From Bradyrhizobium sp. CB2312 (lineage in GTDB: Bacteria > Pseudomonadota > Alphaproteobacteria > Rhizobiales > Xanthobacteraceae), in NCBI RefSeq assembly GCF_029714425.1, contig NZ_CP121668.1, positions 186,001-250,000 on the forward strand: a stretch of DNA of 64,000 bases, written 5' to 3'. The position numbers and the translations under genes were made by a program. Position 1 is the stretch's first letter; each line of letters starts with the position of its first letter. The notes under the pieces are model-generated. The model saw nothing but the letters and a program-made list of their open reading frames with translations, ran no database searches and had not been told where the DNA came from. Shown here piece after piece: positions 1-64,000 of the stretch.

Positions 1-1
1 G

Positions 2-508
2 CCGGTCGTGCTCAGCGAGGGACGTATCAGCCTGCGCGTGATGACCGAAGTCTCGGAGCTGTCGAATCAGAACGCCATCTCCGTGACGCAGGCGGTGTCC
101 GCGGGCCAGACCAGCTCGATCACCATCCCCTCGATCCAGACCCGCCGCGCCGAGACCACGCTGGAAATTCCCTCGGGCGGCTCGATGGCGATGGCCGGCT
201 TGATCCAGCAGCAGACCAAGCAGGCGATCAACGGCCTGCCCGGCGTCGATCAGGTGCCGATCATCGGCGCGCTGTTCCGCAGCCAGGACTTCGTCAACAA
301 TGAGACCGAGCTGATGGTGATCGTGACGCCCTATGTGGTGCGCGCGGTCGCCCAGAAGGAATTGTCGCGGCCCGACGACGGCTTCGCGCCGGCCTCGGAC
401 GCGCAGACGGCGCTGCTTGGCCGCGTGAACCGCCTCTATGGCATCACGGCCCGCCGCGTCGATCCGATCGACGGCGTCCACGGCGATTTCGGCTTCATCA
501 TCGACTGA
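2..508 (+). CDS. cpaC: CpaC/RcpA pilus secretin, C-terminal part (cut by window edge)
   Basis: Only the last 168 or so codons are present, because the gene begins before the window. The visible part is the end of a secretin domain: a Thr/Ser-rich segment around IQTRRAETTLEIPSGGS, then the GLPGVDQVPIIGALFRS and ETELMVIVTPYVV signatures of type II/IV secretins. CpaC-type secretins form the outer-membrane channel through which the Flp (Tad) pilus emerges. The reading frame runs from the first full codon at position 2 to a TGA. cpaD starts 53 bases downstream on the same strand, which supports a cpaC-cpaD-cpaE operon. Family assignment is firm; the N-terminal half cannot be judged. Confidence 0.9.
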   Translation, partial: PVVLSEGRISLRVMTEVSELSNQNAISVTQAVSAGQTSSITIPSIQTRRAETTLEIPSGGSMAMAGLIQQQTKQAINGLPGVDQVPIIGALFRSQDFVNNETELMVIVTPYVVRAVAQKELSRPDDGFAPASDAQTALLGRVNRLYGITARRVDPIDGVHGDFGFIID

Positions 509-560
509 GACCGACGGCTTGGGGGCCGGGGCGAGACACGGGGCAAGAGGGGACAAGGCG

Positions 561-1295
561 ATGACGAAGATGACAGCCGATCGACGTCGCAGCTTGCGGA
601 TCGCGCTGGCGCTGACGGGGCTCTCCGTCTTGCTCGGCGCCTGCAACACCACTGGCGAAATCGTCACCCAGACGGTGCCGACCGACTACCGCCAGCGCCA
701 CCCGATCGCGGTGCAGGAAGGCAAGAAGTCGATCGTGATCTTCGTCGGCAAGGCCAGAGGCGGCCTCTCGACCGCGCAGCACGCCGACGTCGCCGGTATC
801 GCCCGGGACTGGGTGCGCGAAGGCACCGGCTCGGTCGTGGTCGACGTGCCCGTCGACACCGCGAATTCGCGCGCTGCTGCGGCGACCTATCAGGAGATCC
901 GCGCCGTGCTCGCCTCCGGCGGCGTGCCGTCACGCGCCATCGTCCAGCATCGCTACCGCCCTGAGGATCCCGGACTGCTACCGACCATCCGTCTGAGCTA
1001 TTCGAAGATCACGGCTGTCGCCGGCCCCTGCGGGCTGTGGCCGGAGGACATCGGGCCATCCATCCTCGACCCCGGCTACAACGAGAACCATCCCTACTTC
1101 AATCTCGGCTGCGCCAACCAGCGCAACCTCGCGGCCATGATCGACAATCCCGCCGACCTCGAGCAGCCGCGCGCGGAGACGCCGGCCTATACCGCACGGC
1201 GCGAAATCGCCTTCGACCGCTACCGCAAGGGCTCGACGACCGCGACCACCTATCCAGAGTCCGACAGGGCCAAACTGAGCGACACAGGCAAATGA
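561..1295 (+). CDS. cpaD: CpaD pilus assembly lipoprotein
   Basis: Predicted 244-residue CpaD/TadD-operon lipoprotein of the Flp pilus machine. I chose the ATG at 561 because it places a normal lipoprotein signal at the N-terminus: basic MTKMTADRRR, a hydrophobic stretch, then the lipobox LLGAC at about residues 27-31. The open frame continues upstream to 438, but that part overlaps cpaC and reads as shadow sequence. The mature part contains the family's IVTQTVPTDYRQRHPI segment and paired cysteines (around GPCGLWPEDIG and NLGCANQRNLAAMI). The stop overlaps the cpaE start (ATGA), so translation is probably coupled. CpaD is thought to help CpaC assemble in the outer membrane. Confidence 0.9.
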   Translation: MTKMTADRRRSLRIALALTGLSVLLGACNTTGEIVTQTVPTDYRQRHPIAVQEGKKSIVIFVGKARGGLSTAQHADVAGIARDWVREGTGSVVVDVPVDTANSRAAAATYQEIRAVLASGGVPSRAIVQHRYRPEDPGLLPTIRLSYSKITAVAGPCGLWPEDIGPSILDPGYNENHPYFNLGCANQRNLAAMIDNPADLEQPRAETPAYTARREIAFDRYRKGSTTATTYPESDRAKLSDTGK

Positions 1296-2581
1296 CCAGC
1301 GTCCACGACGAAGAGGCGGACGATCCGCAGCACCCTGAGGAACACATTGCGCCGGTTCCTCGCATCTCCGTGCAGGCCTTTTGCGAGACCGAGCAGACGC
1401 TCCAGGCGGTGACCGCCGCCGGCCAGGACCGCCGGCTCGCCAAGGCGCATCTCACCGCCAAGAGCGGCGGCCTCGCCGCGGCGATCGAAGTCTACGATTC
1501 GATGCCGACGCCGAACGTCATCGTGATCGAATCCGACGGCACGCGCGACATCCTCGAGGGTCTCGACGATCTCGCCGGCGTCTGCGATCCCGGCACCCGC
1601 GTGGTGGTGATCGGCAATCCCAACGACACCGCGCCCTATCGCGAGCTGGTCCGCCGCGGCGTCAACGACTATGTCGTGGGGCCGGTCGAGACGCTCGACG
1701 TCGTCCGTTCCATCTGCAGCCTGTTCTCGGCGTCCGAAGCCATCATCACCGGCCGCGTCATCGCCGTGGTCGGCGCCAAGGGCGGCGTCGGCGCATCCAC
1801 GGTCGCGCATAACGTGGCCTGGACCATCGCGCGCGACCTCACGCTCGATTCCGTCGTGATCGATCTCGACCTCGCCTTCGGCACCGCGGGCCTCGACTAC
1901 AACCAGGACCCGGTGCAGGGCATCGCCAATGCGGTGCTGTCGCAGGACCGGCCCGACACGGCGCTGATGGAGCGCCTGCTCGCCAAATGCACCGACCGCC
2001 TCAGCCTCCTTGCTGCACCCGCCACACTTGACCGCGTCTACGATTTCGGCGCGGAAGCTTTTGACGCGGTGTTCGACACGCTGCGCATGACCACGCCGTG
2101 CATCGTGCTCGACGTGCCCCATCAATGGTCGGGCTGGACGCGGCGCGCGCTGGTCAATGCCGACGACATCGTGATCGTGGCCGAGCCTGATCTCGCCAAC
2201 CTGCGCAACACCAAGAACATGCTCAGCGTGCTCAAGGCTGCGAGGCCGAACGACCGGCCGCCGCTGTACTGCATCAACCAGGTCGGCATGCACAAGCGCG
2301 CGGAGATCGAGGTCAAGGCATTCGCCAAGACCATGGAGAGCCAGCCGCTCGCGGTGATCCCGTTCGATTCAAAGCTGTTCTCGACCGCAGCCAATAACGG
2401 CCAGATGATCGCGGAGGTCTCCAGGAGCCACCGCACCACCGAGCTATTCCAGAATATGGCGAACCGCCTCGCCGGCCGCGGCGAGGTGAAGAAGCCGAAG
2501 CGCTCGCTGCTCGGACCGCTGCTGAAGAAGCTGAAGGGCCGGTCAAGCCGCAGCTCCGCGCCCCACCGCAAGGCGTCGTAG
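1292..2581 (+). CDS. cpaE: CpaE/TadZ pilus-localising ATPase
   Basis: Predicted 429-residue CpaE (TadZ). The N-terminal 130 or so residues form a degenerate receiver-like fold (VIVIESDG, VVVIGNPND, GVNDYVVGPV). The C-terminal part is a MinD/ParA-type ATPase with the P-loop VVGAKGGVGASTVAHNVAW; in the deviant Walker A motif the usual KGGVGKT reads KGGVGAS, so the second lysine is missing, as in many CpaE proteins. VIDLDLAFGTAGLDY is the second nucleotide-site segment. A basic tail (KKPKRSLLGPLLKKLKG) ends the protein. CpaE marks the pole or site where the pilus machine is built. Its ATG overlaps the cpaD stop. No cpaF follows; the next gene is convergent. Confidence 0.9.
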   Translation: MTSVHDEEADDPQHPEEHIAPVPRISVQAFCETEQTLQAVTAAGQDRRLAKAHLTAKSGGLAAAIEVYDSMPTPNVIVIESDGTRDILEGLDDLAGVCDPGTRVVVIGNPNDTAPYRELVRRGVNDYVVGPVETLDVVRSICSLFSASEAIITGRVIAVVGAKGGVGASTVAHNVAWTIARDLTLDSVVIDLDLAFGTAGLDYNQDPVQGIANAVLSQDRPDTALMERLLAKCTDRLSLLAAPATLDRVYDFGAEAFDAVFDTLRMTTPCIVLDVPHQWSGWTRRALVNADDIVIVAEPDLANLRNTKNMLSVLKAARPNDRPPLYCINQVGMHKRAEIEVKAFAKTMESQPLAVIPFDSKLFSTAANNGQMIAEVSRSHRTTELFQNMANRLAGRGEVKKPKRSLLGPLLKKLKGRSSRSSAPHRKAS

Positions 2582-2615
2582 AGACCAGGAATTGTAGGGG
2601 TGATGGAGAGGGCGG

Positions 2616-3389
2616 TTACTTGTCCGCCCGCTGCTGCTTCTTCGCCAGCAGCTGCCGCAGCGCGGTGACCTTGGCCGCGGCCTGGTCCGGCGGCAAATCT
2701 GCCTTCACGAGGATTTCAGCCTCGGCCTCGCGGCCCTGCAATCCCAGCACGAGCGCGAGATTGGCACGGACCCGCGCATCGTTCTGATTGCGCTGATAGG
2801 CGCGGCCGAGCACCTGTTCGGCCTTCGGCAGATTGTTTTGCAGCATGTAGGACAGGCCGAGATTGGACAGCACGGTCGGCTCGTCGGGCGCGATCTTCAG
2901 CGCCGCGGCGTAATATTGCTGCGCCTCCTCGTTGCGGCCGAGCTGATCGAGCGCCGCGCCCTGCGCCGACAGGATGCGCCAGTCCGGATCCTCGGGCGAA
3001 TGCGCGCGGCCGAGCACGTCGAAGGCCTGCTGGAAATTGCCGTTGTCGGCGAGCGCGCGGCCGTAGCCGGCGAGCAGCGCCTTGTTGCTGGGATGAGCGA
3101 GCACGGCCTGCTCCAGCACCGCGACCGCCTGCGCGCGCTGGCCGCTCTCGCGTAGTGCCTTGCCATATTCCAGCGCGACGTTGGGATCACTGGGCTTGGC
3201 GCGATAGCGCTCGCGCAAGGCATCCATGTCCGACTTCGGGTCGGCCTTGGCGGCCGCCTCCGGCTTGCCGCCGAGCGCGCCGGTGACGTCCTCGAGGCCG
3301 GTGGTCTGACAGCCGCCGAGGGCAAGGGCCAGCAGCGCGGAAAACAGATATCTCGCCGGGGGAGAGGCAACGAACAAACGCTTGGACAT
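2616..3389 (-). CDS. TPR lipoprotein, TadD-like pilus assembly protein
   Basis: 257-residue predicted outer-membrane lipoprotein. The N-terminus has a basic start, a hydrophobic stretch and the lipobox ALGGC at about residue 23-27. After a linker, several tetratricopeptide repeats cover residues 60-230 (for example NVALEYGKALRESGQRAQAVAVLEQA and EPTVLSNLGLSYMLQNNLPKAEQ). In Flp/Tad loci the TPR lipoprotein is TadD (CpaO), which supports pilus assembly, and the adjacent cpaC-D-E genes favour that role. It is transcribed toward cpaE, with only 34 bases between the stops. A perfect hairpin and a CtrA-like box lie directly upstream of its ATG (separate entries). Confidence 0.75.
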   Translation of the reverse strand: MSKRLFVASPPARYLFSALLALALGGCQTTGLEDVTGALGGKPEAAAKADPKSDMDALRERYRAKPSDPNVALEYGKALRESGQRAQAVAVLEQAVLAHPSNKALLAGYGRALADNGNFQQAFDVLGRAHSPEDPDWRILSAQGAALDQLGRNEEAQQYYAAALKIAPDEPTVLSNLGLSYMLQNNLPKAEQVLGRAYQRNQNDARVRANLALVLGLQGREAEAEILVKADLPPDQAAAKVTALRQLLAKKQQRADK

Positions 3390-3390
3390 A

Positions 3391-3417
3391 CTCTGATCAC
3401 TCGGCGACTGATCAGAG
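3391..3417. promoter_or_regulatory. Perfect inverted repeat abutting the tadD-like start codon
   Basis: CTCTGATCA (3391-3399) and TGATCAGAG (3409-3417) are perfect 9-bp arms around a 9-base spacer. On the minus strand the repeat ends one base before the ATG at 3389, and no clear Shine-Dalgarno lies between them. It could be an operator or an mRNA hairpin affecting initiation. Confidence 0.5.
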
Positions 3418-3435
3418 ATGCTTTGCCGATTAACG

Positions 3436-3450
3436 CTAAAGTCCCGTTAA
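3436..3450 (-). promoter_or_regulatory. CtrA-like box upstream of the TadD-like gene
   Basis: On the minus strand the sequence reads TTAA, seven bases, TTAG, against the known CtrA consensus TTAA-N7-TTAA: seven of eight defined bases match. It lies about 50-60 bases before the start codon. Flp pilus genes are CtrA targets in Caulobacter, so the placement is plausible, but this is inference from a short motif. Confidence 0.35.
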
Positions 3451-3469
3451 GGACGCGGTCCTTTGGACC

Positions 3470-3715
3470 TTAGTCGGTGAATTCGGCGCCGAATTCGCAG
3501 CCGATACGCCAGCGCAGGCGGCATTGGCGGGAATAGTCCGGCGCGAAGATGATGGTGAATTGCGGCGGCACTTCCAGGAATTCCGCCACGACCTTCACAC
3601 CGCCGTCGGAGATATCCGTGATCGTGCAATCCCGCGGCAGCGAGCCCGCGCCAAAATGAATCTTGGCGAGCCGGCTGCACACCCGACGTTCGCTTCTCCG
3701 GCGATTTGCAAGCAT
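3470..3715 (-). CDS. PilZ-domain protein, probable c-di-GMP receptor
   Basis: 81-residue single-domain PilZ protein. The two c-di-GMP-binding signatures are visible: an Arg-rich RxxxR segment near the start (RRRSERR, residues 5-11) and DISDGGVKV (the DxSxxG motif, about residues 37-45). No other domain or signal peptide is present, so it would act as a small cytoplasmic adaptor. It sits between the tadD-like lipoprotein and comM. A role in pilus or motility control is a guess from context only. A longer frame exists from 3728 in another register and is a shadow. Alternative start codons upstream were not needed because the domain is complete. Confidence 0.8.
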   Translation of the reverse strand: MLANRRRSERRVCSRLAKIHFGAGSLPRDCTITDISDGGVKVVAEFLEVPPQFTIIFAPDYSRQCRLRWRIGCEFGAEFTD

Positions 3716-3940
3716 TTGAACTGTTCACCCGTTAGATCACGGCCCATCCCGCAGCCCTAGGAGTACCGGACATTCGTTGGAATGTGCTGAGGACAGCCGC
3801 TCGCATTCGAGGCTTAGTGTCCGCTGCCCGTTTACCGCTTGTTAGGGCTTGCCGCGCCCCGAAAATGTTCCCGTATTGTTCTTGCGGGGCCCCGCGCCTC
3901 CTGCTACCCTCGATTGTGCAAGAGGGCAGGCTGGTTCGGC

Positions 3941-5478
3941 ATGGTTCAACGGGTTTCTACCGTCGCCTTTGAGGGGATCGAGGCCCGTGCGGTCGACGTG
4001 CAGGTGCAGGTCGCGCCGGGCCTGCCGGCCTTTGCCATCGTCGGTCTGCCCGACAAAGCGGTGTCGGAAGCGCGCGAACGCGTGCGCTCGGCGCTGATCG
4101 CCTCGGGGCTCGCGCTGCCGGCGCGGCGGATTATTGTCAATCTGGCGTCGGCCGACCTGCCCAAGGAAGGCAGCCATTACGACCTGCCGATCGCGCTCGG
4201 GCTGATGGCGGCGATCGGCGCGATCCCGCCGGATGCGCTGACGGGCTTTACCGTGCTCGGCGAGCTCGGCCTCGACGGTTCGATCGCGCCGGTGGCCGGC
4301 GTCCTGCCGGCCGCGATTGGCGCCAATATGCGCGAGGAAGGCTTGATCTGCCCGGCGTCTTGCGGCTCCGAAGCGGCCTGGGCGAGCCCCGACATCCAGA
4401 TCATCGCGGCAAGCTCGCTGATCCAGATCGCCAACCACTTCAAGGGCACGCAGGTGCTCTCGCGCCCTTCGCCAAAGGTGCACGAGGCCGCCGCCTTTAC
4501 GCTCGACCTGCGTGACATCAAGGGCCAGGAGAGCGCCAAGCGCGCGCTGGAGATCGCGGCCGCCGGTGGACATCATCTCCTGATGATCGGCGCGCCCGGC
4601 GCCGGCAAATCGATGCTGGCGGCGCGCCTGCCCTCCATCCTTCCTCCGTTGTCGCCGGGCGAGCTGCTCGAAGTGTCGATGATCGCGTCCGTTGCCGCGA
4701 GATCGATGGCGGCGCGCTGACCGCGCGGCGGCCGTTCCGCTCGCCGCATCATTCCGCCAGCATGGCGGCGCTCACCGGCGGCGGCATGCGCGCAAAACCC
4801 GGCGAGATCTCGCTGGCGCATCAGGGCGTGCTGTTCCTCGACGAGCTGCCGGAGTTCGATCCGCGCGTGCTGGATTCGCTGCGCCAGCCGCTGGAGAACG
4901 GCGAGGTCGCGGTGTCACGCGCCAATTACCGCGTCACTTATCCGGCGCGCTTCATGCTGGTCGCGGCGATGAATCCGTGCCGCTGCGGCAATGCGTTCGA
5001 GCCGGGCTATGCCTGCAAGCGCGGCCGCATCGACCGCTGTACCGGCGATTACCAGGCGCGCATCTCCGGCCCGCTGATGGACCGCATCGATTTGCGCATC
5101 GAGGTGCCCGCGGTGACCGCGGCCGATCTGATCCTGCCGCCGCCGGCGGAAGGATCTGCCGAAGTCGCCGCGCGCGTTGCGGCGGCGCGCGACATCCAGC
5201 TTGCACGCTATGCCGATGCCGGCTTGCCCAATGTCCGCACCAACGCCGAAGCGCCCGCCTCTGTGCTGGAGAACGTCGCCAAGCCCGACACGCAAGGCCA
5301 GAAACTGCTGCGCGATGCCGCCGAGACCATGCGGCTGTCGGCGCGCGGCTATCACCGCGTGCTGCGCGTGGCACGCACGCTCGCCGACCTCGACAATGCC
5401 GACAAGATCGGCCGGCTGCATCTCGCCGAAGCCTTGTCCTACCGCGCACTCGCGGAGGATGTGCGGCAGATCGCCTGA
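3941..5478 (+). pseudogene. comM: ComM/YifB AAA+ ATPase with one-base frameshift
   Basis: Mg-chelatase-like AAA+ protein ComM (YifB), a helicase-like factor for branch migration during natural transformation. The start at 3941 gives MVQRVSTVAFEGIEA, the usual family start. The Lon-like N-terminal domain is followed by the Walker A GAPGAGKS at residues 217-224. After SMIASVA the frame breaks: it runs to a stop at 4718-4720, whereas the continuation (GEIDGGALTARRPFRSPHH, then Walker B LFLDELPEF and the arginine-finger region) is in the next frame from about 4699 to 5478. Adding one G near 4696-4697 restores a 512-residue protein, the normal length. Either the gene is truly inactivated or this is a sequencing error. 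Confidence 0.85.
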
Positions 5479-5587
5479 TCATTCCGCGCGTCAACCCGGC
5501 GGTAACGAGTTTCCTTTACGCTCTGCAAACCATAAGGCCATGCGTTCTTAGGGGACAGTTCCCGAGCGGCCTGGTGAGTAGAGTGTC

Positions 5588-6055
5588 ATGTTGCGTTTCA
5601 AGATCCTGGCCTCGGTTGTTCCCTTGTTGGCGGCTGCGGTGTTCGCCCGCGGCGAGATCGGATCGGTCTCGCATCCCTGCATCGTCATCGGCGAAACCTC
5701 GGTCGAGCTGACATCGCTGTTCTGGACCGCCGGCGTGCATGTCGCCTTCACCGACGATCCCGAAAAGGCGACGGTGCGGGTCCAGATCACCGACGATGCG
5801 GATGCTGCGGACTTCGCCGTCGTCGACGACGGCCTCGGGTCCGAGCCGGATTCCTGCGAGGCCACTTCCTCGAACCGCCTCGTCTCGATCGCCGCACAGC
5901 CGGTCGACGGCGGCCCGGTGATCTATCTCTCCACCGAGGGGCCGGCGGATTACCGTATCTTTGTGCGCTCGCGGACGTTCTCGCAACGCGAGGCCGCGGC
6001 CCTGATCGTCGGCGCCCGCGGCGGCCACCGCCACCTCCAGGCCGCCTCGCTCTAG
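5588..6055 (+). CDS. Predicted secreted protein of unknown function
   Basis: 155 residues. The N-terminus looks like a signal peptide (MLRFKILASVVPLLAAAVFARG), so the product is probably periplasmic. The mature part is acidic, has two cysteines (in SHPCIVIG and DSCEATSS) that could form a disulfide, and shows no catalytic motif that I recognise. It stands alone between comM and the hybrid kinase, and a palindrome that may act as a terminator follows its stop. I cannot assign a function. Confidence 0.6.
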   Translation: MLRFKILASVVPLLAAAVFARGEIGSVSHPCIVIGETSVELTSLFWTAGVHVAFTDDPEKATVRVQITDDADAADFAVVDDGLGSEPDSCEATSSNRLVSIAAQPVDGGPVIYLSTEGPADYRIFVRSRTFSQREAAALIVGARGGHRHLQAASL

Positions 6056-6059
6056 GTTT

Positions 6060-6085
6060 GAGCATGATCTTTCCGGATCATGCTC
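6060..6085. repeat. GCATGATC palindrome (family A), short copy
   Basis: Perfect 10-bp arms GAGCATGATC and GATCATGCTC around a six-base loop TTTCCG. The same arms border longer copies at 10257, 14096 and 40407. It begins five bases after the stop of the preceding gene, so it could form a terminator-like hairpin. Confidence 0.75.
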
Positions 6086-6207
6086 TGAGGCATTAACACC
6101 TCGTCAACCCTGTTTGGAGGCAACCCCAAAGCCTCAAACTGTTCGCAAGGTCGGCACGACATCGTCGCTCGCGCTGGCGGCGGGGTTTCGGATAAGGGTC
6201 GGTGGAG

Positions 6208-8433
6208 ATGGATCGGACGTTCCGGATCAAGGTGCGCTTGCGCCGCTTCAGGCGGCGTCATCCCCGCATAGCCTTCGCGATCCGCTCCTTCATGATCTTC
6301 TCGGCGACCTTCGGCGGCGCCTATGGTTTCGTCACCGGCAGCCGGTCCGAGAATTCCGGCTACGATCCCCACGCCTTTGCGATCGGTGCGAGCTTCCTGT
6401 TCGCGCTCGCCTGCCTCGGCCTTGCCACGCTGAGCATGCGCCTGCGCTTCGTTAACAAGCGGATGCGCAAGCTCGCTGCGCATAACGAGGCGCTGATCGA
6501 CCGCAATTGGGAGCTGAAGGAGGCCGAGGAGCGCGCCCGCAGCCTGTTCGAGCAGCAGGGCGATCTGATCGTACTGCGCGACACCCAGGGCTGCATCACC
6601 TTCGCCAATGACGCCTATTGCGCGCTCGCGGGGCAGCCGCGCGGCGCGCTGGTCGGCACCCGCTTCGATTTCGACGTGCTGGAGCAGGGCGACAGCGCCC
6701 GCGAGAGCAGCGGCACGCGCGTCCACGACCAGAAGATCGCAACTCCGCTCGGTGCGCGCTGGATCGCCTGGCGCGAAGGCTATGTCCGGCTCGATGCCGG
6801 CCAACCCGCCGAATTGCAGAGCGTCGGGCGCGACGTCACCGACCGCACCGAGAGCGAACGCGCGCTGTCGGACGCGCGCGACCAGGCCGACGCCGCCAAC
6901 CGCGCCAAGTCGCGCTTCCTGGCGATGGCCTCGCACGAGATTCGCACGCCGCTGAACGGCATCATCGGCATGGGCGGCCTGTTGCTCGACACCAATCTGA
7001 CGCCGGAGCAGGCGACCTATGCCAGGGCGGTGAAAACCTCTGGCGAAGCGCTGATGGCGCTGATCGAAGAGCTGCTCGACTATTCCAAGATCGAGGCCGG
7101 CAAGCTCGATCTCGAGCTGCGCCCGTTCGCGCTCTCCACCCTGATCGAGGAGATCACCGAGCTGCTGGCGCCGCGCGCGCAGGCCAGGCAGCTCGAGATC
7201 GCCGCCTATGTCGACGAGCGCCTGCCGCTGGAAGTGGTCGGCGACGCGGCGCGGCTGCGCCAAGTGCTGCTCAACCTCGCCGGCAACGCCATCAAGTTCA
7301 CGGCAAAAGGCGGCGTCGCGCTGATCGTCGAGCCCGGCATCTGGCCGCACGAGATCAGTTTTCTGGTCCGCGACACCGGCATCGGCATCGCGCCAGACGC
7401 GCAGCAGCGCATCTTCCGCGAATTCGAGCAGGCCGACGAGCGCGTCGCGCGCACCTATGGCGGCACCGGCCTTGGCCTTGCCATCAGCGAGCGCATCGTC
7501 AAGCGCATGGGCGGCCGCATCACGCTGACGAGCGAGCCGGGCAAGGGTGCAACCTTCGAGGTCGCGCTGCCGCTGGCGGCATCGCAAGGCAGCGCGGGAC
7601 AGACGGCATTCCCGAGCCCCGACCTCACCGGCAAATCGATCCTCCTGGTTGCCGACGGCATCGAGGCCTCGCTGATCGCGCGGCGTCTCGAGCGCTGGGG
7701 CGGCCAGACCTGCATGACCTCCGATGCGTCGGTCGTGGAAGCGCTGCTGCCGGAGCGATCCTGGCACGCCATGCTGGTCGATCGTGCGATCGGCGCGACC
7801 ATCGCCGACCGGCTTGGCGGGCTGGGGCGCGCGCATGCGGCGCAGCGGCTGGTGCTGCTGACGTCGAGCTCGCGCCACGAGAAGTTTTCGGCTGATTTCA
7901 CCGGCTTCCTGGTCAAGCCCTTACGCACCGCCTCGCTCGCCGCACGTCTCGCGCTGACACCCGAGGTCGCCTCGCCCGACCTCGCGCCGGAGCCACCGGC
8001 CGACTCCACCGGCGCTGCACCGGCAAAGGGCTTGTCGATTCTCGTCGCCGAGGACAACGAAATCAACGCGCTGCTGATGCGCTCGCTGCTGACAAAACTC
8101 GGCCACCGCGTCGTCATCGCCGTCCACGGCGAGGCCGCGCTGGAATCCTGGCTGGCGGCTAGCTCGGCCGGCACGCCCTATGATCTCGTGCTGATGGACA
8201 TCCAGATGCCGCAGCTCGACGGCATCGAGGCAACCAAGCGCATCCGCGCCCACGAGGCCGTTACCAGCGGCCAGCACACGCCGATCCTCGCGCTCACCGC
8301 CAATACGCTGGTGGAAGACCGCTACGCCTGTTTCGAGGCGGGCATGAACGGCTTTCTGATCAAGCCGCTCGACCGGGAGAAGCTCGACGAGGCACTGGCG
8401 GGGCTGGCAGCGTCACGGCATCTGGCGATGTAG
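6208..8433 (+). CDS. Hybrid sensor histidine kinase (TM-PAS-HisKA-HATPase-REC)
   Basis: 741 residues. Two membrane segments lie at about 25-50 and 57-80 with only a short loop between them. A coiled-coil and a PAS domain (FEQQGDLIVLRDTQGCITFAND) follow at about 90-215. HisKA carries the phospho-acceptor His243 in FLAMASHEIRTPLNG. HATPase_c shows the N box (LNLAGNAIKFT), DTGIGI and GTGLGLAIS. A degenerate receiver (about 470-590) lacks the acidic pair but keeps LVD and a KP. A full receiver follows with Asp664 in LMDIQMP and the KPLD lysine. I prefer the ATG at 6208, nine bases after AAGGG, to the GTG at 6202. The partner and signal are not visible nearby. Confidence 0.88.
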   Translation: MDRTFRIKVRLRRFRRRHPRIAFAIRSFMIFSATFGGAYGFVTGSRSENSGYDPHAFAIGASFLFALACLGLATLSMRLRFVNKRMRKLAAHNEALIDRNWELKEAEERARSLFEQQGDLIVLRDTQGCITFANDAYCALAGQPRGALVGTRFDFDVLEQGDSARESSGTRVHDQKIATPLGARWIAWREGYVRLDAGQPAELQSVGRDVTDRTESERALSDARDQADAANRAKSRFLAMASHEIRTPLNGIIGMGGLLLDTNLTPEQATYARAVKTSGEALMALIEELLDYSKIEAGKLDLELRPFALSTLIEEITELLAPRAQARQLEIAAYVDERLPLEVVGDAARLRQVLLNLAGNAIKFTAKGGVALIVEPGIWPHEISFLVRDTGIGIAPDAQQRIFREFEQADERVARTYGGTGLGLAISERIVKRMGGRITLTSEPGKGATFEVALPLAASQGSAGQTAFPSPDLTGKSILLVADGIEASLIARRLERWGGQTCMTSDASVVEALLPERSWHAMLVDRAIGATIADRLGGLGRAHAAQRLVLLTSSSRHEKFSADFTGFLVKPLRTASLAARLALTPEVASPDLAPEPPADSTGAAPAKGLSILVAEDNEINALLMRSLLTKLGHRVVIAVHGEAALESWLAASSAGTPYDLVLMDIQMPQLDGIEATKRIRAHEAVTSGQHTPILALTANTLVEDRYACFEAGMNGFLIKPLDREKLDEALAGLAASRHLAM

Positions 8434-8448
8434 TCCCCGCTCCCTCGC

Positions 8449-8528
8449 CGTCATCGCGAGCGCCGCGAAGCAATCCAGAATCTTTCCGCGTAGGCAGTCT
8501 GGATCGCTTCGCTGCGCTCGTAATGACG
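8449..8528. repeat. Palindromic repeat family B (CGTCATTGCGAG type)
   Basis: Imperfect inverted repeat with ends CGTCATCGCGAGCG and CGCTCGTAATGACG and inner arms GAAGCAATCCAGA and TCTGGATCGCTTC. Related copies lie at 29665, 34740 and 43045. It is intergenic, just after the hybrid kinase stop. Confidence 0.8.
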
Positions 8529-8633
8529 ATGCGGTGATACGCGCGCCTGCCCGACCGACAATCTTTGATTGAAATCGAACCCACTGCGCGTCATCATCCT
8601 TCGGGGGCTCGGTTTCCGACGAGGATATCGCGC

Positions 8634-9263
8634 ATGAATGTACTCTACCGGCTCTCCGTCATTGTCTTTCTCGCTGTTAGCTCCCAGGTCGCCGCAGCGG
8701 GTACGTCGGAGCTCATCGCTGCGCTGAAGCAAGGCGGGTACGTTCTCGTCTTTCGGCACACCGCGACCGACGACAGCCAGAAAGACGTCTATCCCTTCAA
8801 GTTCGACGACATGAGTGCCCAGCGCCAGCTGAGTGAAAAGGGCAGGGATATGGCGCGTCAGATCGGAGCGGCGATCCAGGAGCGCGCGATTCCGATTGGC
8901 GATGTCTACACAAGCCGTCTGAACCGCGCGATCGAAGCCGGCAGGCTGATTACTGGCAAGGAATGCAAGCCGGTCGACGCATTGACGGACAGCAGCAATG
9001 CCAGCACGTCGGGAATGGCAAACCCCACCGCTGCGAACGCAAAGGCCGGGGCGGCCGTGCGCCAGCTCGTCGATCAATCGCCGGCGCCCGGCACGAACAC
9101 CGTCCTCGTCACTCACAAGACGAACATCGCCGATGCCTTCGGCAAGGAGGCCGGGGAAGTACAGGAGGGCGAAGCCTTCGTCTACCGGGCCAACGGCTCG
9201 GGGCCCGCGACCTTTGTCGCACGCGTCAAGTCCGCGGATTGGACGGCGAAGGCCGGCAAATAG
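8634..9263 (+). CDS. Secreted histidine phosphatase-superfamily protein
   Basis: 209 residues. The N-terminus MNVLYRLSVIVFLAVSSQVAAAG is a signal peptide with cleavage near AAA-G, so the enzyme acts in the periplasm. The histidine phosphatase (phosphoglycerate mutase-like) signature is LVFRHT, in place of the commoner RHG. A second histidine lies in VLVTHKTNIADAFG near the C-terminus, and the conserved SRLNRAIEAGRLI segment is present. I chose the ATG at 8634 because the signal peptide starts there and GAGG precedes it; the open frame extends upstream without Shine-Dalgarno support. The substrate is unknown. The neighbouring coaA is convergent, 12 bases away. Confidence 0.8.
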   Translation: MNVLYRLSVIVFLAVSSQVAAAGTSELIAALKQGGYVLVFRHTATDDSQKDVYPFKFDDMSAQRQLSEKGRDMARQIGAAIQERAIPIGDVYTSRLNRAIEAGRLITGKECKPVDALTDSSNASTSGMANPTAANAKAGAAVRQLVDQSPAPGTNTVLVTHKTNIADAFGKEAGEVQEGEAFVYRANGSGPATFVARVKSADWTAKAGK

Positions 9264-9275
9264 GAGGCGGCGAAG

Positions 9276-10232
9276 CTACAGCCGCCTGAGCGCCACGCTC
9301 TCCACCGCGTGATCCGCGCCCTTCTTCAGGATCAGCGTCGCGCGGGGCCGCGTCGGCAAAATGTTGTCTTCGAGATTGGCGAGGTTGGTGCGCTCCCAGA
9401 TCGCGGTGGCGGTGGCGGTGGCTTCCTCGTCCGACAACAGCGCATAGCGATTGAAGTAGGACTTTGGATTGGTGAACGCGGTGTCGCGCAGCGCCAGGAA
9501 GCGCTTGATGTACCATTGCCGCAGCGCCGCCTCGTCGGCGTCGATATAGACTGAGAAATCGAAGAAGTCGGAAACGACGGGCACCGCCTTGCCGTCACGC
9601 GGCAGCTTGCCGGTCTGCAAGACGTTGACCCCCTCGACGATCAGGATGTCGGGCTGGTCGACCTCCGCCCATTCGTTCGGCACGATATCGTAGGTCAAAT
9701 GCGAATAGACAGGCGAGCGGACATGGCGGCGGCCCGATTTGATATCGGACAGGAAACTGAGCAGCAGCGGCAGATCATAGCTCTCCGGAAAGCCCTTCTT
9801 CTGCAAAATGCCTTGCTGCTCGAGCAGGGCCTTCGGGTAAAGAAAACCGTCAGTCGTGATCAGCTCGACCTTCGGACGCGGCGACCAGCGTGCCAGCAGG
9901 GCCTGGAGCACGCGGGCCGTGGTGGATTTTCCGACCGCGACCGAGCCGGCAACGCCGATGATGTACGGGACTTTGCGATCGCGAATGTTGAGGAACTGGC
10001 GCTCGGCGTAATACAGCCGCTGCATCGCATCGACATAGATCGAGAGCAGGCGCGACAGCGGCAGGTAAATGTCCTCGACTTCCTTGAGATCGAGGCGGTC
10101 GTGCAGTGAACGCAGCCGATCGAACTCGCCCGGCTCCAGCGTCATCGGCGTATCGTCGCGCAACCGCGCCCATTCTTCGCGCGTATAGACGCGGTATGGA
10201 TTGTATTGCTGCTCGGGTGCGCGGATATCCAT
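9276..10232 (-). CDS. coaA: Type I pantothenate kinase
   Basis: 318 residues, the usual length for bacterial CoaA. This cytoplasmic enzyme phosphorylates pantothenate with ATP, the first step of coenzyme A synthesis. The P-loop [12 protein letters not shown] is at residues 93-104. ITTDGFLYP and the [14 protein letters not shown] segment are typical of the family, as is the N-terminal [10 protein letters not shown]. It lies downstream of hisE on the same strand, with an 84-base gap holding a palindromic repeat, so it may have its own promoter. A second CoA gene, coaE, is at 23.3-23.9 kb. Confidence 0.95.
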
Positions 10233-10256
10233 GACGCGACCTTTCCGTTAAGAGGA

Positions 10257-10305
10257 GAGCATGATCCGGAAAAGTGTGAAGCGGTTTTCCGAAAAGATCA
10301 TGCTC
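10257..10305. repeat. GCATGATC palindrome (family A)
   Basis: 49-bp imperfect palindrome with ends GAGCATGATC and GATCATGCTC; inner parts CCGGAAAAGTG and CGGTTTTCCG also pair partly. It fills the hisE-coaA gap. Copies at 14096 and 40407 share the same core. Confidence 0.85.
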
Positions 10306-10316
10306 AAACAAACCCT

Positions 10317-10643
10317 CTAGCTGCCGCTCTTGCGCGACGCCTTCTCTTCCAACCCTGACATATTCGTACGCTTGTCCAGCGCCGCTTCCACCTCTTCCAG
10401 CTTTACGTCGCGGGACTTGAGCAGCACAAGGAAGTGATAGAGCAGGTCGGCACTTTCAGCGATCAGATGCGCGCGATCGTTTTCGACTGCTGCGATTACG
10501 GTTTCGACTGCTTCCTCACCGAACTTCTTGGCGCAATGCTCGGCGCCCTTGTCGAGCAGCTTGCGGGTATAGGAGGCCTCGCCACCGGACGCCGCGCGGG
10601 CGTCGATGGTCTCGGCGAGATGATGGATCGTGAAACGCGCCAT
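10317..10643 (-). CDS. hisE: Phosphoribosyl-ATP pyrophosphatase
   Basis: 108-residue single-domain HisE, which hydrolyses phosphoribosyl-ATP to phosphoribosyl-AMP and pyrophosphate, the second step of histidine synthesis. The all-alpha MazG-like fold is shown by [37 protein letters not shown], which holds the metal-binding Glu/Asp residues. I start it at MARFTIHHL (10643); a codon three residues upstream is possible. HisI (cyclohydrolase) is separate and not in this window. It follows hisF on the minus strand with a 77-base gap. Confidence 0.95.
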
Positions 10644-10720
10644 ACAGAACACTCAAATACACGTCCGGCCGAACGGGCCGGTCCCGCCGGCCTATGTAGC
10701 ATTTTTATGAAGCGGAGTCG

Positions 10721-11494
10721 TCAGGCATCGAGGCGCATGGCTAGCCCGCGCCGGGCCATATGCTCCTTGGCTTCGCGGATGGTGAATTCCCCGAAGTGGA
10801 AGATCGAGGCGGCCAACACGGCCGTGGCATGGCCGTCGCGGATCCCGTCGACGAGGTGGTCGAGATTACCGACGCCACCCGAGGCGATCACGGGAACGGG
10901 AACGCTGTCGGCGATCGCCCGGGTCAGCGGAATGTCAAAGCCCTGCCTGGTGCCGTCGCGATCCATCGAGGTGAGCAGGATCTCGCCGGCGCCGAGCGAG
11001 ACCACTTCCTGGGCATATTCGATCGCGTCGATGCCCGTGGAGTTGCGCCCGCCATGGGTAAAAATCTCCCAGCGGTCGCCGCCCGGGCGCTTGACGCGCT
11101 TGGCATCGATCGCGACGACCACGCACTGCTCGCCGAATTTCTCGGCGGCTTCCTTGACGAACTCGCGGCGCGACACCGCGGCGCTGTTGATCGAGACCTT
11201 GTCGGCGCCGGCGCGCAGCAGCGTCTTGATGTCGTTGACCTCGCGCACGCCACCGCCGACGGTGACCGGCATGAAGCAGGCCTCGGCGGTGCGCCGGACC
11301 ACGTCCAGCATGATGCCGCGGTTCTCATGGGTCGCGGTGATGTCGAGGAAGGTGAGTTCGTCAGCGCCGGCGGCGTCATAGGCGATCGCGGCCTCGACGG
11401 GATCGCCGGCATCGCGCAGGTCGACGAAGTTGACGCCCTTGACGACGCGGCCGTCCTTGACGTCGAGGCAGGGGATCACGCGCACCTTGAACAT
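10721..11494 (-). CDS. hisF: Imidazole glycerol phosphate synthase, cyclase subunit
   Basis: 257-residue (beta/alpha)8 barrel. It uses ammonia from HisH to convert PRFAR to imidazole glycerol phosphate and AICAR. The catalytic aspartates are in [15 protein letters not shown] (Asp11) and [13 protein letters not shown] (about Asp130). Phosphate-binding motifs VGGGVRE and ASGGVGN are present. It starts three bases after the hisA stop, so the two are translated together. HisH lies two genes upstream in the same run. Confidence 0.97.
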
Positions 11495-11497
11495 GTG

Positions 11498-12244
11498 TCA
11501 GCTCCTGCGCGCGTCGCGGATCAGGGTGAGGGCGGCGGCGGGGTCGAGTCGGCCGTCGTAGAGCGCACGGCCGGCGATCGCGCCGGCGAGCTTTTTCGCC
11601 CGCGGCGTCAGCATCGCCTTGATGTCCTCGATCGAGGCGAGACCGCCGGAGGCGATCACCGGAATCGAGATCGCGTCGGCCAGCGCAATCGTCGCATCCA
11701 GGTTCAGACCCTTGAGCAGGCCGTCCCGCGCGATGTCGGTGAAGATGATGGCGGCGACGCCGGCATCCTCGAAGCGCTTTGCGATCTCCAGCACGGTCAC
11801 CTGCGAGGTCTCGGCCCAGCCTTCGACCGCGACCTTGCCGTCGCGCGCGTCGAGCCCGACCGCAACGCGGCCGGGGAATTTCTTCGCAGCAGACTTCACC
11901 AGTTCGGGATCGCGCACCGCGGCGGTGCCGATGATGACGCGAGTGATGCCCTTGTCGAGCCAGGCTTCGACGGTCTTGAGATCGCGAATGCCGCCGCCGA
12001 GCTGCACCGGGATCTTGATCGTCTTCAGCATCGCCTCGACGGCCTCGGCATTCACCGGCTTGCCGGCAAACGCACCGTCGAGATCGACGACGTGGAGATA
12101 CTCAAAACCCTGCTCGGCAAAGCTCTGCGCCTGCGCTGCTGGATTGAGGTTGAAAACGGTCGCGCGCGCCATGTCGCCTTGCTCGAGGCGCACGCACTGG
12201 CCGTTCTTGAGGTCGATCGCGGGGAAGAGAATCACGGTTTCCAT
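11498..12244 (-). CDS. hisA: ProFAR isomerase (HisA)
   Basis: 248-residue (beta/alpha)8 barrel, related to HisF. It performs the Amadori rearrangement of ProFAR to PRFAR. The start [20 protein letters not shown] contains the catalytic base Asp. VQLGGGIRD and ASGGLAS are the phosphate-binding loops, and FTDIARDG carries the second catalytic Asp. Its start overlaps the end of hisH by 13 bases, indicating translational coupling in the his cluster. Confidence 0.97.
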
Positions 12245-12882
12245 CGCAAGAAGTTCGAGATCAGGGCCAGACCAAAACGCTGGCTTTTCTCGGGGTGAAA
12301 CTGCGTGCCGACCGCGGTGTCCTTGGCGACGATCGCGGTGACAGGCCCGCCGTAGTCGGCGCGCGCGAGCACGTCCGCCTCGCTGGCGGGGTTGAGGTGG
12401 TAGGAGTGCACGAAATAAGCGTGCTGGCCCTTGGGGCCGAGCGGCAGCCTGTTCAGCACCGGATGCTCGCGCAGCACCTCGAGCGTATTCCAGCCCATGT
12501 GAGGGATCTTCAGGTTTTCATCGCGCGGCGTGATCTTCTCGACGTCGCCGCCGATCCAGTTCAGGCCTTCGGTGATGACATGCTCCTTGCCGCGGCTCGC
12601 CATCAGCTGCATGCCGACGCAGATGCCGAAGAACGGCCGCGCCTTGACGCGCACGGCTTCCGTGATCGCCTCGACCATGCCGTTGACCGCGTCGAGCCCG
12701 CGCCGGCAATCGGCGAAGGCGCCGACGCCCGGCAGCACCAGACGGTCGGCCTCATAGGCCTGATCGGGATCGCTGGTGACGAAGACCTTTTGCGGGTTCT
12801 CGAGGCTGCGCGCGGCACGCTCGAAGGCCTTCGCGGCGGAATGCAGATTCCCGGAACCGTAATCGATGATGGCGACGCTCAT
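12232..12882 (-). CDS. hisH: Imidazole glycerol phosphate synthase, glutaminase subunit
   Basis: 216-residue class I glutamine amidotransferase that feeds ammonia to HisF. The nucleophile Cys88 lies in [15 protein letters not shown] and the catalytic His/Glu pair in [10 protein letters not shown]. The oxyanion region PGVGAFADC is also seen. The start [15 protein letters not shown] at 12882 is the standard family start and overlaps the stop of the upstream DUF2628 gene by four bases (ATGA). Longer frames to 13107 are shadow sequence. Confidence 0.97.
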
Positions 12883-13409
12883 CTTGACCCTCCCGGTTCT
12901 GGAAACAAACCAATGATGCCGCCGGCCGGAATTGGCGGCGGGTTCGAGAATTGCTGACCCGGCGTGCTGCGGGTCGGCGGCGGACCGCCGCGGTCGACGG
13001 CCCATTGATCGTTGACGATGCCGTGCTGCTTCTGGCTCCAGCGCTCGAAGAAGCGGCGCTCGGCGGTGTCCTCGTCGTCGGCAATGACGACGTCGAGCTG
13101 CCGCCACTTGCCGCGCGACAGGGTCCAGCGGCGCAGGCTCGAGGCCTCAAGACCCATCAAGAGCGCGATGATGATATTTGCGAAAAAGATGGCGGGGCGG
13201 CCGACGCCGAGGCTGTGCAAGCCGGCATCGAATGCAGCCAGGAAGATGATCCAGCCGATCAGAGCCAGCCAGAGCCGATTCCACAATAGCCAGAACGGCC
13301 CCAACACCATCGCCCAGAAATGAAAACCGTCGCGCACGAACACGAACTTGTCGGTCGCGCGCAGATCGGCTCCGGCAGGAGAGGGAGCATGAACTGTGTA
13401 GACAGGCAT
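12879..13409 (-). CDS. DUF2628 membrane protein within the his cluster
   Basis: 176 residues. After [34 protein letters not shown] (the DUF2628 start, read here in parts) come two or three hydrophobic segments: about 34-56 ([20 protein letters not shown]), a short one near 60-70 and about 74-95. The cytoplasmic tail is Pro/Gly-rich. The ATG at 13409 fits this family; the frame runs upstream to 13448 without reason. It overlaps hisH by four bases and follows hisB, so it is almost certainly cotranslated with histidine genes. No enzymatic motif is visible, and its link to histidine synthesis is unknown. Confidence 0.85.
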
Positions 13410-13475
13410 GGCGATGCCCCGTGCTCGAGAATTGAGTAGAAAGCGCAAGCGGCGCGTGCCGCCGGCCGGAAGACG

Positions 13476-14069
13476 TCAGCCGCCGAGCGAGCCCTTGGTG
13501 GACGGAATCTCGCCCACGGCCTTCGGATCGATCGCGACCGCGGTACGCAGCGCTCGCGCCAGACCCTTGAAGCAGGACTCGGCGATATGGTGGCTGTTAT
13601 CGCCATATAGGGTCTCGACGTGGAGAGTCACGCCGGCGTTGATGGCGAAGGCCTGGAACCATTCGCGCACCAGCTCGGTGTCGAACTCACCGATCTTGTC
13701 GCGGGGAAAGTCGGCCTTGAACACCAGGAACGGGCGGCCCGAGATGTCGATGACCACGCGCGACAGCGTCTCGTCCATGGGCATGTGCACGCCGGCATAG
13801 CGGGTGATGCCCGCCATGTTGCCGAGCGCCTGCTTGACCGCCTGGCCGAGCGCGATGCCGGTGTCTTCGGTGGTATGGTGATAGTCAATGTGCAGGTCGC
13901 CGACCGCCTTGACCGTGAGGTCGATGCGGGAATGGCGGGCGAGGAGATCGAGCATATGGTCGAAAAAGCCGATGCCGGTCGCAATATTGCCCACGCCGGT
14001 GCCATCGAGGTTCACGGAGACCTCGATGTCGGTTTCCTTGGTCTTGCGCTTGATCGTCGCGGTGCGCAT
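13476..14069 (-). CDS. hisB: Imidazoleglycerol-phosphate dehydratase
   Basis: 197-residue monofunctional HisB (the dehydratase only, without the phosphatase domain of enterobacteria). It converts imidazole glycerol phosphate to imidazole acetol phosphate using Mn ions bound by His/Glu clusters, visible in [25 protein letters not shown] and the C-terminal [16 protein letters not shown]. It is the first gene of the minus-strand his run (hisB-DUF2628-hisH-hisA-hisF-hisE). The divergent hslV starts 244 bases away. Confidence 0.97.
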
Positions 14070-14095
14070 GGAAAATCGGTTTCCACGTTGGTTTT

Positions 14096-14144
14096 GAGCA
14101 TGATCTTGTCGGAAAACCGGTAGCCACTTTTCCGGATCATGCTC
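14096..14144. repeat. GCATGATC palindrome (family A) between hisB and hslV
   Basis: Imperfect palindrome with ends GAGCATGATC and GATCATGCTC. The core GGAAAACCGGTAGCCACTTTTCC is related to the copies at 10257 and 40407 but in the opposite orientation. It lies in the divergent promoter region. Confidence 0.85.
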
Positions 14145-14313
14145 TTTGAGCCGAAAACGCCAGTCTCTTAACAGCCAAATGACGCCTTCGCTACTGCGGG
14201 AACGGCTGGCGAGGCCTCTACTTCTGCCTATGGTGAGCGAAATTCGGCCCGGAACGGCCCGTTGTGCCCCCGCTCCCGACCCCCTAAATCAGGCCGGACA
14301 ACGAGGGTCACTT

Positions 14314-14874
14314 ATGCAGGATTCCCAGAACAGCTCGCCGGGCTGGCACGGCACCACGATTTTGACGGTCCGCAAGGGCGGCAAGGTGGTGGTCGGCGGC
14401 GACGGCCAGGTCTCGATCGGCCAGACCGTGATCAAGTCCAACGCCAAGAAGGTCCGCAAGCTCGGCAAGGGCGACGTCATCGGCGGCTTTGCCGGCGCCA
14501 CCGCCGATGCCTTCACGCTGTTTGAGCGGCTGGAGAGCAAGCTCGAGCAATATCCGGGGCAATTGACCCGGGCCGCAGTGGAGCTGGCCAAGGACTGGCG
14601 CACCGACCGCTACCTCCGCCGGCTGGAGGCCATGATGATCGTGGCCGACAAGGACGTCTCGCTGGTCCTGACCGGCACCGGCGACGTGCTCGAGCCCGAG
14701 GCCGGCGTGATGGCGATCGGCTCCGGCGGCAACTACGCGCTGGCGGCCGCGCGCGCCCTGATCGACACCGACAAGGACGCCGAGACCATCGTCCGCCGCT
14801 CCCTCGACATCGCCGCCGACATCTGCGTCTACACCAACCGCAATTTGACCATTGAAAGCCTGGTGACCGGGTAG
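14314..14874 (+). CDS. hslV: HslV protease subunit of HslUV
   Basis: 186-residue threonine protease forming the two-ring HslV core. The active form begins at the Thr of [12 protein letters not shown], so 13 N-terminal residues ([13 protein letters not shown]) must be removed to expose catalytic Thr14; E. coli HslV removes only the Met. Other family blocks are [28 protein letters not shown] and [20 protein letters not shown]. The ATG at 14314 was chosen because the frame upstream to 14146 shows no conservation pattern. hslU lies two genes downstream. Confidence 0.95.
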
Positions 14875-14916
14875 GTCTTATCTGTGACTGAACAGCGGAG
14901 CTCCTGGCTGGCTGCA

Positions 14917-15035
14917 ACCTCTCCCGCTTGCGGGAGAGGTCGCGCCGAAGGCGCGGGTGAGGGCTCTCTCCTCTAGGGGATTGTCCCAATGCGGAGACAC
15001 CCTCTCCCCGACCCTCTCCCGCAAGCGGGAGAGGG
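14917..15035. repeat. Paired CTCTCCCGC hairpins between hslV and the GNAT gene (family H)
   Basis: Two hairpins are seen: ACCTCTCCCGC and GCGGGAGAGGT at 14917-14940, and CCTCTCCCGC and GCGGGAGAGG at 15013-15034. They are inverted relative to each other, so the whole 119-bp unit is itself a large inverted repeat. It fills most of the 186-base gap and could stop transcription from hslV. Confidence 0.8.
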
Positions 15036-15060
15036 AGTGCAGCATCATCGACGGCCCTAA

Positions 15061-15546
15061 ATGACCGCCACCTACACCTTCCGCCCCATGACCGCAGCCG
15101 ACCTGCCGCTGATCCGGCGCTGGCTGGGTGAGGCCCATGTGCGGGAATGGTGGGGCGATCCGGACGAGCAGCTTGCGCTCGTCGGCGTCGATCTCATTGA
15201 GCCCGCCATGGACCAGTTCATCGTGTTGGCCGGCGACAAGCCGTTCGGCTATCTTCAGTGCTACCGCCTGACCGCCTGGAATTCGGGCTTCGGGCCGCAA
15301 CCGGAGGGCACGCGTGGGATCGACCAGTTCATCGGCGAAGGCGACATGATTGCGCACGGCCACGGCTCGGCGTTCATCCGCCAGTTTGTCGATGAGCAGT
15401 TTCGCAGCGGCCTGCCCCGCATGGTCACTGACCCTGATCCGCTCAACGCACGTGCGTTGCGTGCTTACGAGAAGGCCGGCTTCATCCGCGACCGCATGGT
15501 CGAGACGCCGGACGGGCCGGCGCTGCTGATGGTGCGCGAACCATGA
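15061..15546 (+). CDS. GNAT-family N-acetyltransferase
   Basis: 161-residue GNAT acetyltransferase of the AAC(6')/IucB-like type (Acetyltransf_8). Features are [18 protein letters not shown] at the start, VREWWGD, the acetyl-CoA segment [15 protein letters not shown], and the C-terminal [18 protein letters not shown], typical of aminoglycoside 6'-acetyltransferase relatives. The true substrate may not be an aminoglycoside; chromosomal copies in soil bacteria are often of unknown use. Its stop overlaps the start of the DUF2585 gene (ATGA), so the two are co-translated. Confidence 0.82.
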
Positions 15547-16160
15547 CGCTGGTCCACGCGCGCGAGAGCAAGGCCGCCTTCCCGGCGCTGGCATGGGTCG
15601 GCATCGCGCTGCTGCTGCTGGCGCTGCAGGCCGCGGTCCTGTTCGCGATGGGGCGTGTGCCGATCTGCACCTGCGGCTATGTCAAGCTCTGGCACGGCGT
15701 GGTGAACAGCTCGGAAAACTCGCAGCACATCGCCGACTGGTACAGTTTTTCGCACGTCCTGCACGGCTTCCTGTTCTACGGCCTGACCTGGTTGCTGTTC
15801 GCGCGCCTGCCGCTGCTGCGCCTCTCCTGGCCCGCCCGGTTGATCATCGCCATGCTGATCGAAGGCGCCTGGGAGATCGTCGAGAATTCGCCGTTCATCA
15901 TCGAGCGTTACCGCGCCGGCACGATCTCGCTGGATTATTACGGCGACAGCATCGTGAATTCGATTTCTGACACGCTGTTCATGATGCTCGGGTTCCTCGC
16001 CGCGCGCGTGCTGCCGGTAACTGTAACCGTCCTCACCGGGCTCGCCTTCGAAATCATGCTGGCGCTTCACATTCGCGACAATCTGACGCTCAATATATTG
16101 ATGCTGATCCATCCGATCGAGGCCGTAAAACAATGGCAATCGGGCCCGCCCATCATCTGA
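15543..16160 (+). CDS. DUF2585 (UPF0314) integral membrane protein
   Basis: 205 residues with about four or five membrane segments (15-40, 60-85, 95-115, 145-165 and a C-terminal stretch). Conserved-looking motifs are [28 protein letters not shown] and [17 protein letters not shown], rich in His, Trp and acidic residues, which suggest a polar active or metal site at the membrane face. UPF0314 proteins often neighbour hslVU in Rhizobiales. No function is established that I know of. The start overlaps the GNAT gene by four bases. Confidence 0.85.
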
Positions 16161-16209
16161 CCTAAAATGCGGCTTGTCCTTGGCCGCCTCCCGCCCTAGC
16201 TAAGCAGAC

Positions 16210-17514
<1,305 letters not shown>

Positions 17515-17544
17515 ATCGGCCAGGGTCGGTTATCTCTATCCGCC

Positions 17545-17710
17545 GTCGTCCCTGCGAAAGCAGGGACCATAACCACCAGCGGTCCTTGTTGAAAAAGATG
17601 GCGGCTCCGATTCCGGCACACACGACCTCCTGTGGTTATGGGTCCCGGGTCGCGCGGAGCCTGTCATCGGTCCGCGCTACGCGCGGACCCGGTGGCTTGT
17701 CCGGGACGAC
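17545..17710. repeat. Palindromic repeat family E between hslU and the membrane protein
   Basis: Inverted-repeat array beginning GTCGTCCCTGCGAAAGCAGG and ending TTGTCCGGGACGAC, with an internal TGTGGTTATGGGTCCCGG. Related units lie at 34581 and 61427. It ends nine bases before the proposed downstream start. Confidence 0.75.
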
Positions 17711-17718
17711 AGCGGAGT

Positions 17719-18864
17719 ATGGTGCACGGCGGGTGCCGCGTGCTCGCTGACATCGAGAAAAATCCCTGGCGCGTCCTGCTCGCGATCAACGCGGCGGTCA
17801 TCGTCGGCGTGTTCATTCACAAGATCCTGCTGCCGCCTTACGTTCCCTACATCCACCTCGTCGTCGACTACCATTTCGGCTTCATCAAGCGCGCGCTGAT
17901 CGGGGCGATCGTCGCGCTGTTCACGGACAAGGTGCCGGTGTGGCTGGTGTTCGCGATCTCAGGCGCGGCGTGGTTGGTGACGCTGGGGCTATTCCTCAGG
18001 CTCTTCCAGAAGACGTTCGGCTTCTCCAATAAGACGCTGCCGCTGTTCGTCCTGATCGCGGGCTCGCCGTACTTCCTGAAGAACTTCATGCACACGCTCG
18101 GCCATTTCGACATCTATGGCTGCGTGTTCGCGCTCATCCTGCTGCTGATACCGGCCGGCTCGCTGCTGTTCGTCGCAACGGCCGCGCTGTTCGCGATCAT
18201 CCTGGTGCTGATCCACCACATCCATCTGCTGATGTATGTGCCGACGATCATCACCATCGTCGGGATCAGGCATTATCTCGGGCACGGCATCACCAGAACG
18301 AATATCGCATTCGGTTTTGCGGCGCTGCTGTGCGTGAGCGCACTGTTTCTCGCGGCGCAGTTTCTGGGAACGATGCCGATCCCCGAGGCGGACTTCCTCG
18401 CCTATCTGAAGAGCCGCATGGCCGATCCGTCCCGTACCAGCCTGCTCCAGTTCAGCTACATCTGGTATCAGCCGCTGTCGAAGGAGGTGTCCGACACCTG
18501 GAAATGGCTGCCGCACAACATGCTCGGCCTGCCGGTGTTCGCGCTGCTGCTCTGGCTGCACACGCCGCTGTGGCGCTATTTCGCCGACCTGATCGCCGCG
18601 CTCGCGAGCAAGCTGCACCGGCGTCTCGTCATCGCGGCGCTGACCGGCATCAGCCTCGCCTATCTCATCATGTTCGCGATGGTGTTCGACTATTCGCGCT
18701 GGATGTCGAACTGGGCGGTCTGCATGTTCCTGATCCTGCATGCGGTGAAGACGCTGCCCGCCGCGCGCGAGACCGCGCTGATCCCGCCGGACGACAACAG
18801 GACCAACATCTTCGGCTTAGTCCTCACCCTGATCCCGCGCGTTGGGATCGTGCGACCGTTCTAG
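17719..18864 (+). CDS. Multi-pass membrane protein of unknown function
   Basis: About 381 residues with roughly nine hydrophobic helices from residue 20 to the end. It resembles polytopic transport or glycosyltransferase-C-like proteins only in general layout; I recognise no family. Two His-rich stretches (HTLGHFDIYG and LIHHIHLLMYVP) lie in or beside helices. The start is uncertain: ATG at 17719 has GGAG too close, and GTG at 17740 (VLADIEKNPWRVLL) is an alternative. Upstream frame to 17632 overlaps the family E repeat and is unlikely to be coding. The convergent Smr gene ends five bases away. Confidence 0.65.
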   Translation: MVHGGCRVLADIEKNPWRVLLAINAAVIVGVFIHKILLPPYVPYIHLVVDYHFGFIKRALIGAIVALFTDKVPVWLVFAISGAAWLVTLGLFLRLFQKTFGFSNKTLPLFVLIAGSPYFLKNFMHTLGHFDIYGCVFALILLLIPAGSLLFVATAALFAIILVLIHHIHLLMYVPTIITIVGIRHYLGHGITRTNIAFGFAALLCVSALFLAAQFLGTMPIPEADFLAYLKSRMADPSRTSLLQFSYIWYQPLSKEVSDTWKWLPHNMLGLPVFALLLWLHTPLWRYFADLIAALASKLHRRLVIAALTGISLAYLIMFAMVFDYSRWMSNWAVCMFLILHAVKTLPAARETALIPPDDNRTNIFGLVLTLIPRVGIVRPF

Positions 18865-18869
18865 CGGAT

Positions 18870-19460
18870 TTAAAACCTCGCCCGCCTGATCCGCACATAC
18901 AGCGCACCCTCGCCGCCGTGGCCGATGGCGGCTTCCTCGAAGCCGACGACGAAGGCGCGAAATTCCGGCAGGCTCAGCCATTCCGGCACTTGCCGCCGCA
19001 GCACGCCGCTTTCGCCGCCGCTGCGACCCTTGCCGGTGATGACGAGCACGAAGGTCAAGCCGTCATGATGGGCACGGTGCAGGAAGCCGGTGAGGGCGCG
19101 ATGGGCGCGGGTCTGGGTCATGCCGTGCAGGTCGAGCCGCGCCTCGATCTCGCTGCGGCCGCGCGACAGTTTTGTGCGCTCGCGCTTGCCGAGCGGCGCC
19201 AGCGGCGGCATCGCCGGCTTTGCCAGGCGCGGCGCGGGCGCAGCAGCAACCGGCCGCGGTGACGGCGCAGGCCGCGGCACCGGCGTGGCGGGTGAAGGCT
19301 CGGTGCGCGGCGTGGCCGGCGCCTTTGCCACGCGCAGTTTCTTCAGCGGCTTGACGTGTTTGGCGACGAGATCCCACAGCTCGCGCTCCTCCTCGCTCAG
19401 CGCGCGGCGGCGCGGCGAGGGACGAGGCTCCAGCACGGGCGGACGGGACGATCGCTTCAT
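18870..19460 (-). CDS. Smr-domain protein
   Basis: 196 residues. A basic, Pro/Ala-rich N-terminal half (low complexity from about 45 to 95) precedes a C-terminal Smr domain at about 105-190. The signatures are LDLHGMTQTRAHRAL (LDLHG box) and ITGKGRSGGESGVLRRQVPEWL (the GxG loop). Stand-alone Smr proteins are predicted nucleases or nucleic-acid-binding proteins; the substrate is unknown here. Its ATG overlaps the mltA stop by four bases, so it is co-translated with mltA. Confidence 0.85.
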   Translation of the reverse strand: MKRSSRPPVLEPRPSPRRRALSEEERELWDLVAKHVKPLKKLRVAKAPATPRTEPSPATPVPRPAPSPRPVAAAPAPRLAKPAMPPLAPLGKRERTKLSRGRSEIEARLDLHGMTQTRAHRALTGFLHRAHHDGLTFVLVITGKGRSGGESGVLRRQVPEWLSLPEFRAFVVGFEEAAIGHGGEGALYVRIRRARF

Positions 19461-20980
19461 TGCTGCCGATGGGACCGATTCTTCACCGGCCGCCGCGGCT
19501 CGGAAGCGGGCTCGATCACGGGACGTGGCACCGGCAGCGGGACCGGGTTAGCAACGGCCACCGTTTCACCTCTACCCTGAGCCGCCGGCATGGCCGAATC
19601 CTTCGCGGGCCCGGTTTGCGGAAACAGTTTTGCGATCTTCTCCGACGGCCTGGGATCCGGCACCGGCAGCCGCGCGGCGCGCGCCGCGGGATCGAGCCCC
19701 TTCGGCACCAGCATGACAAAGTGCATGGGATGGCGGAGCCGCCCAGAGACGCGGCCGGCCTCGTGGCCGGCACCAAAGTAGAGATCGGCGCGCGCGGGGC
19801 CGATGATGGCCGAGCCGGTGTCCTGCGCGATCATCAACCGATGGAACGGCGTCTTGGAGCGTTCGGAATCGATCGGCAGCTCGCCCTCGATGAAGAACGG
19901 CGTGCCGTAGACATGCAGCGACTTGTCGACCGCGATCGAGCGTCCCGCGGTGAGCGGGATGCCTTGCGCGCCAATCGCCTCGTCCTTGTCGGAAAGATTG
20001 ACCTCGCGGAAGAAGATGTAGGAGCGGTTCTGGCGGCGCAGCTCCTTGGCGCCGTCAGGGTTTTGCGCCATCCACTCCCTGATCCTCTGCATCGACATCT
20101 CTTCCTTCGGAATGATGCCGCGCTCGATCAGGATGCGACCGACGGCGGTGTAGGGATAGCCGTTATAGGCGTCGTAGTTCAGGCGGACCGTGCCGCCGTC
20201 GTCGAACTTGATCCGCGCCGAGCCCTGGATCTGGGCGAACAACAGGTCAGTCGGATCCTTCAGCCAGGCGATCTCGAGCCCGCGCCCGGCGATCTTGCCG
20301 TCCTCGATCTCGCCGCGATCGTAATAGGGCACGAGCTTGCGGCGGCCGATCTTCCGATACACCGGCCCTTTGTTGGGCAAGCTGACCGCGTCCTGCTTGT
20401 AGCCGCGCACGAACAGGTTCGACGGGCGGCGATAGACCGGCACGTTGAAGACGTCGGTCTGCGTGCGCGATCCCTCCAGCACCGGCTCGTAATAGCCGGT
20501 GACGAAACCGTCGGGCTCGCCAAGGCGGGAGATGCGCAGCGGCGCGAAATTCTGCTCGAAGAAGGTTTTTGCTTTCGCGTCATCGCTGAGGTCGAGCGAT
20601 TTGGCGGCGCGGCAGGGCTCGTTCAGCGAAGCGCCGAGCGCCTTCGGCTCGAGAGCGCCCGTCTGTGCATTGATCGACTTGCAGCTGGCGCGGAACGTCT
20701 TGTAGGCGGCGAGATGATCGTCCTCGCTCCAACCCTTCACGTCGGCCCAGGCCAGCGGCAGATATTGCGTGCCGGGAATCTCAAATGGCAGGGGAAGCTG
20801 CGGATAGGGCAGAGCCCGCGGAGGGTGGGCAGGCAATTCCGGGAGATGATGGTGATGGCTGCGATAGTGGCGCCTCGCCGCCTCTGCGCCGAGCGAAAAC
20901 GACGATAGCGCGACGACACCTGCGCAAAGCGCCGTCGCGCTATTCTTCAGAAGAGTCTTAATTCGCGCTTCCGGTGCCAA
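19457..20980 (-). CDS. mltA: Membrane-bound lytic murein transglycosylase A
   Basis: 507 residues. MltA cleaves peptidoglycan glycan strands, forming 1,6-anhydromuropeptides, in the periplasm. The N-terminus has a hydrophobic signal (about residues 11-34, ending SLGAEA). The MltA domain (about 110-300) is followed by the 3D domain with the catalytic Asp in QDTGSAIIGPARADLYFGAG. No lipobox cysteine is visible, so it may be soluble in the periplasm. A Pro-rich C-terminal tail of about 90 residues is extra. The start is TTG at 20980, six bases after GGAAG and overlapping the upstream Tim44-like gene by 23 bases; no ATG is available nearby. Confidence 0.9.
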   Translation of the reverse strand: MAPEARIKTLLKNSATALCAGVVALSSFSLGAEAARRHYRSHHHHLPELPAHPPRALPYPQLPLPFEIPGTQYLPLAWADVKGWSEDDHLAAYKTFRASCKSINAQTGALEPKALGASLNEPCRAAKSLDLSDDAKAKTFFEQNFAPLRISRLGEPDGFVTGYYEPVLEGSRTQTDVFNVPVYRRPSNLFVRGYKQDAVSLPNKGPVYRKIGRRKLVPYYDRGEIEDGKIAGRGLEIAWLKDPTDLLFAQIQGSARIKFDDGGTVRLNYDAYNGYPYTAVGRILIERGIIPKEEMSMQRIREWMAQNPDGAKELRRQNRSYIFFREVNLSDKDEAIGAQGIPLTAGRSIAVDKSLHVYGTPFFIEGELPIDSERSKTPFHRLMIAQDTGSAIIGPARADLYFGAGHEAGRVSGRLRHPMHFVMLVPKGLDPAARAARLPVPDPRPSEKIAKLFPQTGPAKDSAMPAAQGRGETVAVANPVPLPVPRPVIEPASEPRRPVKNRSHRQQ

Positions 20981-21653
20981 CCAGCTTCCAGTTCGGATCG
21001 CGAGAGGTGGTGTCGCGGGCGAAAGTCCAGATGTCGGTGATGTCGGCCACCGTGTCGGCGCTGCCGTCGACGATGGTGCCAGTCTTGTCGCGGGTCGCCG
21101 AGATCATCTGCGAGACGAAGCGCACGGTGAGCTGGGCGGTACGGTCGCGCAGCTCGGCGCCGACGAGCTCGGCCTTGTCGATCGAGACGAAGCGGGTCTC
21201 GGTCTTCTGCTCGTTCTTCTCGCGCTCCTTGATCGCGGCGTCGAAGCTCTCATAGACCTCCGACGACAACAGGTCGCGCAGCGCGCGGCGGTCGCCATTG
21301 GCAAAGGCCAGCACGATCATCTCGTAGGCGCCGCGGGCGCCCGAGATGAAGTGGCGCGGGTCGAAGGTGGAATCCTTGTCGACGATGGCGTCGAGGCCCT
21401 GCGCCAGCGCGGTGCCCGGTTCAGTCAGGCCCTTCCAGCGATCGGAAGGCGGGGCCGGCTCGGTCGCCGGCGCCAGCGGAGCCTGGTCGATCACCTTGCC
21501 CGGCATGGTCACGACGTTCTTGTCCTGGGCGCCCTGGAGCGCGTTGCGGTCGAACGGCGGCCGCTCGTTGCCCGTACGCTGCCCCAGCACGCTGCGCAGC
21601 CTCAGGAAGATAAAGACCGCCAGCGCCAGGAAGATGATGGTGTAGATGTCCAC
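20958..21653 (-). CDS. Tim44-domain membrane-anchored protein (TimA-like)
   Basis: 231 residues starting at GTG 21653 (VDIYTIIFLALAVFIFLRL). The single N-terminal membrane segment is followed by a disordered Pro-rich linker and a Tim44-like domain at about 85-225 (RHFISGARGAYEMIVLAFANGDRRALRDLLS). Bacterial Tim44 relatives (TimA) sit at the inner membrane and have a nuclear-transport-factor-2-like fold; their role is not settled. The ORF can be extended to 21734 but then lacks the usual membrane-start pattern. It overlaps mltA. It neighbours secB divergently, a common alphaproteobacterial arrangement. Confidence 0.85.
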   Translation of the reverse strand: MDIYTIIFLALAVFIFLRLRSVLGQRTGNERPPFDRNALQGAQDKNVVTMPGKVIDQAPLAPATEPAPPSDRWKGLTEPGTALAQGLDAIVDKDSTFDPRHFISGARGAYEMIVLAFANGDRRALRDLLSSEVYESFDAAIKEREKNEQKTETRFVSIDKAELVGAELRDRTAQLTVRFVSQMISATRDKTGTIVDGSADTVADITDIWTFARDTTSRDPNWKLVGTGSAN

Positions 21654-22061
21654 GTCGTATTCGCTTTCTGGTCTTCTGTAGAAGGGTCTAGGATCGTCGC
21701 CGGGAAAATCAATCCGGCCAGTAGACCGTTCCATACGGGAACGGCAAGTCTACATCACCATTTTTGGCCCACGTCAGGTCCATGGGATGTAGGCACGGAA
21801 TCTTGCCCGGCCAATGGCGCCTTTTGGCACAGCGGCGAGTGTAGCGCGTTTTATGCTTAAGGGGAAACCAGATCGTGCCCGGAAATCGCGCATCTTCAAT
21901 CATTTAAGGCGCAATTTCGTCAAAAGGCCGGGCCGAGCGTCACAGATGTGGGCGCGGCCCGGATACCGCCATCCGGCGCCGTTCGTCCTTGTGGAACGAG
22001 GCGGCCCTATGTTAGCCAACCGCCGCGAAATTCAGCCCCAATCGGGTAAGGAGAGACTTTC
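21654..22061. promoter_or_regulatory. Divergent region between the Tim44-like gene and secB
   Basis: 408 bases without a convincing gene; short frames here lack codon bias or family matches. A perfect inverted repeat, CCGTTCC-N5-GGAACGG, lies at 21726-21744, about 75 bases upstream of the Tim44-like start, and could be an operator. AAGGAGAG at about 22049 serves as the secB Shine-Dalgarno. Confidence 0.4.
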
Positions 22062-22550
22062 ATGACCAACGGTAACGGCACCCCTCCCGAGGCGGCCCAG
22101 GCTCCCCAGCTCAACGTGCTGGCGCAGTATACCAAGGACCTGTCGTTCGAAAATCCGAACGCGCCCACCTCGCTCCAGCAGCAGAGCCAGCCGCCGCAGA
22201 TCAACATTCAGATCAATGTCAGCGCCAACAATCTCAGCGAAACCGAATTCGAGGTGACGCTGTCGGTCGACGGCAAGGCCGAGTCCGCGGGCAAGATCAT
22301 GTTCTCGTTCGAGCTCGCCTATGCCGGCGTGTTCCGCGTCGCCAACGTGCCGAAGGAGAATCTGCATCCGCTGGTCATGATCGAGTGCCCGCGCCTGCTG
22401 TTCCCGTTCGCCCGCGAGATCATCGCGACAGCCGTGCGCGACGGCGGGTTCCCGCCCCTGATGCTGGATCCGGTCGATTTCGTCGGCCTCTATCGCCAGA
22501 ACATGGAGCGGCAGATGGCTGCCCAGGGCGGTCAGACGGGCCAAGCCTGA
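22062..22550 (+). CDS. secB: Protein-export chaperone SecB
   Basis: 162-residue tetrameric chaperone that holds preproteins unfolded and delivers them to SecA. Family blocks are [42 protein letters not shown] (first part of the substrate groove), AYAGVFRV and the [32 protein letters not shown] segment, after which a short Gln/Gly tail follows. It is preceded by AAGGAGAG. The convergent dnaQ ends 22 bases downstream. Confidence 0.97.
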
Positions 22551-22572
22551 TCAGCAGGCCTAATCAGCGAGC

Positions 22573-23289
22573 CTAGCCGGCCGCAGCAGCGGCCGGAGCG
22601 GCGAGATACTCGTTCCAGATGGCCTTCTCGCCGAGCGTCGCGATGAAGGCCTTATGGGCCTCGCGCTCGGCTTCTGAAACCCGCGGCGCAAGCGGCACCA
22701 GCCGCTGCCGCCGCGGCGCATCGCCGGTGGCGCTGACGCGAATCTCCTCGGCGTCCGACGCCAGCAGCAGCTGCGACTGCCGCGCCCCGACCAGATCGAC
22801 ATAGACTTCGGCCAGAAGCTCGGCGTCGAGCAGCGCGCCGTGCTTGGTGCGGTGTGAGTTGTCGATCGAATAGCGCGAGCAGAGATCGTCAAGCCGGTTC
22901 GACACGCCGGGATGCTTGCGTCGCGCCAGCAGCAGGGTATCGACCAGCTGCTCGCGCGGGATCGCAGCGCGCTTGATGCGGTCGAGCTCGGCATTGATGA
23001 AGCTGATGTCGAACGAGGCGTTGTGGATCACCAGCGGCGCATCGCCGATGAACTCCAGAAACGCGTCGACCACCTCGTGGAACAGCGGCTTGGTCGACAG
23101 GAATTCGGCCGACAGCCCGTGCACCGCAAAGGCTTCCGCCGGCATATCCCGCTCAGGATTGATATAGACGTGATACGTCTGTCCCGTCGGCATGCGGTTG
23201 AAAATCTCGACGCAGCCGATTTCGACCAGGCGGTCGCCGCGAAGCGGATCAAGGCCGGTGGTTTCGGTGTCGAGAACGATTTCGCGCAT
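22573..23289 (-). CDS. dnaQ: DNA polymerase III epsilon subunit (3'-5' proofreading)
   Basis: 238 residues. The exonuclease motifs are intact: ExoI LDTETTGLDP (Asp7, Glu9), ExoII HNASFDISFINAEL, and ExoIII-epsilon HGALLDAELLAEVY with the His and Asp. The C-terminal tail (about 185-238) should bind the alpha subunit DnaE. It forms a minus-strand run with coaE, maf and ppsR, the same order seen beside the origin in Caulobacter and Rickettsia, except that aroE is missing here between coaE and maf. Confidence 0.95.
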   Translation of the reverse strand: MREIVLDTETTGLDPLRGDRLVEIGCVEIFNRMPTGQTYHVYINPERDMPAEAFAVHGLSAEFLSTKPLFHEVVDAFLEFIGDAPLVIHNASFDISFINAELDRIKRAAIPREQLVDTLLLARRKHPGVSNRLDDLCSRYSIDNSHRTKHGALLDAELLAEVYVDLVGARQSQLLLASDAEEIRVSATGDAPRRQRLVPLAPRVSEAEREAHKAFIATLGEKAIWNEYLAAPAAAAAG

Positions 23290-23319
23290 GATCTTGAGGA
23301 AGCCGGGTGGGACGGCGAA

Positions 23320-23919
23320 TCAGGCCCGCCGCTGCGGCATTTTAACGACCTCGGCCAGGATGTGCGCGATTTGCGCGCGCACGGGTTCAAGTCCGTGTGA
23401 CGTATCCACCACGAAATCGGCCCGCTTGCGCTTCTCCGCGTCCGGCGTCTGCTTGGCTATGATGGCGTCGAGCTTGGCCTCGTCCATCGTGCCGCGCGCC
23501 AGCACCCGCTCGCGCTGAAGTTCCGGCGAGGTCGAGACCACGACCACGGCGTCGACGCGCTTCTCGCCGCCGGTCTCGAACAACAGCGGGATATCCAAAA
23601 CCACGACCGGCGCCTTGGCCGCTTCCGCGTCGGCAAAGAATTTTTGCCGGGACGCGCCGAGCATCGGGTGAACGATCTGCTCGAGCTGCTTGATCGCGGC
23701 GGGATCGTGCACCACGCGCGCGGACAGCTTGGGTCGGTCGACCTTGCCGTTCACGGTGGTGCCGGGGAAGGCTGCCTCGATCGCCGGAGCCGCTTCGCCC
23801 TCATAGAGCTGATGGACGGCGGCATCGGCGTCGTAGACGGGTACGCCGGCCTCCGCAAACAAGTTTGCGGTGGTGGATTTGCCCATCCCGATCGAGCCGG
23901 TCAGTCCGAGGATTCGCAT
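23320..23919 (-). CDS. coaE: Dephospho-CoA kinase
   Basis: 199 residues. It phosphorylates the 3'-hydroxyl of dephospho-CoA, the last step of CoA synthesis. The P-loop [12 protein letters not shown] is at residues 5-16. [18 protein letters not shown] (the CoA-domain segment) and the conserved RADFVVDTS near the C-terminus are present. It is 30 bases upstream of dnaQ and 23 bases downstream of maf. Together with coaA at 9.3 kb the window encodes the first and last CoA steps. Confidence 0.96.
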
Positions 23920-23942
23920 CAGCGCCGAGCCATTCTTGCCGT

Positions 23943-24551
23943 TCAGACCGCAACTAACCGTTCACGCCGCAGAAACGCAAGCAGCGGCAATAGCGGCAGG
24001 CCGAGAATGGTGAAATGGTCGCCCTCGATGCGCTCGAACAAATGGACGCCGAGGCCTTCGAGCTGATAGGCGCCGACGCTGGTGGTGACGGCGTCGCCGG
24101 TGGCGTCGAGATAAGCGGACAGTTCAGCATCGGTCATTTTGCGCATGGTCATGCGGGCGACCGAGACGTCCTCGAAAACGATCTTGCCGTCGCGCGCCAT
24201 GGCCACGGCGGAATTCAGCTCGTGGCTGTTGCCGGCGAGATCGCGCAGCTGCTCCAGCGCCTGGGCGCGGCCGGCGGGCTTGTTGAAGAGGCGCTCGCCA
24301 AGCGCCAGCGTCTGGTCGGCGCCGATCACATAGCTTCCCGGATGATGGACCGAGACCGCCTTCGCCTTCTCGCGCGCCAGCAGCAGGCCGATCTCGCGCG
24401 GATTTGAAAGGTTGGACGCAGCCTGGATGCCGCGCTCGTCGATATCAGCGGTGACGGCCTCGAATGCGAGCCCGGCGTTCGCCAGCAGCATCTTTCTCGC
24501 GCTGCTTTGCGAGGCCAGCACCAACGGAGATGTGCCGCGCCAGAGAGCCAT
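23943..24551 (-). CDS. Maf-family nucleotide pyrophosphatase
   Basis: 202 residues. Maf proteins hydrolyse non-canonical or canonical nucleoside triphosphates and are linked to septum control. The N-terminal [21 protein letters not shown] (the usual S-x-SPRR region reads SQSSARK), the [11 protein letters not shown] segment with the catalytic Asp, and the [15 protein letters not shown] block are present. It lies in the first of two Maf paralog slots common in alphaproteobacteria. Its ATG shares one base with the ppsR stop (TAATG), which shows translational coupling. Confidence 0.92.
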
Positions 24552-25390
24552 TATTCCGACGGCCGGTTGCGCTGGCGATCGCTGTAGAGCTTCATGATCG
24601 CCGCCGCGGTTTCCTCGATCGAGCGGCGCGTGACGTCCAGCAGCGGCCAATCGTGCTTGGCGCTGAGCTTGCGCGCAAACGCGACCTCCTCGGTGACCGA
24701 TTGTCGGTCGGTGTAGGTGTCGCTGCCGGACTCGGCTCCCAGGGAGAGCAGGCGGTTCTGACGGATCTGGATCAGGCGTTCCGGCGTCGCGTGCAGGCTG
24801 ACGACCAGCGGCCGTGTCAGCTTCTCCAATTGCTCGGGCACCGGAATGCCGGGAACCAGCGGCACGTTGGCGGTGCGGATGCCGCGATTGGCGAGATAGA
24901 TCGACGTCGGCGTCTTGGAGGTGCGGGACACGCCGACCAGGACCACGTCGGCATCGTCGAGGCCTTCGACGTGCTGGCCGTCGTCGTGAATCATCGTGTA
25001 GTTCAGCGCGTCGATGCGCTTGAAATATTCCGCATTGAGCACGTGCTGGGCGCCGACGCGGCCCGTGGTCGCAGCGCCGAGATAGGCTTCGAACAGCTGC
25101 ATCACCGGGCCGATGATCGACAGGCTCGGAACGTTGATTTCCTTGCACTTGTCCTCGAGCCTGGACACCAGATCCTTCTCGAGCAGCGTGAACAGCACGA
25201 TCCCCGGCGCCTCCTCGATCTCGTCGAGCACGCGGTCGAGCTGCTTCTGGCTGCGCACCAGCGGATAGACATGCTCGACCGGGGTCACGTTGGCATATTG
25301 GGCGGCGACAGCGCGCGCCACGGTGATCAGGGTCTCACCGGTCGAGTCGGAAACGAGGTGCAGATGGAAATAATTGTTCGAGGTCGGCAC
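24551..25390 (-). CDS. ppsR: PEP synthase regulatory protein (DUF299, RP001 homologue)
   Basis: 279-residue bifunctional serine/threonine kinase and pyrophosphorylase family (DUF299) that regulates pyruvate, water dikinase or pyruvate phosphate dikinase. The start [20 protein letters not shown] uses GTG, with AAGGG upstream. The P-loop is [21 protein letters not shown]. Its homologue RP001 borders the chromosomal origin in Rickettsia and Caulobacter, which is relevant to the adjoining gap. It heads the ppsR-maf-coaE-dnaQ minus-strand run. Confidence 0.94.
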
Positions 25391-25727
25391 AAAAACCCTT
25401 TGAATTGCGTTGGGGCGGTTTGTGGATTTCTGTGGAGCTTAACCGCTCGGAAAGGGATGTGCGACACCAGGGGCGGGACAAGTGCCAATTTTCTTCACAC
25501 CGCTGCCCATCAGAACAAGTCCGGCGCCCTCGCGGCGCGGAAGCGGGATTGCGCGGACAACTCCCTTGATAAGCTGCCGACGGAGACGTGCAAGCCTTTG
25601 AAGCTGGCCAACTTATCGGAAGTCGCCCGAGCTCGCCGGGATATGTTGATGGATGTGAACAAGCGAGCGTGAACCCGCGGACGGCATTGCGTGAGTCCAA
25701 TCCACGGTCACTCAGACTCAAACCTTA

Positions 25728-25742
25728 AGAATCTAAGATTCT
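25728..25742. promoter_or_regulatory. 15-bp perfect palindrome in the origin gap
   Basis: AGAATCTAAGATTCT is symmetric about its central base. It contains two GANTC sites (GAATC and GATTC), the methylation target of CcrM in alphaproteobacteria. It could be an operator for hemJ or part of the origin. Confidence 0.5.
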
Positions 25743-25781
25743 AGATTTGAGGAAGGCGCTACGGACGGATATGTGTGCAGG

Positions 25782-25804
25782 GTAAGACCTTAACGAGTTC
25801 TTAC
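25782..25804. promoter_or_regulatory. Inverted repeat with CtrA-like box upstream of hemJ
   Basis: GTAAGA (25782-25787) and TCTTAC (25799-25804) are perfect inverted arms. Inside, TTAA-N7-TTAC at 25790-25804 matches the CtrA consensus TTAA-N7-TTAA at seven of eight positions. It is 46 bases upstream of the hemJ ATG. Confidence 0.4.
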
Positions 25805-25849
25805 TATCCCCAGCCTTCCCTAGGCTGGGCAGGAATCCGGGCGCAGAGC

Positions 25850-26284
25850 ATGTTCGAAGACGTCTATCTCTGGATCAAGGCGCTGCATGTGATCGCCGTC
25901 ATCTCCTGGATGGCGGGCATGCTCTATCTGCCGCGACTGTTCGTCTATCACTGCGAGGCCGAAATCGGCTCAAAGCAGTCCGAGACGTTCAAGACCATGG
26001 AACGCCGGCTGCTCAAGGCGATCATCAACCCCGCCATGATCGTCACCTGGCTCGCCGGGCTCTATCTCGCCTGGTCCGGCCACTGGTTCACTTTCGGCTG
26101 GCTGCACGTAAAACTGGCACTCGTGCTGGCGATGTCCGCGGTCCACGGCTTTTTTTCCCGCTGGGTGAAGGACTTTGCTGCCGACCGGCGCCCGCGCAGC
26201 CAGAAATTCTATCGGATTATCAATGAGGTGCCGACCGTCCTGATGATTGTCATCGTCATCATGGTGATCGTGAAGCCGTTCTAG
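25850..26284 (+). CDS. hemJ: Protoporphyrinogen oxidase HemJ
   Basis: 144-residue membrane protein with four helices. HemJ oxidises protoporphyrinogen IX to protoporphyrin IX in many alphaproteobacteria. Its N-terminal signature LWIKALHVIAVISWMAGMLYLPRLFVYH contains the conserved heme-ligand His and Trp. Further conserved segments are RRLLKAIINPAMI and the WLHVKLALVLAMSAVHGFFSRW helix with a second His. The ATG at 25850 was preferred to the upstream codon at 25775 because the family starts here. hemE, commonly at this locus, is absent from this interval. Confidence 0.9.
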   Translation: MFEDVYLWIKALHVIAVISWMAGMLYLPRLFVYHCEAEIGSKQSETFKTMERRLLKAIINPAMIVTWLAGLYLAWSGHWFTFGWLHVKLALVLAMSAVHGFFSRWVKDFAADRRPRSQKFYRIINEVPTVLMIVIVIMVIVKPF

Positions 26285-26317
26285 GCAGCCGCGCGACGTT
26301 TAGCTCAGCGCTTCGTC

Positions 26318-26346
26318 TTGCAGAGCCGGGAGCGATTTTCTATATT
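26318..26346 (+). promoter_or_regulatory. Predicted sigma-70-type promoter of rho
   Basis: TTGCAG (26318-26323) and TATATT (26341-26346) are 17 bases apart, close to the housekeeping consensus. It leaves a leader of about 180 bases before the rho ATG. No other good pair is seen in the hemJ-rho gap. Confidence 0.5.
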
Positions 26347-26533
26347 ATCGGCATCCCACCCAACGCAGGCGGATGTGGTTGTGTCTGAGCTTTCCAGAGG
26401 CCGGACACCGCATCAGGTTTGAAGCCTCACCCGGCACTCTCCTTGCCAGACCTGCGGACCTTACCTTCTCACGTCCGCATTTCAGAGCCTCCTCGCACCC
26501 CCCTCTCCAAGGTTACCCCACAGGACCACCCCA

Positions 26534-27799
<1,266 letters not shown>

Positions 27800-27822
27800 G
27801 TGCAGTGCAGCAAGAGATCAGA

Positions 27823-27848
27823 GGGCGCCTTCGGGCGCCCTTTTGTTT
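27823..27848 (+). terminator. Intrinsic terminator downstream of rho
   Basis: Perfect 7-bp stem GGGCGCC and GGCGCCC around a TTCG tetraloop, followed by TTTTGTTT. It lies 23 bases after the rho stop and is the best classical terminator in the window. Confidence 0.9.
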
Positions 27849-28115
27849 GTGCGGTGTTGCTGCGGGAAAAGTGCAGCATGGCGGACGGCCGGCGCGAAAA
27901 TCCGCGTCCATTGGAAGCTGTTGATATCTTTGCGTAATAGTTGACTTTCGCCACGGATTTGCTCCGAGCTTAGACCAGTTTAGCAGCAAAATGCTGCATC
28001 CTATATTGCATCGCAATATGCCTGTTGCTGCGGACGAGAGCGCAGCAAAACGGCAGCCTTCGGCCTCTGAAGAACGGACCGTTTGCCTTTTCCCCGCCAG
28101 CCGGACAAATAGGCC
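27849..28115. other. rho-mnmE intergenic region
   Basis: Follows the rho terminator. It carries a small hairpin AGCAGC-AAAAT-GCTGC near 27980-27993 and an AT-rich stretch around 27920-27950 (TTGATA then TAATAG) that may be the mnmE promoter. No gene is visible. Confidence 0.4.
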
Positions 28116-29465
28116 ATGCATCCGCGAGACCAGACCATCTTTGCGCTGTCGTCCGGCCGTGCGCCAAGTGCGATCGCGGTGGTGCGCGTCTCGGGCCTGC
28201 AGGCCGGCGCAGTTCTGATGACGCTCGCGGGCAAGCTACCGGCACCGCGGCAGGCCAGCCGGCGGCTGCTGCGCGACGGCGCGGGCGAGCCGATCGACGA
28301 TGCGGTCGTGCTCTGGTTCCCGGGGCCGGGCAGTGCGACCGGCGAGGACGTCGCCGAATTCCACGTCCATGGCGGACGCGCGGTGCTGGCCGCACTCTTC
28401 GCCGCTATTTCGCTAATTCCGAATACACGCACGGCCGAGCCGGGCGAGTTCACGCGGCGATCCTTCGAGAACGGCAAGCTCGATCTCACCGAAGCCGAAG
28501 GCCTCGACGACCTCATTCATGCCGACACCGACCGGCAGCGGCGCCAGGCGCTGCGTCAGCTTGAAGGGCTGCTCGGCAAGCGCGCTCGCGACTGGCGCGA
28601 GCGGATCATTGAGGCGTCCGCGCTGATCGAGGCCGGCATCGATTTCTCCGACGAAGGCGATGTGCCGGCCGAGCTGATGGCGCCGGCGGTGCGGGCGATC
28701 AAGGCGCTGCATGATGAAATTGCAAAAGTCCTTGCGGCACAGGGACATTCGGAACGCCTGCGCGACGGCCTCGTGGTCGCGATCGCGGGCGAGCCGAATG
28801 TCGGAAAGTCCACGCTGATGAACCAGCTCGCGCGCCGCGAGGTCGCGATCGTCTCGCCGCACGCCGGCACGACGCGTGACGTGATCGAGGTGCAGCTTGA
28901 CCTCGACGGCTATCCCGTCACTGTCATCGACACCGCCGGAATCCGCGAGACCGACGATCCGGTCGAGCAGGAAGGTGTGCGTCGGGCACGGGCGCGGGCG
29001 GAAGACGCCGACCTCGTGCTGTGGTTGGTCGAGGCCGAGCAGGTCGTCGATTCGGATGCGATGCGGTCGCTTCGGAAATCCGGAGGCGACCAGTCAGATG
29101 GCGCGGCCTGGATCGTGCGCAACAAGATCGATCTGGGATCCGGAGCCGCCACGCCACCGGGCGAGTTCGCGATCTCGGCAAGCCGGGGGGATGGCATCGC
29201 GGCGTTGGTGGACGCGCTCGTGAAATTCGCCGCCGAGTTTTTCGGAGCTAGCGAGGGCGCCTTGGTGACCCGGGTGCGCCAGCGTGAGCTGCTGGGCCAG
29301 GCGCGAGATAGCTTGCGCCGGAGTCTGGACCTTGTAGAAGAGGGCGAGGAGCTCGCCGCGGAAGAGCTTCGTTCCGCCGCCTATGCTTTGGGGCGGCTCC
29401 TCGGCCGGGTGGACGTCGAGGACGTCCTTGGGGCCATTTTCCAGAAATTCTGTATCGGAAAGTAG
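28116..29465 (+). CDS. mnmE: tRNA modification GTPase MnmE
   Basis: 449 residues. With MnmG it installs the cmnm5 group on wobble uridine of certain tRNAs. The N-terminal folate-binding domain starts [15 protein letters not shown]. The GTPase P-loop GEPNVGKST starts at residue 225, followed by the switch region GTTRD and [16 protein letters not shown]. The NKID guanine motif (VRNKIDLG) is present. The C-terminal CIGK carries the catalytic Cys. mnmG follows on the same strand after a 527-base gap holding parS-like sites. Confidence 0.97.
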
Positions 29466-29467
29466 CG

Positions 29468-29490
29468 CTAGTTCTTCATTCTAGAACTAG
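29468..29490 (+). terminator. Hairpin just after mnmE, possible terminator
   Basis: CTAGTTCT (29468-29475) pairs perfectly with AGAACTAG (29483-29490) around a seven-base loop. It is followed by a T-rich but interrupted run (TGCTTGTTCCATTGTTTG). It begins two bases after the mnmE stop. Confidence 0.45.
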
Positions 29491-29508
29491 TGCTTGTTCC
29501 ATTGTTTG

Positions 29509-29524
29509 TGTTTGACGTGAAACA
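29509..29524. promoter_or_regulatory. parS-like site 1 (one mismatch)
   Basis: TGTTTGACGTGAAACA differs by one base from the symmetric parS consensus TGTTTCACGTGAAACA. It is the first of five related sites between mnmE and rsmG. Confidence 0.6.
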
Positions 29525-29664
29525 ATCTGGCGAGCTGGCTCGATCGGGTTTCGCGTGTCAGCGAGCGGCGGTCGCTACCGAGAGGGCAGCAGGTTCCAAC
29601 GCGCCGATCGACCTCGCTGCGGGAACAGTGCCCGCTGGAGGACAACGAAGCTCGCCGCGATCTC

Positions 29665-29751
29665 CGTCATTGCGAGGGGCTCTTGCGACGAAGCAATCCA
29701 AGCTGTTTCCGCGGAGGCAGCCTGGATTGCTTCGCTACGCTCGCAATGACG
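29665..29751. repeat. Palindromic repeat family B
   Basis: Ends CGTCATTGCGAG and CTCGCAATGACG with inner arms GAAGCAATCCA and TGGATTGCTTC. It lies between parS-like sites 1 and 2. Confidence 0.85.
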
Positions 29752-29831
29752 GCGTCGCGGTCGTCTCGCTCTCTTCGATGTATCCAGCGTCTGGGCGGGA
29801 CCGTCACTGTATCCCCGTCACCGATGCGTGT

Positions 29832-29847
29832 TGTTTCACGTGAAAGA
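29832..29847. promoter_or_regulatory. parS-like site 2
   Basis: TGTTTCACGTGAAAGA matches the parS consensus TGTTTCACGTGAAACA at 15 of 16 positions. It is expected to bind ParB. Confidence 0.75.
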
Positions 29848-29919
29848 GCAGCCCGTTCAATGTCGCACCTACTGTGCATGGGGTTGTTTTCAAGAAAATG
29901 CTCTAGCTCCAGCGCCGTC

Positions 29920-29935
29920 CGTTTCACGTGAAACA
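29920..29935. promoter_or_regulatory. parS site 3
   Basis: CGTTTCACGTGAAACA contains the perfect 14-bp palindrome GTTTCACGTGAAAC, the core ParB-binding site. It is 57 bases upstream of mnmG. Confidence 0.85.
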
Positions 29936-29992
29936 CCGACCCCGCCCAGTTTCTACTTCCGGCTTTCATACCTCTGAGCTAGAAGTTCGCCC

Positions 29993-31873
<1,881 letters not shown>

Positions 31874-31874
31874 G

Positions 31875-31890
31875 CGTTTCACGTGAAACA
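31875..31890. promoter_or_regulatory. parS site 4 at the mnmG-rsmG junction
   Basis: CGTTTCACGTGAAACA holds the perfect GTTTCACGTGAAAC palindrome. The GTG within it (31883) is the earliest possible start of rsmG, so the site overlaps a start codon. Confidence 0.85.
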
Positions 31891-32656
31891 GCGCGGACCG
31901 GGCGGAGACAGACCGCTATCGCGACGACCCGGAACAGGTGAGGGCGCCGCTCGCCGAGCTGAGCCGGCGCCGGCCAAACCGAAGGTCGACAAGGCCAGCG
32001 TCAACGATCGGTCGCTGGACGCCGCCATCGCCGCCGACAAGAACGCGGCGCTTAAGCTCGCTCCGGTTTCACGTGAAACCGAGGACCGACTCGATCGCTA
32101 CATCGCGCTGCTCCGCGAGTGGCAGGCCAAGACCAATCTGGTCGCGCCCTCGACCTTGCCGCACCTCTGGACGCGGCACATCGCCGACTCGCTTCAGCTC
32201 GTCGATCTCGCGCCATCGGCAAAACGCTGGGCCGACCTCGGCAGCGGCGGCGGCTTTCCCGGCGTTGTGCTCGCCTGCGCCATGGCCGATACGCCGGGCG
32301 CCAGCGTCCATCTCGTCGAGCGAATCGCCAAGAAGGCCGCCTTTTTGCGCGAAGCGCTTCGTGTCACCGCATCGCCGGGGCTCGTACATCTCGCTGAGAT
32401 CGGGGATAATGTGGATAGAATCACCGGCCCCGTCGATTGCGTCACCGCGCGTGCGCTGGCTCCGCTACATCAACTCATCGGCTTTGCGGAGCCGCTGATG
32501 CGCCAGGGCGCAAAGGCGTTGTTTCTCAAGGGTCAAGATGTAGAGGCTGAATTGACCGAAGCCGCTAAATATTGGAATATTCAGCCGCGACTCCACCAAA
32601 GCCGGACAGGGGACGGCTGGATCGTCGAGTTGACTTCAGTTGAACGGCGCGGGTGA
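31883..32656 (+). CDS. rsmG: 16S rRNA (guanine527-N7)-methyltransferase RsmG
   Basis: Up to 257 residues if the GTG at 31883 is used; about 40 residues longer at the N-terminus than typical RsmG, so the true start may be a non-ATG codon further in. It methylates G527 of 16S rRNA with S-adenosylmethionine. The SAM motif WADLGSGGGFPGVVLA and HLVERIAKKAAFLREA are clear. The VSRET segment (gtt tca cgt gaa acc) is encoded by a parS palindrome at 32066-32079. parA starts 29 bases downstream, giving the classic gidB-parA-parB order. Confidence 0.92.
   Translation: MKQRGPGGDRPLSRRPGTGEGAARRAEPAPAKPKVDKASVNDRSLDAAIAADKNAALKLAPVSRETEDRLDRYIALLREWQAKTNLVAPSTLPHLWTRHIADSLQLVDLAPSAKRWADLGSGGGFPGVVLACAMADTPGASVHLVERIAKKAAFLREALRVTASPGLVHLAEIGDNVDRITGPVDCVTARALAPLHQLIGFAEPLMRQGAKALFLKGQDVEAELTEAAKYWNIQPRLHQSRTGDGWIVELTSVERRG
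32066..32079. promoter_or_regulatory. parS site 5 inside rsmG
   Basis: The perfect 14-bp palindrome GTTTCACGTGAAAC lies in the rsmG coding sequence and encodes VSRET in frame. It is 620 bases from parA. Confidence 0.85.
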
Positions 32657-32685
32657 GACGTTCAGGGGTTGAGTGGGGAATTTCG

Positions 32686-33540
32686 ATGACCGTGATTGAC
32701 GAGCCGCAGCAAGAACAGACCGCAGAGGTCCCGCAAGGCCACCCGCGCATCCTGGCGCTGGCGAATCAGAAGGGTGGGGTGGGAAAAACAACCACAGCGA
32801 TCAATCTCGGCACGGCGCTCGCCGCGATTGGCGAGCGTGTCCTGATCGTCGATCTCGATCCGCAGGGCAACGCCTCGACCGGCCTCGGCATCGACCGCCG
32901 AAACCGTTCCTGCTCGACCTATGACGTTCTGATCGGCGAAGCGAGCTTGCGCGAAGCAGTGGTTTCGACCGCGGTGCCGCGGCTGCACATCGCGCCCTCT
33001 ACCATGGATCTCTCCGGCCTCGAGCTCGAGCTCGGCACCACGCCCGGCCGCGCCTTCAAGCTGCGAGATGCGATCGGCGCGCTCAACAACAACGTCTCGC
33101 CGGACGCCGACTACACCTATGTGCTGATCGACTGCCCGCCCTCGCTCAATCTGCTCACTGTGAACGCGATGGCGGCGTCGGACGCGATCCTGGTGCCGCT
33201 GCAATGCGAGTTCTTCGCGCTCGAAGGTCTGTCGCAATTGCTGCAGACGGTGGAGCAGGTGCGCTCGACGCTCAACCCGACCCTGTCGATCCACGGCATC
33301 GTGCTGACCATGTTCGACTCGCGCAACAACCTCTCGAACCAGGTCGTCGCCGACGTCCGCCAGTTCATGGGCGAGAAGGTCTACAAGACCATGATCCCGC
33401 GCAACGTGCGCATCTCCGAAGCGCCGTCCTACGGCAAGCCGGTGCTGGTCTACGATCTCAAATGCGTCGGCAGCGAAGCTTACTTGCGGCTCGCCACCGA
33501 GGTGATCCAGCGCGAGCGCGAGCTGCGCACGACGCATTGA
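32686..33540 (+). CDS. parA: Chromosome partitioning ATPase ParA
   Basis: 284 residues. ParA binds DNA nonspecifically with ATP and pulls ParB-parS complexes apart. The deviant Walker A KGGVGKTT is at residues 29-36, followed by VDLDPQGNASTGLG. The LIDCPPSLNLLTVNAM segment and the DNA-binding basic patch near FMGEKVYKTMIPRNVRISEAPSYGKPV are present. I chose the ATG at 32686 with GGGGAA upstream; the open frame from 32653 is longer without support. parB is 147 bases downstream, past a large palindrome. Confidence 0.97.
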   Translation: MTVIDEPQQEQTAEVPQGHPRILALANQKGGVGKTTTAINLGTALAAIGERVLIVDLDPQGNASTGLGIDRRNRSCSTYDVLIGEASLREAVVSTAVPRLHIAPSTMDLSGLELELGTTPGRAFKLRDAIGALNNNVSPDADYTYVLIDCPPSLNLLTVNAMAASDAILVPLQCEFFALEGLSQLLQTVEQVRSTLNPTLSIHGIVLTMFDSRNNLSNQVVADVRQFMGEKVYKTMIPRNVRISEAPSYGKPVLVYDLKCVGSEAYLRLATEVIQRERELRTTH

Positions 33541-33553
33541 AGCGACGTTGTTC

Positions 33554-33633
33554 GTAGGATGGGTAGAGCGTAGCGAAACCCATCACCCCAAACGCAAACG
33601 GCGATGGGTTTCGCTTCGCTCTACCCATCCTAC
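33554..33633. repeat. 80-bp inverted repeat between parA and parB (family F)
   Basis: Near-perfect palindrome: left arm starts GTAGGATGGGTAGAGCG and right arm ends CGCTCTACCCATCCTAC, with arms of about 31 bases and a loop of about 18. It could form a strong hairpin in the parA-parB transcript. Only this copy of the family is seen here. Confidence 0.85.
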
Positions 33634-33687
33634 AAGTTTCGAAATTCAGTTCTGGAGTGCTGCACCGTGAATCCAAGGGAGCTGGCG

Positions 33688-34575
33688 ATGGCCGACGAAG
33701 CGCGTTCGCGACTGGGCCGGGGTCTTGCGAGTCTGATCGGTGATGTCGGCGGCGAGGCTCAGCACGTCGATCGTCCGCGCGCGCAGCGCAAGGTACCGAT
33801 CGAGTTCATCAAGGCCAATCCGCGCAACCCGCGCCGCACCTTTTCAGACACCGAGCTGAAGGAGCTCTCCGAGTCCATCAAGCAGCACGGTGTGATCCAG
33901 CCGATCGTGGTGCGCCCGGTGAAGGGTGCGCAGGACCGCTTTGAGATCATCGCCGGCGAGCGGCGCTGGCGCGCGTCGCAGATGGCGGGCCTGCATGAAG
34001 TGCCGATCGTCCCGGTCGACATCAGCGACAGCGATGCGCTGGAATTCGCGATCGTCGAGAACGTACAGCGCGAAGACCTCAACCCGATGGAAGAGGCGCT
34101 CGGCTATCACGCGCTCGCCAACGAATTCAAACGCAGCCAGGACGACATCGCAAAGGTCGTCGGCAAGAGCCGCAGCCACATCGCCAACATGATGCGGCTG
34201 ACCAAGCTGCCGGCCGAGGTGCAGGCCCTGATCACCAGCGGCGATCTGACCGCCGGTCATGCCCGCGCGCTGATCGGCGTGCCCGATCCGCTCGCATCCG
34301 CCAAGCGCATCGTCGAGGAGGGTCTCAACGTCCGCCAGGCCGAGGCGCTCGCACATGAAGAGGGCGTGCCCGAGCGCAAGCCGCAGAAGGCGCGCTCGAC
34401 CGGTGGCAAGGAAAAGGACCCCGACACGATCGACTTGGAAAAGCGCGTCAGCGACGCGCTCGGCCTCAAGGTCACCGTCAATCACCGCGACCCCGGCGGC
34501 TCGGTCCAGATCAACTACCGCAACCTCGATCAGCTCGACGAGGTGATGAAGCGGCTGGCAAAGGGCGTGCTGTAA
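33688..34575 (+). CDS. parB: Chromosome partitioning protein ParB
   Basis: 295-residue CTP-dependent DNA clamp that loads at parS. The N-terminal basic segment MADEARSRLGRGLASLIGD may contact ParA. CTPase/ParB motifs are NPRNPRRTF, GVIQPIVVRP and the GERRWRASQMAG box. The HTH domain (SQDDIAKVVGKSRSHIANMMRLTKLP) recognises parS, and the C-terminal dimerisation domain follows TGGKEKDPDTIDLEKRV. The start at 33688 has AAGGGA upstream; upstream frame crosses the inverted repeat and was rejected. Confidence 0.97.
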   Translation: MADEARSRLGRGLASLIGDVGGEAQHVDRPRAQRKVPIEFIKANPRNPRRTFSDTELKELSESIKQHGVIQPIVVRPVKGAQDRFEIIAGERRWRASQMAGLHEVPIVPVDISDSDALEFAIVENVQREDLNPMEEALGYHALANEFKRSQDDIAKVVGKSRSHIANMMRLTKLPAEVQALITSGDLTAGHARALIGVPDPLASAKRIVEEGLNVRQAEALAHEEGVPERKPQKARSTGGKEKDPDTIDLEKRVSDALGLKVTVNHRDPGGSVQINYRNLDQLDEVMKRLAKGVL

Positions 34576-34580
34576 CTCTC

Positions 34581-34706
34581 TCGTCCCGGCGAAGGCCGGG
34601 ACCCATACCGCGTGATCCATCGATCGCGGAAAGTCACAGTACCGAACTACGTGTCTTCGCCAAACCTCTCCCTGTGGTTATGGGTCCCGGCCTTCGCCGG
34701 GACGAC
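34581..34706. repeat. Palindromic repeat family E downstream of parB
   Basis: GTCCCGGCGAAGGCCGGGAC near the left end and GTCCCGGCCTTCGCCGGGAC near the right end. The halves are mutually inverted, around about 75 bases that include CTGTGGTTATGGG. It may act as a bidirectional terminator between parB and holA. Confidence 0.85.
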
Positions 34707-34739
34707 GGCTGAGTGTGTGGCGCGCGCCTGCATCCGCAT

Positions 34740-34819
34740 CGTCATTGCGAGCGCAGCGAAGCAATCCAGAATCGTTCCGCGGAGGGACACTGGATTGCTT
34801 CGCTGCGCTCGCAATGACG
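34740..34819. repeat. Palindromic repeat family B
   Basis: Ends CGTCATTGCGAGCGCAGCG and CGCTGCGCTCGCAATGACG, inner arms GAAGCAATCCAG and TGGATTGCTTC. It lies directly beside the family E copy; together they fill the parB-holA gap. Confidence 0.85.
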
Positions 34820-34864
34820 GATGCAGAGAGTCGTGCTCGCAATGACGTGTAGAGAGAGCGGGAC

Positions 34865-35893
34865 CTATCCCCGCCGCTTCGCGTTCGCGGCGATCGCCAT
34901 CAGCGTGCGCTGGGCGATGGCGGCGGCGAGGGTCGATTGCTTGCGGGTGTCGAGCGCGGCAGACGCGAGCTGCTCGATGATGGCGGCGAGCCGCGCCACG
35001 CTGAAATTGCGCAGTGCCGTTTCGACCATGGGCTTTCGTGAAAAATGCAGCCGCGGAAAGCCGCCGCCGAGCACGGCGGAGGCAGGCTGGCCGTCGGCGA
35101 TCGCGAGCGCGGATTTGTGCAGCCACGCCGCCTGGCGCTGCGCGGCGGAGATGATCACGCCGGGATAAGTGCCGGCGATCATGGCTTTTGCGAATTCGGT
35201 CTCGACGATATCGGGCCGGCCGGCGAAGGCGCCGTCGACGATCGGATCGAGCTTCAGCTCGGAGGCGTCGGCGACCACGGACATCACGTCGTCCAGCGTG
35301 ATCTCGCCTTTGCCATGAGCATAGAGCGTCAGCTTGCGCAGCTCGTTGCGCGAGGCCTGGCGGTCGCCACCGAGGAAGGACATCAGCGCGGCGCGGGCGT
35401 CGTGCGCGATGCGCAAATTCGCAATGCGCAGCTCGTCTTCCACCAGTTTTGCGAGGTCGCGCTCGGTGTCGGGATAGCAGCCGATCGCCACCGCCGTCTT
35501 GGCCTTCTCGCAGACCTTGCGCAGCGGCGATTCCGGCCGCAGCTCGCCGGCCTCGATCACGATGCGGCAATCCTTCACGCTCATCTCCGCCAGCGTGTCG
35601 ACGCCGCTGGCAAAGCTGCGCGAGCCGGCGCGGATGCGGATGGCCCGGCGGCCGCCGAACAGCGGCACGGTCATGGCTTCATCGACCAGGCGTGACGGCT
35701 CGGCCGAGAGCTCGTCGCCGTCGAGCTTGACCAGCGAGAAGGGGTCGTTGGGATCATCGACCGCGGAGGCGATCAGCGCATCGGCACGCTCGCGCACGAG
35801 GCCGGCGTCAGGTCCATAGAGCAGGATGATCGGACGGCCCGCGTCAGGACGGGCGAGGAAGGCGTCTATCTCTTTTCCGCGCAGCGCGACCAT
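34865..35893 (-). CDS. holA: DNA polymerase III delta subunit (clamp-loader)
   Basis: 342 residues. Delta opens the sliding clamp DnaN in the clamp-loader complex. Family features are the PIILLYGPDAGLVRERADAL segment and the LDALSVKDCRIVIEAGEL region of the degenerate AAA+ fold (no functional Walker A expected in delta), plus the C-terminal helical collar HKSALAIADGQPASAVL. It is transcribed toward parB and follows lptE and leuS on the minus strand, the common leuS-lptE-holA order. Confidence 0.93.
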   Translation of the reverse strand: MVALRGKEIDAFLARPDAGRPIILLYGPDAGLVRERADALIASAVDDPNDPFSLVKLDGDELSAEPSRLVDEAMTVPLFGGRRAIRIRAGSRSFASGVDTLAEMSVKDCRIVIEAGELRPESPLRKVCEKAKTAVAIGCYPDTERDLAKLVEDELRIANLRIAHDARAALMSFLGGDRQASRNELRKLTLYAHGKGEITLDDVMSVVADASELKLDPIVDGAFAGRPDIVETEFAKAMIAGTYPGVIISAAQRQAAWLHKSALAIADGQPASAVLGGGFPRLHFSRKPMVETALRNFSVARLAAIIEQLASAALDTRKQSTLAAAIAQRTLMAIAANAKRRG

Positions 35894-35906
35894 GTTGCCT
35901 CAACGG

Positions 35907-35997
35907 CGTCATTCCGGGGCGCGCGACGCGCGAGCCCGGAATCCAGAGGTTGGGGATCGAGATTCCGGGTTCACGCGTCGCGTGCCCCGGAATGACG
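35907..35997. repeat. Palindromic repeat family C between lptE and holA
   Basis: Ends CGTCATTCCGGGGCGCG and CGTGCCCCGGAATGACG with CCCGGAATC and GATTCCGGG inside. Copies are at 45940 and 60000. Confidence 0.85.
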
Positions 35998-36005
35998 GAA
36001 GGGCT

Positions 36006-36557
36006 TTACGTGCCCGCGGTGAAGAACGCGGCAAGCCGGGTCGTGATGTTCTCGGCGATCTCGTTGGCGGCGCGATCCTCGGCGTCGCGCACGGCGCGGT
36101 TGCGGGCGAAGCGCTGATAGGAGCCGGGCATGTCGTAGGACACGCGCGAGAACGTGGTGCCGGTCATCACCGACTTGCCGGTCGCGACCTCGATCAGATT
36201 GTACTGGGCATCGATGCCGTAGTTTTCGCTGGTCGGCAGGGCCGTATTGGGATCGACCAGCAGCGACGACTTGCTGGACGTGAAGCGGATGTCGAGGCGG
36301 TGGGTCGGCGGCATGCCCGTGGCGGTGCCGTAGAGCTTGAAGGCCAGGGCATTGCGGACCTCGACGCCGACGCGGGCCTCGCGGGAGGCGTTGGGCTTGT
36401 TGATTGGCGGAAGCTCGACCCCCATCAGCTTTTCGCGCAGGCCGGGGGTGCCGTCGTTCCGCTCGGCATACATCGGCTGGAAGCAGCCGGCCGTCAGTGC
36501 CGCCAGAGCGACGACCGCCAGCAAGCGGGCTGCGATACGGATCCTAGCCGACAACAT
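36006..36557 (-). CDS. lptE: LPS-assembly lipoprotein LptE
   Basis: 183 residues. LptE plugs the LptD outer-membrane translocon that inserts lipopolysaccharide. The N-terminal signal [25 protein letters not shown] ends in the lipobox LTAGC at about residues 21-25 (this lipoprotein signal is given in parts here). [10 protein letters not shown] starts the mature protein. The rest is the beta-rich fold characteristic of LptE. The start overlaps the leuS end by 14 bases, so the two are coupled in a leuS-lptE-holA unit. Confidence 0.9.
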
Positions 36558-39168
36558 TCACGATCCTCTTGGGGACGATGATCACTTTGCGGACAGGCTT
36601 GCCGTCCAGGGCCAGCTTTACCGCATCGAGGGCCAGAACGGCAGCCTCGATTTCCGGATTCTGGGCCGCTGTTGCAACTGTGACCTCACCCCGCTTCTTG
36701 CCGTTGACCTGGACCACCAGGGTCACGCTGTCTTCAACCAGCAAATCGCGTTCGATTTGCGGCCAATTGGCCTCCGAAACCAGCCTGGAATGCCCCAGAA
36801 CCTGCCAGCACTCCTCGGCGAGGTGCGGCATCATCGGGGAGAACAGCTGGACCAGGATCTGGCTCGCCTCCCGGATCGCCCAAGCCAAATCGGGGGCCGG
36901 CTGGCCGGGACGCTGGAGCACCTCCGAAAAAGCATTGGCGAATTCGCGGATATGGGCGAGGCAGACATTGAAGTGCAGCCGCTCGATGCCGGTGGTGACC
37001 TTGTCCAGCGCACCATGGGCGGCCTTGCGCAAGGCGGTCGCATCCGCCCCGAAGCTGGCCGGGCGGTCCGCCGGCGCGGCCTTGCCGAGATCCACGGAGT
37101 CGTTCACCAGCCGCCACAGCCGCTGCACGAAGCGCGAGGCGCCCTGGACGCGCTCGTCGCTCCAGATCACGTCGCGGTCGGGCGGAGAGTCCGACAGCAT
37201 GAACCAGCGGGCGACGTCGGCGCCATAGGTCTCGATGATGTCGTCGGGATCGACCGTGTTCTTCTTCGACTTCGACATCTTCTCGATCGGACCGATCGTG
37301 ACGTCTTCGCCTGAAGCCAGCAGCGTGGCGCGGCGGCCATTGCCGCCGACCTCGATCTTCACTTCGGCCGGCTGCACATAGGTGCCGTCGGCCGTCTGGT
37401 AGGTCTCGTGCACCACCATGCCTTGCGTGAACATGCCGGCGAACGGCTCGTCCAGCGCGATGTGTCCGGTCGCCTTCATCGCGCGGGTGAAGAAGCGGCT
37501 GTAGAGCAGATGCAGGATCGCGTGCTCGACGCCGCCGATATACTGGTCGACCGGCAGCATCCGGTTGGCGACCGCAGGCGTCGTCGGCGCGTTCTCGTTC
37601 CAGGGATCGGTGAAGCGCGCAAAGTACCAGGACGAATCCACGAAGGTGTCCATGGTGTCGGTTTCGCGCTGGGCCTTGCCACCACATTTGGGGCAGGTGA
37701 CGTGCTTCCAGGTCGGGTGATGGTCGAGCGCATTGCCCGGCTTGTCGAAGCTCACATCCTCCGGCAGCACCACCGGCAGGTCTGCATCCGGCACTGGGAC
37801 CACGTCGCACTTCGGACAGTGGATGACGGGAATCGGGCAGCCCCAATAGCGCTGGCGCGAAATGCCCCAGTCGCGCAGGCGGAAATTGACCTGGCGCTCG
37901 CCGACCGGCGCGTTGCCGCGCAACTCGGTCTCGAGACGCTTGGCGACCTCTTCCTTGGCCTGATCGATCGTCATGCCGTCGAGGAAGCGCGAATTGATCA
38001 TGCGGCCGTCACCGTCATAGGCGGTGTCCGTGATGACGAACGTCGTGGGGTCCTGGCCTTCGGGGCAAACGACGGGCGTGTTGCCGAGATTGTATTTGTT
38101 GACGAAGTCGAGGTCGCGCTGGTCGTGCGCGGGGCAACCGAAGATCGCGCCGGTGCCGTATTCCATCAGCACGAAGTTCGCGACATACACTGGCAGCTTC
38201 CAGGAGGGATCGAACGGGTGCACCGCGCGGATGCCGGTGTCAAAACCCTGCTTCTCCGCGGTGTCGATGATCTCCTGCGCGGTGCCGATCTTCTTGATGT
38301 CGGAGATGAATTCCGCAAGCTTCGGGTTCTTCGCGGCAGCCGCCTGCGCCAGCGGATGATCCGCCGAGATCGCCATGAATTTCGCGCCGAACAGCGTGTC
38401 GGGGCGCGTCGTGAAGATCTTCAGCTCGCTCTCGCCGGCAGGTGTCGTCGCCTGATCGAGCGCGAAGCGGATCAAGAGGCCCTCGGAGCGGCCGATCCAG
38501 TTGCGCTGCATCAGCCGCACCTTGTCGGGCCAGCGGTCGAGTCCATCGAGCGCCGACAGCAGCTCCTGCGAGTACTTCGTGATCTTGAAGACCCACTGGC
38601 TCATCTCGCGCTGCTCGACGATCGCGCCCGAGCGCCAGCCGCGGCCGTCGATGACCTGCTCATTGGCGAGCACGGTCATGTCGACCGGATCCCAGTTGAG
38701 CTTGCGCTTCTCACGCTCGGCGAGGCCCGCGGCGAGCATGTCCAAGAACATCTTCTGCTGATGCTTGTAGTAGCTGGGGTCGCAGGTCGCGAATTCGCGT
38801 GACCAGTCCAGCGACAGCCCGATCGAGCGGAGCTGCTTCTTCATCGCGGCGATGTTGTCGTAGGTCCAGGCTTTCGGCGCGACCTTGCGCTCGATGGCGG
38901 CATTCTCGGCCGGCAGGCCGAACGCATCCCAGCCCATCGGGTGCAGCACGTTGTAGCCCTTCGCGCGCATGAAGCGGGCCAGCACGTCGCCGAGCGTGTA
39001 GTTGCGGACATGGCCGATATGGATGCGCCCGGACGGGTAGGGGAACATCTCGAGGACGTAGTATTTCGGCCGCGAATCATCGTTCTTCGAGACGAAGATC
39101 GCCTGTTCGTCCCATTGGCGTTGCCAGCGCGGTTCGGCGTCGCGGGCGTTATAGCGTTCGGAGGTCAT
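36544..39168 (-). CDS. leuS: Leucyl-tRNA synthetase
   Basis: 874-residue class Ia synthetase that charges tRNA-Leu. HIGH is at residues 50-53 ([16 protein letters not shown]), and KMSKS at about 629-633 ([14 protein letters not shown]). The editing domain CP1 (about 225-420) contains [18 protein letters not shown]. The zinc-like segment [12 protein letters not shown] and [23 protein letters not shown] is read here in parts. Normal length and domain order. It starts about 190 bases from the divergent diguanylate cyclase. Confidence 0.98.
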
Positions 39169-39359
39169 GGAATCGTTGGTTTTCTTGGATTCGGCCGTCT
39201 AAAGACGGCGGACTAGGCCATAGAAGTCCTCGGGGGGTCAATGGGTTGCCGCGATTGGGAACTTTGGCCCACCGCCTCCGCATAAGTACTGAGCCCCTTG
39301 TTGGGGGCTGATTAAGGGCTCGGTGCGAGGTTGCGGCCTGCTAAGACCCCGATGCCGCG

Positions 39360-40406
39360 ATGGATTCCAGCTTCGACGATCCCGATTACGACTATGCCGC
39401 GTCCATCGCCGGACGGGCGATACAGGCCATGGCCGAACAGCGGATTCCGCCGACGCCGATCAATTTCGCGGTCTGGTTCCAATATTTCGCGGGCAGCCAT
39501 GACGATCTGCGCAACGCCATCGATCTCCTGATCGACCACAATCGGCCCTTCGATAACAGGACCAGTCTGGATCTGTTCGAGACCTATGTCGCGCCTCAGG
39601 TGAATACCGTGGTTACCGCCACGTCGGAGCGGCTACATACCCTGATGGGTACGGCGAGGGAGTTTCTGACGACCGCAATCGCCGACAATCATTCCCAGAT
39701 GCAGGCGATCAGCGAGGTGGCCGACCAGGGCAAGGCCGGCGTCGATCCGAAGGTGCTGGTCGCCCAGCTCATGAACGAGCTGGCGCGGGCCGCGACCAGG
39801 GCGACGCGGCTCGAGGCCGGTTTTGCCGAAAAGACCCGCGAGCTCGACGTGATCCGCGATTCGCTGTCGAGGTCGGAGGAGCGCGCCCGCACCGACACGC
39901 TGACCGGCCTGGCAAATCGCCGCGCGCTCGACGAATTCCTGCGCAAGGCGCAGGCGACGGCGGATTGGGGCGAGCCGCTCAGCGTGCTCCTGCTCGACAT
40001 CGACCACTTCAAGACCTTCAACGACAATTTCGGTCATGGCGTCGGCGACCAGGTATTGCGGCTGATGGCAAAGGTGTTGCGCGAAAAGGTCCGTCCGCAG
40101 GATCTGCCGGCGCGCTATGGCGGCGAGGAGCTGATCGCGGTGCTGCCGGACGCCGACCTTGCCACCTGTACCGAGATTGCCGAGCGCATCAGGCGCGCGA
40201 TCGCCGAATGCACGATCACGCGCCGCTCGACCGGCGAGACTCTGCCCGGCATCAGCGTGTCGATCGGCGTTGCGCAGTACCGGGCCGGGGAAGCGATCAC
40301 TGATCTGATCGAGCGCTGCGACCGCGCGCTCTATCTCGCCAAGGGCGGCGGCCGCAATCGCGTGGTGACCGAGATCGAGCTCGATCGCGCCGGCGCTGCG
40401 GGCTAA
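39360..40406 (+). CDS. GGDEF diguanylate cyclase
   Basis: 348 residues. An N-terminal helical domain (about 1-170), with no membrane segment, precedes a coiled coil and the GGDEF domain at about 175-340. The active-site loop is YGGEELIAVLPD (GGEEL for GGDEF) and the upstream DTLTGLANRRALDEFL is standard. An inhibitory I-site RxxD (RPQD) lies five residues before GGEEL, so feedback inhibition by c-di-GMP is expected. The soluble architecture resembles polar diguanylate cyclases of alphaproteobacteria such as those acting with PleD. The palindrome at 40407 follows the stop. Confidence 0.88.
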   Translation: MDSSFDDPDYDYAASIAGRAIQAMAEQRIPPTPINFAVWFQYFAGSHDDLRNAIDLLIDHNRPFDNRTSLDLFETYVAPQVNTVVTATSERLHTLMGTAREFLTTAIADNHSQMQAISEVADQGKAGVDPKVLVAQLMNELARAATRATRLEAGFAEKTRELDVIRDSLSRSEERARTDTLTGLANRRALDEFLRKAQATADWGEPLSVLLLDIDHFKTFNDNFGHGVGDQVLRLMAKVLREKVRPQDLPARYGGEELIAVLPDADLATCTEIAERIRRAIAECTITRRSTGETLPGISVSIGVAQYRAGEAITDLIERCDRALYLAKGGGRNRVVTEIELDRAGAAG

Positions 40407-40451
40407 GCATGATCCGGAAAAGTGCGGAGCGGTTTTCCGGAAAGATCATGC
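40407..40451. repeat. GCATGATC palindrome (family A)
   Basis: GCATGATCCGGAAAAGTG on the left and GGTTTTCCGGAAAGATCATGC on the right (given in parts) match the copy at 10257 closely. It lies between two convergent diguanylate cyclases. Confidence 0.85.
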
Positions 40452-40502
40452 GTAAACAACAACCTGAAGCGCGATGACGATTCATCCAAATCTCATCGCG
40501 CT

Positions 40503-42206
40503 TTAGGCGCTGGCGACCATCATCATCTCGGCGGCGCCATTCTCGATCGCCTGCACGCCGTGCTCGACGACGTTGTTGCGGCCGCGGTGCTTTGCGGCGT
40601 AGAGCGCGGCGTCGGCGGCTTCGATGAGATCGCCGGGACGCAAGGCCTCGTTTGGCGTGGTCGCGGCAACGCCGATCGAGACGGTGACGATCATGTGGCT
40701 GGACGTGATGTGCGGCAGGCACAGCTTCAGCACGGCCGCGCGCACCTGCTCGCCGATCTCGACGGCGCGGTCCACGTCGGTGTTCGGCAACAGCAGGCAG
40801 AACTCCTCGCCGCCATAGCGCGCGGCAAAGCCCATGGTGTCAGCGGCGATGCCGGACAGCGATTCGCCGAGCCTGGTCAGGCAGGAATCGCCTTCGAGAT
40901 GGCCGTAGGTGTCATTGAAGAGCTTGAAGTGGTCGACGTCGATCATCAGCAGCGCGAGCTCGCTGCCATATTGCTGCGCGCGCATCCATTCGAAATCGAG
41001 CCGGCTCTGGAAGCCGCGGCGGTTGGCGAGGCCCGACAGCATGTCGATCGAGGCCATCACGGTCAGGCGGTCGTTGCTCGCGATCAACTCGCGCTCGCGC
41101 TGGCTGAGCTGCGCCGCCATCGCATTGAAGGCGCGGGCCAGCGGCACGAACTCGGCCGGCAGCCGGTTGCGCGCGGCACGCGCTGAAAGATCGCCTTCGC
41201 CGAGGCGCTTGGCCATGTCGGCCAGCATCTCGATCGGCTTGATCACGAGCTTCTCGGCGGCGATCAGCGCGCCGAGCAGGACGAACAGCACGACGAAGGC
41301 GAGCTGGAGATAGGCGGTGCGAATGTCGCGGCTGACCGCTGCCGACACCTTGTCCTCGTCAATGCTGGCGATCAGGCGGGCATTGGTGCCGGCGATGCGA
41401 ATGTAGCTGACCGCGCGGCGCGAGCCGTCGGCCGCGAGAAAGGACAGCGAGCCTTCGTCCTGGTCCGACCGCAATGCCTTGTCGGCGATCGCCGACATCA
41501 GCGGCATGTTGTCGAGGGGGCGGCCGACCGCGCCATGCTGGTCGGCGGGCGCGGCCAGCACGGTGCCGGCGCTGTCGACCAGCACCGCGGTGATGCCGTC
41601 GCGGCCGCCGAGATTGCTCATGACCTTCGACATCCAGTCGAGGTTGACGGTGGCGAGCACGACGGCATCCGCGACGCCGCTGAAGGCGGACACCGGATAG
41701 ACCGCCATCACGGTCGGCGACGGCACGGGCCGTGACATGATGAAGTCGCTCAGCACGAAGCGGCCGGTTTCCTGCGCCTGCTGAAAGTAGGGTCGGTCGC
41801 TGAGGTCGAGGCCGACATACATGTTGTTGGTGGCGCACTGAATGCGCCCGTCCTGGCCGGCGATCAAAAGCGTGCGGATCCACGGCAGGTTCGACGGCAG
41901 GCTCGCGCGCAGCACGTCGCAGCTCTTGCTGATGCCGCCGGCGGAGGCGCGGATGAAGGCTTCCGATTTCAGGATGGTCTCGACCGAGGAGATCACCTCG
42001 CGCTGTGCATCGGCGCTGTGCCTTGCAATGGTGGTGAATTCGGCCGCAGCCTGCGCGATCTGCTTGGCGCGCGTGTCTTCGAGCGAGCGGATGCGCTCGA
42101 ACATCAAGGGCGTCACCAGAATCACCGCGAGCAAGGCGAGCCGCGCCCGGATCCCGAGAAGCTGCTTGAGTTTCGCTCGTTTGCGGTTGAAACTGACGTT
42201 TGCCAT
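40503..42206 (-). CDS. Membrane-bound GGDEF diguanylate cyclase with periplasmic sensor
   Basis: 567 residues. One membrane helix lies at about residues 22-40, then a periplasmic dCache-like sensor from about 41 to 280 (GRIQCATNNMYVGLDLSDRPYFQQA is typical), a second helix at about 287-310, a HAMP domain (IEMLADMAKRLGEGDLSARA), and a C-terminal GGDEF domain with RYGGEEFCLLLPN. No RxxD I-site precedes GGEEF, unlike the convergent neighbour. I chose the ATG at 42206; the frame from 42230 is longer. The sensor ligand is unknown. Confidence 0.87.
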   Translation of the reverse strand: MANVSFNRKRAKLKQLLGIRARLALLAVILVTPLMFERIRSLEDTRAKQIAQAAAEFTTIARHSADAQREVISSVETILKSEAFIRASAGGISKSCDVLRASLPSNLPWIRTLLIAGQDGRIQCATNNMYVGLDLSDRPYFQQAQETGRFVLSDFIMSRPVPSPTVMAVYPVSAFSGVADAVVLATVNLDWMSKVMSNLGGRDGITAVLVDSAGTVLAAPADQHGAVGRPLDNMPLMSAIADKALRSDQDEGSLSFLAADGSRRAVSYIRIAGTNARLIASIDEDKVSAAVSRDIRTAYLQLAFVVLFVLLGALIAAEKLVIKPIEMLADMAKRLGEGDLSARAARNRLPAEFVPLARAFNAMAAQLSQRERELIASNDRLTVMASIDMLSGLANRRGFQSRLDFEWMRAQQYGSELALLMIDVDHFKLFNDTYGHLEGDSCLTRLGESLSGIAADTMGFAARYGGEEFCLLLPNTDVDRAVEIGEQVRAAVLKLCLPHITSSHMIVTVSIGVAATTPNEALRPGDLIEAADAALYAAKHRGRNNVVEHGVQAIENGAAEMMMVASA

Positions 42207-42313
42207 CTTCGCTGCCCACCCCGCGGGCAAGGTAAAGCGAAGGGTTCAAAAACTCTTTCTTGAACTCGGTAAAATTGGACTTACCTCCCGTACGTTCACG
42301 GTCAATCGACGTC

Positions 42314-43003
42314 ATGACAGCACACAACGACGCGCCGGTAACCGGCCATTCACCAAGCGCGCTCGCCGCGGTCGAAGCCGAGATTGCACGCGCCTGCAGG
42401 GATGCGCAGCGCGATCGCGCCTCGGTGACGCTGATCGCGGTGTCGAAGACGTTCGCCGCGGATGCAATTACACCGGTTATCGACGCCGGACAGCGCGTAT
42501 TTGGCGAGAATCGCGTGCAGGAGGCCAAGGGCAAGTGGCCCGCGTTAACGTCTGTTTACCCCGATATCGCGCTGCACCTGATCGGACCGCTGCAATCCAA
42601 CAAGGCGAAAGAGGCCGTTGCGCTGTTCGATGCCATCCATTCGGTTGACCGCCCGAGCATTTGCCAAGCGTTAGCCAAGGAAATCGAATCCCAGAAAAAG
42701 CACCCGCAGCTGTTCGTCCAGATCAACACCGGCGAGGAGCCGCAGAAGGCCGGCGTCGCCCCCGGCGAGGCGGACGCCTTCCTCGCGAGCTGCCGCGACA
42801 CCTATGGGCTGACGATCTCCGGCCTGATGTGCATCCCGCCGGTCGACGAGCCGCCGGCGGCGCATTTCGCGCTCACCGCCAAGATAGCCGCGCGCAATGG
42901 GTTGAAGAATCTCTCGATGGGCATGAGCGCGGATTTCGCGACGGCCATCATGTTGGGCGCCACCCATGTTCGCGTGGGCAGCGCGATCTTCGGGCACCGG
43001 TGA
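42314..43003 (+). CDS. YggS-family PLP homeostasis protein
   Basis: 229 residues. YggS/PROSC (PLPBP) proteins bind pyridoxal phosphate without known enzymatic activity and help control its level. The PLP lysine is in LIAVSKTF. VFGENRVQEAKGKW, HLIGPLQSNKAKEAVALFDAIHSVD, the SGLMCIPP block and the C-terminal LSMGMSADFATAIMLGATHVRVGSAIFG are standard. ATG at 42314 is preferred; the frame from 42260 overlaps the divergent cyclase promoter region. Confidence 0.92.
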   Translation: MTAHNDAPVTGHSPSALAAVEAEIARACRDAQRDRASVTLIAVSKTFAADAITPVIDAGQRVFGENRVQEAKGKWPALTSVYPDIALHLIGPLQSNKAKEAVALFDAIHSVDRPSICQALAKEIESQKKHPQLFVQINTGEEPQKAGVAPGEADAFLASCRDTYGLTISGLMCIPPVDEPPAAHFALTAKIAARNGLKNLSMGMSADFATAIMLGATHVRVGSAIFGHR

Positions 43004-43044
43004 TCGCCGCTGGCGAGGCCTCGCGCAGCAACGGCTCTCGAATT

Positions 43045-43130
43045 CGTCATTGCGAGCGCAGCGAAGCAATCCAGAATCTTTCCGCGGAGGATTCTGGATT
43101 GCTTCGTCGCAAGTGCTCCTCGCAATGACG
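43045..43130. repeat. Palindromic repeat family B
   Basis: Ends CGTCATTGCGAGCG and CTCGCAATGACG with arms GAAGCAATCCAGAATC and GATTCTGGATTGCTTC. It lies in the gap between the YggS gene and the convergent hydratase gene. Confidence 0.85.
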
Positions 43131-43174
43131 AGTGGAGAGAGTTGGGCTCGCAATGACGGCAAAGCGTGGAACGC

Positions 43175-43960
43175 CTACACAAACCCCACCGACACCTTCC
43201 CCAGCACACCAAACTCCACCGCAAAATGATCGCCGGCCTGGATCGGCAGCGGCGGATGGCAGGTGCCTGTCGTCACCACCTCCCCTGCCCGCAATGTAAG
43301 GCCGAGCGCGCGCAGCTCGTTGGCGAGCCAGGTGAGGGCAACGCGGGGATCGCCGAGTACGTTCTTGCCGTGGCCGGTGTAGTGCTGGCCGCGCAGCGTG
43401 ATCTGTGGCCGCTCCTCGACGAGATCCATCGCGCGCCAGTTCGCTGACGTCGCCGCGCCCAGCACGAACAGATGCGCGCAGGCATTGTCGGCGATCAGCT
43501 GCGCCTCGCCGGCGCTGGCGAAATCGGCAAAGCGCGAATCGGGAATCTCGATCGCAGGATGCAGGGTCTCGACGGCGGCGAGCACCTCGTCGACGCTGTA
43601 GGGCGCGGCGCGCGGCGGCAGCTCGCGTCCCATGCGGAAGGCGAATTCCGGCTCGCCGACGCGCATCTCGTTGCCCTTCATCGACGCGGTGCCGCCGTCG
43701 GCGATCACCGTGTCGCTCATGATGCGGCCGGCCTGCGGTCCCGCGACGTTGATGTGCTTCTGCCCGGCCTCGCTGGTTGCTGCGATCTTCCAGCCGAACA
43801 GCTTTCCGAGCGACTGCGTTTCGAGCGCCGCCTGGATGGCATAGCCGTCAGTGCGGCTCTGTGGCCGCAGGCGCGCCTCCAGCGCGTCGAGCTTGGTGCC
43901 GTCGCGCCAATGTCTGACCAGGACCTGTGAAGCGGCGGCGATTTGATCCCTGTCCAGCAT
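43175..43960 (-). CDS. 2-keto-4-pentenoate hydratase / FAH-superfamily protein
   Basis: 261 residues resembling MhpD-type hydratases of aromatic meta-cleavage pathways. The features are WKIAATSEAGQKHINV, a metal-site EPEFAFRMGRELP, ALHPAIEIPDSRF-like (here ETLHPAIEIPDSRF) and LTWLANELRALGLTLRAGEVVTTGTCHPPLPIQAGD (given in parts). There is no neighbouring ring-cleavage cluster, so the physiological substrate is unclear. The upstream L,D-transpeptidase gene ends six bases from its start, so they may be cotranscribed. Confidence 0.8.
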   Translation of the reverse strand: MLDRDQIAAASQVLVRHWRDGTKLDALEARLRPQSRTDGYAIQAALETQSLGKLFGWKIAATSEAGQKHINVAGPQAGRIMSDTVIADGGTASMKGNEMRVGEPEFAFRMGRELPPRAAPYSVDEVLAAVETLHPAIEIPDSRFADFASAGEAQLIADNACAHLFVLGAATSANWRAMDLVEERPQITLRGQHYTGHGKNVLGDPRVALTWLANELRALGLTLRAGEVVTTGTCHPPLPIQAGDHFAVEFGVLGKVSVGFV

Positions 43961-43966
43961 GCGTCC

Positions 43967-44521
43967 TCACCCGATGATGATTTTTGTTTTTGGTCCGAGC
44001 CGTCGCAGCAATTGCAGCATCGCCGCCTTGGTCATGGAGACGCAGCCTGCGGTCGGCCCGAAATTGTCGCGCACGAGATGCAGGAAGACGGCGCTGCCGC
44101 GGCCGGCGATGCGCGGCCTTGTATTGTGGTCGATCTCGATGATGAAGTCGTAGAGATGGTCGTCCCGCTTGAGCCGGTCGCCACCCTCGCCCTGCCCGCG
44201 CCGGATCCATTGGTTGTAATGGCGGTCGCCGGGATCTTCGCACCAGGCGTCCGCGCCGGTGATGGTCCGGGCCGGAAGGAAGGTCTTGGGGCGGCTGTGC
44301 CGGTCGGCTCGCCACCACAATTGCCTGGGACGGAAACTGCCCCTGGGGGTGGCGCCGTCGCCCTCGCGCTTGTTGGCGAGAATGCCGCCCCGCCCCAGCG
44401 CCACCGGAATGGTCAGCGCGCCGGCGGTCAGCCAGCCCCGGCGCGGATTGCCGGCGGCGGGCCTGACGCGGATCGCAGCCAGCGGTCCGGAGCGCCGATT
44501 TCCGGTGTAACTAGCTGACAT
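43967..44521 (-). CDS. YkuD-type L,D-transpeptidase domain protein
   Basis: 184 residues starting MSASYTGNRRSGPLAA at 44521, where AGGA precedes; a longer start at 44560 is possible. The YkuD domain ends in the catalytic motif HLVRDNFGPTAGCVSM, with His and Cys in the H-x(n)-GC(V/I)SM pattern. L,D-transpeptidases cross-link peptidoglycan or attach proteins to it in the periplasm. No strong signal peptide is visible: the start has a modest hydrophobic stretch (TAGALTIPVALG) only, so export is uncertain. It is followed by the hydratase gene. Confidence 0.78.
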   Translation of the reverse strand: MSASYTGNRRSGPLAAIRVRPAAGNPRRGWLTAGALTIPVALGRGGILANKREGDGATPRGSFRPRQLWWRADRHSRPKTFLPARTITGADAWCEDPGDRHYNQWIRRGQGEGGDRLKRDDHLYDFIIEIDHNTRPRIAGRGSAVFLHLVRDNFGPTAGCVSMTKAAMLQLLRRLGPKTKIIIG

Positions 44522-44739
44522 AGCTTTGTTTTTCCTGTGACCGTGCAATGTCGAATTCATTACAGGACATTCATCAAATCGCCCTGCTATTCTGCGTTAG
44601 AGTGGTTCTGGCTTGAGAATCGGTAACAGCCCACTACTTCAACACGAACAACAATAATAACGGCGACCCCCTAACTTTCCCTCGCGGCTGGGTGCAGCAT
44701 GCATGCGCGTCGAGCCGGACTCCAAAAGGATGACCCCCT

Positions 44740-45426
44740 ATGGCCAATGCCCGCAAGATCCTGATCGTGGATGACGATACCGATCTGCGCGATACGTTGG
44801 TGGAGCAATTATCGCTGCACGAAGAATTCGAAGCCTCCGCCGTCGATACCGGCGCCAAGGGTGCGAGCGCCGCAAAGGCCAATTCCCCCGATCTGGTCCT
44901 GATGGATGTCGGCCTGCCCGACACCGACGGGCGCGAAGTGGTCCGCTCCTTGCGCAAGGGCGGCTTCAAGGCCCCGATCATCATGCTGACCGGGCATGAC
45001 ACAGATTCCGACACGATTTTGGGGCTGGAATCCGGCGCCAACGACTATGTCGCAAAGCCCTTCCGTTTCGCCGTGCTGCTGGCCCGCATCCGCGCCCAGC
45101 TTCGCCAGCACGAGGCCAGCGAGGACGCGGTGTTCTCGGTCGGCCCCTACTCCTTCCGCCCCGGCTCGAAAATGCTCACCGCGGCCAATGCCCGCAAGGT
45201 GCGGCTGACGGAAAAGGAAACCGCCATCCTCCGCTTCCTCTATCGGGCCGGCCAGATGCCGGTCTCGCGCGAGACCCTGCTCCAGGAGGTCTGGGGCTAC
45301 AATTCCGGCGTCACCACGCACACGCTGGAAACCCACATCTACCGCCTGCGCCAGAAGATCGAGAAGGACGCCGCCAACCCGGAGATCCTGGTCACGGAAG
45401 CCGGTGGCTACAAACTGGTGCCGTGA
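44740..45426 (+). CDS. OmpR-family response regulator
   Basis: 228 residues. The receiver domain has the acidic pair in LIVDDDTDLRD, phospho-acceptor Asp56 in LVLMDVGLPDTDG and the lysine in AKPFRFAVLLAR. The C-terminal winged-helix domain (about 130-228) contains VSRETLLQEVWGYNSGVTTHTLETHIYRLRQKIE (in parts). No histidine kinase adjoins it. Its highly conserved-looking LETHIYRLRQKIE and receiver resemble alphaproteobacterial CenR, an essential envelope regulator, but I am not sure enough to name it. The start has AAAAGGA upstream. Confidence 0.85.
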   Translation: MANARKILIVDDDTDLRDTLVEQLSLHEEFEASAVDTGAKGASAAKANSPDLVLMDVGLPDTDGREVVRSLRKGGFKAPIIMLTGHDTDSDTILGLESGANDYVAKPFRFAVLLARIRAQLRQHEASEDAVFSVGPYSFRPGSKMLTAANARKVRLTEKETAILRFLYRAGQMPVSRETLLQEVWGYNSGVTTHTLETHIYRLRQKIEKDAANPEILVTEAGGYKLVP

Positions 45427-45484
45427 TACGCTTCGGGGGCGCGCGAATCGTTTTAGATATCGTGCCCTTGAGCCTCGGACCTGA

Positions 45485-45928
45485 ATGTCAATCGACGACG
45501 ACGTAGCGCTTCTCGAGCGTGTCCCGACCCTGCGCCTGTTGGGAGACGCCTCGTTGCGCATGCTGGCGATCGGCTCCGAGCAGCGCAACTTCGTCCGCGG
45601 CGACGTCTTGTTCAATCTCGGCGACGAGGCCGATGCCGGCTTCGTGGTCCAGCGCGGCGCCTTCCGGGTCGATGACGGCGCCGGTGCCGAGATGATCGCA
45701 GGCCCCGGCGCGCTGATCGGCGAGCTTGCGCTGGTGGTGCCGATGAAGCGGCCGTCGAGCGCGATCGCGCTCGAGCACGCCTCCGTCATCCGCGTCGCGC
45801 GCAGCCTGTTCCAGCGTGTGCTCGAAAGCGATCCGGCTGCGGCCGTCCGCCTGCGCGACGAGTTCGCGGTGCGCTCGAGCCAGATCGCCAGCGACATCCT
45901 GATGGCGGGCGCGAAGCTGACATCGTAG
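45485..45928 (+). CDS. Cyclic-nucleotide-binding-domain (Crp-like) protein, no HTH
   Basis: 147 residues, essentially a single cNMP-binding beta-barrel domain (DVLFNLGDEADAGFVVQRGAFRV, GPGALIGELALVVPMKRPSSAIA). The GELAL motif of the phosphate-binding cassette is present but the usual Arg is not obvious. There is no HTH domain. It follows the response regulator by 58 bases on the same strand and may act as a cyclic-nucleotide switch for another protein. Confidence 0.75.
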   Translation: MSIDDDVALLERVPTLRLLGDASLRMLAIGSEQRNFVRGDVLFNLGDEADAGFVVQRGAFRVDDGAGAEMIAGPGALIGELALVVPMKRPSSAIALEHASVIRVARSLFQRVLESDPAAAVRLRDEFAVRSSQIASDILMAGAKLTS

Positions 45929-45939
45929 CTCTCTCCATC

Positions 45940-45979
45940 CGTCATTCCGGGGCGCGCGTAGCGCGAGCCCGGAATGACG
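45940..45979. repeat. Palindromic repeat family C
   Basis: CGTCATTCCGGGG and CCCGGAATGACG arms with GCGCGCGTAGCGCG between. It fills the convergent gap between the CNB gene and xthA and could act as a bidirectional terminator. Confidence 0.8.
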
Positions 45980-45987
45980 GTAGGAGT

Positions 45988-46803
45988 TTACACCTCCAGC
46001 GTCACCGTCACCGGGACATGGTCCGACGGACGCTCCCAGCTCCGCGCGTCGCGCAGGATCTTGAAATCACTGACCGCATCCTTCAGCGCGCGCGACACCC
46101 AGATGTGGTCGAGCCGGCGGCCGCGGTCGCCGACGGTCCAGTCGGCGGAGCGGTAGCTCCACCACGTATAGACCTTTTCCGACATCGGAATGCGGTCGCG
46201 CGCGACGTCGATCCATTCGCCGGCTGCGAGTGCCGCCTTGAGCTTCTCGGTTTCGACAGGCGTGTGCGAGACCACTTTGAGAAGCTGCTTGTGCGACCAC
46301 ACGTCGTTCTCGTGCGGGGCGACGTTGAGATCGCCGACCAGGATGTGCCTGTCATCACCGCGCGGATGCAGCGGCTCGCAGGCCGTCATCTCGTCGAGGA
46401 AGCGCAGCTTGTGATCGAACTTCTCGTTCAGCGCCGGATCGGGAATGTCGCCGCCGGCGGGCACGTAGAAATTATGCAGCACCAGCGGCTTTGCGATGTT
46501 GGCCTTCTCGCCGAACGACACCGAGATATGACGCGAATCCAACTTGTCACAGAAGGTGCGGATGTCTTTCGACTCGAATGGAAGCTTCGAGACGATGGCG
46601 ACGCCGTGATAGCCCTTCTGCCCGTTCAGCGCGACATGCTCATAGCCGAGCCGCTTGAAGCGCTTCAGCGGAAAGGCATCGTCGATGCACTTGGTTTCCT
46701 GCAGGCACAGCACGTCTGGCCGCGCGCTCTTGAGGAATTTCGCGACCAGGTCGATGCGCAGCCGCACCGAATTGATGTTCCAGGTTGTCAGGGAAAGACG
46801 CAT
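45988..46803 (-). CDS. xthA: Exodeoxyribonuclease III
   Basis: 271-residue AP endonuclease/3'-exonuclease of the base-excision repair pathway. Family motifs are LTTWNINSVRLR, LCLQETKC with the metal-binding Glu, HILVGDLNVAP, and the C-terminal RLDHIWVSRAL and RSWERPSDHVPV with the catalytic His. It is a monocistronic minus-strand gene between repeats of families C and D. Confidence 0.96.
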   Translation of the reverse strand: MRLSLTTWNINSVRLRIDLVAKFLKSARPDVLCLQETKCIDDAFPLKRFKRLGYEHVALNGQKGYHGVAIVSKLPFESKDIRTFCDKLDSRHISVSFGEKANIAKPLVLHNFYVPAGGDIPDPALNEKFDHKLRFLDEMTACEPLHPRGDDRHILVGDLNVAPHENDVWSHKQLLKVVSHTPVETEKLKAALAAGEWIDVARDRIPMSEKVYTWWSYRSADWTVGDRGRRLDHIWVSRALKDAVSDFKILRDARSWERPSDHVPVTVTLEV

Positions 46804-46827
46804 GGGAACGATCTAACAAACTCCATC

Positions 46828-46911
46828 CGTCATGGCCGGGCTTGACCCGGCCATCCACGCCTTTTTGTGGGCCCAAAAACGTGGATGCCCGGGACAAGCC
46901 CGGGCATGACG
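46828..46911. repeat. Palindromic repeat family D
   Basis: Ends CGTCATGGCCGGGCTTG and GCCCGGGCATGACG with GGCCATCCACG and CGTGGATGCCC inside. A second copy is at 51782. Confidence 0.85.
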
Positions 46912-46934
46912 ATCATCGGCGCAGCCATCAGGTC

Positions 46935-47747
46935 TCAGCCCGGCGCGGGGCCGTAATTGGTGAAATCGATCTTGAACATGCCGGGGTCGAGCTTCTTGCT
47001 CGAATCCAGATTGTAGACCGCGATGGTGGTGTCGTAGCCCTGCGGGTCGGTGACGGTCCATTGCTTGAGCTGGCCGTCCTTGGCGCCGAACATCAGCAGC
47101 AAGCGGCTAGTGCCGACCAGCGCCTGTTTCTCCTCGATGGTCACACTGACGAAGAGGTCGTCGGCCGTGACGTTGACGACATTGGTGTCCTTCATCAGGT
47201 CGATGCGGTCGGACAACAGGAAGCGCAGCGGCGTCTGCGACAGCGGATAGACGTCCTGGGTCGCCAGCTTGCGGTCGCGCACCACCAGCGAGGATCCGTC
47301 AGCGACGATGTCGATCGGGCTCGGCGCGTCATATTCGAAGCGCACCTTGCCGGGCTTCTGGATGTAGAAGTCGCCTTGCGTCTTGCTGCCGTCGGGGCCA
47401 ACCTGCACGAAATTCCCGACCAGCGTCTGAAGCGAGGACAGATAGGCGCTGACCTTGGCGGCTTGCGCCTTCTGCCTGTCGTCGAAGGTCTGGAAGATGC
47501 TGCTCGGCACGTTGCGGCGCGGATCCGGGATGACCGGATTCGGCGGCGTCTGGGTCGCGCCGGTGACCGCGGGCCCGCCGGCGGATGCTCCGCCATCGCG
47601 GCCCTTCGGCGCAGGCTTCGGCACGGGGACGTTCTGCGCGAGCGACGCAGTGGTCACCATCGCGGCGGTGATGAGAAGCGCGCCGGCCATGCGCACGCTT
47701 CGCGCGGCGATGCTGGCAGCGAATCGAGTGTCCGGATGTCTGATCAA
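46935..47747 (-). CDS. lolA: Outer-membrane lipoprotein carrier protein (LolA family)
   Basis: 270 residues. LolA carries lipoproteins across the periplasm to LolB or its equivalent. A hydrophobic signal (about residues 20-37, ending ASLAQN) is followed by a Pro-rich linker and the LolA fold (about 80-265) with DFYIQKPGKVRFEYDAPSPIDIVADG (read in parts). The start is TTG at 47747 with AGGA seven bases upstream; an inner ATG at 47690 is an alternative that would still keep the signal. ftsK lies upstream in the same orientation, a common order. Confidence 0.85.
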   Translation of the reverse strand: MIRHPDTRFAASIAARSVRMAGALLITAAMVTTASLAQNVPVPKPAPKGRDGGASAGGPAVTGATQTPPNPVIPDPRRNVPSSIFQTFDDRQKAQAAKVSAYLSSLQTLVGNFVQVGPDGSKTQGDFYIQKPGKVRFEYDAPSPIDIVADGSSLVVRDRKLATQDVYPLSQTPLRFLLSDRIDLMKDTNVVNVTADDLFVSVTIEEKQALVGTSRLLLMFGAKDGQLKQWTVTDPQGYDTTIAVYNLDSSKKLDPGMFKIDFTNYGPAPG

Positions 47748-47840
47748 CGCTTCGTCCTGTGTGGCTGGGCGTCTTTTAGCGTGATTTCGGGCAAAAGCAG
47801 ATATCGATTCTACGTGAAATTTCGTTCAGAGGCGGCTGCC

Positions 47841-50330
47841 TCACATGTGGCTGTCTTCTTCCTCGACCAGAATCTCGCGCTTTCCGGCGTGGTTGGCGGG
47901 TCCGACGATGCCTTCCAGTTCCATGCGCTCCATCAGCGACGCGGCGCGGTTATAGCCGATCTGCAGGCGGCGCTGAATGTAGCTGGTCGAGGCCTTGCGG
48001 TCGCGTTTGACGATCGCAACGGCCTGCGCAAACAGGTCGCCGCCGCCGTCTGCGCCCATGCCGGTGGCGTCGAACACCGCGCCATCCTCGTCCTCGGTCG
48101 GCTCTTCCGCGGTAACCGCTTCGAGGTATTCCGGCTGGCCCTGCGTCTTGAGGTGACGCACCACCTTCTCGACTTCCTCGTCGGAGGCGAACGGTCCATG
48201 CACGCGGCTGATGCGGCCGCCGCCCGCCATGTAGAGCATGTCGCCCTGGCCGAGCAGCTGCTCGGCGCCCATCTCGCCGAGGATGGTGCGGCTGTCGATC
48301 TTCGACGTCACCTGGAAGGCGATGCGGGTCGGGAAGTTGGCCTTGATGGTGCCGGTGATGACGTCGACCGACGGGCGCTGCGTCGCCAGGATCACGTGCA
48401 GGCCGGCGGCGCGCGCCATCTGCGCGAGGCGCTGCACCGCGCCTTCGATGTCCTTGCCCGCGACCATCATCAGGTCGGCCATTTCGTCGACGATGATGAC
48501 GATGTAGGGCAGCGGATCGAGCGAGAGCTTCTCTTCCTCGTAGATCGCCTTGCCGGTCTCCTTGTCGAAGCCGGTATGCACCGTGCGCGTCGGCTCCTCG
48601 CCCTTGGCTTTCAGCTCGAGCAGGCGCGTGTTGTAGCCGTCGATGTTGCGCACGCCGAGCTTGGCCATGTTCTTGTAGCGCTCTTCCATCTCGCGCACGG
48701 CCCATTTCAGCGCGACCACCGCCTTCTTCGGATCGGTCACGACAGGCGTGAGCAGATGGGGAATGCCGTCATAGACGGACAGTTCGAGCATCTTCGGATC
48801 GACCATGATCAGGCGGCACTGATCGGGGCGTAGCCGGTAGACCAGGCTGAGGATCATGGTGTTGATCGCGACCGACTTGCCGGAGCCGGTGGTACCGGCG
48901 ATCAGCATGTGCGGCGTGCGCGCGAGGTCGATGATGACGGGATCGCCGCCGATGGTCTTGCCGAGGCAGAGCGGCAGCTTTGCCACCGTCTCGGTCGCTT
49001 CCTTCGCGACCAGCAGTTCGCGCAGGTAAACCTTTTCGCGATGCGCGTTCGGCAGCTCGATGCCGATCGCATTGCGGCCGGGCACGACGGCGACGCGCGC
49101 CGACAGCGCGCTCATCGAGCGGGCGATGTCGTCGGCTAGACCAATCACGCGCGAGGACTTGATGCCGGGCGCCGGTTCCAGCTCGTACAGCGTGACGACG
49201 GGCCCCGGATTGGCCTTCACGATCTCGCCGCGCACACCGAAATCCTGCAGCACGCCTTCGAGCGAGCGCGAATTGGTTTCCAGCTCGGCCTTGCTGAGCG
49301 GCTGGCGATCGCCGGCCTTCGGTGCGGCCAGCATGGAGACGGAGGGAAGATCGAACTTGTCGGAGCTCTTCTTGGCCGCCGCCTTCGGCGCGGCCTTCTT
49401 GCGCGGGGCGCGCGCAGCCGGCTCCTCCTCTTCTTCCTCTTCCTCCTCGCCTTCCTCTTCGTCCTCCTCGTGCTCGTCCTCGTCGTCCTCGTCCTCGGAC
49501 TGCGGCGAGATCGAGGGCGCAGCGCGGCCGCCGCCGAGATTCGGCTCCTGGCGGCTGAACGCGACGGCCTTGGTCTTGGGTCCGCTCGAGACCAGCGAGC
49601 GATAGGCTGCGCCAAGCAGCCAGATCAGCCGCGCTTTCGTGCTCATCAGCGCATGGAACAGCCAGCCCAGCGAGACCGAGCCGCGGTCGCTCTCCTCGTC
49701 CTCGTCGAGCGGCTTGTCGTCATCCTCGATCTCCGCGAGCTCGTCGTCGTGCTCGCGTGCGCCGAGGCCGCAGGCGATCAGGAAGGTCGCGGTCATGGCT
49801 GCGAACAGGATCGTACCAAGGATCATGCGGTAGATCGTGCCGGCGGGTCCGAAAATCACCGCGGGCGCGCGCACCAGCGCGTCGCCGACCACGCCGCCGA
49901 GGCCGGTCGGCAGCGGCCAGGCGCCGCCATGCGGCCAGCAGCTGACGAAGCCCGCCGCGATCACGGTGCAAAGGATCCAGGAGCCGAGCCGCAGCGCTTC
50001 GCGGTCGAACGGGCGATGCGTCATCATGCGCCAGCCCCAGACCGCGACGGTCAGGATCAGCATGATGGCGCCGAGCCCGAGGATCTGCATCGCAAGGTCG
50101 GCGCCGATCGCGCCAGCATAGCCGAGGATGTTGCGGATCGGTCGCGAGGTCGCGTGGCTGAGGCTGGGATCCTGCACCGACCAGGTCATCAGCGCGGCCG
50201 AGGCCACGCCCGCGAGCGCGACCATGCCGAGGCCGGTGAGCTCGCGCATGCGCCGTGCCAGACCCTCGCGGATCGAGGGCGGCAGATGGCCGACCAGTGG
50301 AATGACACGTTCGATTGCCGACATGCTCAT
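47841..50330 (-). CDS. ftsK: DNA translocase FtsK
   Basis: 829 residues. FtsK pumps chromosomal DNA toward dif at the septum. The N-terminal region has four membrane helices (about 30-180). A very acidic linker at about 270-305, rich in Glu/Asp and followed by a Lys/Ala-rich run, leads to the motor domain with Walker A GTTGSGKS near residue 480, Walker B ([14 protein letters not shown]), and [24 protein letters not shown] (in parts). The C-terminal gamma domain ([24 protein letters not shown]) recognises KOPS. The aminotransferase gene lies nine bases upstream. Confidence 0.97.
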
Positions 50331-50339
50331 GGGCCCCGC

Positions 50340-51554
50340 CTAACCCAGAGTCTCGACCAGCCGGTGCAGCGCCTGCGCCGTGGTCTCGCTATCCTGCACC
50401 AGCGCCAAGCGAATGTAGCCGGCACCGGGATTGAAGCCGTCAGGTTGAAGCCGCGCCAGATAGGAGCCGGGCACCACGCGCACGCCGGCTTCCTTAAACA
50501 GCTTCAGCGTCACCGAGACGTCGTCACCGATCTCGGACGTGTTGAGCCAGACGCAGAAGCCGGCGTCGGGCCGGCGATAGCCGTAGCGATTGCCGATGAT
50601 CTGGTCGGCGAGATCGAACTTGATCCGGTAGAGCCTGCGGTTCTCCTCGACATGCGCCTCGTCGCCATAGGCAACGGTCGCGACATGCTGCAGCGGCACC
50701 GGCACCTGGGGCGCCGCGATGTTGCGCAACTCCAGGAACATGCCGATGAACTTCTTGTCGCCGGCGGCGAAGCCGACGCGCAGGCCGGGCAAATTGGAGC
50801 GCTTCGACAGCGACTGGAACGCAGCCACGCGGGTGAAGTCGGCACCCGCGCATTCGAGCGCGCTGCCCGGCGCCTCGCGGGTGTAGATCTCCGAATAGCA
50901 CTCGTCGCTGAGGATCATGAAGTTGTAGCGGTCGGCGAGTTGCTTCAGCCGCCTGAAATAATCGGGCTTGGCGACCGAACCCTGCGGATTGGCAGGCGAC
51001 GCCAGATAGAACGCCACGGTGCGCGCCAGCGTCGCTTCGTCGATGGCGTCGAGATCGGGCAGGAAGCCGTTCTCGACGGTGGTCGGCAGATAGACCGGCT
51101 CGCAGGCTGCGGCGCCCGCGCCGGCGCCATAGACCGGATAGAACGGGTTCGGCATCAGGATCGCCGGCTTGCCGGGCTTCGGGCCGACATAGCGCGCCGC
51201 TGCGATCGCAGCGAGGAACAGCCCTTCCCGGCTGCCATTGAGGACGAGAATTTCGGTCTTGGGGTCGAGCGCGCGCGGCAGCTTGAAGCGCGACGACAGC
51301 CAGGCGCTCGCAGCGTTGCGGAACGGCTCGGTGCCCTGGTTCATCGGGTAACGGCCGAAATCGGCGATGTGCTTTGCCAGGACTGGGCCGACGAAGTCAG
51401 GCACCGGATGCTGCGGCTCGCCGACCGCGAGCGAAATCAAGGGCTTGCCGGGTTGATGCGGCGCCAGAAGCTCGTTGAGCCGGACGAAGGGCGAGCGTGC
51501 GGAATCGGAGCTACCACCGCCCTGCGGCGCACGGGATGAAGCGGTCAGAGCCAT
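50340..51554 (-). CDS. Class I/II aminotransferase, DapC-like
   Basis: 404-residue PLP-dependent aminotransferase. The Schiff-base lysine lies in FQSLSKRSNLPGLRVGF, with SPANPQG and LSDECYSEIY in the cofactor site. The sequence resembles succinyldiaminopimelate transaminase (DapC) of the lysine/peptidoglycan route in alphaproteobacteria, but other acyl-amino acid substrates are possible. Start codon at 51554 was kept. It is placed directly upstream of ftsK on the minus strand. Confidence 0.85.
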   Translation of the reverse strand: MALTASSRAPQGGGSSDSARSPFVRLNELLAPHQPGKPLISLAVGEPQHPVPDFVGPVLAKHIADFGRYPMNQGTEPFRNAASAWLSSRFKLPRALDPKTEILVLNGSREGLFLAAIAAARYVGPKPGKPAILMPNPFYPVYGAGAGAAACEPVYLPTTVENGFLPDLDAIDEATLARTVAFYLASPANPQGSVAKPDYFRRLKQLADRYNFMILSDECYSEIYTREAPGSALECAGADFTRVAAFQSLSKRSNLPGLRVGFAAGDKKFIGMFLELRNIAAPQVPVPLQHVATVAYGDEAHVEENRRLYRIKFDLADQIIGNRYGYRRPDAGFCVWLNTSEIGDDVSVTLKLFKEAGVRVVPGSYLARLQPDGFNPGAGYIRLALVQDSETTAQALHRLVETLG

Positions 51555-51889
51555 TCGTTGGGCGCCAGTACTCTTGGAACAGCCGGTCGCACGAAAGCGC
51601 CGACGGGAAGCGGTTCAGTTCACCATAGATAGGGCGAGGTTAAGACGCGATTAACCATCGGCCGCCGCCTCCGTCCAGAGCGGGAATAATGAGACCGGAT
51701 AACAACGGGATGCATTGCCGGCTCCCAGGCGGTTTTCGGAGCTTGATCATGCTCTTGCCAGGGACGTGAATGTTTCAGCGACGTCATGGCCGGGCCTGTC
51801 CCGGCCATCCACGGCCTTTCCGGTGGCGTCCAAGAACGTGGATGCCCGGGACAAGCCCGGGCGTGACGAGCTTTGCGATGTCGGAGCAT
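51555..51889. other. Intergenic region with family D repeat
   Basis: 335 bases without a gene between the DapC-like gene and the GFA gene. It contains the palindrome at 51782-51868 and nothing else that I can identify. Confidence 0.6.
51782..51868. repeat. Palindromic repeat family D
   Basis: Ends CGTCATGGCCGGG and CCCGGGCGTGACG with GGCCATCCACGGCC and CGTGGATGCCCGGG inside. It closely matches the copy at 46828. Confidence 0.85.
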
Positions 51890-52294
51890 TTAATGCCCCG
51901 GCAGCTTCTCGAATGTCTTCATGCCTGCGGGGATCGCGTGGAACTCCTGCTTGTCGCAGGTGTAGATCGCCATCTGCGGTTGGAACTGGGCGGGCTCGTC
52001 CAGGGTGCCGACCTTCAGGACCGCGGCGGGCAGGCCCGGCACGCTGGTCACCAGATGCGTGCCGCATTCGGCGCAGAATTCGCGCGTCACGGCGTGCTCG
52101 AGGTCCTTGCGCGTGAACTGCTTGGGCTCTCCGGTGATGTAGTGGAAGCCGGCCGCCGGCATCGCGATGAAGGTGTTGGGCGCCCCGCCCGAGATGTACT
52201 GGCACTCGCGGCAATGACATTGGGCCTGCATCATCGGATCGCCCTCGGCCACATAGCGCACTTCGCCGCAATAGCATCCGCCTTCCAAACGCAT
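51890..52294 (-). CDS. GFA-family (CENP-V/glutathione-dependent formaldehyde-activating) zinc protein
   Basis: 134 residues. The zinc-binding cysteines are visible as CYCGEVRY, CHCRECQ and FCAECGTH, in the order of the GFA fold. GFA proteins include a formaldehyde-glutathione-adduct enzyme, but most family members are of unknown activity. The ATG at 52294 fits the family start (MRLEGGCYCGEVRY). It is followed on the other side by the convergent-facing repeat D and is not in an obvious operon. Confidence 0.85.
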   Translation of the reverse strand: MRLEGGCYCGEVRYVAEGDPMMQAQCHCRECQYISGGAPNTFIAMPAAGFHYITGEPKQFTRKDLEHAVTREFCAECGTHLVTSVPGLPAAVLKVGTLDEPAQFQPQMAIYTCDKQEFHAIPAGMKTFEKLPGH

Positions 52295-52402
52295 GACGAC
52301 CTCCCGGCTTGTTGTTTGTTGTGGTCGATATTTCTGCGCCGGCAATCCGGAATGGCAATCCTTTTCTTTTGCGCGCCTGCCAAAAAGAATGCGCGGAAAG
52401 AC

Positions 52403-52438
52403 AAAAAGAAAGGGGCTCCAACTTGCGCTGGAGCCCCT
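52403..52438 (-). terminator. Intrinsic terminator downstream of amtB
   Basis: Read on the minus strand, GGGGCTCCA pairs with TGGAGCCCC (9-bp stem), followed by TTTCTTTTTG. It is 84 bases past the amtB stop and fits a Rho-independent terminator for glnK-amtB. Confidence 0.75.
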
Positions 52439-52521
52439 CAACGGTCGGGGCATTGCCGGGTATGTGCCCAAACCGTAGTTGTGGGCGCGGTCCCCGAGGA
52501 GGCCGCGCCCGGGAGGAGAGG

Positions 52522-53970
52522 TTACATGTTGTAGGCGCGCTCGGTGTGCTCGGTGATGTCGAGGCCTTCGCGCTCGCTCTCGACATTGGCGCGGAGGCCA
52601 ACGATCACGTCGACGACCTTGTAGAGGATCGCCGAACCGACGCCCGACCACACCAGCGTGGTGCAGACGCCCCAGGCCTGCGAGAGCATCTGCGCCGCGA
52701 AGTCGTAATCGGCAACCTTCGGCGGGATCGCGGTGTAGTCGATGATGCCGGCGCCGCCGAGAGCGGGGTTGACGAGGATGCCGGTGCCGAGAGCGCCGAC
52801 GATGCCGCCGATGCAGTGCACGCCGAACACGTCGAGGCTGTCATCGTAGCCGATCGCGTTCTTCACGACGGTGCAGAAGAACAGGCAGACCACGCCGACC
52901 ACGAGACCGAGGACGATCGCGCCCATGACGCCGGAGTAGCCGGCGGCAGGCGTGACGGCCACGAGGCCCGCGACAGCGCCGGAGATGACGCCGAGCACCG
53001 ACGGGTGACCCTTCACGATCCACTCCGCGAACATCCACGACAGCGCGGCGGCTGCGGTGGCGACGAAGGAGTTGGTCATGGCGAGGGCGGCGCCGCCGTT
53101 GGCTTCGAGGTTGGAGCCGGCGTTGAAGCCGAACCAGCCGACCCAGAGCAGCGAGGCGCCGATCATCGACATGGTCAGCGAGTGCGGAGCCATCAGCTCC
53201 TTGCCGTAGCCGACGCGCTTGCCGATCAGGAGAGCGCCGACGAGACCTGCGATGCCCGCGTTGATGTGCACCACGGTGCCGCCCGCGAAGTCGATGGCGC
53301 CCTTCTTGAAGATCCAGCCAGCATCGGCGTTGATCTCGTCGAGCTTGGCCTGCGCCGCGGTCTTCGCCGCCGCGTCACCCGCAGCAGCAAGAGCCTTGGC
53401 CGCATCCTGGATCGCGTCCGGGCCGGGCCAGTACCAGACCATGTGCGCGATCGGGAAGTAGATCAGCGTGACCCAGAGCGGGATGAAGAGCGCGATCGCC
53501 GAGAACTTCATGCGCTCGGCGAAGGCGCCGACGATGAGGGCGGGCGTGATCGCCGCGAAGGTCATCTGGAAGCACATGTAGATGAGCTCCGAGATGTTGG
53601 CGTCGACCGAGAAGGTCGCGGCCTTCGAGTCGGTGGTGACACCCATCATGAAGGCCTTGGAGAAGCCGCCGATGAAGTCGGACCCGCCGGTGAAGGCGAG
53701 GCTGTAGCCGTACACGGCCCAGATCACGGTGACGACGCAGACGGTGTAGAACACCTGCATCAGCACCGAGAGCATGTTCTTGGAACGGACGAGACCGCCG
53801 TAGAACAGCGCGAGGCCGGGGATCGTCATCAACAGCACCAACACTGTCGATGTCAGCATCCAGGCGTTGTCTCCCTTGTTGACCGTTGGCTCGGCGTAGG
53901 CTGCGGTCGCAGCGAACAGGCCGACTGCGAGAGCCGCCAATCCCGCGCCATAGGGACGCTTAAACGTCAT
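52522..53970 (-). CDS. amtB: Ammonium transporter (AmtB), first copy
   Basis: 482 residues starting at ATG 53970 with AGGAG upstream. A signal-like N-terminus (ending AAYAEP) precedes 11 membrane helices. The channel histidines are in DFAGGTVVHINAGIAG and DDSLDVFGVHCIGG. It has an extra acidic/Ala-rich loop (about 185-215, DAIQDAAKALAAAGD) not present in the second copy. It conducts ammonia across the inner membrane and is blocked by uridylylation-free GlnK. glnK lies 37 bases upstream. Confidence 0.96.
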   Translation of the reverse strand: MTFKRPYGAGLAALAVGLFAATAAYAEPTVNKGDNAWMLTSTVLVLLMTIPGLALFYGGLVRSKNMLSVLMQVFYTVCVVTVIWAVYGYSLAFTGGSDFIGGFSKAFMMGVTTDSKAATFSVDANISELIYMCFQMTFAAITPALIVGAFAERMKFSAIALFIPLWVTLIYFPIAHMVWYWPGPDAIQDAAKALAAAGDAAAKTAAQAKLDEINADAGWIFKKGAIDFAGGTVVHINAGIAGLVGALLIGKRVGYGKELMAPHSLTMSMIGASLLWVGWFGFNAGSNLEANGGAALAMTNSFVATAAAALSWMFAEWIVKGHPSVLGVISGAVAGLVAVTPAAGYSGVMGAIVLGLVVGVVCLFFCTVVKNAIGYDDSLDVFGVHCIGGIVGALGTGILVNPALGGAGIIDYTAIPPKVADYDFAAQMLSQAWGVCTTLVWSGVGSAILYKVVDVIVGLRANVESEREGLDITEHTERAYNM

Positions 53971-54007
53971 TTTATTCACTCCTGATTCGATAAGGTTGAG
54001 CGCGAAA

Positions 54008-54751
<744 letters not shown>

Positions 54752-55354
54752 TCAGGCCGCATCGCGCGCTGCAAAAACCCGATCGATCAATCCCCATTCG
54801 ACGCCTTGCTGCGCGGTCATGAAGTGATCGCGGTCCAGGGTCCGTTCCACCTCCGCCTCGGAGCGTCCACAATGCTGCGCATAGAGCCGGATGAGGCGCC
54901 GCTTGGTTTCCTGCATCTCGTTGGCATGGATCAGGACGTCGGACGCCTGGCCCTGAAAGCCGCCGAGCGGCTGATGCACGTGAAGGCTTGCGTTGGGCAA
55001 GGCGGCGCGGTGACCGGGTTCGCCGGCCATCAGCAGGAACGAGCCCATCGAGCGCGCGGTGCCCATGCACAGCGTATGGACCGGCGCCTTGATGAACTGC
55101 ATGGTGTCGTACATCGCAAGTCCAGAGGTGACCACGCCGCCGTAGGAGTTGATGTAGAGATTGATCGGCCGGCTCGGATTCTCCGCCTCCAGGAACAGCA
55201 GCTGCGCGCAGACGAGGCCCGACATCGCGTCATTGACCTCGCCGTTGAGGAAGATGATGCGCTCACGCAGCAGCCGCGAATAGATGTCGAAGGATCGTTC
55301 GCCGCGCGCGGATTGTTCGACGACCATAGGGACGAGCTGAAGCATGTCGCGCAT
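54752..55354 (-). CDS. ATP-dependent Clp protease proteolytic subunit, extra copy
   Basis: 200 residues with the ClpP triad intact: Ser102 ([11 protein letters not shown]), His127 ([10 protein letters not shown]) and Asp176 ([13 protein letters not shown]). It has the usual N-terminal segment [15 protein letters not shown]. No clpX or clpA lies beside it, unlike the housekeeping clpP-clpX pair, and several positions differ (for example GTARSMG for GQAASMG), so it is probably a paralog. It is 42 bases downstream of the SRPBCC gene. Confidence 0.9.
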
Positions 55355-55396
55355 CGGCGACCTCCGTGTCTGCAGGTGATGAAGTGGTTGTTGGTG

Positions 55397-55753
55397 TCAG
55401 GCCGCCGCGCGCATCAGGCAGCAATTGCTGTTGGCCGGCTGCGGCAGCTTGATGCGATCGTCGCAGGCCTGCTGGATGATGCGAAAGCGGGTGCCGCCGT
55501 CCTCGTTCGGTTCGATCCGGAAAATGACGTGGCTTTCGCGAAACGGCGGTTCGGAATCGCGAAGCCGGTAGCGCACCTCTTCGCCAGGGATCGCTGATTC
55601 CGGCTCGGCGCCCGCAAGGTCGCAATCCGGCAGCCAGCGCTCGCGCAATTCAGGAATGGTGACGGCGCGCCAGACCTTTGCCGGCGGCGCATCGAAATCA
55701 TATTCGAGCACGAGCTTTGCGTCGGGACGATCAGGCTTCACGGCGTCGCTCAT
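55397..55753 (-). CDS. SRPBCC (AHSA1-like) domain protein
   Basis: 118 residues of the START/Bet v 1-like fold common in AHSA1-type proteins (LEYDFDAPPAKVWRAVTIPELRERW). The C-terminal end has a Cys pair CCLMRAAA. Such genes often sit next to ArsR regulators, as here, and may handle small hydrophobic ligands. The start ATG at 55753 lies in a tandem repeat that carries its Shine-Dalgarno (next entry). clpP follows 42 bases downstream. Confidence 0.75.
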   Translation of the reverse strand: MSDAVKPDRPDAKLVLEYDFDAPPAKVWRAVTIPELRERWLPDCDLAGAEPESAIPGEEVRYRLRDSEPPFRESHVIFRIEPNEDGGTRFRIIQQACDDRIKLPQPANSNCCLMRAAA

Positions 55754-55830
55754 TGATCCAGGTCCTTATTGATCCAGGTCCTTATTGGTCCAGGTTCTAT
55801 TGATCCAAGTCTTTATTGATCCATGTCCTT
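55752..55830. repeat. 16-bp tandem repeat at the arsR-SRPBCC junction
   Basis: About five copies of ATTGATCCAGGTCCTT (first two perfect, the third 15 bp, the last two variants). On the minus strand each unit reads AAGGACCTGGATCAAT and so carries a Shine-Dalgarno-like AAGGA. The unit nearest 55753 is followed by G, so the start ATG of the SRPBCC gene is created at its end; the most distal unit also encodes the last residues (KDMDQ) of the ArsR protein. Confidence 0.85.
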
Positions 55831-56127
55831 CAAGAGATCGGCGAGTACTTCCATGCGCTTCGGCCAGTAGGCGCGGTAGCGCGCGAGCCATGTCCCGATG
55901 GCGGCGATCCCGTCCGGATCGACTTCGTAGTTCACAAAGCGGCCTTGCCGCTGCTCGCGGACGAGCCCTGCCGCACGCAGCACCGAAAGATGCTGCGACA
56001 TCGCCGGCTGGCTGATCTCCAATCCGTCGCGCAAAGCGCTGGCATTGAGGCTTCCGCCGGCGAGTTTCTCAAAGACCTTGCGGCGGGTCGGGTCGGCCAG
56101 CGCCTTGAAGATGTCGGCTTCGATCAT
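55813..56127 (-). CDS. ArsR-family transcriptional regulator
   Basis: 104-residue winged-helix regulator (DIFKALADPTRRKVFEKLAGG, SQPAMSQHLSVLRAAGLVREQRQGRFVNYEVD). It lacks obvious metal-ligand Cys pairs, so it may sense another ligand. It is the likely regulator of the downstream SRPBCC gene, from which it is separated only by the 16-bp repeats. Its last codons lie in the repeat. Confidence 0.85.
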   Translation of the reverse strand: MIEADIFKALADPTRRKVFEKLAGGSLNASALRDGLEISQPAMSQHLSVLRAAGLVREQRQGRFVNYEVDPDGIAAIGTWLARYRAYWPKRMEVLADLLKDMDQ

Positions 56128-56169
56128 GGCAACACATAAGCATTTACTTATGTGTTGCGCAAGCCCGGA

Positions 56170-57471
56170 TTACTGCAAAGCTTCGCCGTGCTGGGTGATG
56201 TCGAGACCCTCGAGCTCCTGCTCACGCGACACGCGCAGGGGCACGAACAGGGCGACCAGCTTGAGCAGGACGAAGCTCACGCCGGCCGCCCAGACGAAGG
56301 TGACCGCGACGCCGTAGAGCTGGATCAGCAGCTGCTGCGGATGGCCCTCGATCAGGCCGGCGGTGCCGCCGATCGCGCTGGTCGCGAACACGCCGGCGAG
56401 CAGAGTGCCGGTCAGTCCGCCGATGCCGTGGACGCCGAACACGTCGAGGGAGTCGTCATAGTTGAAGCGGTGCTTGAGCCAGGTGCAGGCCCAATAGCAA
56501 ATCGCGCCGGCGGCGATGCCGATGACGATGCCGTGCCACGGCGCGACGAAGCCGGAGGCCGGCGTGATGGTGCCGAGGCCCGCGACCGCGCCAGAGATCA
56601 TGCCGAGCACTGAGGGCTTGCGCCGGGTCGACCATTCGATCGCGCCCCAGGTCAGCGCGCCGGAGCAGGCAGCAAGATGCGTCGCGATGATCGCCATCAC
56701 CGCGCGCGAATTGGCTGCGCCCGCCGAGCCGCCGTTGAAACCGAACCAGCCGACCCACAACAGGCCGGTGCCCATCACCGCGAGCGACAGATCGAACGGC
56801 GAGAGATTTTCGCTGCCGTAGCCGTGGCGGCGTCCCATCACCTTGGCGGCGACGAGGCCGGCGGTGCCGGCCGACAGATGCACAACGAGGCCGCCGGCGA
56901 AATCCAGCACGCCCATGCTGTTGAGGAAGCCGCCGCCCCAGATCCAATGCGCGAGCGGAATGTAGACGAAGATGAACCAGGCAACGGAGAACATCAGATA
57001 AGCGGAGAACCGCATGCGGTCGGCGACCGAGCCCGCGACCAGCGCCACCGTGATGATCGCGAACGTCATCTGGTACAGCATGAACAGCGATTCCGGGATC
57101 GTCTTTGCGGCTGGATTGACGCTGTCCATGGTCATGCCGGCGAGGAACCAGCGGTCGAGCGAGCCGATCCACGGGCCGTCGCCTACGAAGCACAGCGAAT
57201 AGCCGAACGCGACCCAGAGAATGGAGATCAGCGTCACCGCGGCGAGGCTCTGCGCCATGGTCGCGAGCACGTTCTTCTTGCGCACCATGCCGGAGTAGAA
57301 CAGCGCCAGCCCCGGGATCGTCATCATCAGCACCAGCGCGGTGGCGACGATCATCCAGGCGGTGTCGGCGGTGTTGATCTCGGAGCTTGCCGCATGTGCC
57401 GGCGCAGCCAAAGCGGACACAAATCCCATCGGCGCAGCCAAAGTGGCTGCGCGGCGCAACAATCCCGCCAT
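56170..57471 (-). CDS. Ammonium transporter (AmtB), second copy
   Basis: 433 residues, starting at ATG 57471 after GGGGGAA. A signal-like start (ending APAHAASSE) precedes the membrane core. The twin histidines are in DFAGGLVVHLSAGTAG and DDSLDVFGVHGIGG. It lacks the extra loop of the first copy. It follows a second PII gene on the same strand with a 133-base gap carrying a family G repeat, so this is a second glnK-amtB pair within 5 kb. Confidence 0.95.
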   Translation of the reverse strand: MAGLLRRAATLAAPMGFVSALAAPAHAASSEINTADTAWMIVATALVLMMTIPGLALFYSGMVRKKNVLATMAQSLAAVTLISILWVAFGYSLCFVGDGPWIGSLDRWFLAGMTMDSVNPAAKTIPESLFMLYQMTFAIITVALVAGSVADRMRFSAYLMFSVAWFIFVYIPLAHWIWGGGFLNSMGVLDFAGGLVVHLSAGTAGLVAAKVMGRRHGYGSENLSPFDLSLAVMGTGLLWVGWFGFNGGSAGAANSRAVMAIIATHLAACSGALTWGAIEWSTRRKPSVLGMISGAVAGLGTITPASGFVAPWHGIVIGIAAGAICYWACTWLKHRFNYDDSLDVFGVHGIGGLTGTLLAGVFATSAIGGTAGLIEGHPQQLLIQLYGVAVTFVWAAGVSFVLLKLVALFVPLRVSREQELEGLDITQHGEALQ

Positions 57472-57543
57472 GTCATTTCCCCCGGCATCAAATTGGCGTC
57501 GCACGCTGTGGCGTCGTTGCCCGGTGCGATCGAAGAAGGTTCA

Positions 57544-57601
57544 AAGCGTTTTCAAGCGAAGTGGATACCGGTTCGCGTGAAGAAAACGCGTCAAAACAAA
57601 A
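57544..57601. repeat. Repeat family G
   Basis: GCGTTTTC near the left, ACCGGTTCGCGTGAAG in the middle and AAAACGCGTCAAAA on the right, forming a partial inverted repeat. A copy is at 61874. It lies in the glnK2-amtB2 gap. Confidence 0.75.
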
Positions 57602-57604
57602 ATC

Positions 57605-57994
<390 letters not shown>

Positions 57995-58179
57995 TCAATC
58001 TGGCATCTTTCCGGGCAAATGGCATAAAAAAGTTGCAGATTGAAGCGGAAAAACGTTTGGCCATGTGAACGGCCGCCTCTGTACAGGGCAGCCGTTCATA
58101 ATTCACAATGCATTTTGGGCATGGATGCGGTGAACCTGCGCCTGTCGAGCGGTACATAAGTATTTTGGGGGGACGCTTC

Positions 58180-59076
58180 ATGGCGAGTTGGTTTTACGCG
58201 GCCGAGGGCAAGCAGCAGGGGCCCTTTCCGGAGGGCCAATTCCGCGATCTGATCGCGCAAGGCGTCGTGCGCCCGGACACGCTGGTTTGGTCCGAGGGCA
58301 TGGCCGGCTGGCAGAAGGCCGCCGAAATTCCCGGCATCATCGGCGGCGGCGGTGCGCCGCCGATGATGCCGGCCGGCGGACCGCCGATGATGGGTGGCGG
58401 AGCTTATGCTGGCGGCGGCGCCGGCGCCGGCGGAGCACTCGCGGTCGATTTCGGCATCCTCGAGTTCACCTGGCGAACGATCGTGATGGTGATCGCCTCG
58501 TGCTTCATCATCCCGATCCCGTGGGTGTTCGTCTGGTACACGAAATGGATCGTGTCCTGCGTGAAGGTCCCGGGACGTCCGAACCTCAGCTTCACCGGCA
58601 ACGCGATGACGCTGGTGCCATGGTTCTTCGGCTTCATCGTGCTGGCGATCGTGATCGGCTACATCGGCAGCCAGCTCTTGAGCAATTTGCTGTTCATCGC
58701 GCAGATCGTGCTCTACTGGCTCCTGATCAAATGGATGGTCGCGAACCTCGCCTCCAACGGGCAGCCGCTCGGTCTCAGCTTCTCCGGCTCGGTCTGGGCC
58801 TATATCGGCTGGAATCTGCTGTTTGCGATCTCGATCATCACCATCATCGGCTGGGCCTGGGTCGCCGCGGCCCAGATGCGCTGGTTCTGCCGCAGCGTCG
58901 AAGGCACGCGCCGCGAGATCGTCTTCAAGGGCAGCGGCCTCGGGATCCTCTGGCGCGGAATCGTGGCAGCGATCCTGTGCAGCCTCATCATCCCGATCCC
59001 GTGGGTGTATCGCTGGATCATGAACTGGTTCGCATCGCAGACCGAGCTGGTGCCGCGCGGGTCGCTCGGAGCCTGA
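58180..59076 (+). CDS. GYF-domain membrane protein with repeated helical units
   Basis: 298 residues. An N-terminal GYF-2 domain (ASWFYAAEGKQQGPFPEGQFRDL, about 1-50) is followed by a Gly/Pro/Met-rich linker (about 55-85) and four membrane-associated repeats, the first and last containing the identical IIPIPWV. The other two keep KWM and LSFSG or RWF and IVFKG endings. Function unknown; the repeat layout resembles DUF898-like proteins. Start at ATG 58180 with a G-rich Shine-Dalgarno (GGGGGGAC). It faces convergent tesB. Confidence 0.75.
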   Translation: MASWFYAAEGKQQGPFPEGQFRDLIAQGVVRPDTLVWSEGMAGWQKAAEIPGIIGGGGAPPMMPAGGPPMMGGGAYAGGGAGAGGALAVDFGILEFTWRTIVMVIASCFIIPIPWVFVWYTKWIVSCVKVPGRPNLSFTGNAMTLVPWFFGFIVLAIVIGYIGSQLLSNLLFIAQIVLYWLLIKWMVANLASNGQPLGLSFSGSVWAYIGWNLLFAISIITIIGWAWVAAAQMRWFCRSVEGTRREIVFKGSGLGILWRGIVAAILCSLIIPIPWVYRWIMNWFASQTELVPRGSLGA

Positions 59077-59083
59077 TCCGAAA

Positions 59084-59115
59084 AGCTCCAGGCGCGGTTC
59101 ACCGCGTCTGGAGCT
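59084..59115. terminator. Hairpin between the GYF gene and tesB
   Basis: AGCTCCAG and CTGGAGCT form perfect 8-bp outer arms around a GCGCGG/CCGCG inner stem. It sits in the 40-base convergent gap and could act as a bidirectional terminator; there is no T-run. Confidence 0.55.
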
Positions 59116-59116
59116 G

Positions 59117-59980
59117 TCAGCTCCTCCGCTCGCGCACCGAGCCTTCCTGCGCGACGGAGGCCACCAGCGTGCCGTCCGGCTTGAAGATCGAGCCCCGGGT
59201 CAGGCCGCGGCCTGATTGCGCGCTCGGCGAATCCTGGGCGTAGAGCAGCCATTCGTCGGCGCGGAACGGGCGGTGAAACCACATCGCGTGATCGAGGCTC
59301 GCCGGCATCATGCGTTTGTCGAACAGCGTGCGGCCATAGCGCGCCATGATCGCATCCAGCAGCGAGAAGTCGGACGCATAGGCGAGCGCGCACATGTGCA
59401 GCGCCGGATCGTCCGGCAGCTTCGCCGCGGTCCTGATCCAGACGTGGATGCGGCCGTCCTCGATCTTCTGGCCGAAATAACGGCCGAGCTCGACCGGGCG
59501 CAGCTCGATCGGACGATCGGATTCGTAGTAGCGGCGGATGAACTCCGGCATCTCGCGGAACATCGGCTGTTTCGCCACCTCCTCCGCCGTGAGCTTCTCC
59601 GGCGGCGGCACCTCGGGCATCTTGTCCTGATGATCGAAGGTGGTCTCTTCATCGGTATGGAACGAGACCATGATCGAGAAGATCGCGTTGCCGTGCTGGA
59701 TCGCGGTGACGCGCCGCGTCGAATAGCTCTTGCCGTCGCGCAGGCGTTCGACCTGGTAGATGATCGGAATCTGCGGGTCGCCCGGCAGGATGAAATAGCA
59801 ATGCAGCGAGTGCGGCAGCCGCCCCTCGACGGTGCGGCAGGCCGCGACCATCGCCTGCCCGATCACCTGGCCGCCGAACACCCGCTGCCAGCTCGTCTTC
59901 GGGCTGTTGCCCCGGAACAGATTTACCTCGAGCTGTTCGAGGTCGAGGATCGAGATCAGGTCGATCAGGCTCTTGGACAT
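59117..59980 (-). CDS. tesB: Acyl-CoA thioesterase II
   Basis: 287 residues, two hot-dog domains. The catalytic Asp-Thr-Gln set is expected from SLDHAMWFHRPF and GLTRGSIFKPDGTLVASVAQEG. The N-terminal LIDLISILDLEQLEVNLFRGNSPKTSWQRVFGGQV segment (read in parts) is typical. It hydrolyses acyl-CoAs in the cytoplasm. ATG at 59980 was chosen over 59986. Upstream lies a family C repeat. Confidence 0.93.
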   Translation of the reverse strand: MSKSLIDLISILDLEQLEVNLFRGNSPKTSWQRVFGGQVIGQAMVAACRTVEGRLPHSLHCYFILPGDPQIPIIYQVERLRDGKSYSTRRVTAIQHGNAIFSIMVSFHTDEETTFDHQDKMPEVPPPEKLTAEEVAKQPMFREMPEFIRRYYESDRPIELRPVELGRYFGQKIEDGRIHVWIRTAAKLPDDPALHMCALAYASDFSLLDAIMARYGRTLFDKRMMPASLDHAMWFHRPFRADEWLLYAQDSPSAQSGRGLTRGSIFKPDGTLVASVAQEGSVRERRS

Positions 59981-59999
59981 GCACACAACTCTCTCAAAT

Positions 60000-60100
60000 C
60001 GTCATTCCGGGATGCGCTGGAACGGCGCAGGCCCGGAATCCATAACCCCGGCTCGTGGTTATGGATTCCGGGCTCGCGACTTCGTCGCGCCCCGGAATGA
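60000..60100. repeat. Palindromic repeat family C upstream of the Ubi hydroxylase
   Basis: Ends CGTCATTCCGGG and CCCCGGAATGACA with CCCGGAATCCATAACC and GGTTATGGATTCCGGG inside. It is the longest family C copy here. Confidence 0.85.
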
Positions 60101-60191
60101 CACAGTCGGGCCGTTCCGCCCTCGTTTCACCGCACTGTTTCGCCCAGCTCAAGTCTGCTAGCAAGGCCAAGGTTTAAGCCGGGAATTTCGT

Positions 60192-61412
60192 ATGTCGGTA
60201 CAGGGTAGCATTGTCATTGGCGGCGGCGCGTTTGCGGGCCTTGCGCTGGCGCTGGCGCTGCGCCAGGGGCTCGGGCCGGAAATCCCCGTCATCGTCGCCG
60301 ACCCCGCGCTCAGCACGCGGCCGAGCCGCGATCCCCGCGCGACCGCGATCGTGGCGGCCTGCCGCCGCCTGTTCGAGGTGATCGGCGCCTGGGACGACGT
60401 CCGGGCCGAGGCCCAGCCGATCCTGGACATGGTGGTCACCGATTCCAAGCTGGAAGACGCCACCCGTCCGGTGTTCCTGAATTTCGTCGGCGATGTCGCG
60501 CCGGGCGAGCCGTTTGCGCATATGGTCGAGAACCGCCGGCTGATCGATGCGCTGGTGGTGCGCGCCGAGGCCGAGGGCATTGATCTGCGCGCCACCACGG
60601 TGTCGTCCTACGACGCGCGTCCCGATGGCATCGACGTCACGCTCGGCGACGGCAGCGTCATCGCCGCCAGCCTCCTCGTCGCCGCCGATGGCGCAAGATC
60701 GAAGTTGCGCGAGCGCGCCGGCATCGCCACCCATGGCTGGGAGTATGACCAGTCCGGCATCGTCGTCACCGTCGGTCACGAGCGCGACCACGAGGGCCGC
60801 GCCGAAGAGCACTTCCTGCCCGCGGGCCCCTTCGCGATCCTGCCGCTCTCGGGCAAGCGATCGTCGCTGGTGTGGACCGAGCGCCGAGCTGAGGCTGCGC
60901 GCATCATCGCGCTCAGCGATGAGGAATTCCACGCCGAGCTCGAGCAGCGCTTTGGCCTGCATCTCGGCGAGGTCAAGGCGCTCGACAAGCCGCGCGCGTT
61001 TCCGCTGTCTTATTTCGTCGCGCGCTCCTTCATCGCCGAGCGCCTCGCGCTGGTCGGCGATTCCGCCCATGTCATCCACCCCATTGCGGGCCAGGGTCTC
61101 AACATGGGGCTGAAGGATGTCGCCGCGCTGGCCGAGGTCGTCGTCGATGCCGCACGGCTCGGCATGGATCTCGGCGGCGGTGACGTGCTCGAGCGTTACC
61201 AGCGCTGGCGCCGCTTCGACACCATGGCGATGGGCGTTGCCACCAACTCGCTGAACTTCCTGTTCTCCAACCAGTCGACGCTGTTGCGCACCGTGCGCGA
61301 CATCGGCCTCGGCCTCGTCGATCGCGCTCCGCCGCTGAAGAACCTCTTCATCCGCCAGGCCGCCGGCCTGACGGGCGAGGTGCCGCGGCTGTTGAAGGGC
61401 GAGGCGTTGTAG
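60192..61412 (+). CDS. UbiH/UbiF-type FAD monooxygenase
   Basis: 406 residues. FAD binding shows in IVIGGGAFAGLALALAL near the start, DGARSKLRERAGI, and the ribityl motif LVGDSAHVIHPIAGQGLNMGLKDVAAL (read in parts). Such enzymes hydroxylate ubiquinone precursors; alphaproteobacteria often have a single broad UbiL/UbiM-type enzyme, so the exact ring position is uncertain. It has no visible partner gene. A large repeat follows its stop. Confidence 0.88.
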   Translation: MSVQGSIVIGGGAFAGLALALALRQGLGPEIPVIVADPALSTRPSRDPRATAIVAACRRLFEVIGAWDDVRAEAQPILDMVVTDSKLEDATRPVFLNFVGDVAPGEPFAHMVENRRLIDALVVRAEAEGIDLRATTVSSYDARPDGIDVTLGDGSVIAASLLVAADGARSKLRERAGIATHGWEYDQSGIVVTVGHERDHEGRAEEHFLPAGPFAILPLSGKRSSLVWTERRAEAARIIALSDEEFHAELEQRFGLHLGEVKALDKPRAFPLSYFVARSFIAERLALVGDSAHVIHPIAGQGLNMGLKDVAALAEVVVDAARLGMDLGGGDVLERYQRWRRFDTMAMGVATNSLNFLFSNQSTLLRTVRDIGLGLVDRAPPLKNLFIRQAAGLTGEVPRLLKGEAL

Positions 61413-61426
61413 CGGCATGCTCCGCT

Positions 61427-61557
61427 GTCGTCCCGGACAAGCGAAGCGCAGATCCGGGACCCATACGCCGCAGCATTAGTTTTGCGAAGACCCGGAGTGA
61501 CCAGTCCGCCCCAAACCACTTCCTGTGGTTATGGGTCCCCGCCTTCGCGGGGACGAC
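61427..61557. repeat. Palindromic repeat family E downstream of the Ubi hydroxylase
   Basis: GTCGTCCCGGACAAGCG at the left and GGTCCCCGCC-TTCG-CGGGGACGAC at the right (in parts), with TGTGGTTATGGG inside. It is the third member of the family. Confidence 0.75.
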
Positions 61558-61612
61558 ACCGAGTGTGTGGCGCGGCCATCGCGCCATCCGAGCCACGCGC
61601 GCTACAAAATCT

Positions 61613-61810
61613 TCAATCGATCTTCCGCGCCTCTTCCGGCAGCATGATCGGGATGCCGTCGCGGATCGGATAAGCGAGCTTGGCGCTGCGCGAGATCAGT
61701 TCCTGCTTTGCGGCGTCAAACTCCAGCGGACCCTTGGTCAGCGGGCAGACCAGGATCTCCAGCAATTTGGGATCGACACTGGCTTCGGGGCGTTCGGTGG
61801 GCGCGTTCAT
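61613..61810 (-). CDS. Trm112-family small protein
   Basis: 65 residues. [48 protein letters not shown] (read in parts) is the Trm112 domain of the YcaR type, though only one Cys of the usual zinc ligands remains. Bacterial members act as small partners of methyltransferases or are of unknown role. Start at 61810 is supported by the family; a much longer frame upstream is shadow. Confidence 0.85.
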
Positions 61811-61873
61811 TTCGGTCTCCGGCGGTCGGTTGCCTCTAGCACAGAAATTCGTCACCGCCCATCGCGTCCGCCA

Positions 61874-61928
61874 GAGCGTTTTCGACCAAAGTGGGAACCG
61901 GTTCGCGTCAAGAAACGCGTCAAAATAA
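61874..61928. repeat. Repeat family G
   Basis: GCGTTTTCGACC at the left, ACCGGTTCGCGTCAAG in the middle and AAACGCGTCAAAAT at the right, matching the copy at 57544. It lies between Trm112 and the tetR gene. Confidence 0.75.
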
Positions 61929-61932
61929 CAAT

Positions 61933-62463
61933 CTACGCGGAGACCATCAGCAGCAGCTCGTCGATCAGGACCTGGATCCGCGTCGCCGGCACCGGCGTGC
62001 CTGACAGCGCAAAGCCGAGAAAGGTCCAGTACAGGATCTGCGCGCGCGCCTGCGCTGTCGGCGGTGCGAGGGCGCGCTTTCCGAGCAACGCCTCGATGTA
62101 GTCGATCCTGCGGCGGTCGATCGCGCGGACCGCGCCTTGTGCCGCCGCATCGAACGCGGCCCAGTTGCGCACGGCGCGCTCCAGGTCGAGCCGTGCGCCA
62201 AAGGACCTGCGCAGCAGCGCCTTGAGCGGCTCGTCCGCGGCAGCCTCGACATCGGCGATGATCTGCTCCGCCGCGATCTCGCGCCAGCGCTTCAGAACGG
62301 CCGCGTGGAACGCGCCGAGATCGGCAAAATGCCAATAGAAGCTGCCGCGCGACACGCCCATGGCCCGCGCCAGCGGGTCAGCCTTCAGCGCGGTGAAACC
62401 GCTCCTGGCCAGCGCCTTGAGGCCCTGATCGATCCAGTCGTCGGCGGAGAGCTGCTCGGTCAT
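61933..62463 (-). CDS. TetR-family transcriptional regulator
   Basis: 176 residues. N-terminal [44 protein letters not shown] (read in parts) and a C-terminal ligand domain. It is divergent from the membrane protein/SDR pair; two palindromic operators lie between the two starts (separate entries). It probably represses that pair and itself. The ligand is unknown. Confidence 0.9.
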
Positions 62464-62486
62464 GTCTGGGTTCCGAAAAAGCTACC

Positions 62487-62500
62487 ATACACTAGTGTAT
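62487..62500. promoter_or_regulatory. TetR-type operator 1
   Basis: ATACACTAGTGTAT is a perfect 14-bp palindrome, flanked by CC on the left. It overlaps the -35 of the predicted rightward promoter (TTGACA at 62500-62505, then 17 bases and TAATCA at 62523-62528). Confidence 0.65.
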
Positions 62501-62529
62501 TGACAGGCGGCGGGCCAGCGCCTAATCAA

Positions 62530-62547
62530 CCATACACGACTGTATGG
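62530..62547. promoter_or_regulatory. TetR-type operator 2
   Basis: CCATACA-CGAC-TGTATGG is a perfect 7-bp inverted repeat sharing the CCATACA half-site of operator 1. It lies at or just after the predicted transcription start and contains the ATG at 62544. Confidence 0.65.
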
Positions 62548-62555
62548 AGGCATCG

Positions 62556-62906
62556 ATGCGTGATCTCTTGCTCCAGTGTGCCGGCGTCCTGACCATTGCC
62601 GTGGCCCTCATTCACGGCTTTCTTGGTGAAGCCAAGGTCTTTCCCCGCGCCCGGATCGAGCCGGAACGGCTGCGCATCCTGATCCGCCTGGTCTGGCAGG
62701 CCTCGACCGTCGCCTGGATCGGCGGCGGCGTGCTGTTGATCGCGACGCCCTGGATGGGCTCGGAGTCCGCACGCCACTGGATCGTCGTCACCATGGCCTG
62801 CGTGTTCGGCTTTTCGGCTTGCGCCAACGCATGGGCGACGCGCGGCCGGCATTTCGGCTGGATGATGCTCAGCGCGGTCGTCGCGCTGGCGGTTGCGGGC
62901 TATTGA
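62556..62906 (+). CDS. Small membrane protein divergent from tetR
   Basis: 116 residues with three or four hydrophobic helices; it starts MRDLLLQCAGVLTIAVALIHG. I chose ATG 62556 because GGAGG ends six bases upstream; the ATG at 62544 lies within the operator. The family is not recognised. The SDR gene follows 26 bases downstream, so they form a TetR-controlled pair. Confidence 0.7.
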   Translation: MRDLLLQCAGVLTIAVALIHGFLGEAKVFPRARIEPERLRILIRLVWQASTVAWIGGGVLLIATPWMGSESARHWIVVTMACVFGFSACANAWATRGRHFGWMMLSAVVALAVAGY

Positions 62907-62932
62907 GGTGCGCAGCGGATGGAGCTTCAGGC

Positions 62933-63746
62933 ATGACGCTGACACTCGTCACCGGAGGCACCGGCCACCTTGGCCGGGATATCGTCGATCGTCTCGTTCG
63001 CGACGGACGCCCTGTCCGGGTGCTTGCGCGATCGCGAGGCACGCGATCTGATGTCGAATGGGCGATCGGCGACCTCGCCACCGGCGCGGGGCTGCGGGAA
63101 GCGCTGCATGATGCGGACACCGTGATCAACGCGGCGACCTATTCGCCGATCGCGCGGCGGGGGTGGCGTTCGTCCGATCGACTTCTTCACGTCGCCCTCC
63201 GCCGTCGATCTCGAGGGCACCGAGCGTCTGTTGTCGCTCAGCGGTAAGGCTGCGGTGAGGCACTTCCTTCACGTCTCGATCGTCGGCCTCGACGAGGCAA
63301 CTCTGCCCTATGCACGGGTCAAGCTCGCCGGCGAGCGGCTGGTGCGGGCATCCGCGCTGTCGTGGTCCGTCGTTCGCGCGATGCCGTTCTACTATCTGCT
63401 TGAAAAATTGCTCGCAGGCCTTGCCTGGCTCCCGGTGTGGCCGATGCCGGCAACGCTGCTCAATCCCGTCGATACATCTGACGTCGCTGAACACGTGGTG
63501 TCCTGTGCGTTTGACGGGCAGTACGGCGACCGCGCGGAGATTGGCGGCCCCGAGGACCTCGATCTCGTCACCCTCGCACGACAGTATCAGGACGCGCGGA
63601 GGCTGCGCCGAAAGATACTGCCGATCGGTCTTTCGCAGACGAAGGCGCGCGGCATGGGTTTCGTCGTCAGCCAGGGCGTCCGCGGACGCCTTACCTGGGC
63701 CGACTGGCTCCAGCACGACGATCCGGGAATGCGAAATGCGGCCTGA
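62933..63746 (+). pseudogene. NAD(P)-binding SDR/NmrA-like protein, frameshifted
   Basis: Atypical short-chain dehydrogenase. The N-terminal nucleotide motif VTGGTGHLGRDIVDRLV (residues 5-21) is clear, but the frame ends in nonsense after NAATYSPIARRG. The continuation in the next frame (IDFFTSPSAVDLEGTERLLSLSGK, in parts) and then HFLHVSIVGLDEATLPYARVKLAGERLV and SWSVVRAMPFYYLLEKLL resumes from about 63165 to 63746. Removing one G of the GGGGG run at 63159-63163 joins both parts into about 270 residues. Such a homopolymer could be a read error or a real loss. Confidence 0.8.
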
Positions 63747-63850
63747 CGAAACTGGCGAGGCCGACCATTCATCCTGAAACGTGAGGCGTAAGGCCGCAGC
63801 AGCCCGCCGAGCGTGGTCTGGCTACAGAGAGCGCTGATGTTTTTCGGATC

Positions 63851-63867
63851 GTTAGAATAACTCTAAA
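63851..63867. promoter_or_regulatory. Iron-control-element (Irr-box)-like motif
   Basis: GTTAGAATAACTCTAAA matches the recalled rhizobial ICE/Irr pattern TTTAGAA-N3-TTCTAAA at 12 of 14 fixed positions. It is about 100 bases before the partial gene that starts at 63968. The core TTAGA-N5-TCTAA is palindromic. This would imply Irr control, but I could not test it. Confidence 0.4.
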
Positions 63868-63967
63868 GCCGGGACGCCCCGAACCGGATTGACTTCATCA
63901 TCTCCTTTGCTTCCTTCGGTCCCGCTTCGCGGTCCGCGCAGCGCCCACGACAAAGGAGGAGACGTTC

Positions 63968-64000
63968 GTGAAGGTCATTCGTGTTGTTGCCATTGCACTG
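63968..64000 (+). CDS. Start of a probable secreted protein (cut by window edge)
   Basis: Only 11 codons are visible: GTG AAG GTC ATT CGT and following codons give VKVIRVVAIAL, the basic-then-hydrophobic start of a signal peptide. AAAGGAGGAG at 63952-63961 is a strong Shine-Dalgarno. The rest lies outside the window, so no function can be given. Confidence 0.6.
   Translation, partial: MKVIRVVAIAL

Follow-up and report, generated by a model that had tools for sequence, protein, structure and literature searches.

A predicted chromosomal origin of replication in the gap between ppsR and hemJ of a Bradyrhizobium-type chromosome

The window analysed here is a 64-kb stretch of DNA (positions 186001-250000) from a single-contig genome, 9,780,375 bases (9.78 Mb) long, with a Bradyrhizobium-type chromosome. 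A comparison of ppsR gave strains of Bradyrhizobium as the best named matches. The window contains an intergenic gap at 25391..25849 (contig 211391-211849; 56.0% G+C, no strand assigned), the candidate oriC of this study. The gap is bounded on the left by ppsR (COG1806/DUF299, PF03618; 24551..25390, minus strand) and on the right by hemJ (25850..26284, plus strand), a place taken by hemE in Caulobacter. The size of 459 bases given by the first-pass annotation is exact, running from the ppsR start at 25390 to the hemJ ATG at 25850. The divergent flanks that it described are likewise present, with ppsR, Maf, coaE and dnaQ on the minus strand to the left and hemJ, rho, mnmE, mnmG, rsmG, parA and parB on the plus strand to the right. 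No hemE gene is adjacent to the gap. Two copies lie elsewhere, at 1.85 and 7.74 Mb (contig 1852280-1853299 and 7739983-7740987), both scoring above the curated cut-off and neither adjoining the predicted origin. The dnaA gene is located at the contig start, 211 kb from the gap. A coding reading of the gap was discarded, as the minus-strand frame at 25335-25721 is open in just 31 of 80 named relatives. An Rfam scan of 24000-30100 returned two sub-threshold matches, neither of them inside the gap.

The divergent layout of ppsR and mnmG seen in the window (spanning at most 18 kb) is retained in 16 of 18 family genomes from other genera, these 18 being the ones with seven or fewer contigs among 77 such genomes, with mnmG located in each. 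As for the remaining two, ppsR and mnmG share a strand 7 kb apart in G187, and G129 is rearranged. With ppsR and mnmG kept together in most of these genomes, gene order is unable to separate the ppsR-hemJ gap from the mnmE-mnmG gap. The mnmG match carries one in-frame TGA in both genomes searched of the family genus g24 (G139 and G178), which may represent a common interruption, a recoded codon or an error.

Within the genus, the gap could be aligned at least partly in 115 of 117 genomes. Among the 30 best-matching genomes, its mean identity to the window was 0.868; in the flanking genes, the corresponding values were 0.759 for four-fold sites and 0.982 for codon positions 1 and 2. The gap is thus evolving more slowly than synonymous sites. 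Motifs were also counted in 80 gaps, a set that includes the window and covers the sequences in which the hemJ start was located (80 of 81, L262 being left out), and in eight divergent genomes picked among those with a short gap match in the 117-genome comparison. Species are shared between the sets of 30 and 80 genomes and the 27 used for the dif comparison below, so that these are not independent samples. The conserved block GGATATGT (25767..25774) occurs in 71 of the 80 gaps and in all eight divergent rows. Another block, CTTGATAAGCTG (25565..25576), takes the form CTTGATAAGC in 53 of the 80 gaps, and directly upstream of it 7/8 divergent rows display TGTGGATT or TGTGGACT, which are absent from the window. 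The eight divergent genomes retain the block at 25421 and the core at 25714 in altered form, and most of their rows display TTCACA-like, TGTGAACAA-like, GAGTC and GGATATGT blocks.

The first-pass annotation had reported two one-mismatch DnaA boxes in the gap. These stand when compared with the relaxed pattern TTWTNCACA (25491 and 25654) but not with TTATCCACA, of which the gap holds no perfect or one-mismatch copy, in line with the stated absence of a perfect DnaA box. The two one-mismatch TTATCCACA sites of the window both lie outside the gap. At two mismatches, four TTATCCACA sites fall inside it, against a shuffle mean of 0.74, and four or more were reached in 7 of 1000 shuffles. An apparent avoidance of TTATCCACA (3 in the genome versus 26 for reversed controls) was dismissed, since the sample count fits an order-3 Markov expectation (1 seen, 1.6 expected). 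The sequence TGTGGATTTCTGTGGA (25421..25436, minus strand) comprises two DnaA-box-like cores in the same orientation, 10 bp apart; it is exact in 30/30 genomes and in 70 of the 80 gaps, and is retained as a TGTGAATCCCTGTGGA-like site in the divergent rows. The DnaA-box-like TTCTTCACA (25491..25499, plus strand) was found in 69/80 gaps, with TTCACA or TGCACA in the eight divergent rows. A further DnaA-box-like site, TTGTTCACA (TGTGAACAA on the plus strand; 25654..25662, minus strand), was found in 74/80 gaps, and the same 9-mer occurs upstream of dnaA.

The CtrA-like box of the first-pass annotation is present as well, in the form of TTAACGAGTTCTTAC (25790..25804, plus strand), a full box with one mismatch and a related pattern in 64 of the 80 gaps. 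On its own it is unremarkable, as the window contains six such matches versus 1.0 expected. The hemJ-side match is absent from all eight divergent rows, one of which (L185) has such a match elsewhere; this putative site is clade-limited. The IHF consensus, allowing up to one mismatch, has no match in the gap.

No 40-bp helix in the window is weaker than the one at 25711..25750, which lies within the gap and represents a candidate DNA unwinding element. When the length considered is raised to 60 or 80 bp, two other places, near 29432-29435 and 55748-55760, match or exceed the gap in weakness. Sampling of 2.85 Mb revealed 46 equally weak 40-bp places, and 25711-25750 is alone in having at least three GANTC sites around it. 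Of 80 named relatives, 75 have the weakest 40-bp stretch of their gap at the AGACTCAAA motif, and in 30 of the 80 this stretch was the weakest of the entire fetched locus. This element contains a 31-nt core, AGACTCAAACCTTAAGAATCTAAGATTCTAG (25714..25744), with three GANTC sites. Its alignment displayed zero substituted or deleted bases across 30 genomes, insertions being ignored: 21 copies are exact, seven have one extra T, and two have other differences. The GANTC sites noticed at first reading number five in the gap, four of which (CcrM-type; 25693, 25715, 25729 and 25737) are packed into 49 bp at 25693..25741, with the fifth at 25833. None of 1000 shuffles of the gap reached this cluster, and 30 of 1000 reached the total of five. 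All 80 gaps contain 3-6 GANTC sites, compared to a sampled-genome rate of one per 565 bp, and three are found near the core in seven of the eight divergent rows and two in the remaining row. Elsewhere in the sample, four to five GANTC sites within 50 bp were observed at a single place, contig 4148512-4148580.

Conservation of this kind could in principle be that of a long divergent promoter of ppsR and hemJ, maintained for transcription and nothing else. The CtrA-like box and the block TCTTACTATCCCCAG (at 25799, exact in 30/30 genomes) stand directly upstream of hemJ, as this reading would have it. Meanwhile, about 100 bp separate hemJ from the conserved weak helix and GANTC cluster, and ppsR is more than 300 bp away from them; both features persist in the eight divergent genomes, in which the hemJ-proximal part is altered. 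Together with the position of the gap at the dif antipode, described below, this makes a promoter-only role extremely improbable.

At the scale of the chromosome, cumulative GC skew was calculated from 121 stretches of 20 kb each, spaced every 81 kb. The sampled skew peaks near 5.18 Mb and displays two almost equal minima around the circle, one at 0.16-0.24 Mb (-2376, G minus C) and a slightly lower one near 0.9 Mb (-2486). A skew minimum does lie at the gap, the first of these two, but not as a unique position. Among sampled GGGCAGG words between 0.51 and 1.0 Mb, 16 are on the plus strand and 4 on the minus strand, which argues against the minimum at 0.9 Mb. A KOPS-like word, GGGCAGGG, is also strongly biased: its plus and minus copies number 62 and 4 in the right-arm sample and 10 and 73 in the left-arm sample. 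Across the whole genome it has 303 and 296 matches, whereas its reversed control has 118 and 113.

Strand-biased words bear on a second candidate, namely that replication starts in the 1.29 kb lying upstream of dnaA (contig 9779086-9780375), at a distance of 211 kb from the gap. These words were learnt solely from stretches distant from the origin, and they disagree with each other. The strand switch was placed at 202 kb by GGGCAGG (bootstrap 5-95% range 90-391 kb), at 206 kb by the top five 7-mers and at 191 kb by the top 15, the gap being at 211.6 kb, and these three sets prefer the gap to dnaA by 10.95, 19.6 and 5.8 log units, respectively. On the other side, the switch fell at 25-77 kb with GGGCAGGG alone (29 sites) and at -42 kb with the top 40 7-mers, and these two prefer dnaA by 2.3 and 18.6 log units, respectively. 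Strand classifiers built on k-mers (k of 4 to 7) were rejected as origin locators for being too flat: their score minimum moved from 186 kb for k=4 to between -50 and -141 kb for k=5-7, with a held-out accuracy of 64/88 (k=5) and 65/88 (k=6). Skew narrows the search to a few hundred kb, not to a single gap, and composition is too flat to pinpoint the gap.

The terminus provided a further comparison between the gap and dnaA. A dif-like site is located at 5,127,545, and its 24-nt core has exactly one exact copy per genome in the 27 single-contig members of the 117 genus genomes; a search of these 27 genomes allowing three mismatches retrieved no further copy, and the reversed control had no match. 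Distances from the dif antipode to the gap are centred on zero (Wilcoxon p 0.92, n=27), whereas those to dnaA are not (p 3.5e-5, n=27). These p values are indicative only, and too small, as the 27 genomes share kinship. The median distance of the antipode is 88 kb to the gap versus about 227-237 kb to dnaA. Of the 27 antipodes, 21 lie nearer to the gap than to dnaA and 24 fall to the side of dnaA that faces the gap. By subset, the antipode is nearer to the gap in 11 of 12 divergent genomes (p 0.62 for the gap, 5e-4 for dnaA) and in 10 of 15 near ones (0.56 and 0.018). The genome containing the window has its antipode at a distance of 26 kb to the gap, compared to 237 kb to dnaA. Chromosome lengths were exact for eight genomes, inferred through neighbouring matches at contig ends for six and rounded for 13; shifting the rounded lengths by 50 kb either way left the counts of 21 and 24 unchanged, and a version with mostly rounded lengths gave 22/27 nearer to the gap and 25/27 on its side. 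The outlier G062, with an antipode about 2.5 Mb off, was retained, and p for dnaA becomes 2e-7 without it. Four of the 27 genomes have the gap in inverted orientation with respect to dnaA, still at 164-366 kb from it, as expected for inversions centred near the gap. In these 27 genomes, the ppsR-hemJ gap sits opposite the terminus and dif.

Local features of the dnaA region point in both directions. A DnaA-box cluster away from the gap, raised by the first-pass annotation as possible counter-evidence, does exist: with five relaxed DnaA-like sites in 460 bp upstream of dnaA versus two in the gap, it is the densest sampled. It stands, though, at a place disfavoured by dif. The same region has eight GANTC sites, a core conserved at least partly in 26/26 other genomes, and a copy of TTGTTCACA in common with the gap. 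The last point is merely suggestive because this 9-mer is at chance frequency, with eight copies in the sample versus 8.9 expected. Fourteen genomes could be aligned over a long stretch of both regions, and the gap was the more identical of the two in 12 of them, equal in one and lower in one. The boxes can also be explained by an autoregulated dnaA promoter, and the region is probably a complex promoter of this type. Taken together, these observations render an origin upstream of dnaA highly unlikely.

The mnmE-mnmG (gidA) gap at 29466..29992 is a closer competitor in location. Five parS-like 16-mers, reported by the first-pass annotation at 3.7-6.2 kb from the candidate origin, were recovered by a three-mismatch search with one or two mismatches each, compared to 0.03 expected in the window. 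Three of them lie in the mnmE-mnmG gap and two further ones near parA and parB, at 31875 and 32065 (31875..32080). The five are TGTTTCACGTGAAACA-type palindromes near parAB, a 16-mer that we take to be the parS consensus, and they fit a parS centromere that includes the site at 29466-29992. We read the mnmE-mnmG gap as a centromere and not as oriC.

According to the accessible text of the 2008 Ori-Finder work, by contrast, this gap would be the origin: its published prediction for ten Bradyrhizobiaceae genomes follows the rule of a location next to gidA with the DnaA box TGTTTCACG. Excerpts of other reports indicate that the annotation of Oligotropha used the TGTTTCACG motif as well and that the origin of strain Lb8 was annotated with Ori-Finder. 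The two gaps are 4 kb apart, so that dif and skew are unable to separate them. The edge of the gidA-side gap is as weak as the ppsR-hemJ gap over 60-80 bp and fairly weak over 40 bp (-1.23 versus -1.17 kcal per bp for the ppsR-hemJ gap). Nevertheless, the proposed box TGTTTCACG is one half of the 16-mer palindrome present five times near parAB, and the mnmE-mnmG gap contains neither a DnaA-like site at two mismatches nor a GANTC site. It also holds a dispersed palindromic repeat, with 21-42 query matches per genome, own locus included, across the 27 genus genomes. Its main alignment spans the entire gap in 1 of 26 other genomes, whereas at least 385 of the 459 bases of the ppsR-hemJ gap are aligned in 14/26. 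On this balance, replication starting from the gidA-side gap seems very unlikely. The repeat itself is an element of about 100 bp (window 29652-29755) that folds strongly (fold z -7.3); among the matches listed, the secondary ones of the 29652-29755 query fall on this palindromic element. It presumably belongs with the similar dispersed repeats known in Bradyrhizobium and Rhodopseudomonas.

Based on these findings, we postulate that the ppsR-hemJ gap is very probably the chromosomal origin of replication, as the first-pass annotation had proposed. This prediction is supported by the dif antipodes of 27 genomes, which are centred on the gap and away from dnaA, and by the earlier proposal of what is apparently the same gene pair for B. 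japonicum USDA6, USDA110 and for strain DOA9. Location and conservation were obtained by sequence comparison, and from these we infer DnaA binding, melting, methylation control and origin function. DnaA would bind a degenerate box array on the ppsR side (25421-25436, 25491, 25565-25576 and 25654) and melt the adjacent weak 40-bp element at 25711-25750, where the helicase would be loaded. Two forks would then leave along the divergent gene strands toward dif, at a distance of about 4.9 Mb. Through the four GANTC sites in or beside the weak element, CcrM methylation might mark the freshly copied origin, and ParB bound to the five parS sites, 3.7-6.2 kb off, may draw the new origin to the pole. 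More speculatively, with only degenerate DnaA boxes at hand, hemimethylation of the CcrM sites inside the unwinding element after firing could alter melting or protein binding and so block re-initiation, an idea that we regard as possible yet doubtful. If true, GANTC sites in the element would be an alphaproteobacterial counterpart of the GATC/SeqA control of E. coli.

These results have implications for Bradyrhizobium, an agriculturally important genus of soil bacteria. They support an origin between ppsR and hemJ over the gidA-side origin given to the family by a prediction tool from parS half-sites. Assignments of the Ori-Finder type are used in genome papers, and the choice affects replichore maps and growth-rate estimates from read depth. 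The gap also offers a small testable anatomy, in which a CcrM-type cluster sits inside a weak helix, accompanied by degenerate DnaA boxes.

The ppsR-hemJ location is already known as a prediction. The accessible text of the USDA6 genome paper (2011, PMC3927601) puts the origin between bll0636 and blr0637 from GC skew, dif and gene order, and that of the DOA9 paper (PMC4339197) places it between the same genes or their orthologs. Both genes are labelled hypothetical in these papers; judging from strands and gap size, they would correspond to ppsR and hemJ. No experimental origin mapping in Bradyrhizobium was recognised in the literature searched, a body from which subscription papers were mostly out of reach. 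The conservation footprint, the weak-helix/GANTC element and the 27-genome dif comparison are additions of this study, with no counterpart found in the accessible portions of earlier reports. The putative origin of USDA6, USDA110 and DOA9, as described in those portions, resembles the one proposed here in its conserved gene-pair gap, its GC-skew shift and its position opposite dif. The same portions give the location and 82% identity over 391 bp, and no description of boxes, unwinding or GANTC anatomy was found in them. The gidA-side origin that Ori-Finder gives to Bradyrhizobiaceae shares the 10-kb neighbourhood but occupies another gap and, in the text available, is defined by parS-like boxes.

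Further afield, the available text of PMC1914354 describes hemE-COG1806 as the likely ancestral origin setting. The Caulobacter crescentus origin, Cori, is similar in that it adjoins COG1806 (ppsR) and has CtrA sites and parABS nearby, according to the accessible parts of PMC1914354 and PMC4468827. The present gap differs from Cori in having hemJ in place of hemE as neighbour, one CtrA-like box instead of five, and no IHF consensus. The DnaA boxes of Cori are weak.
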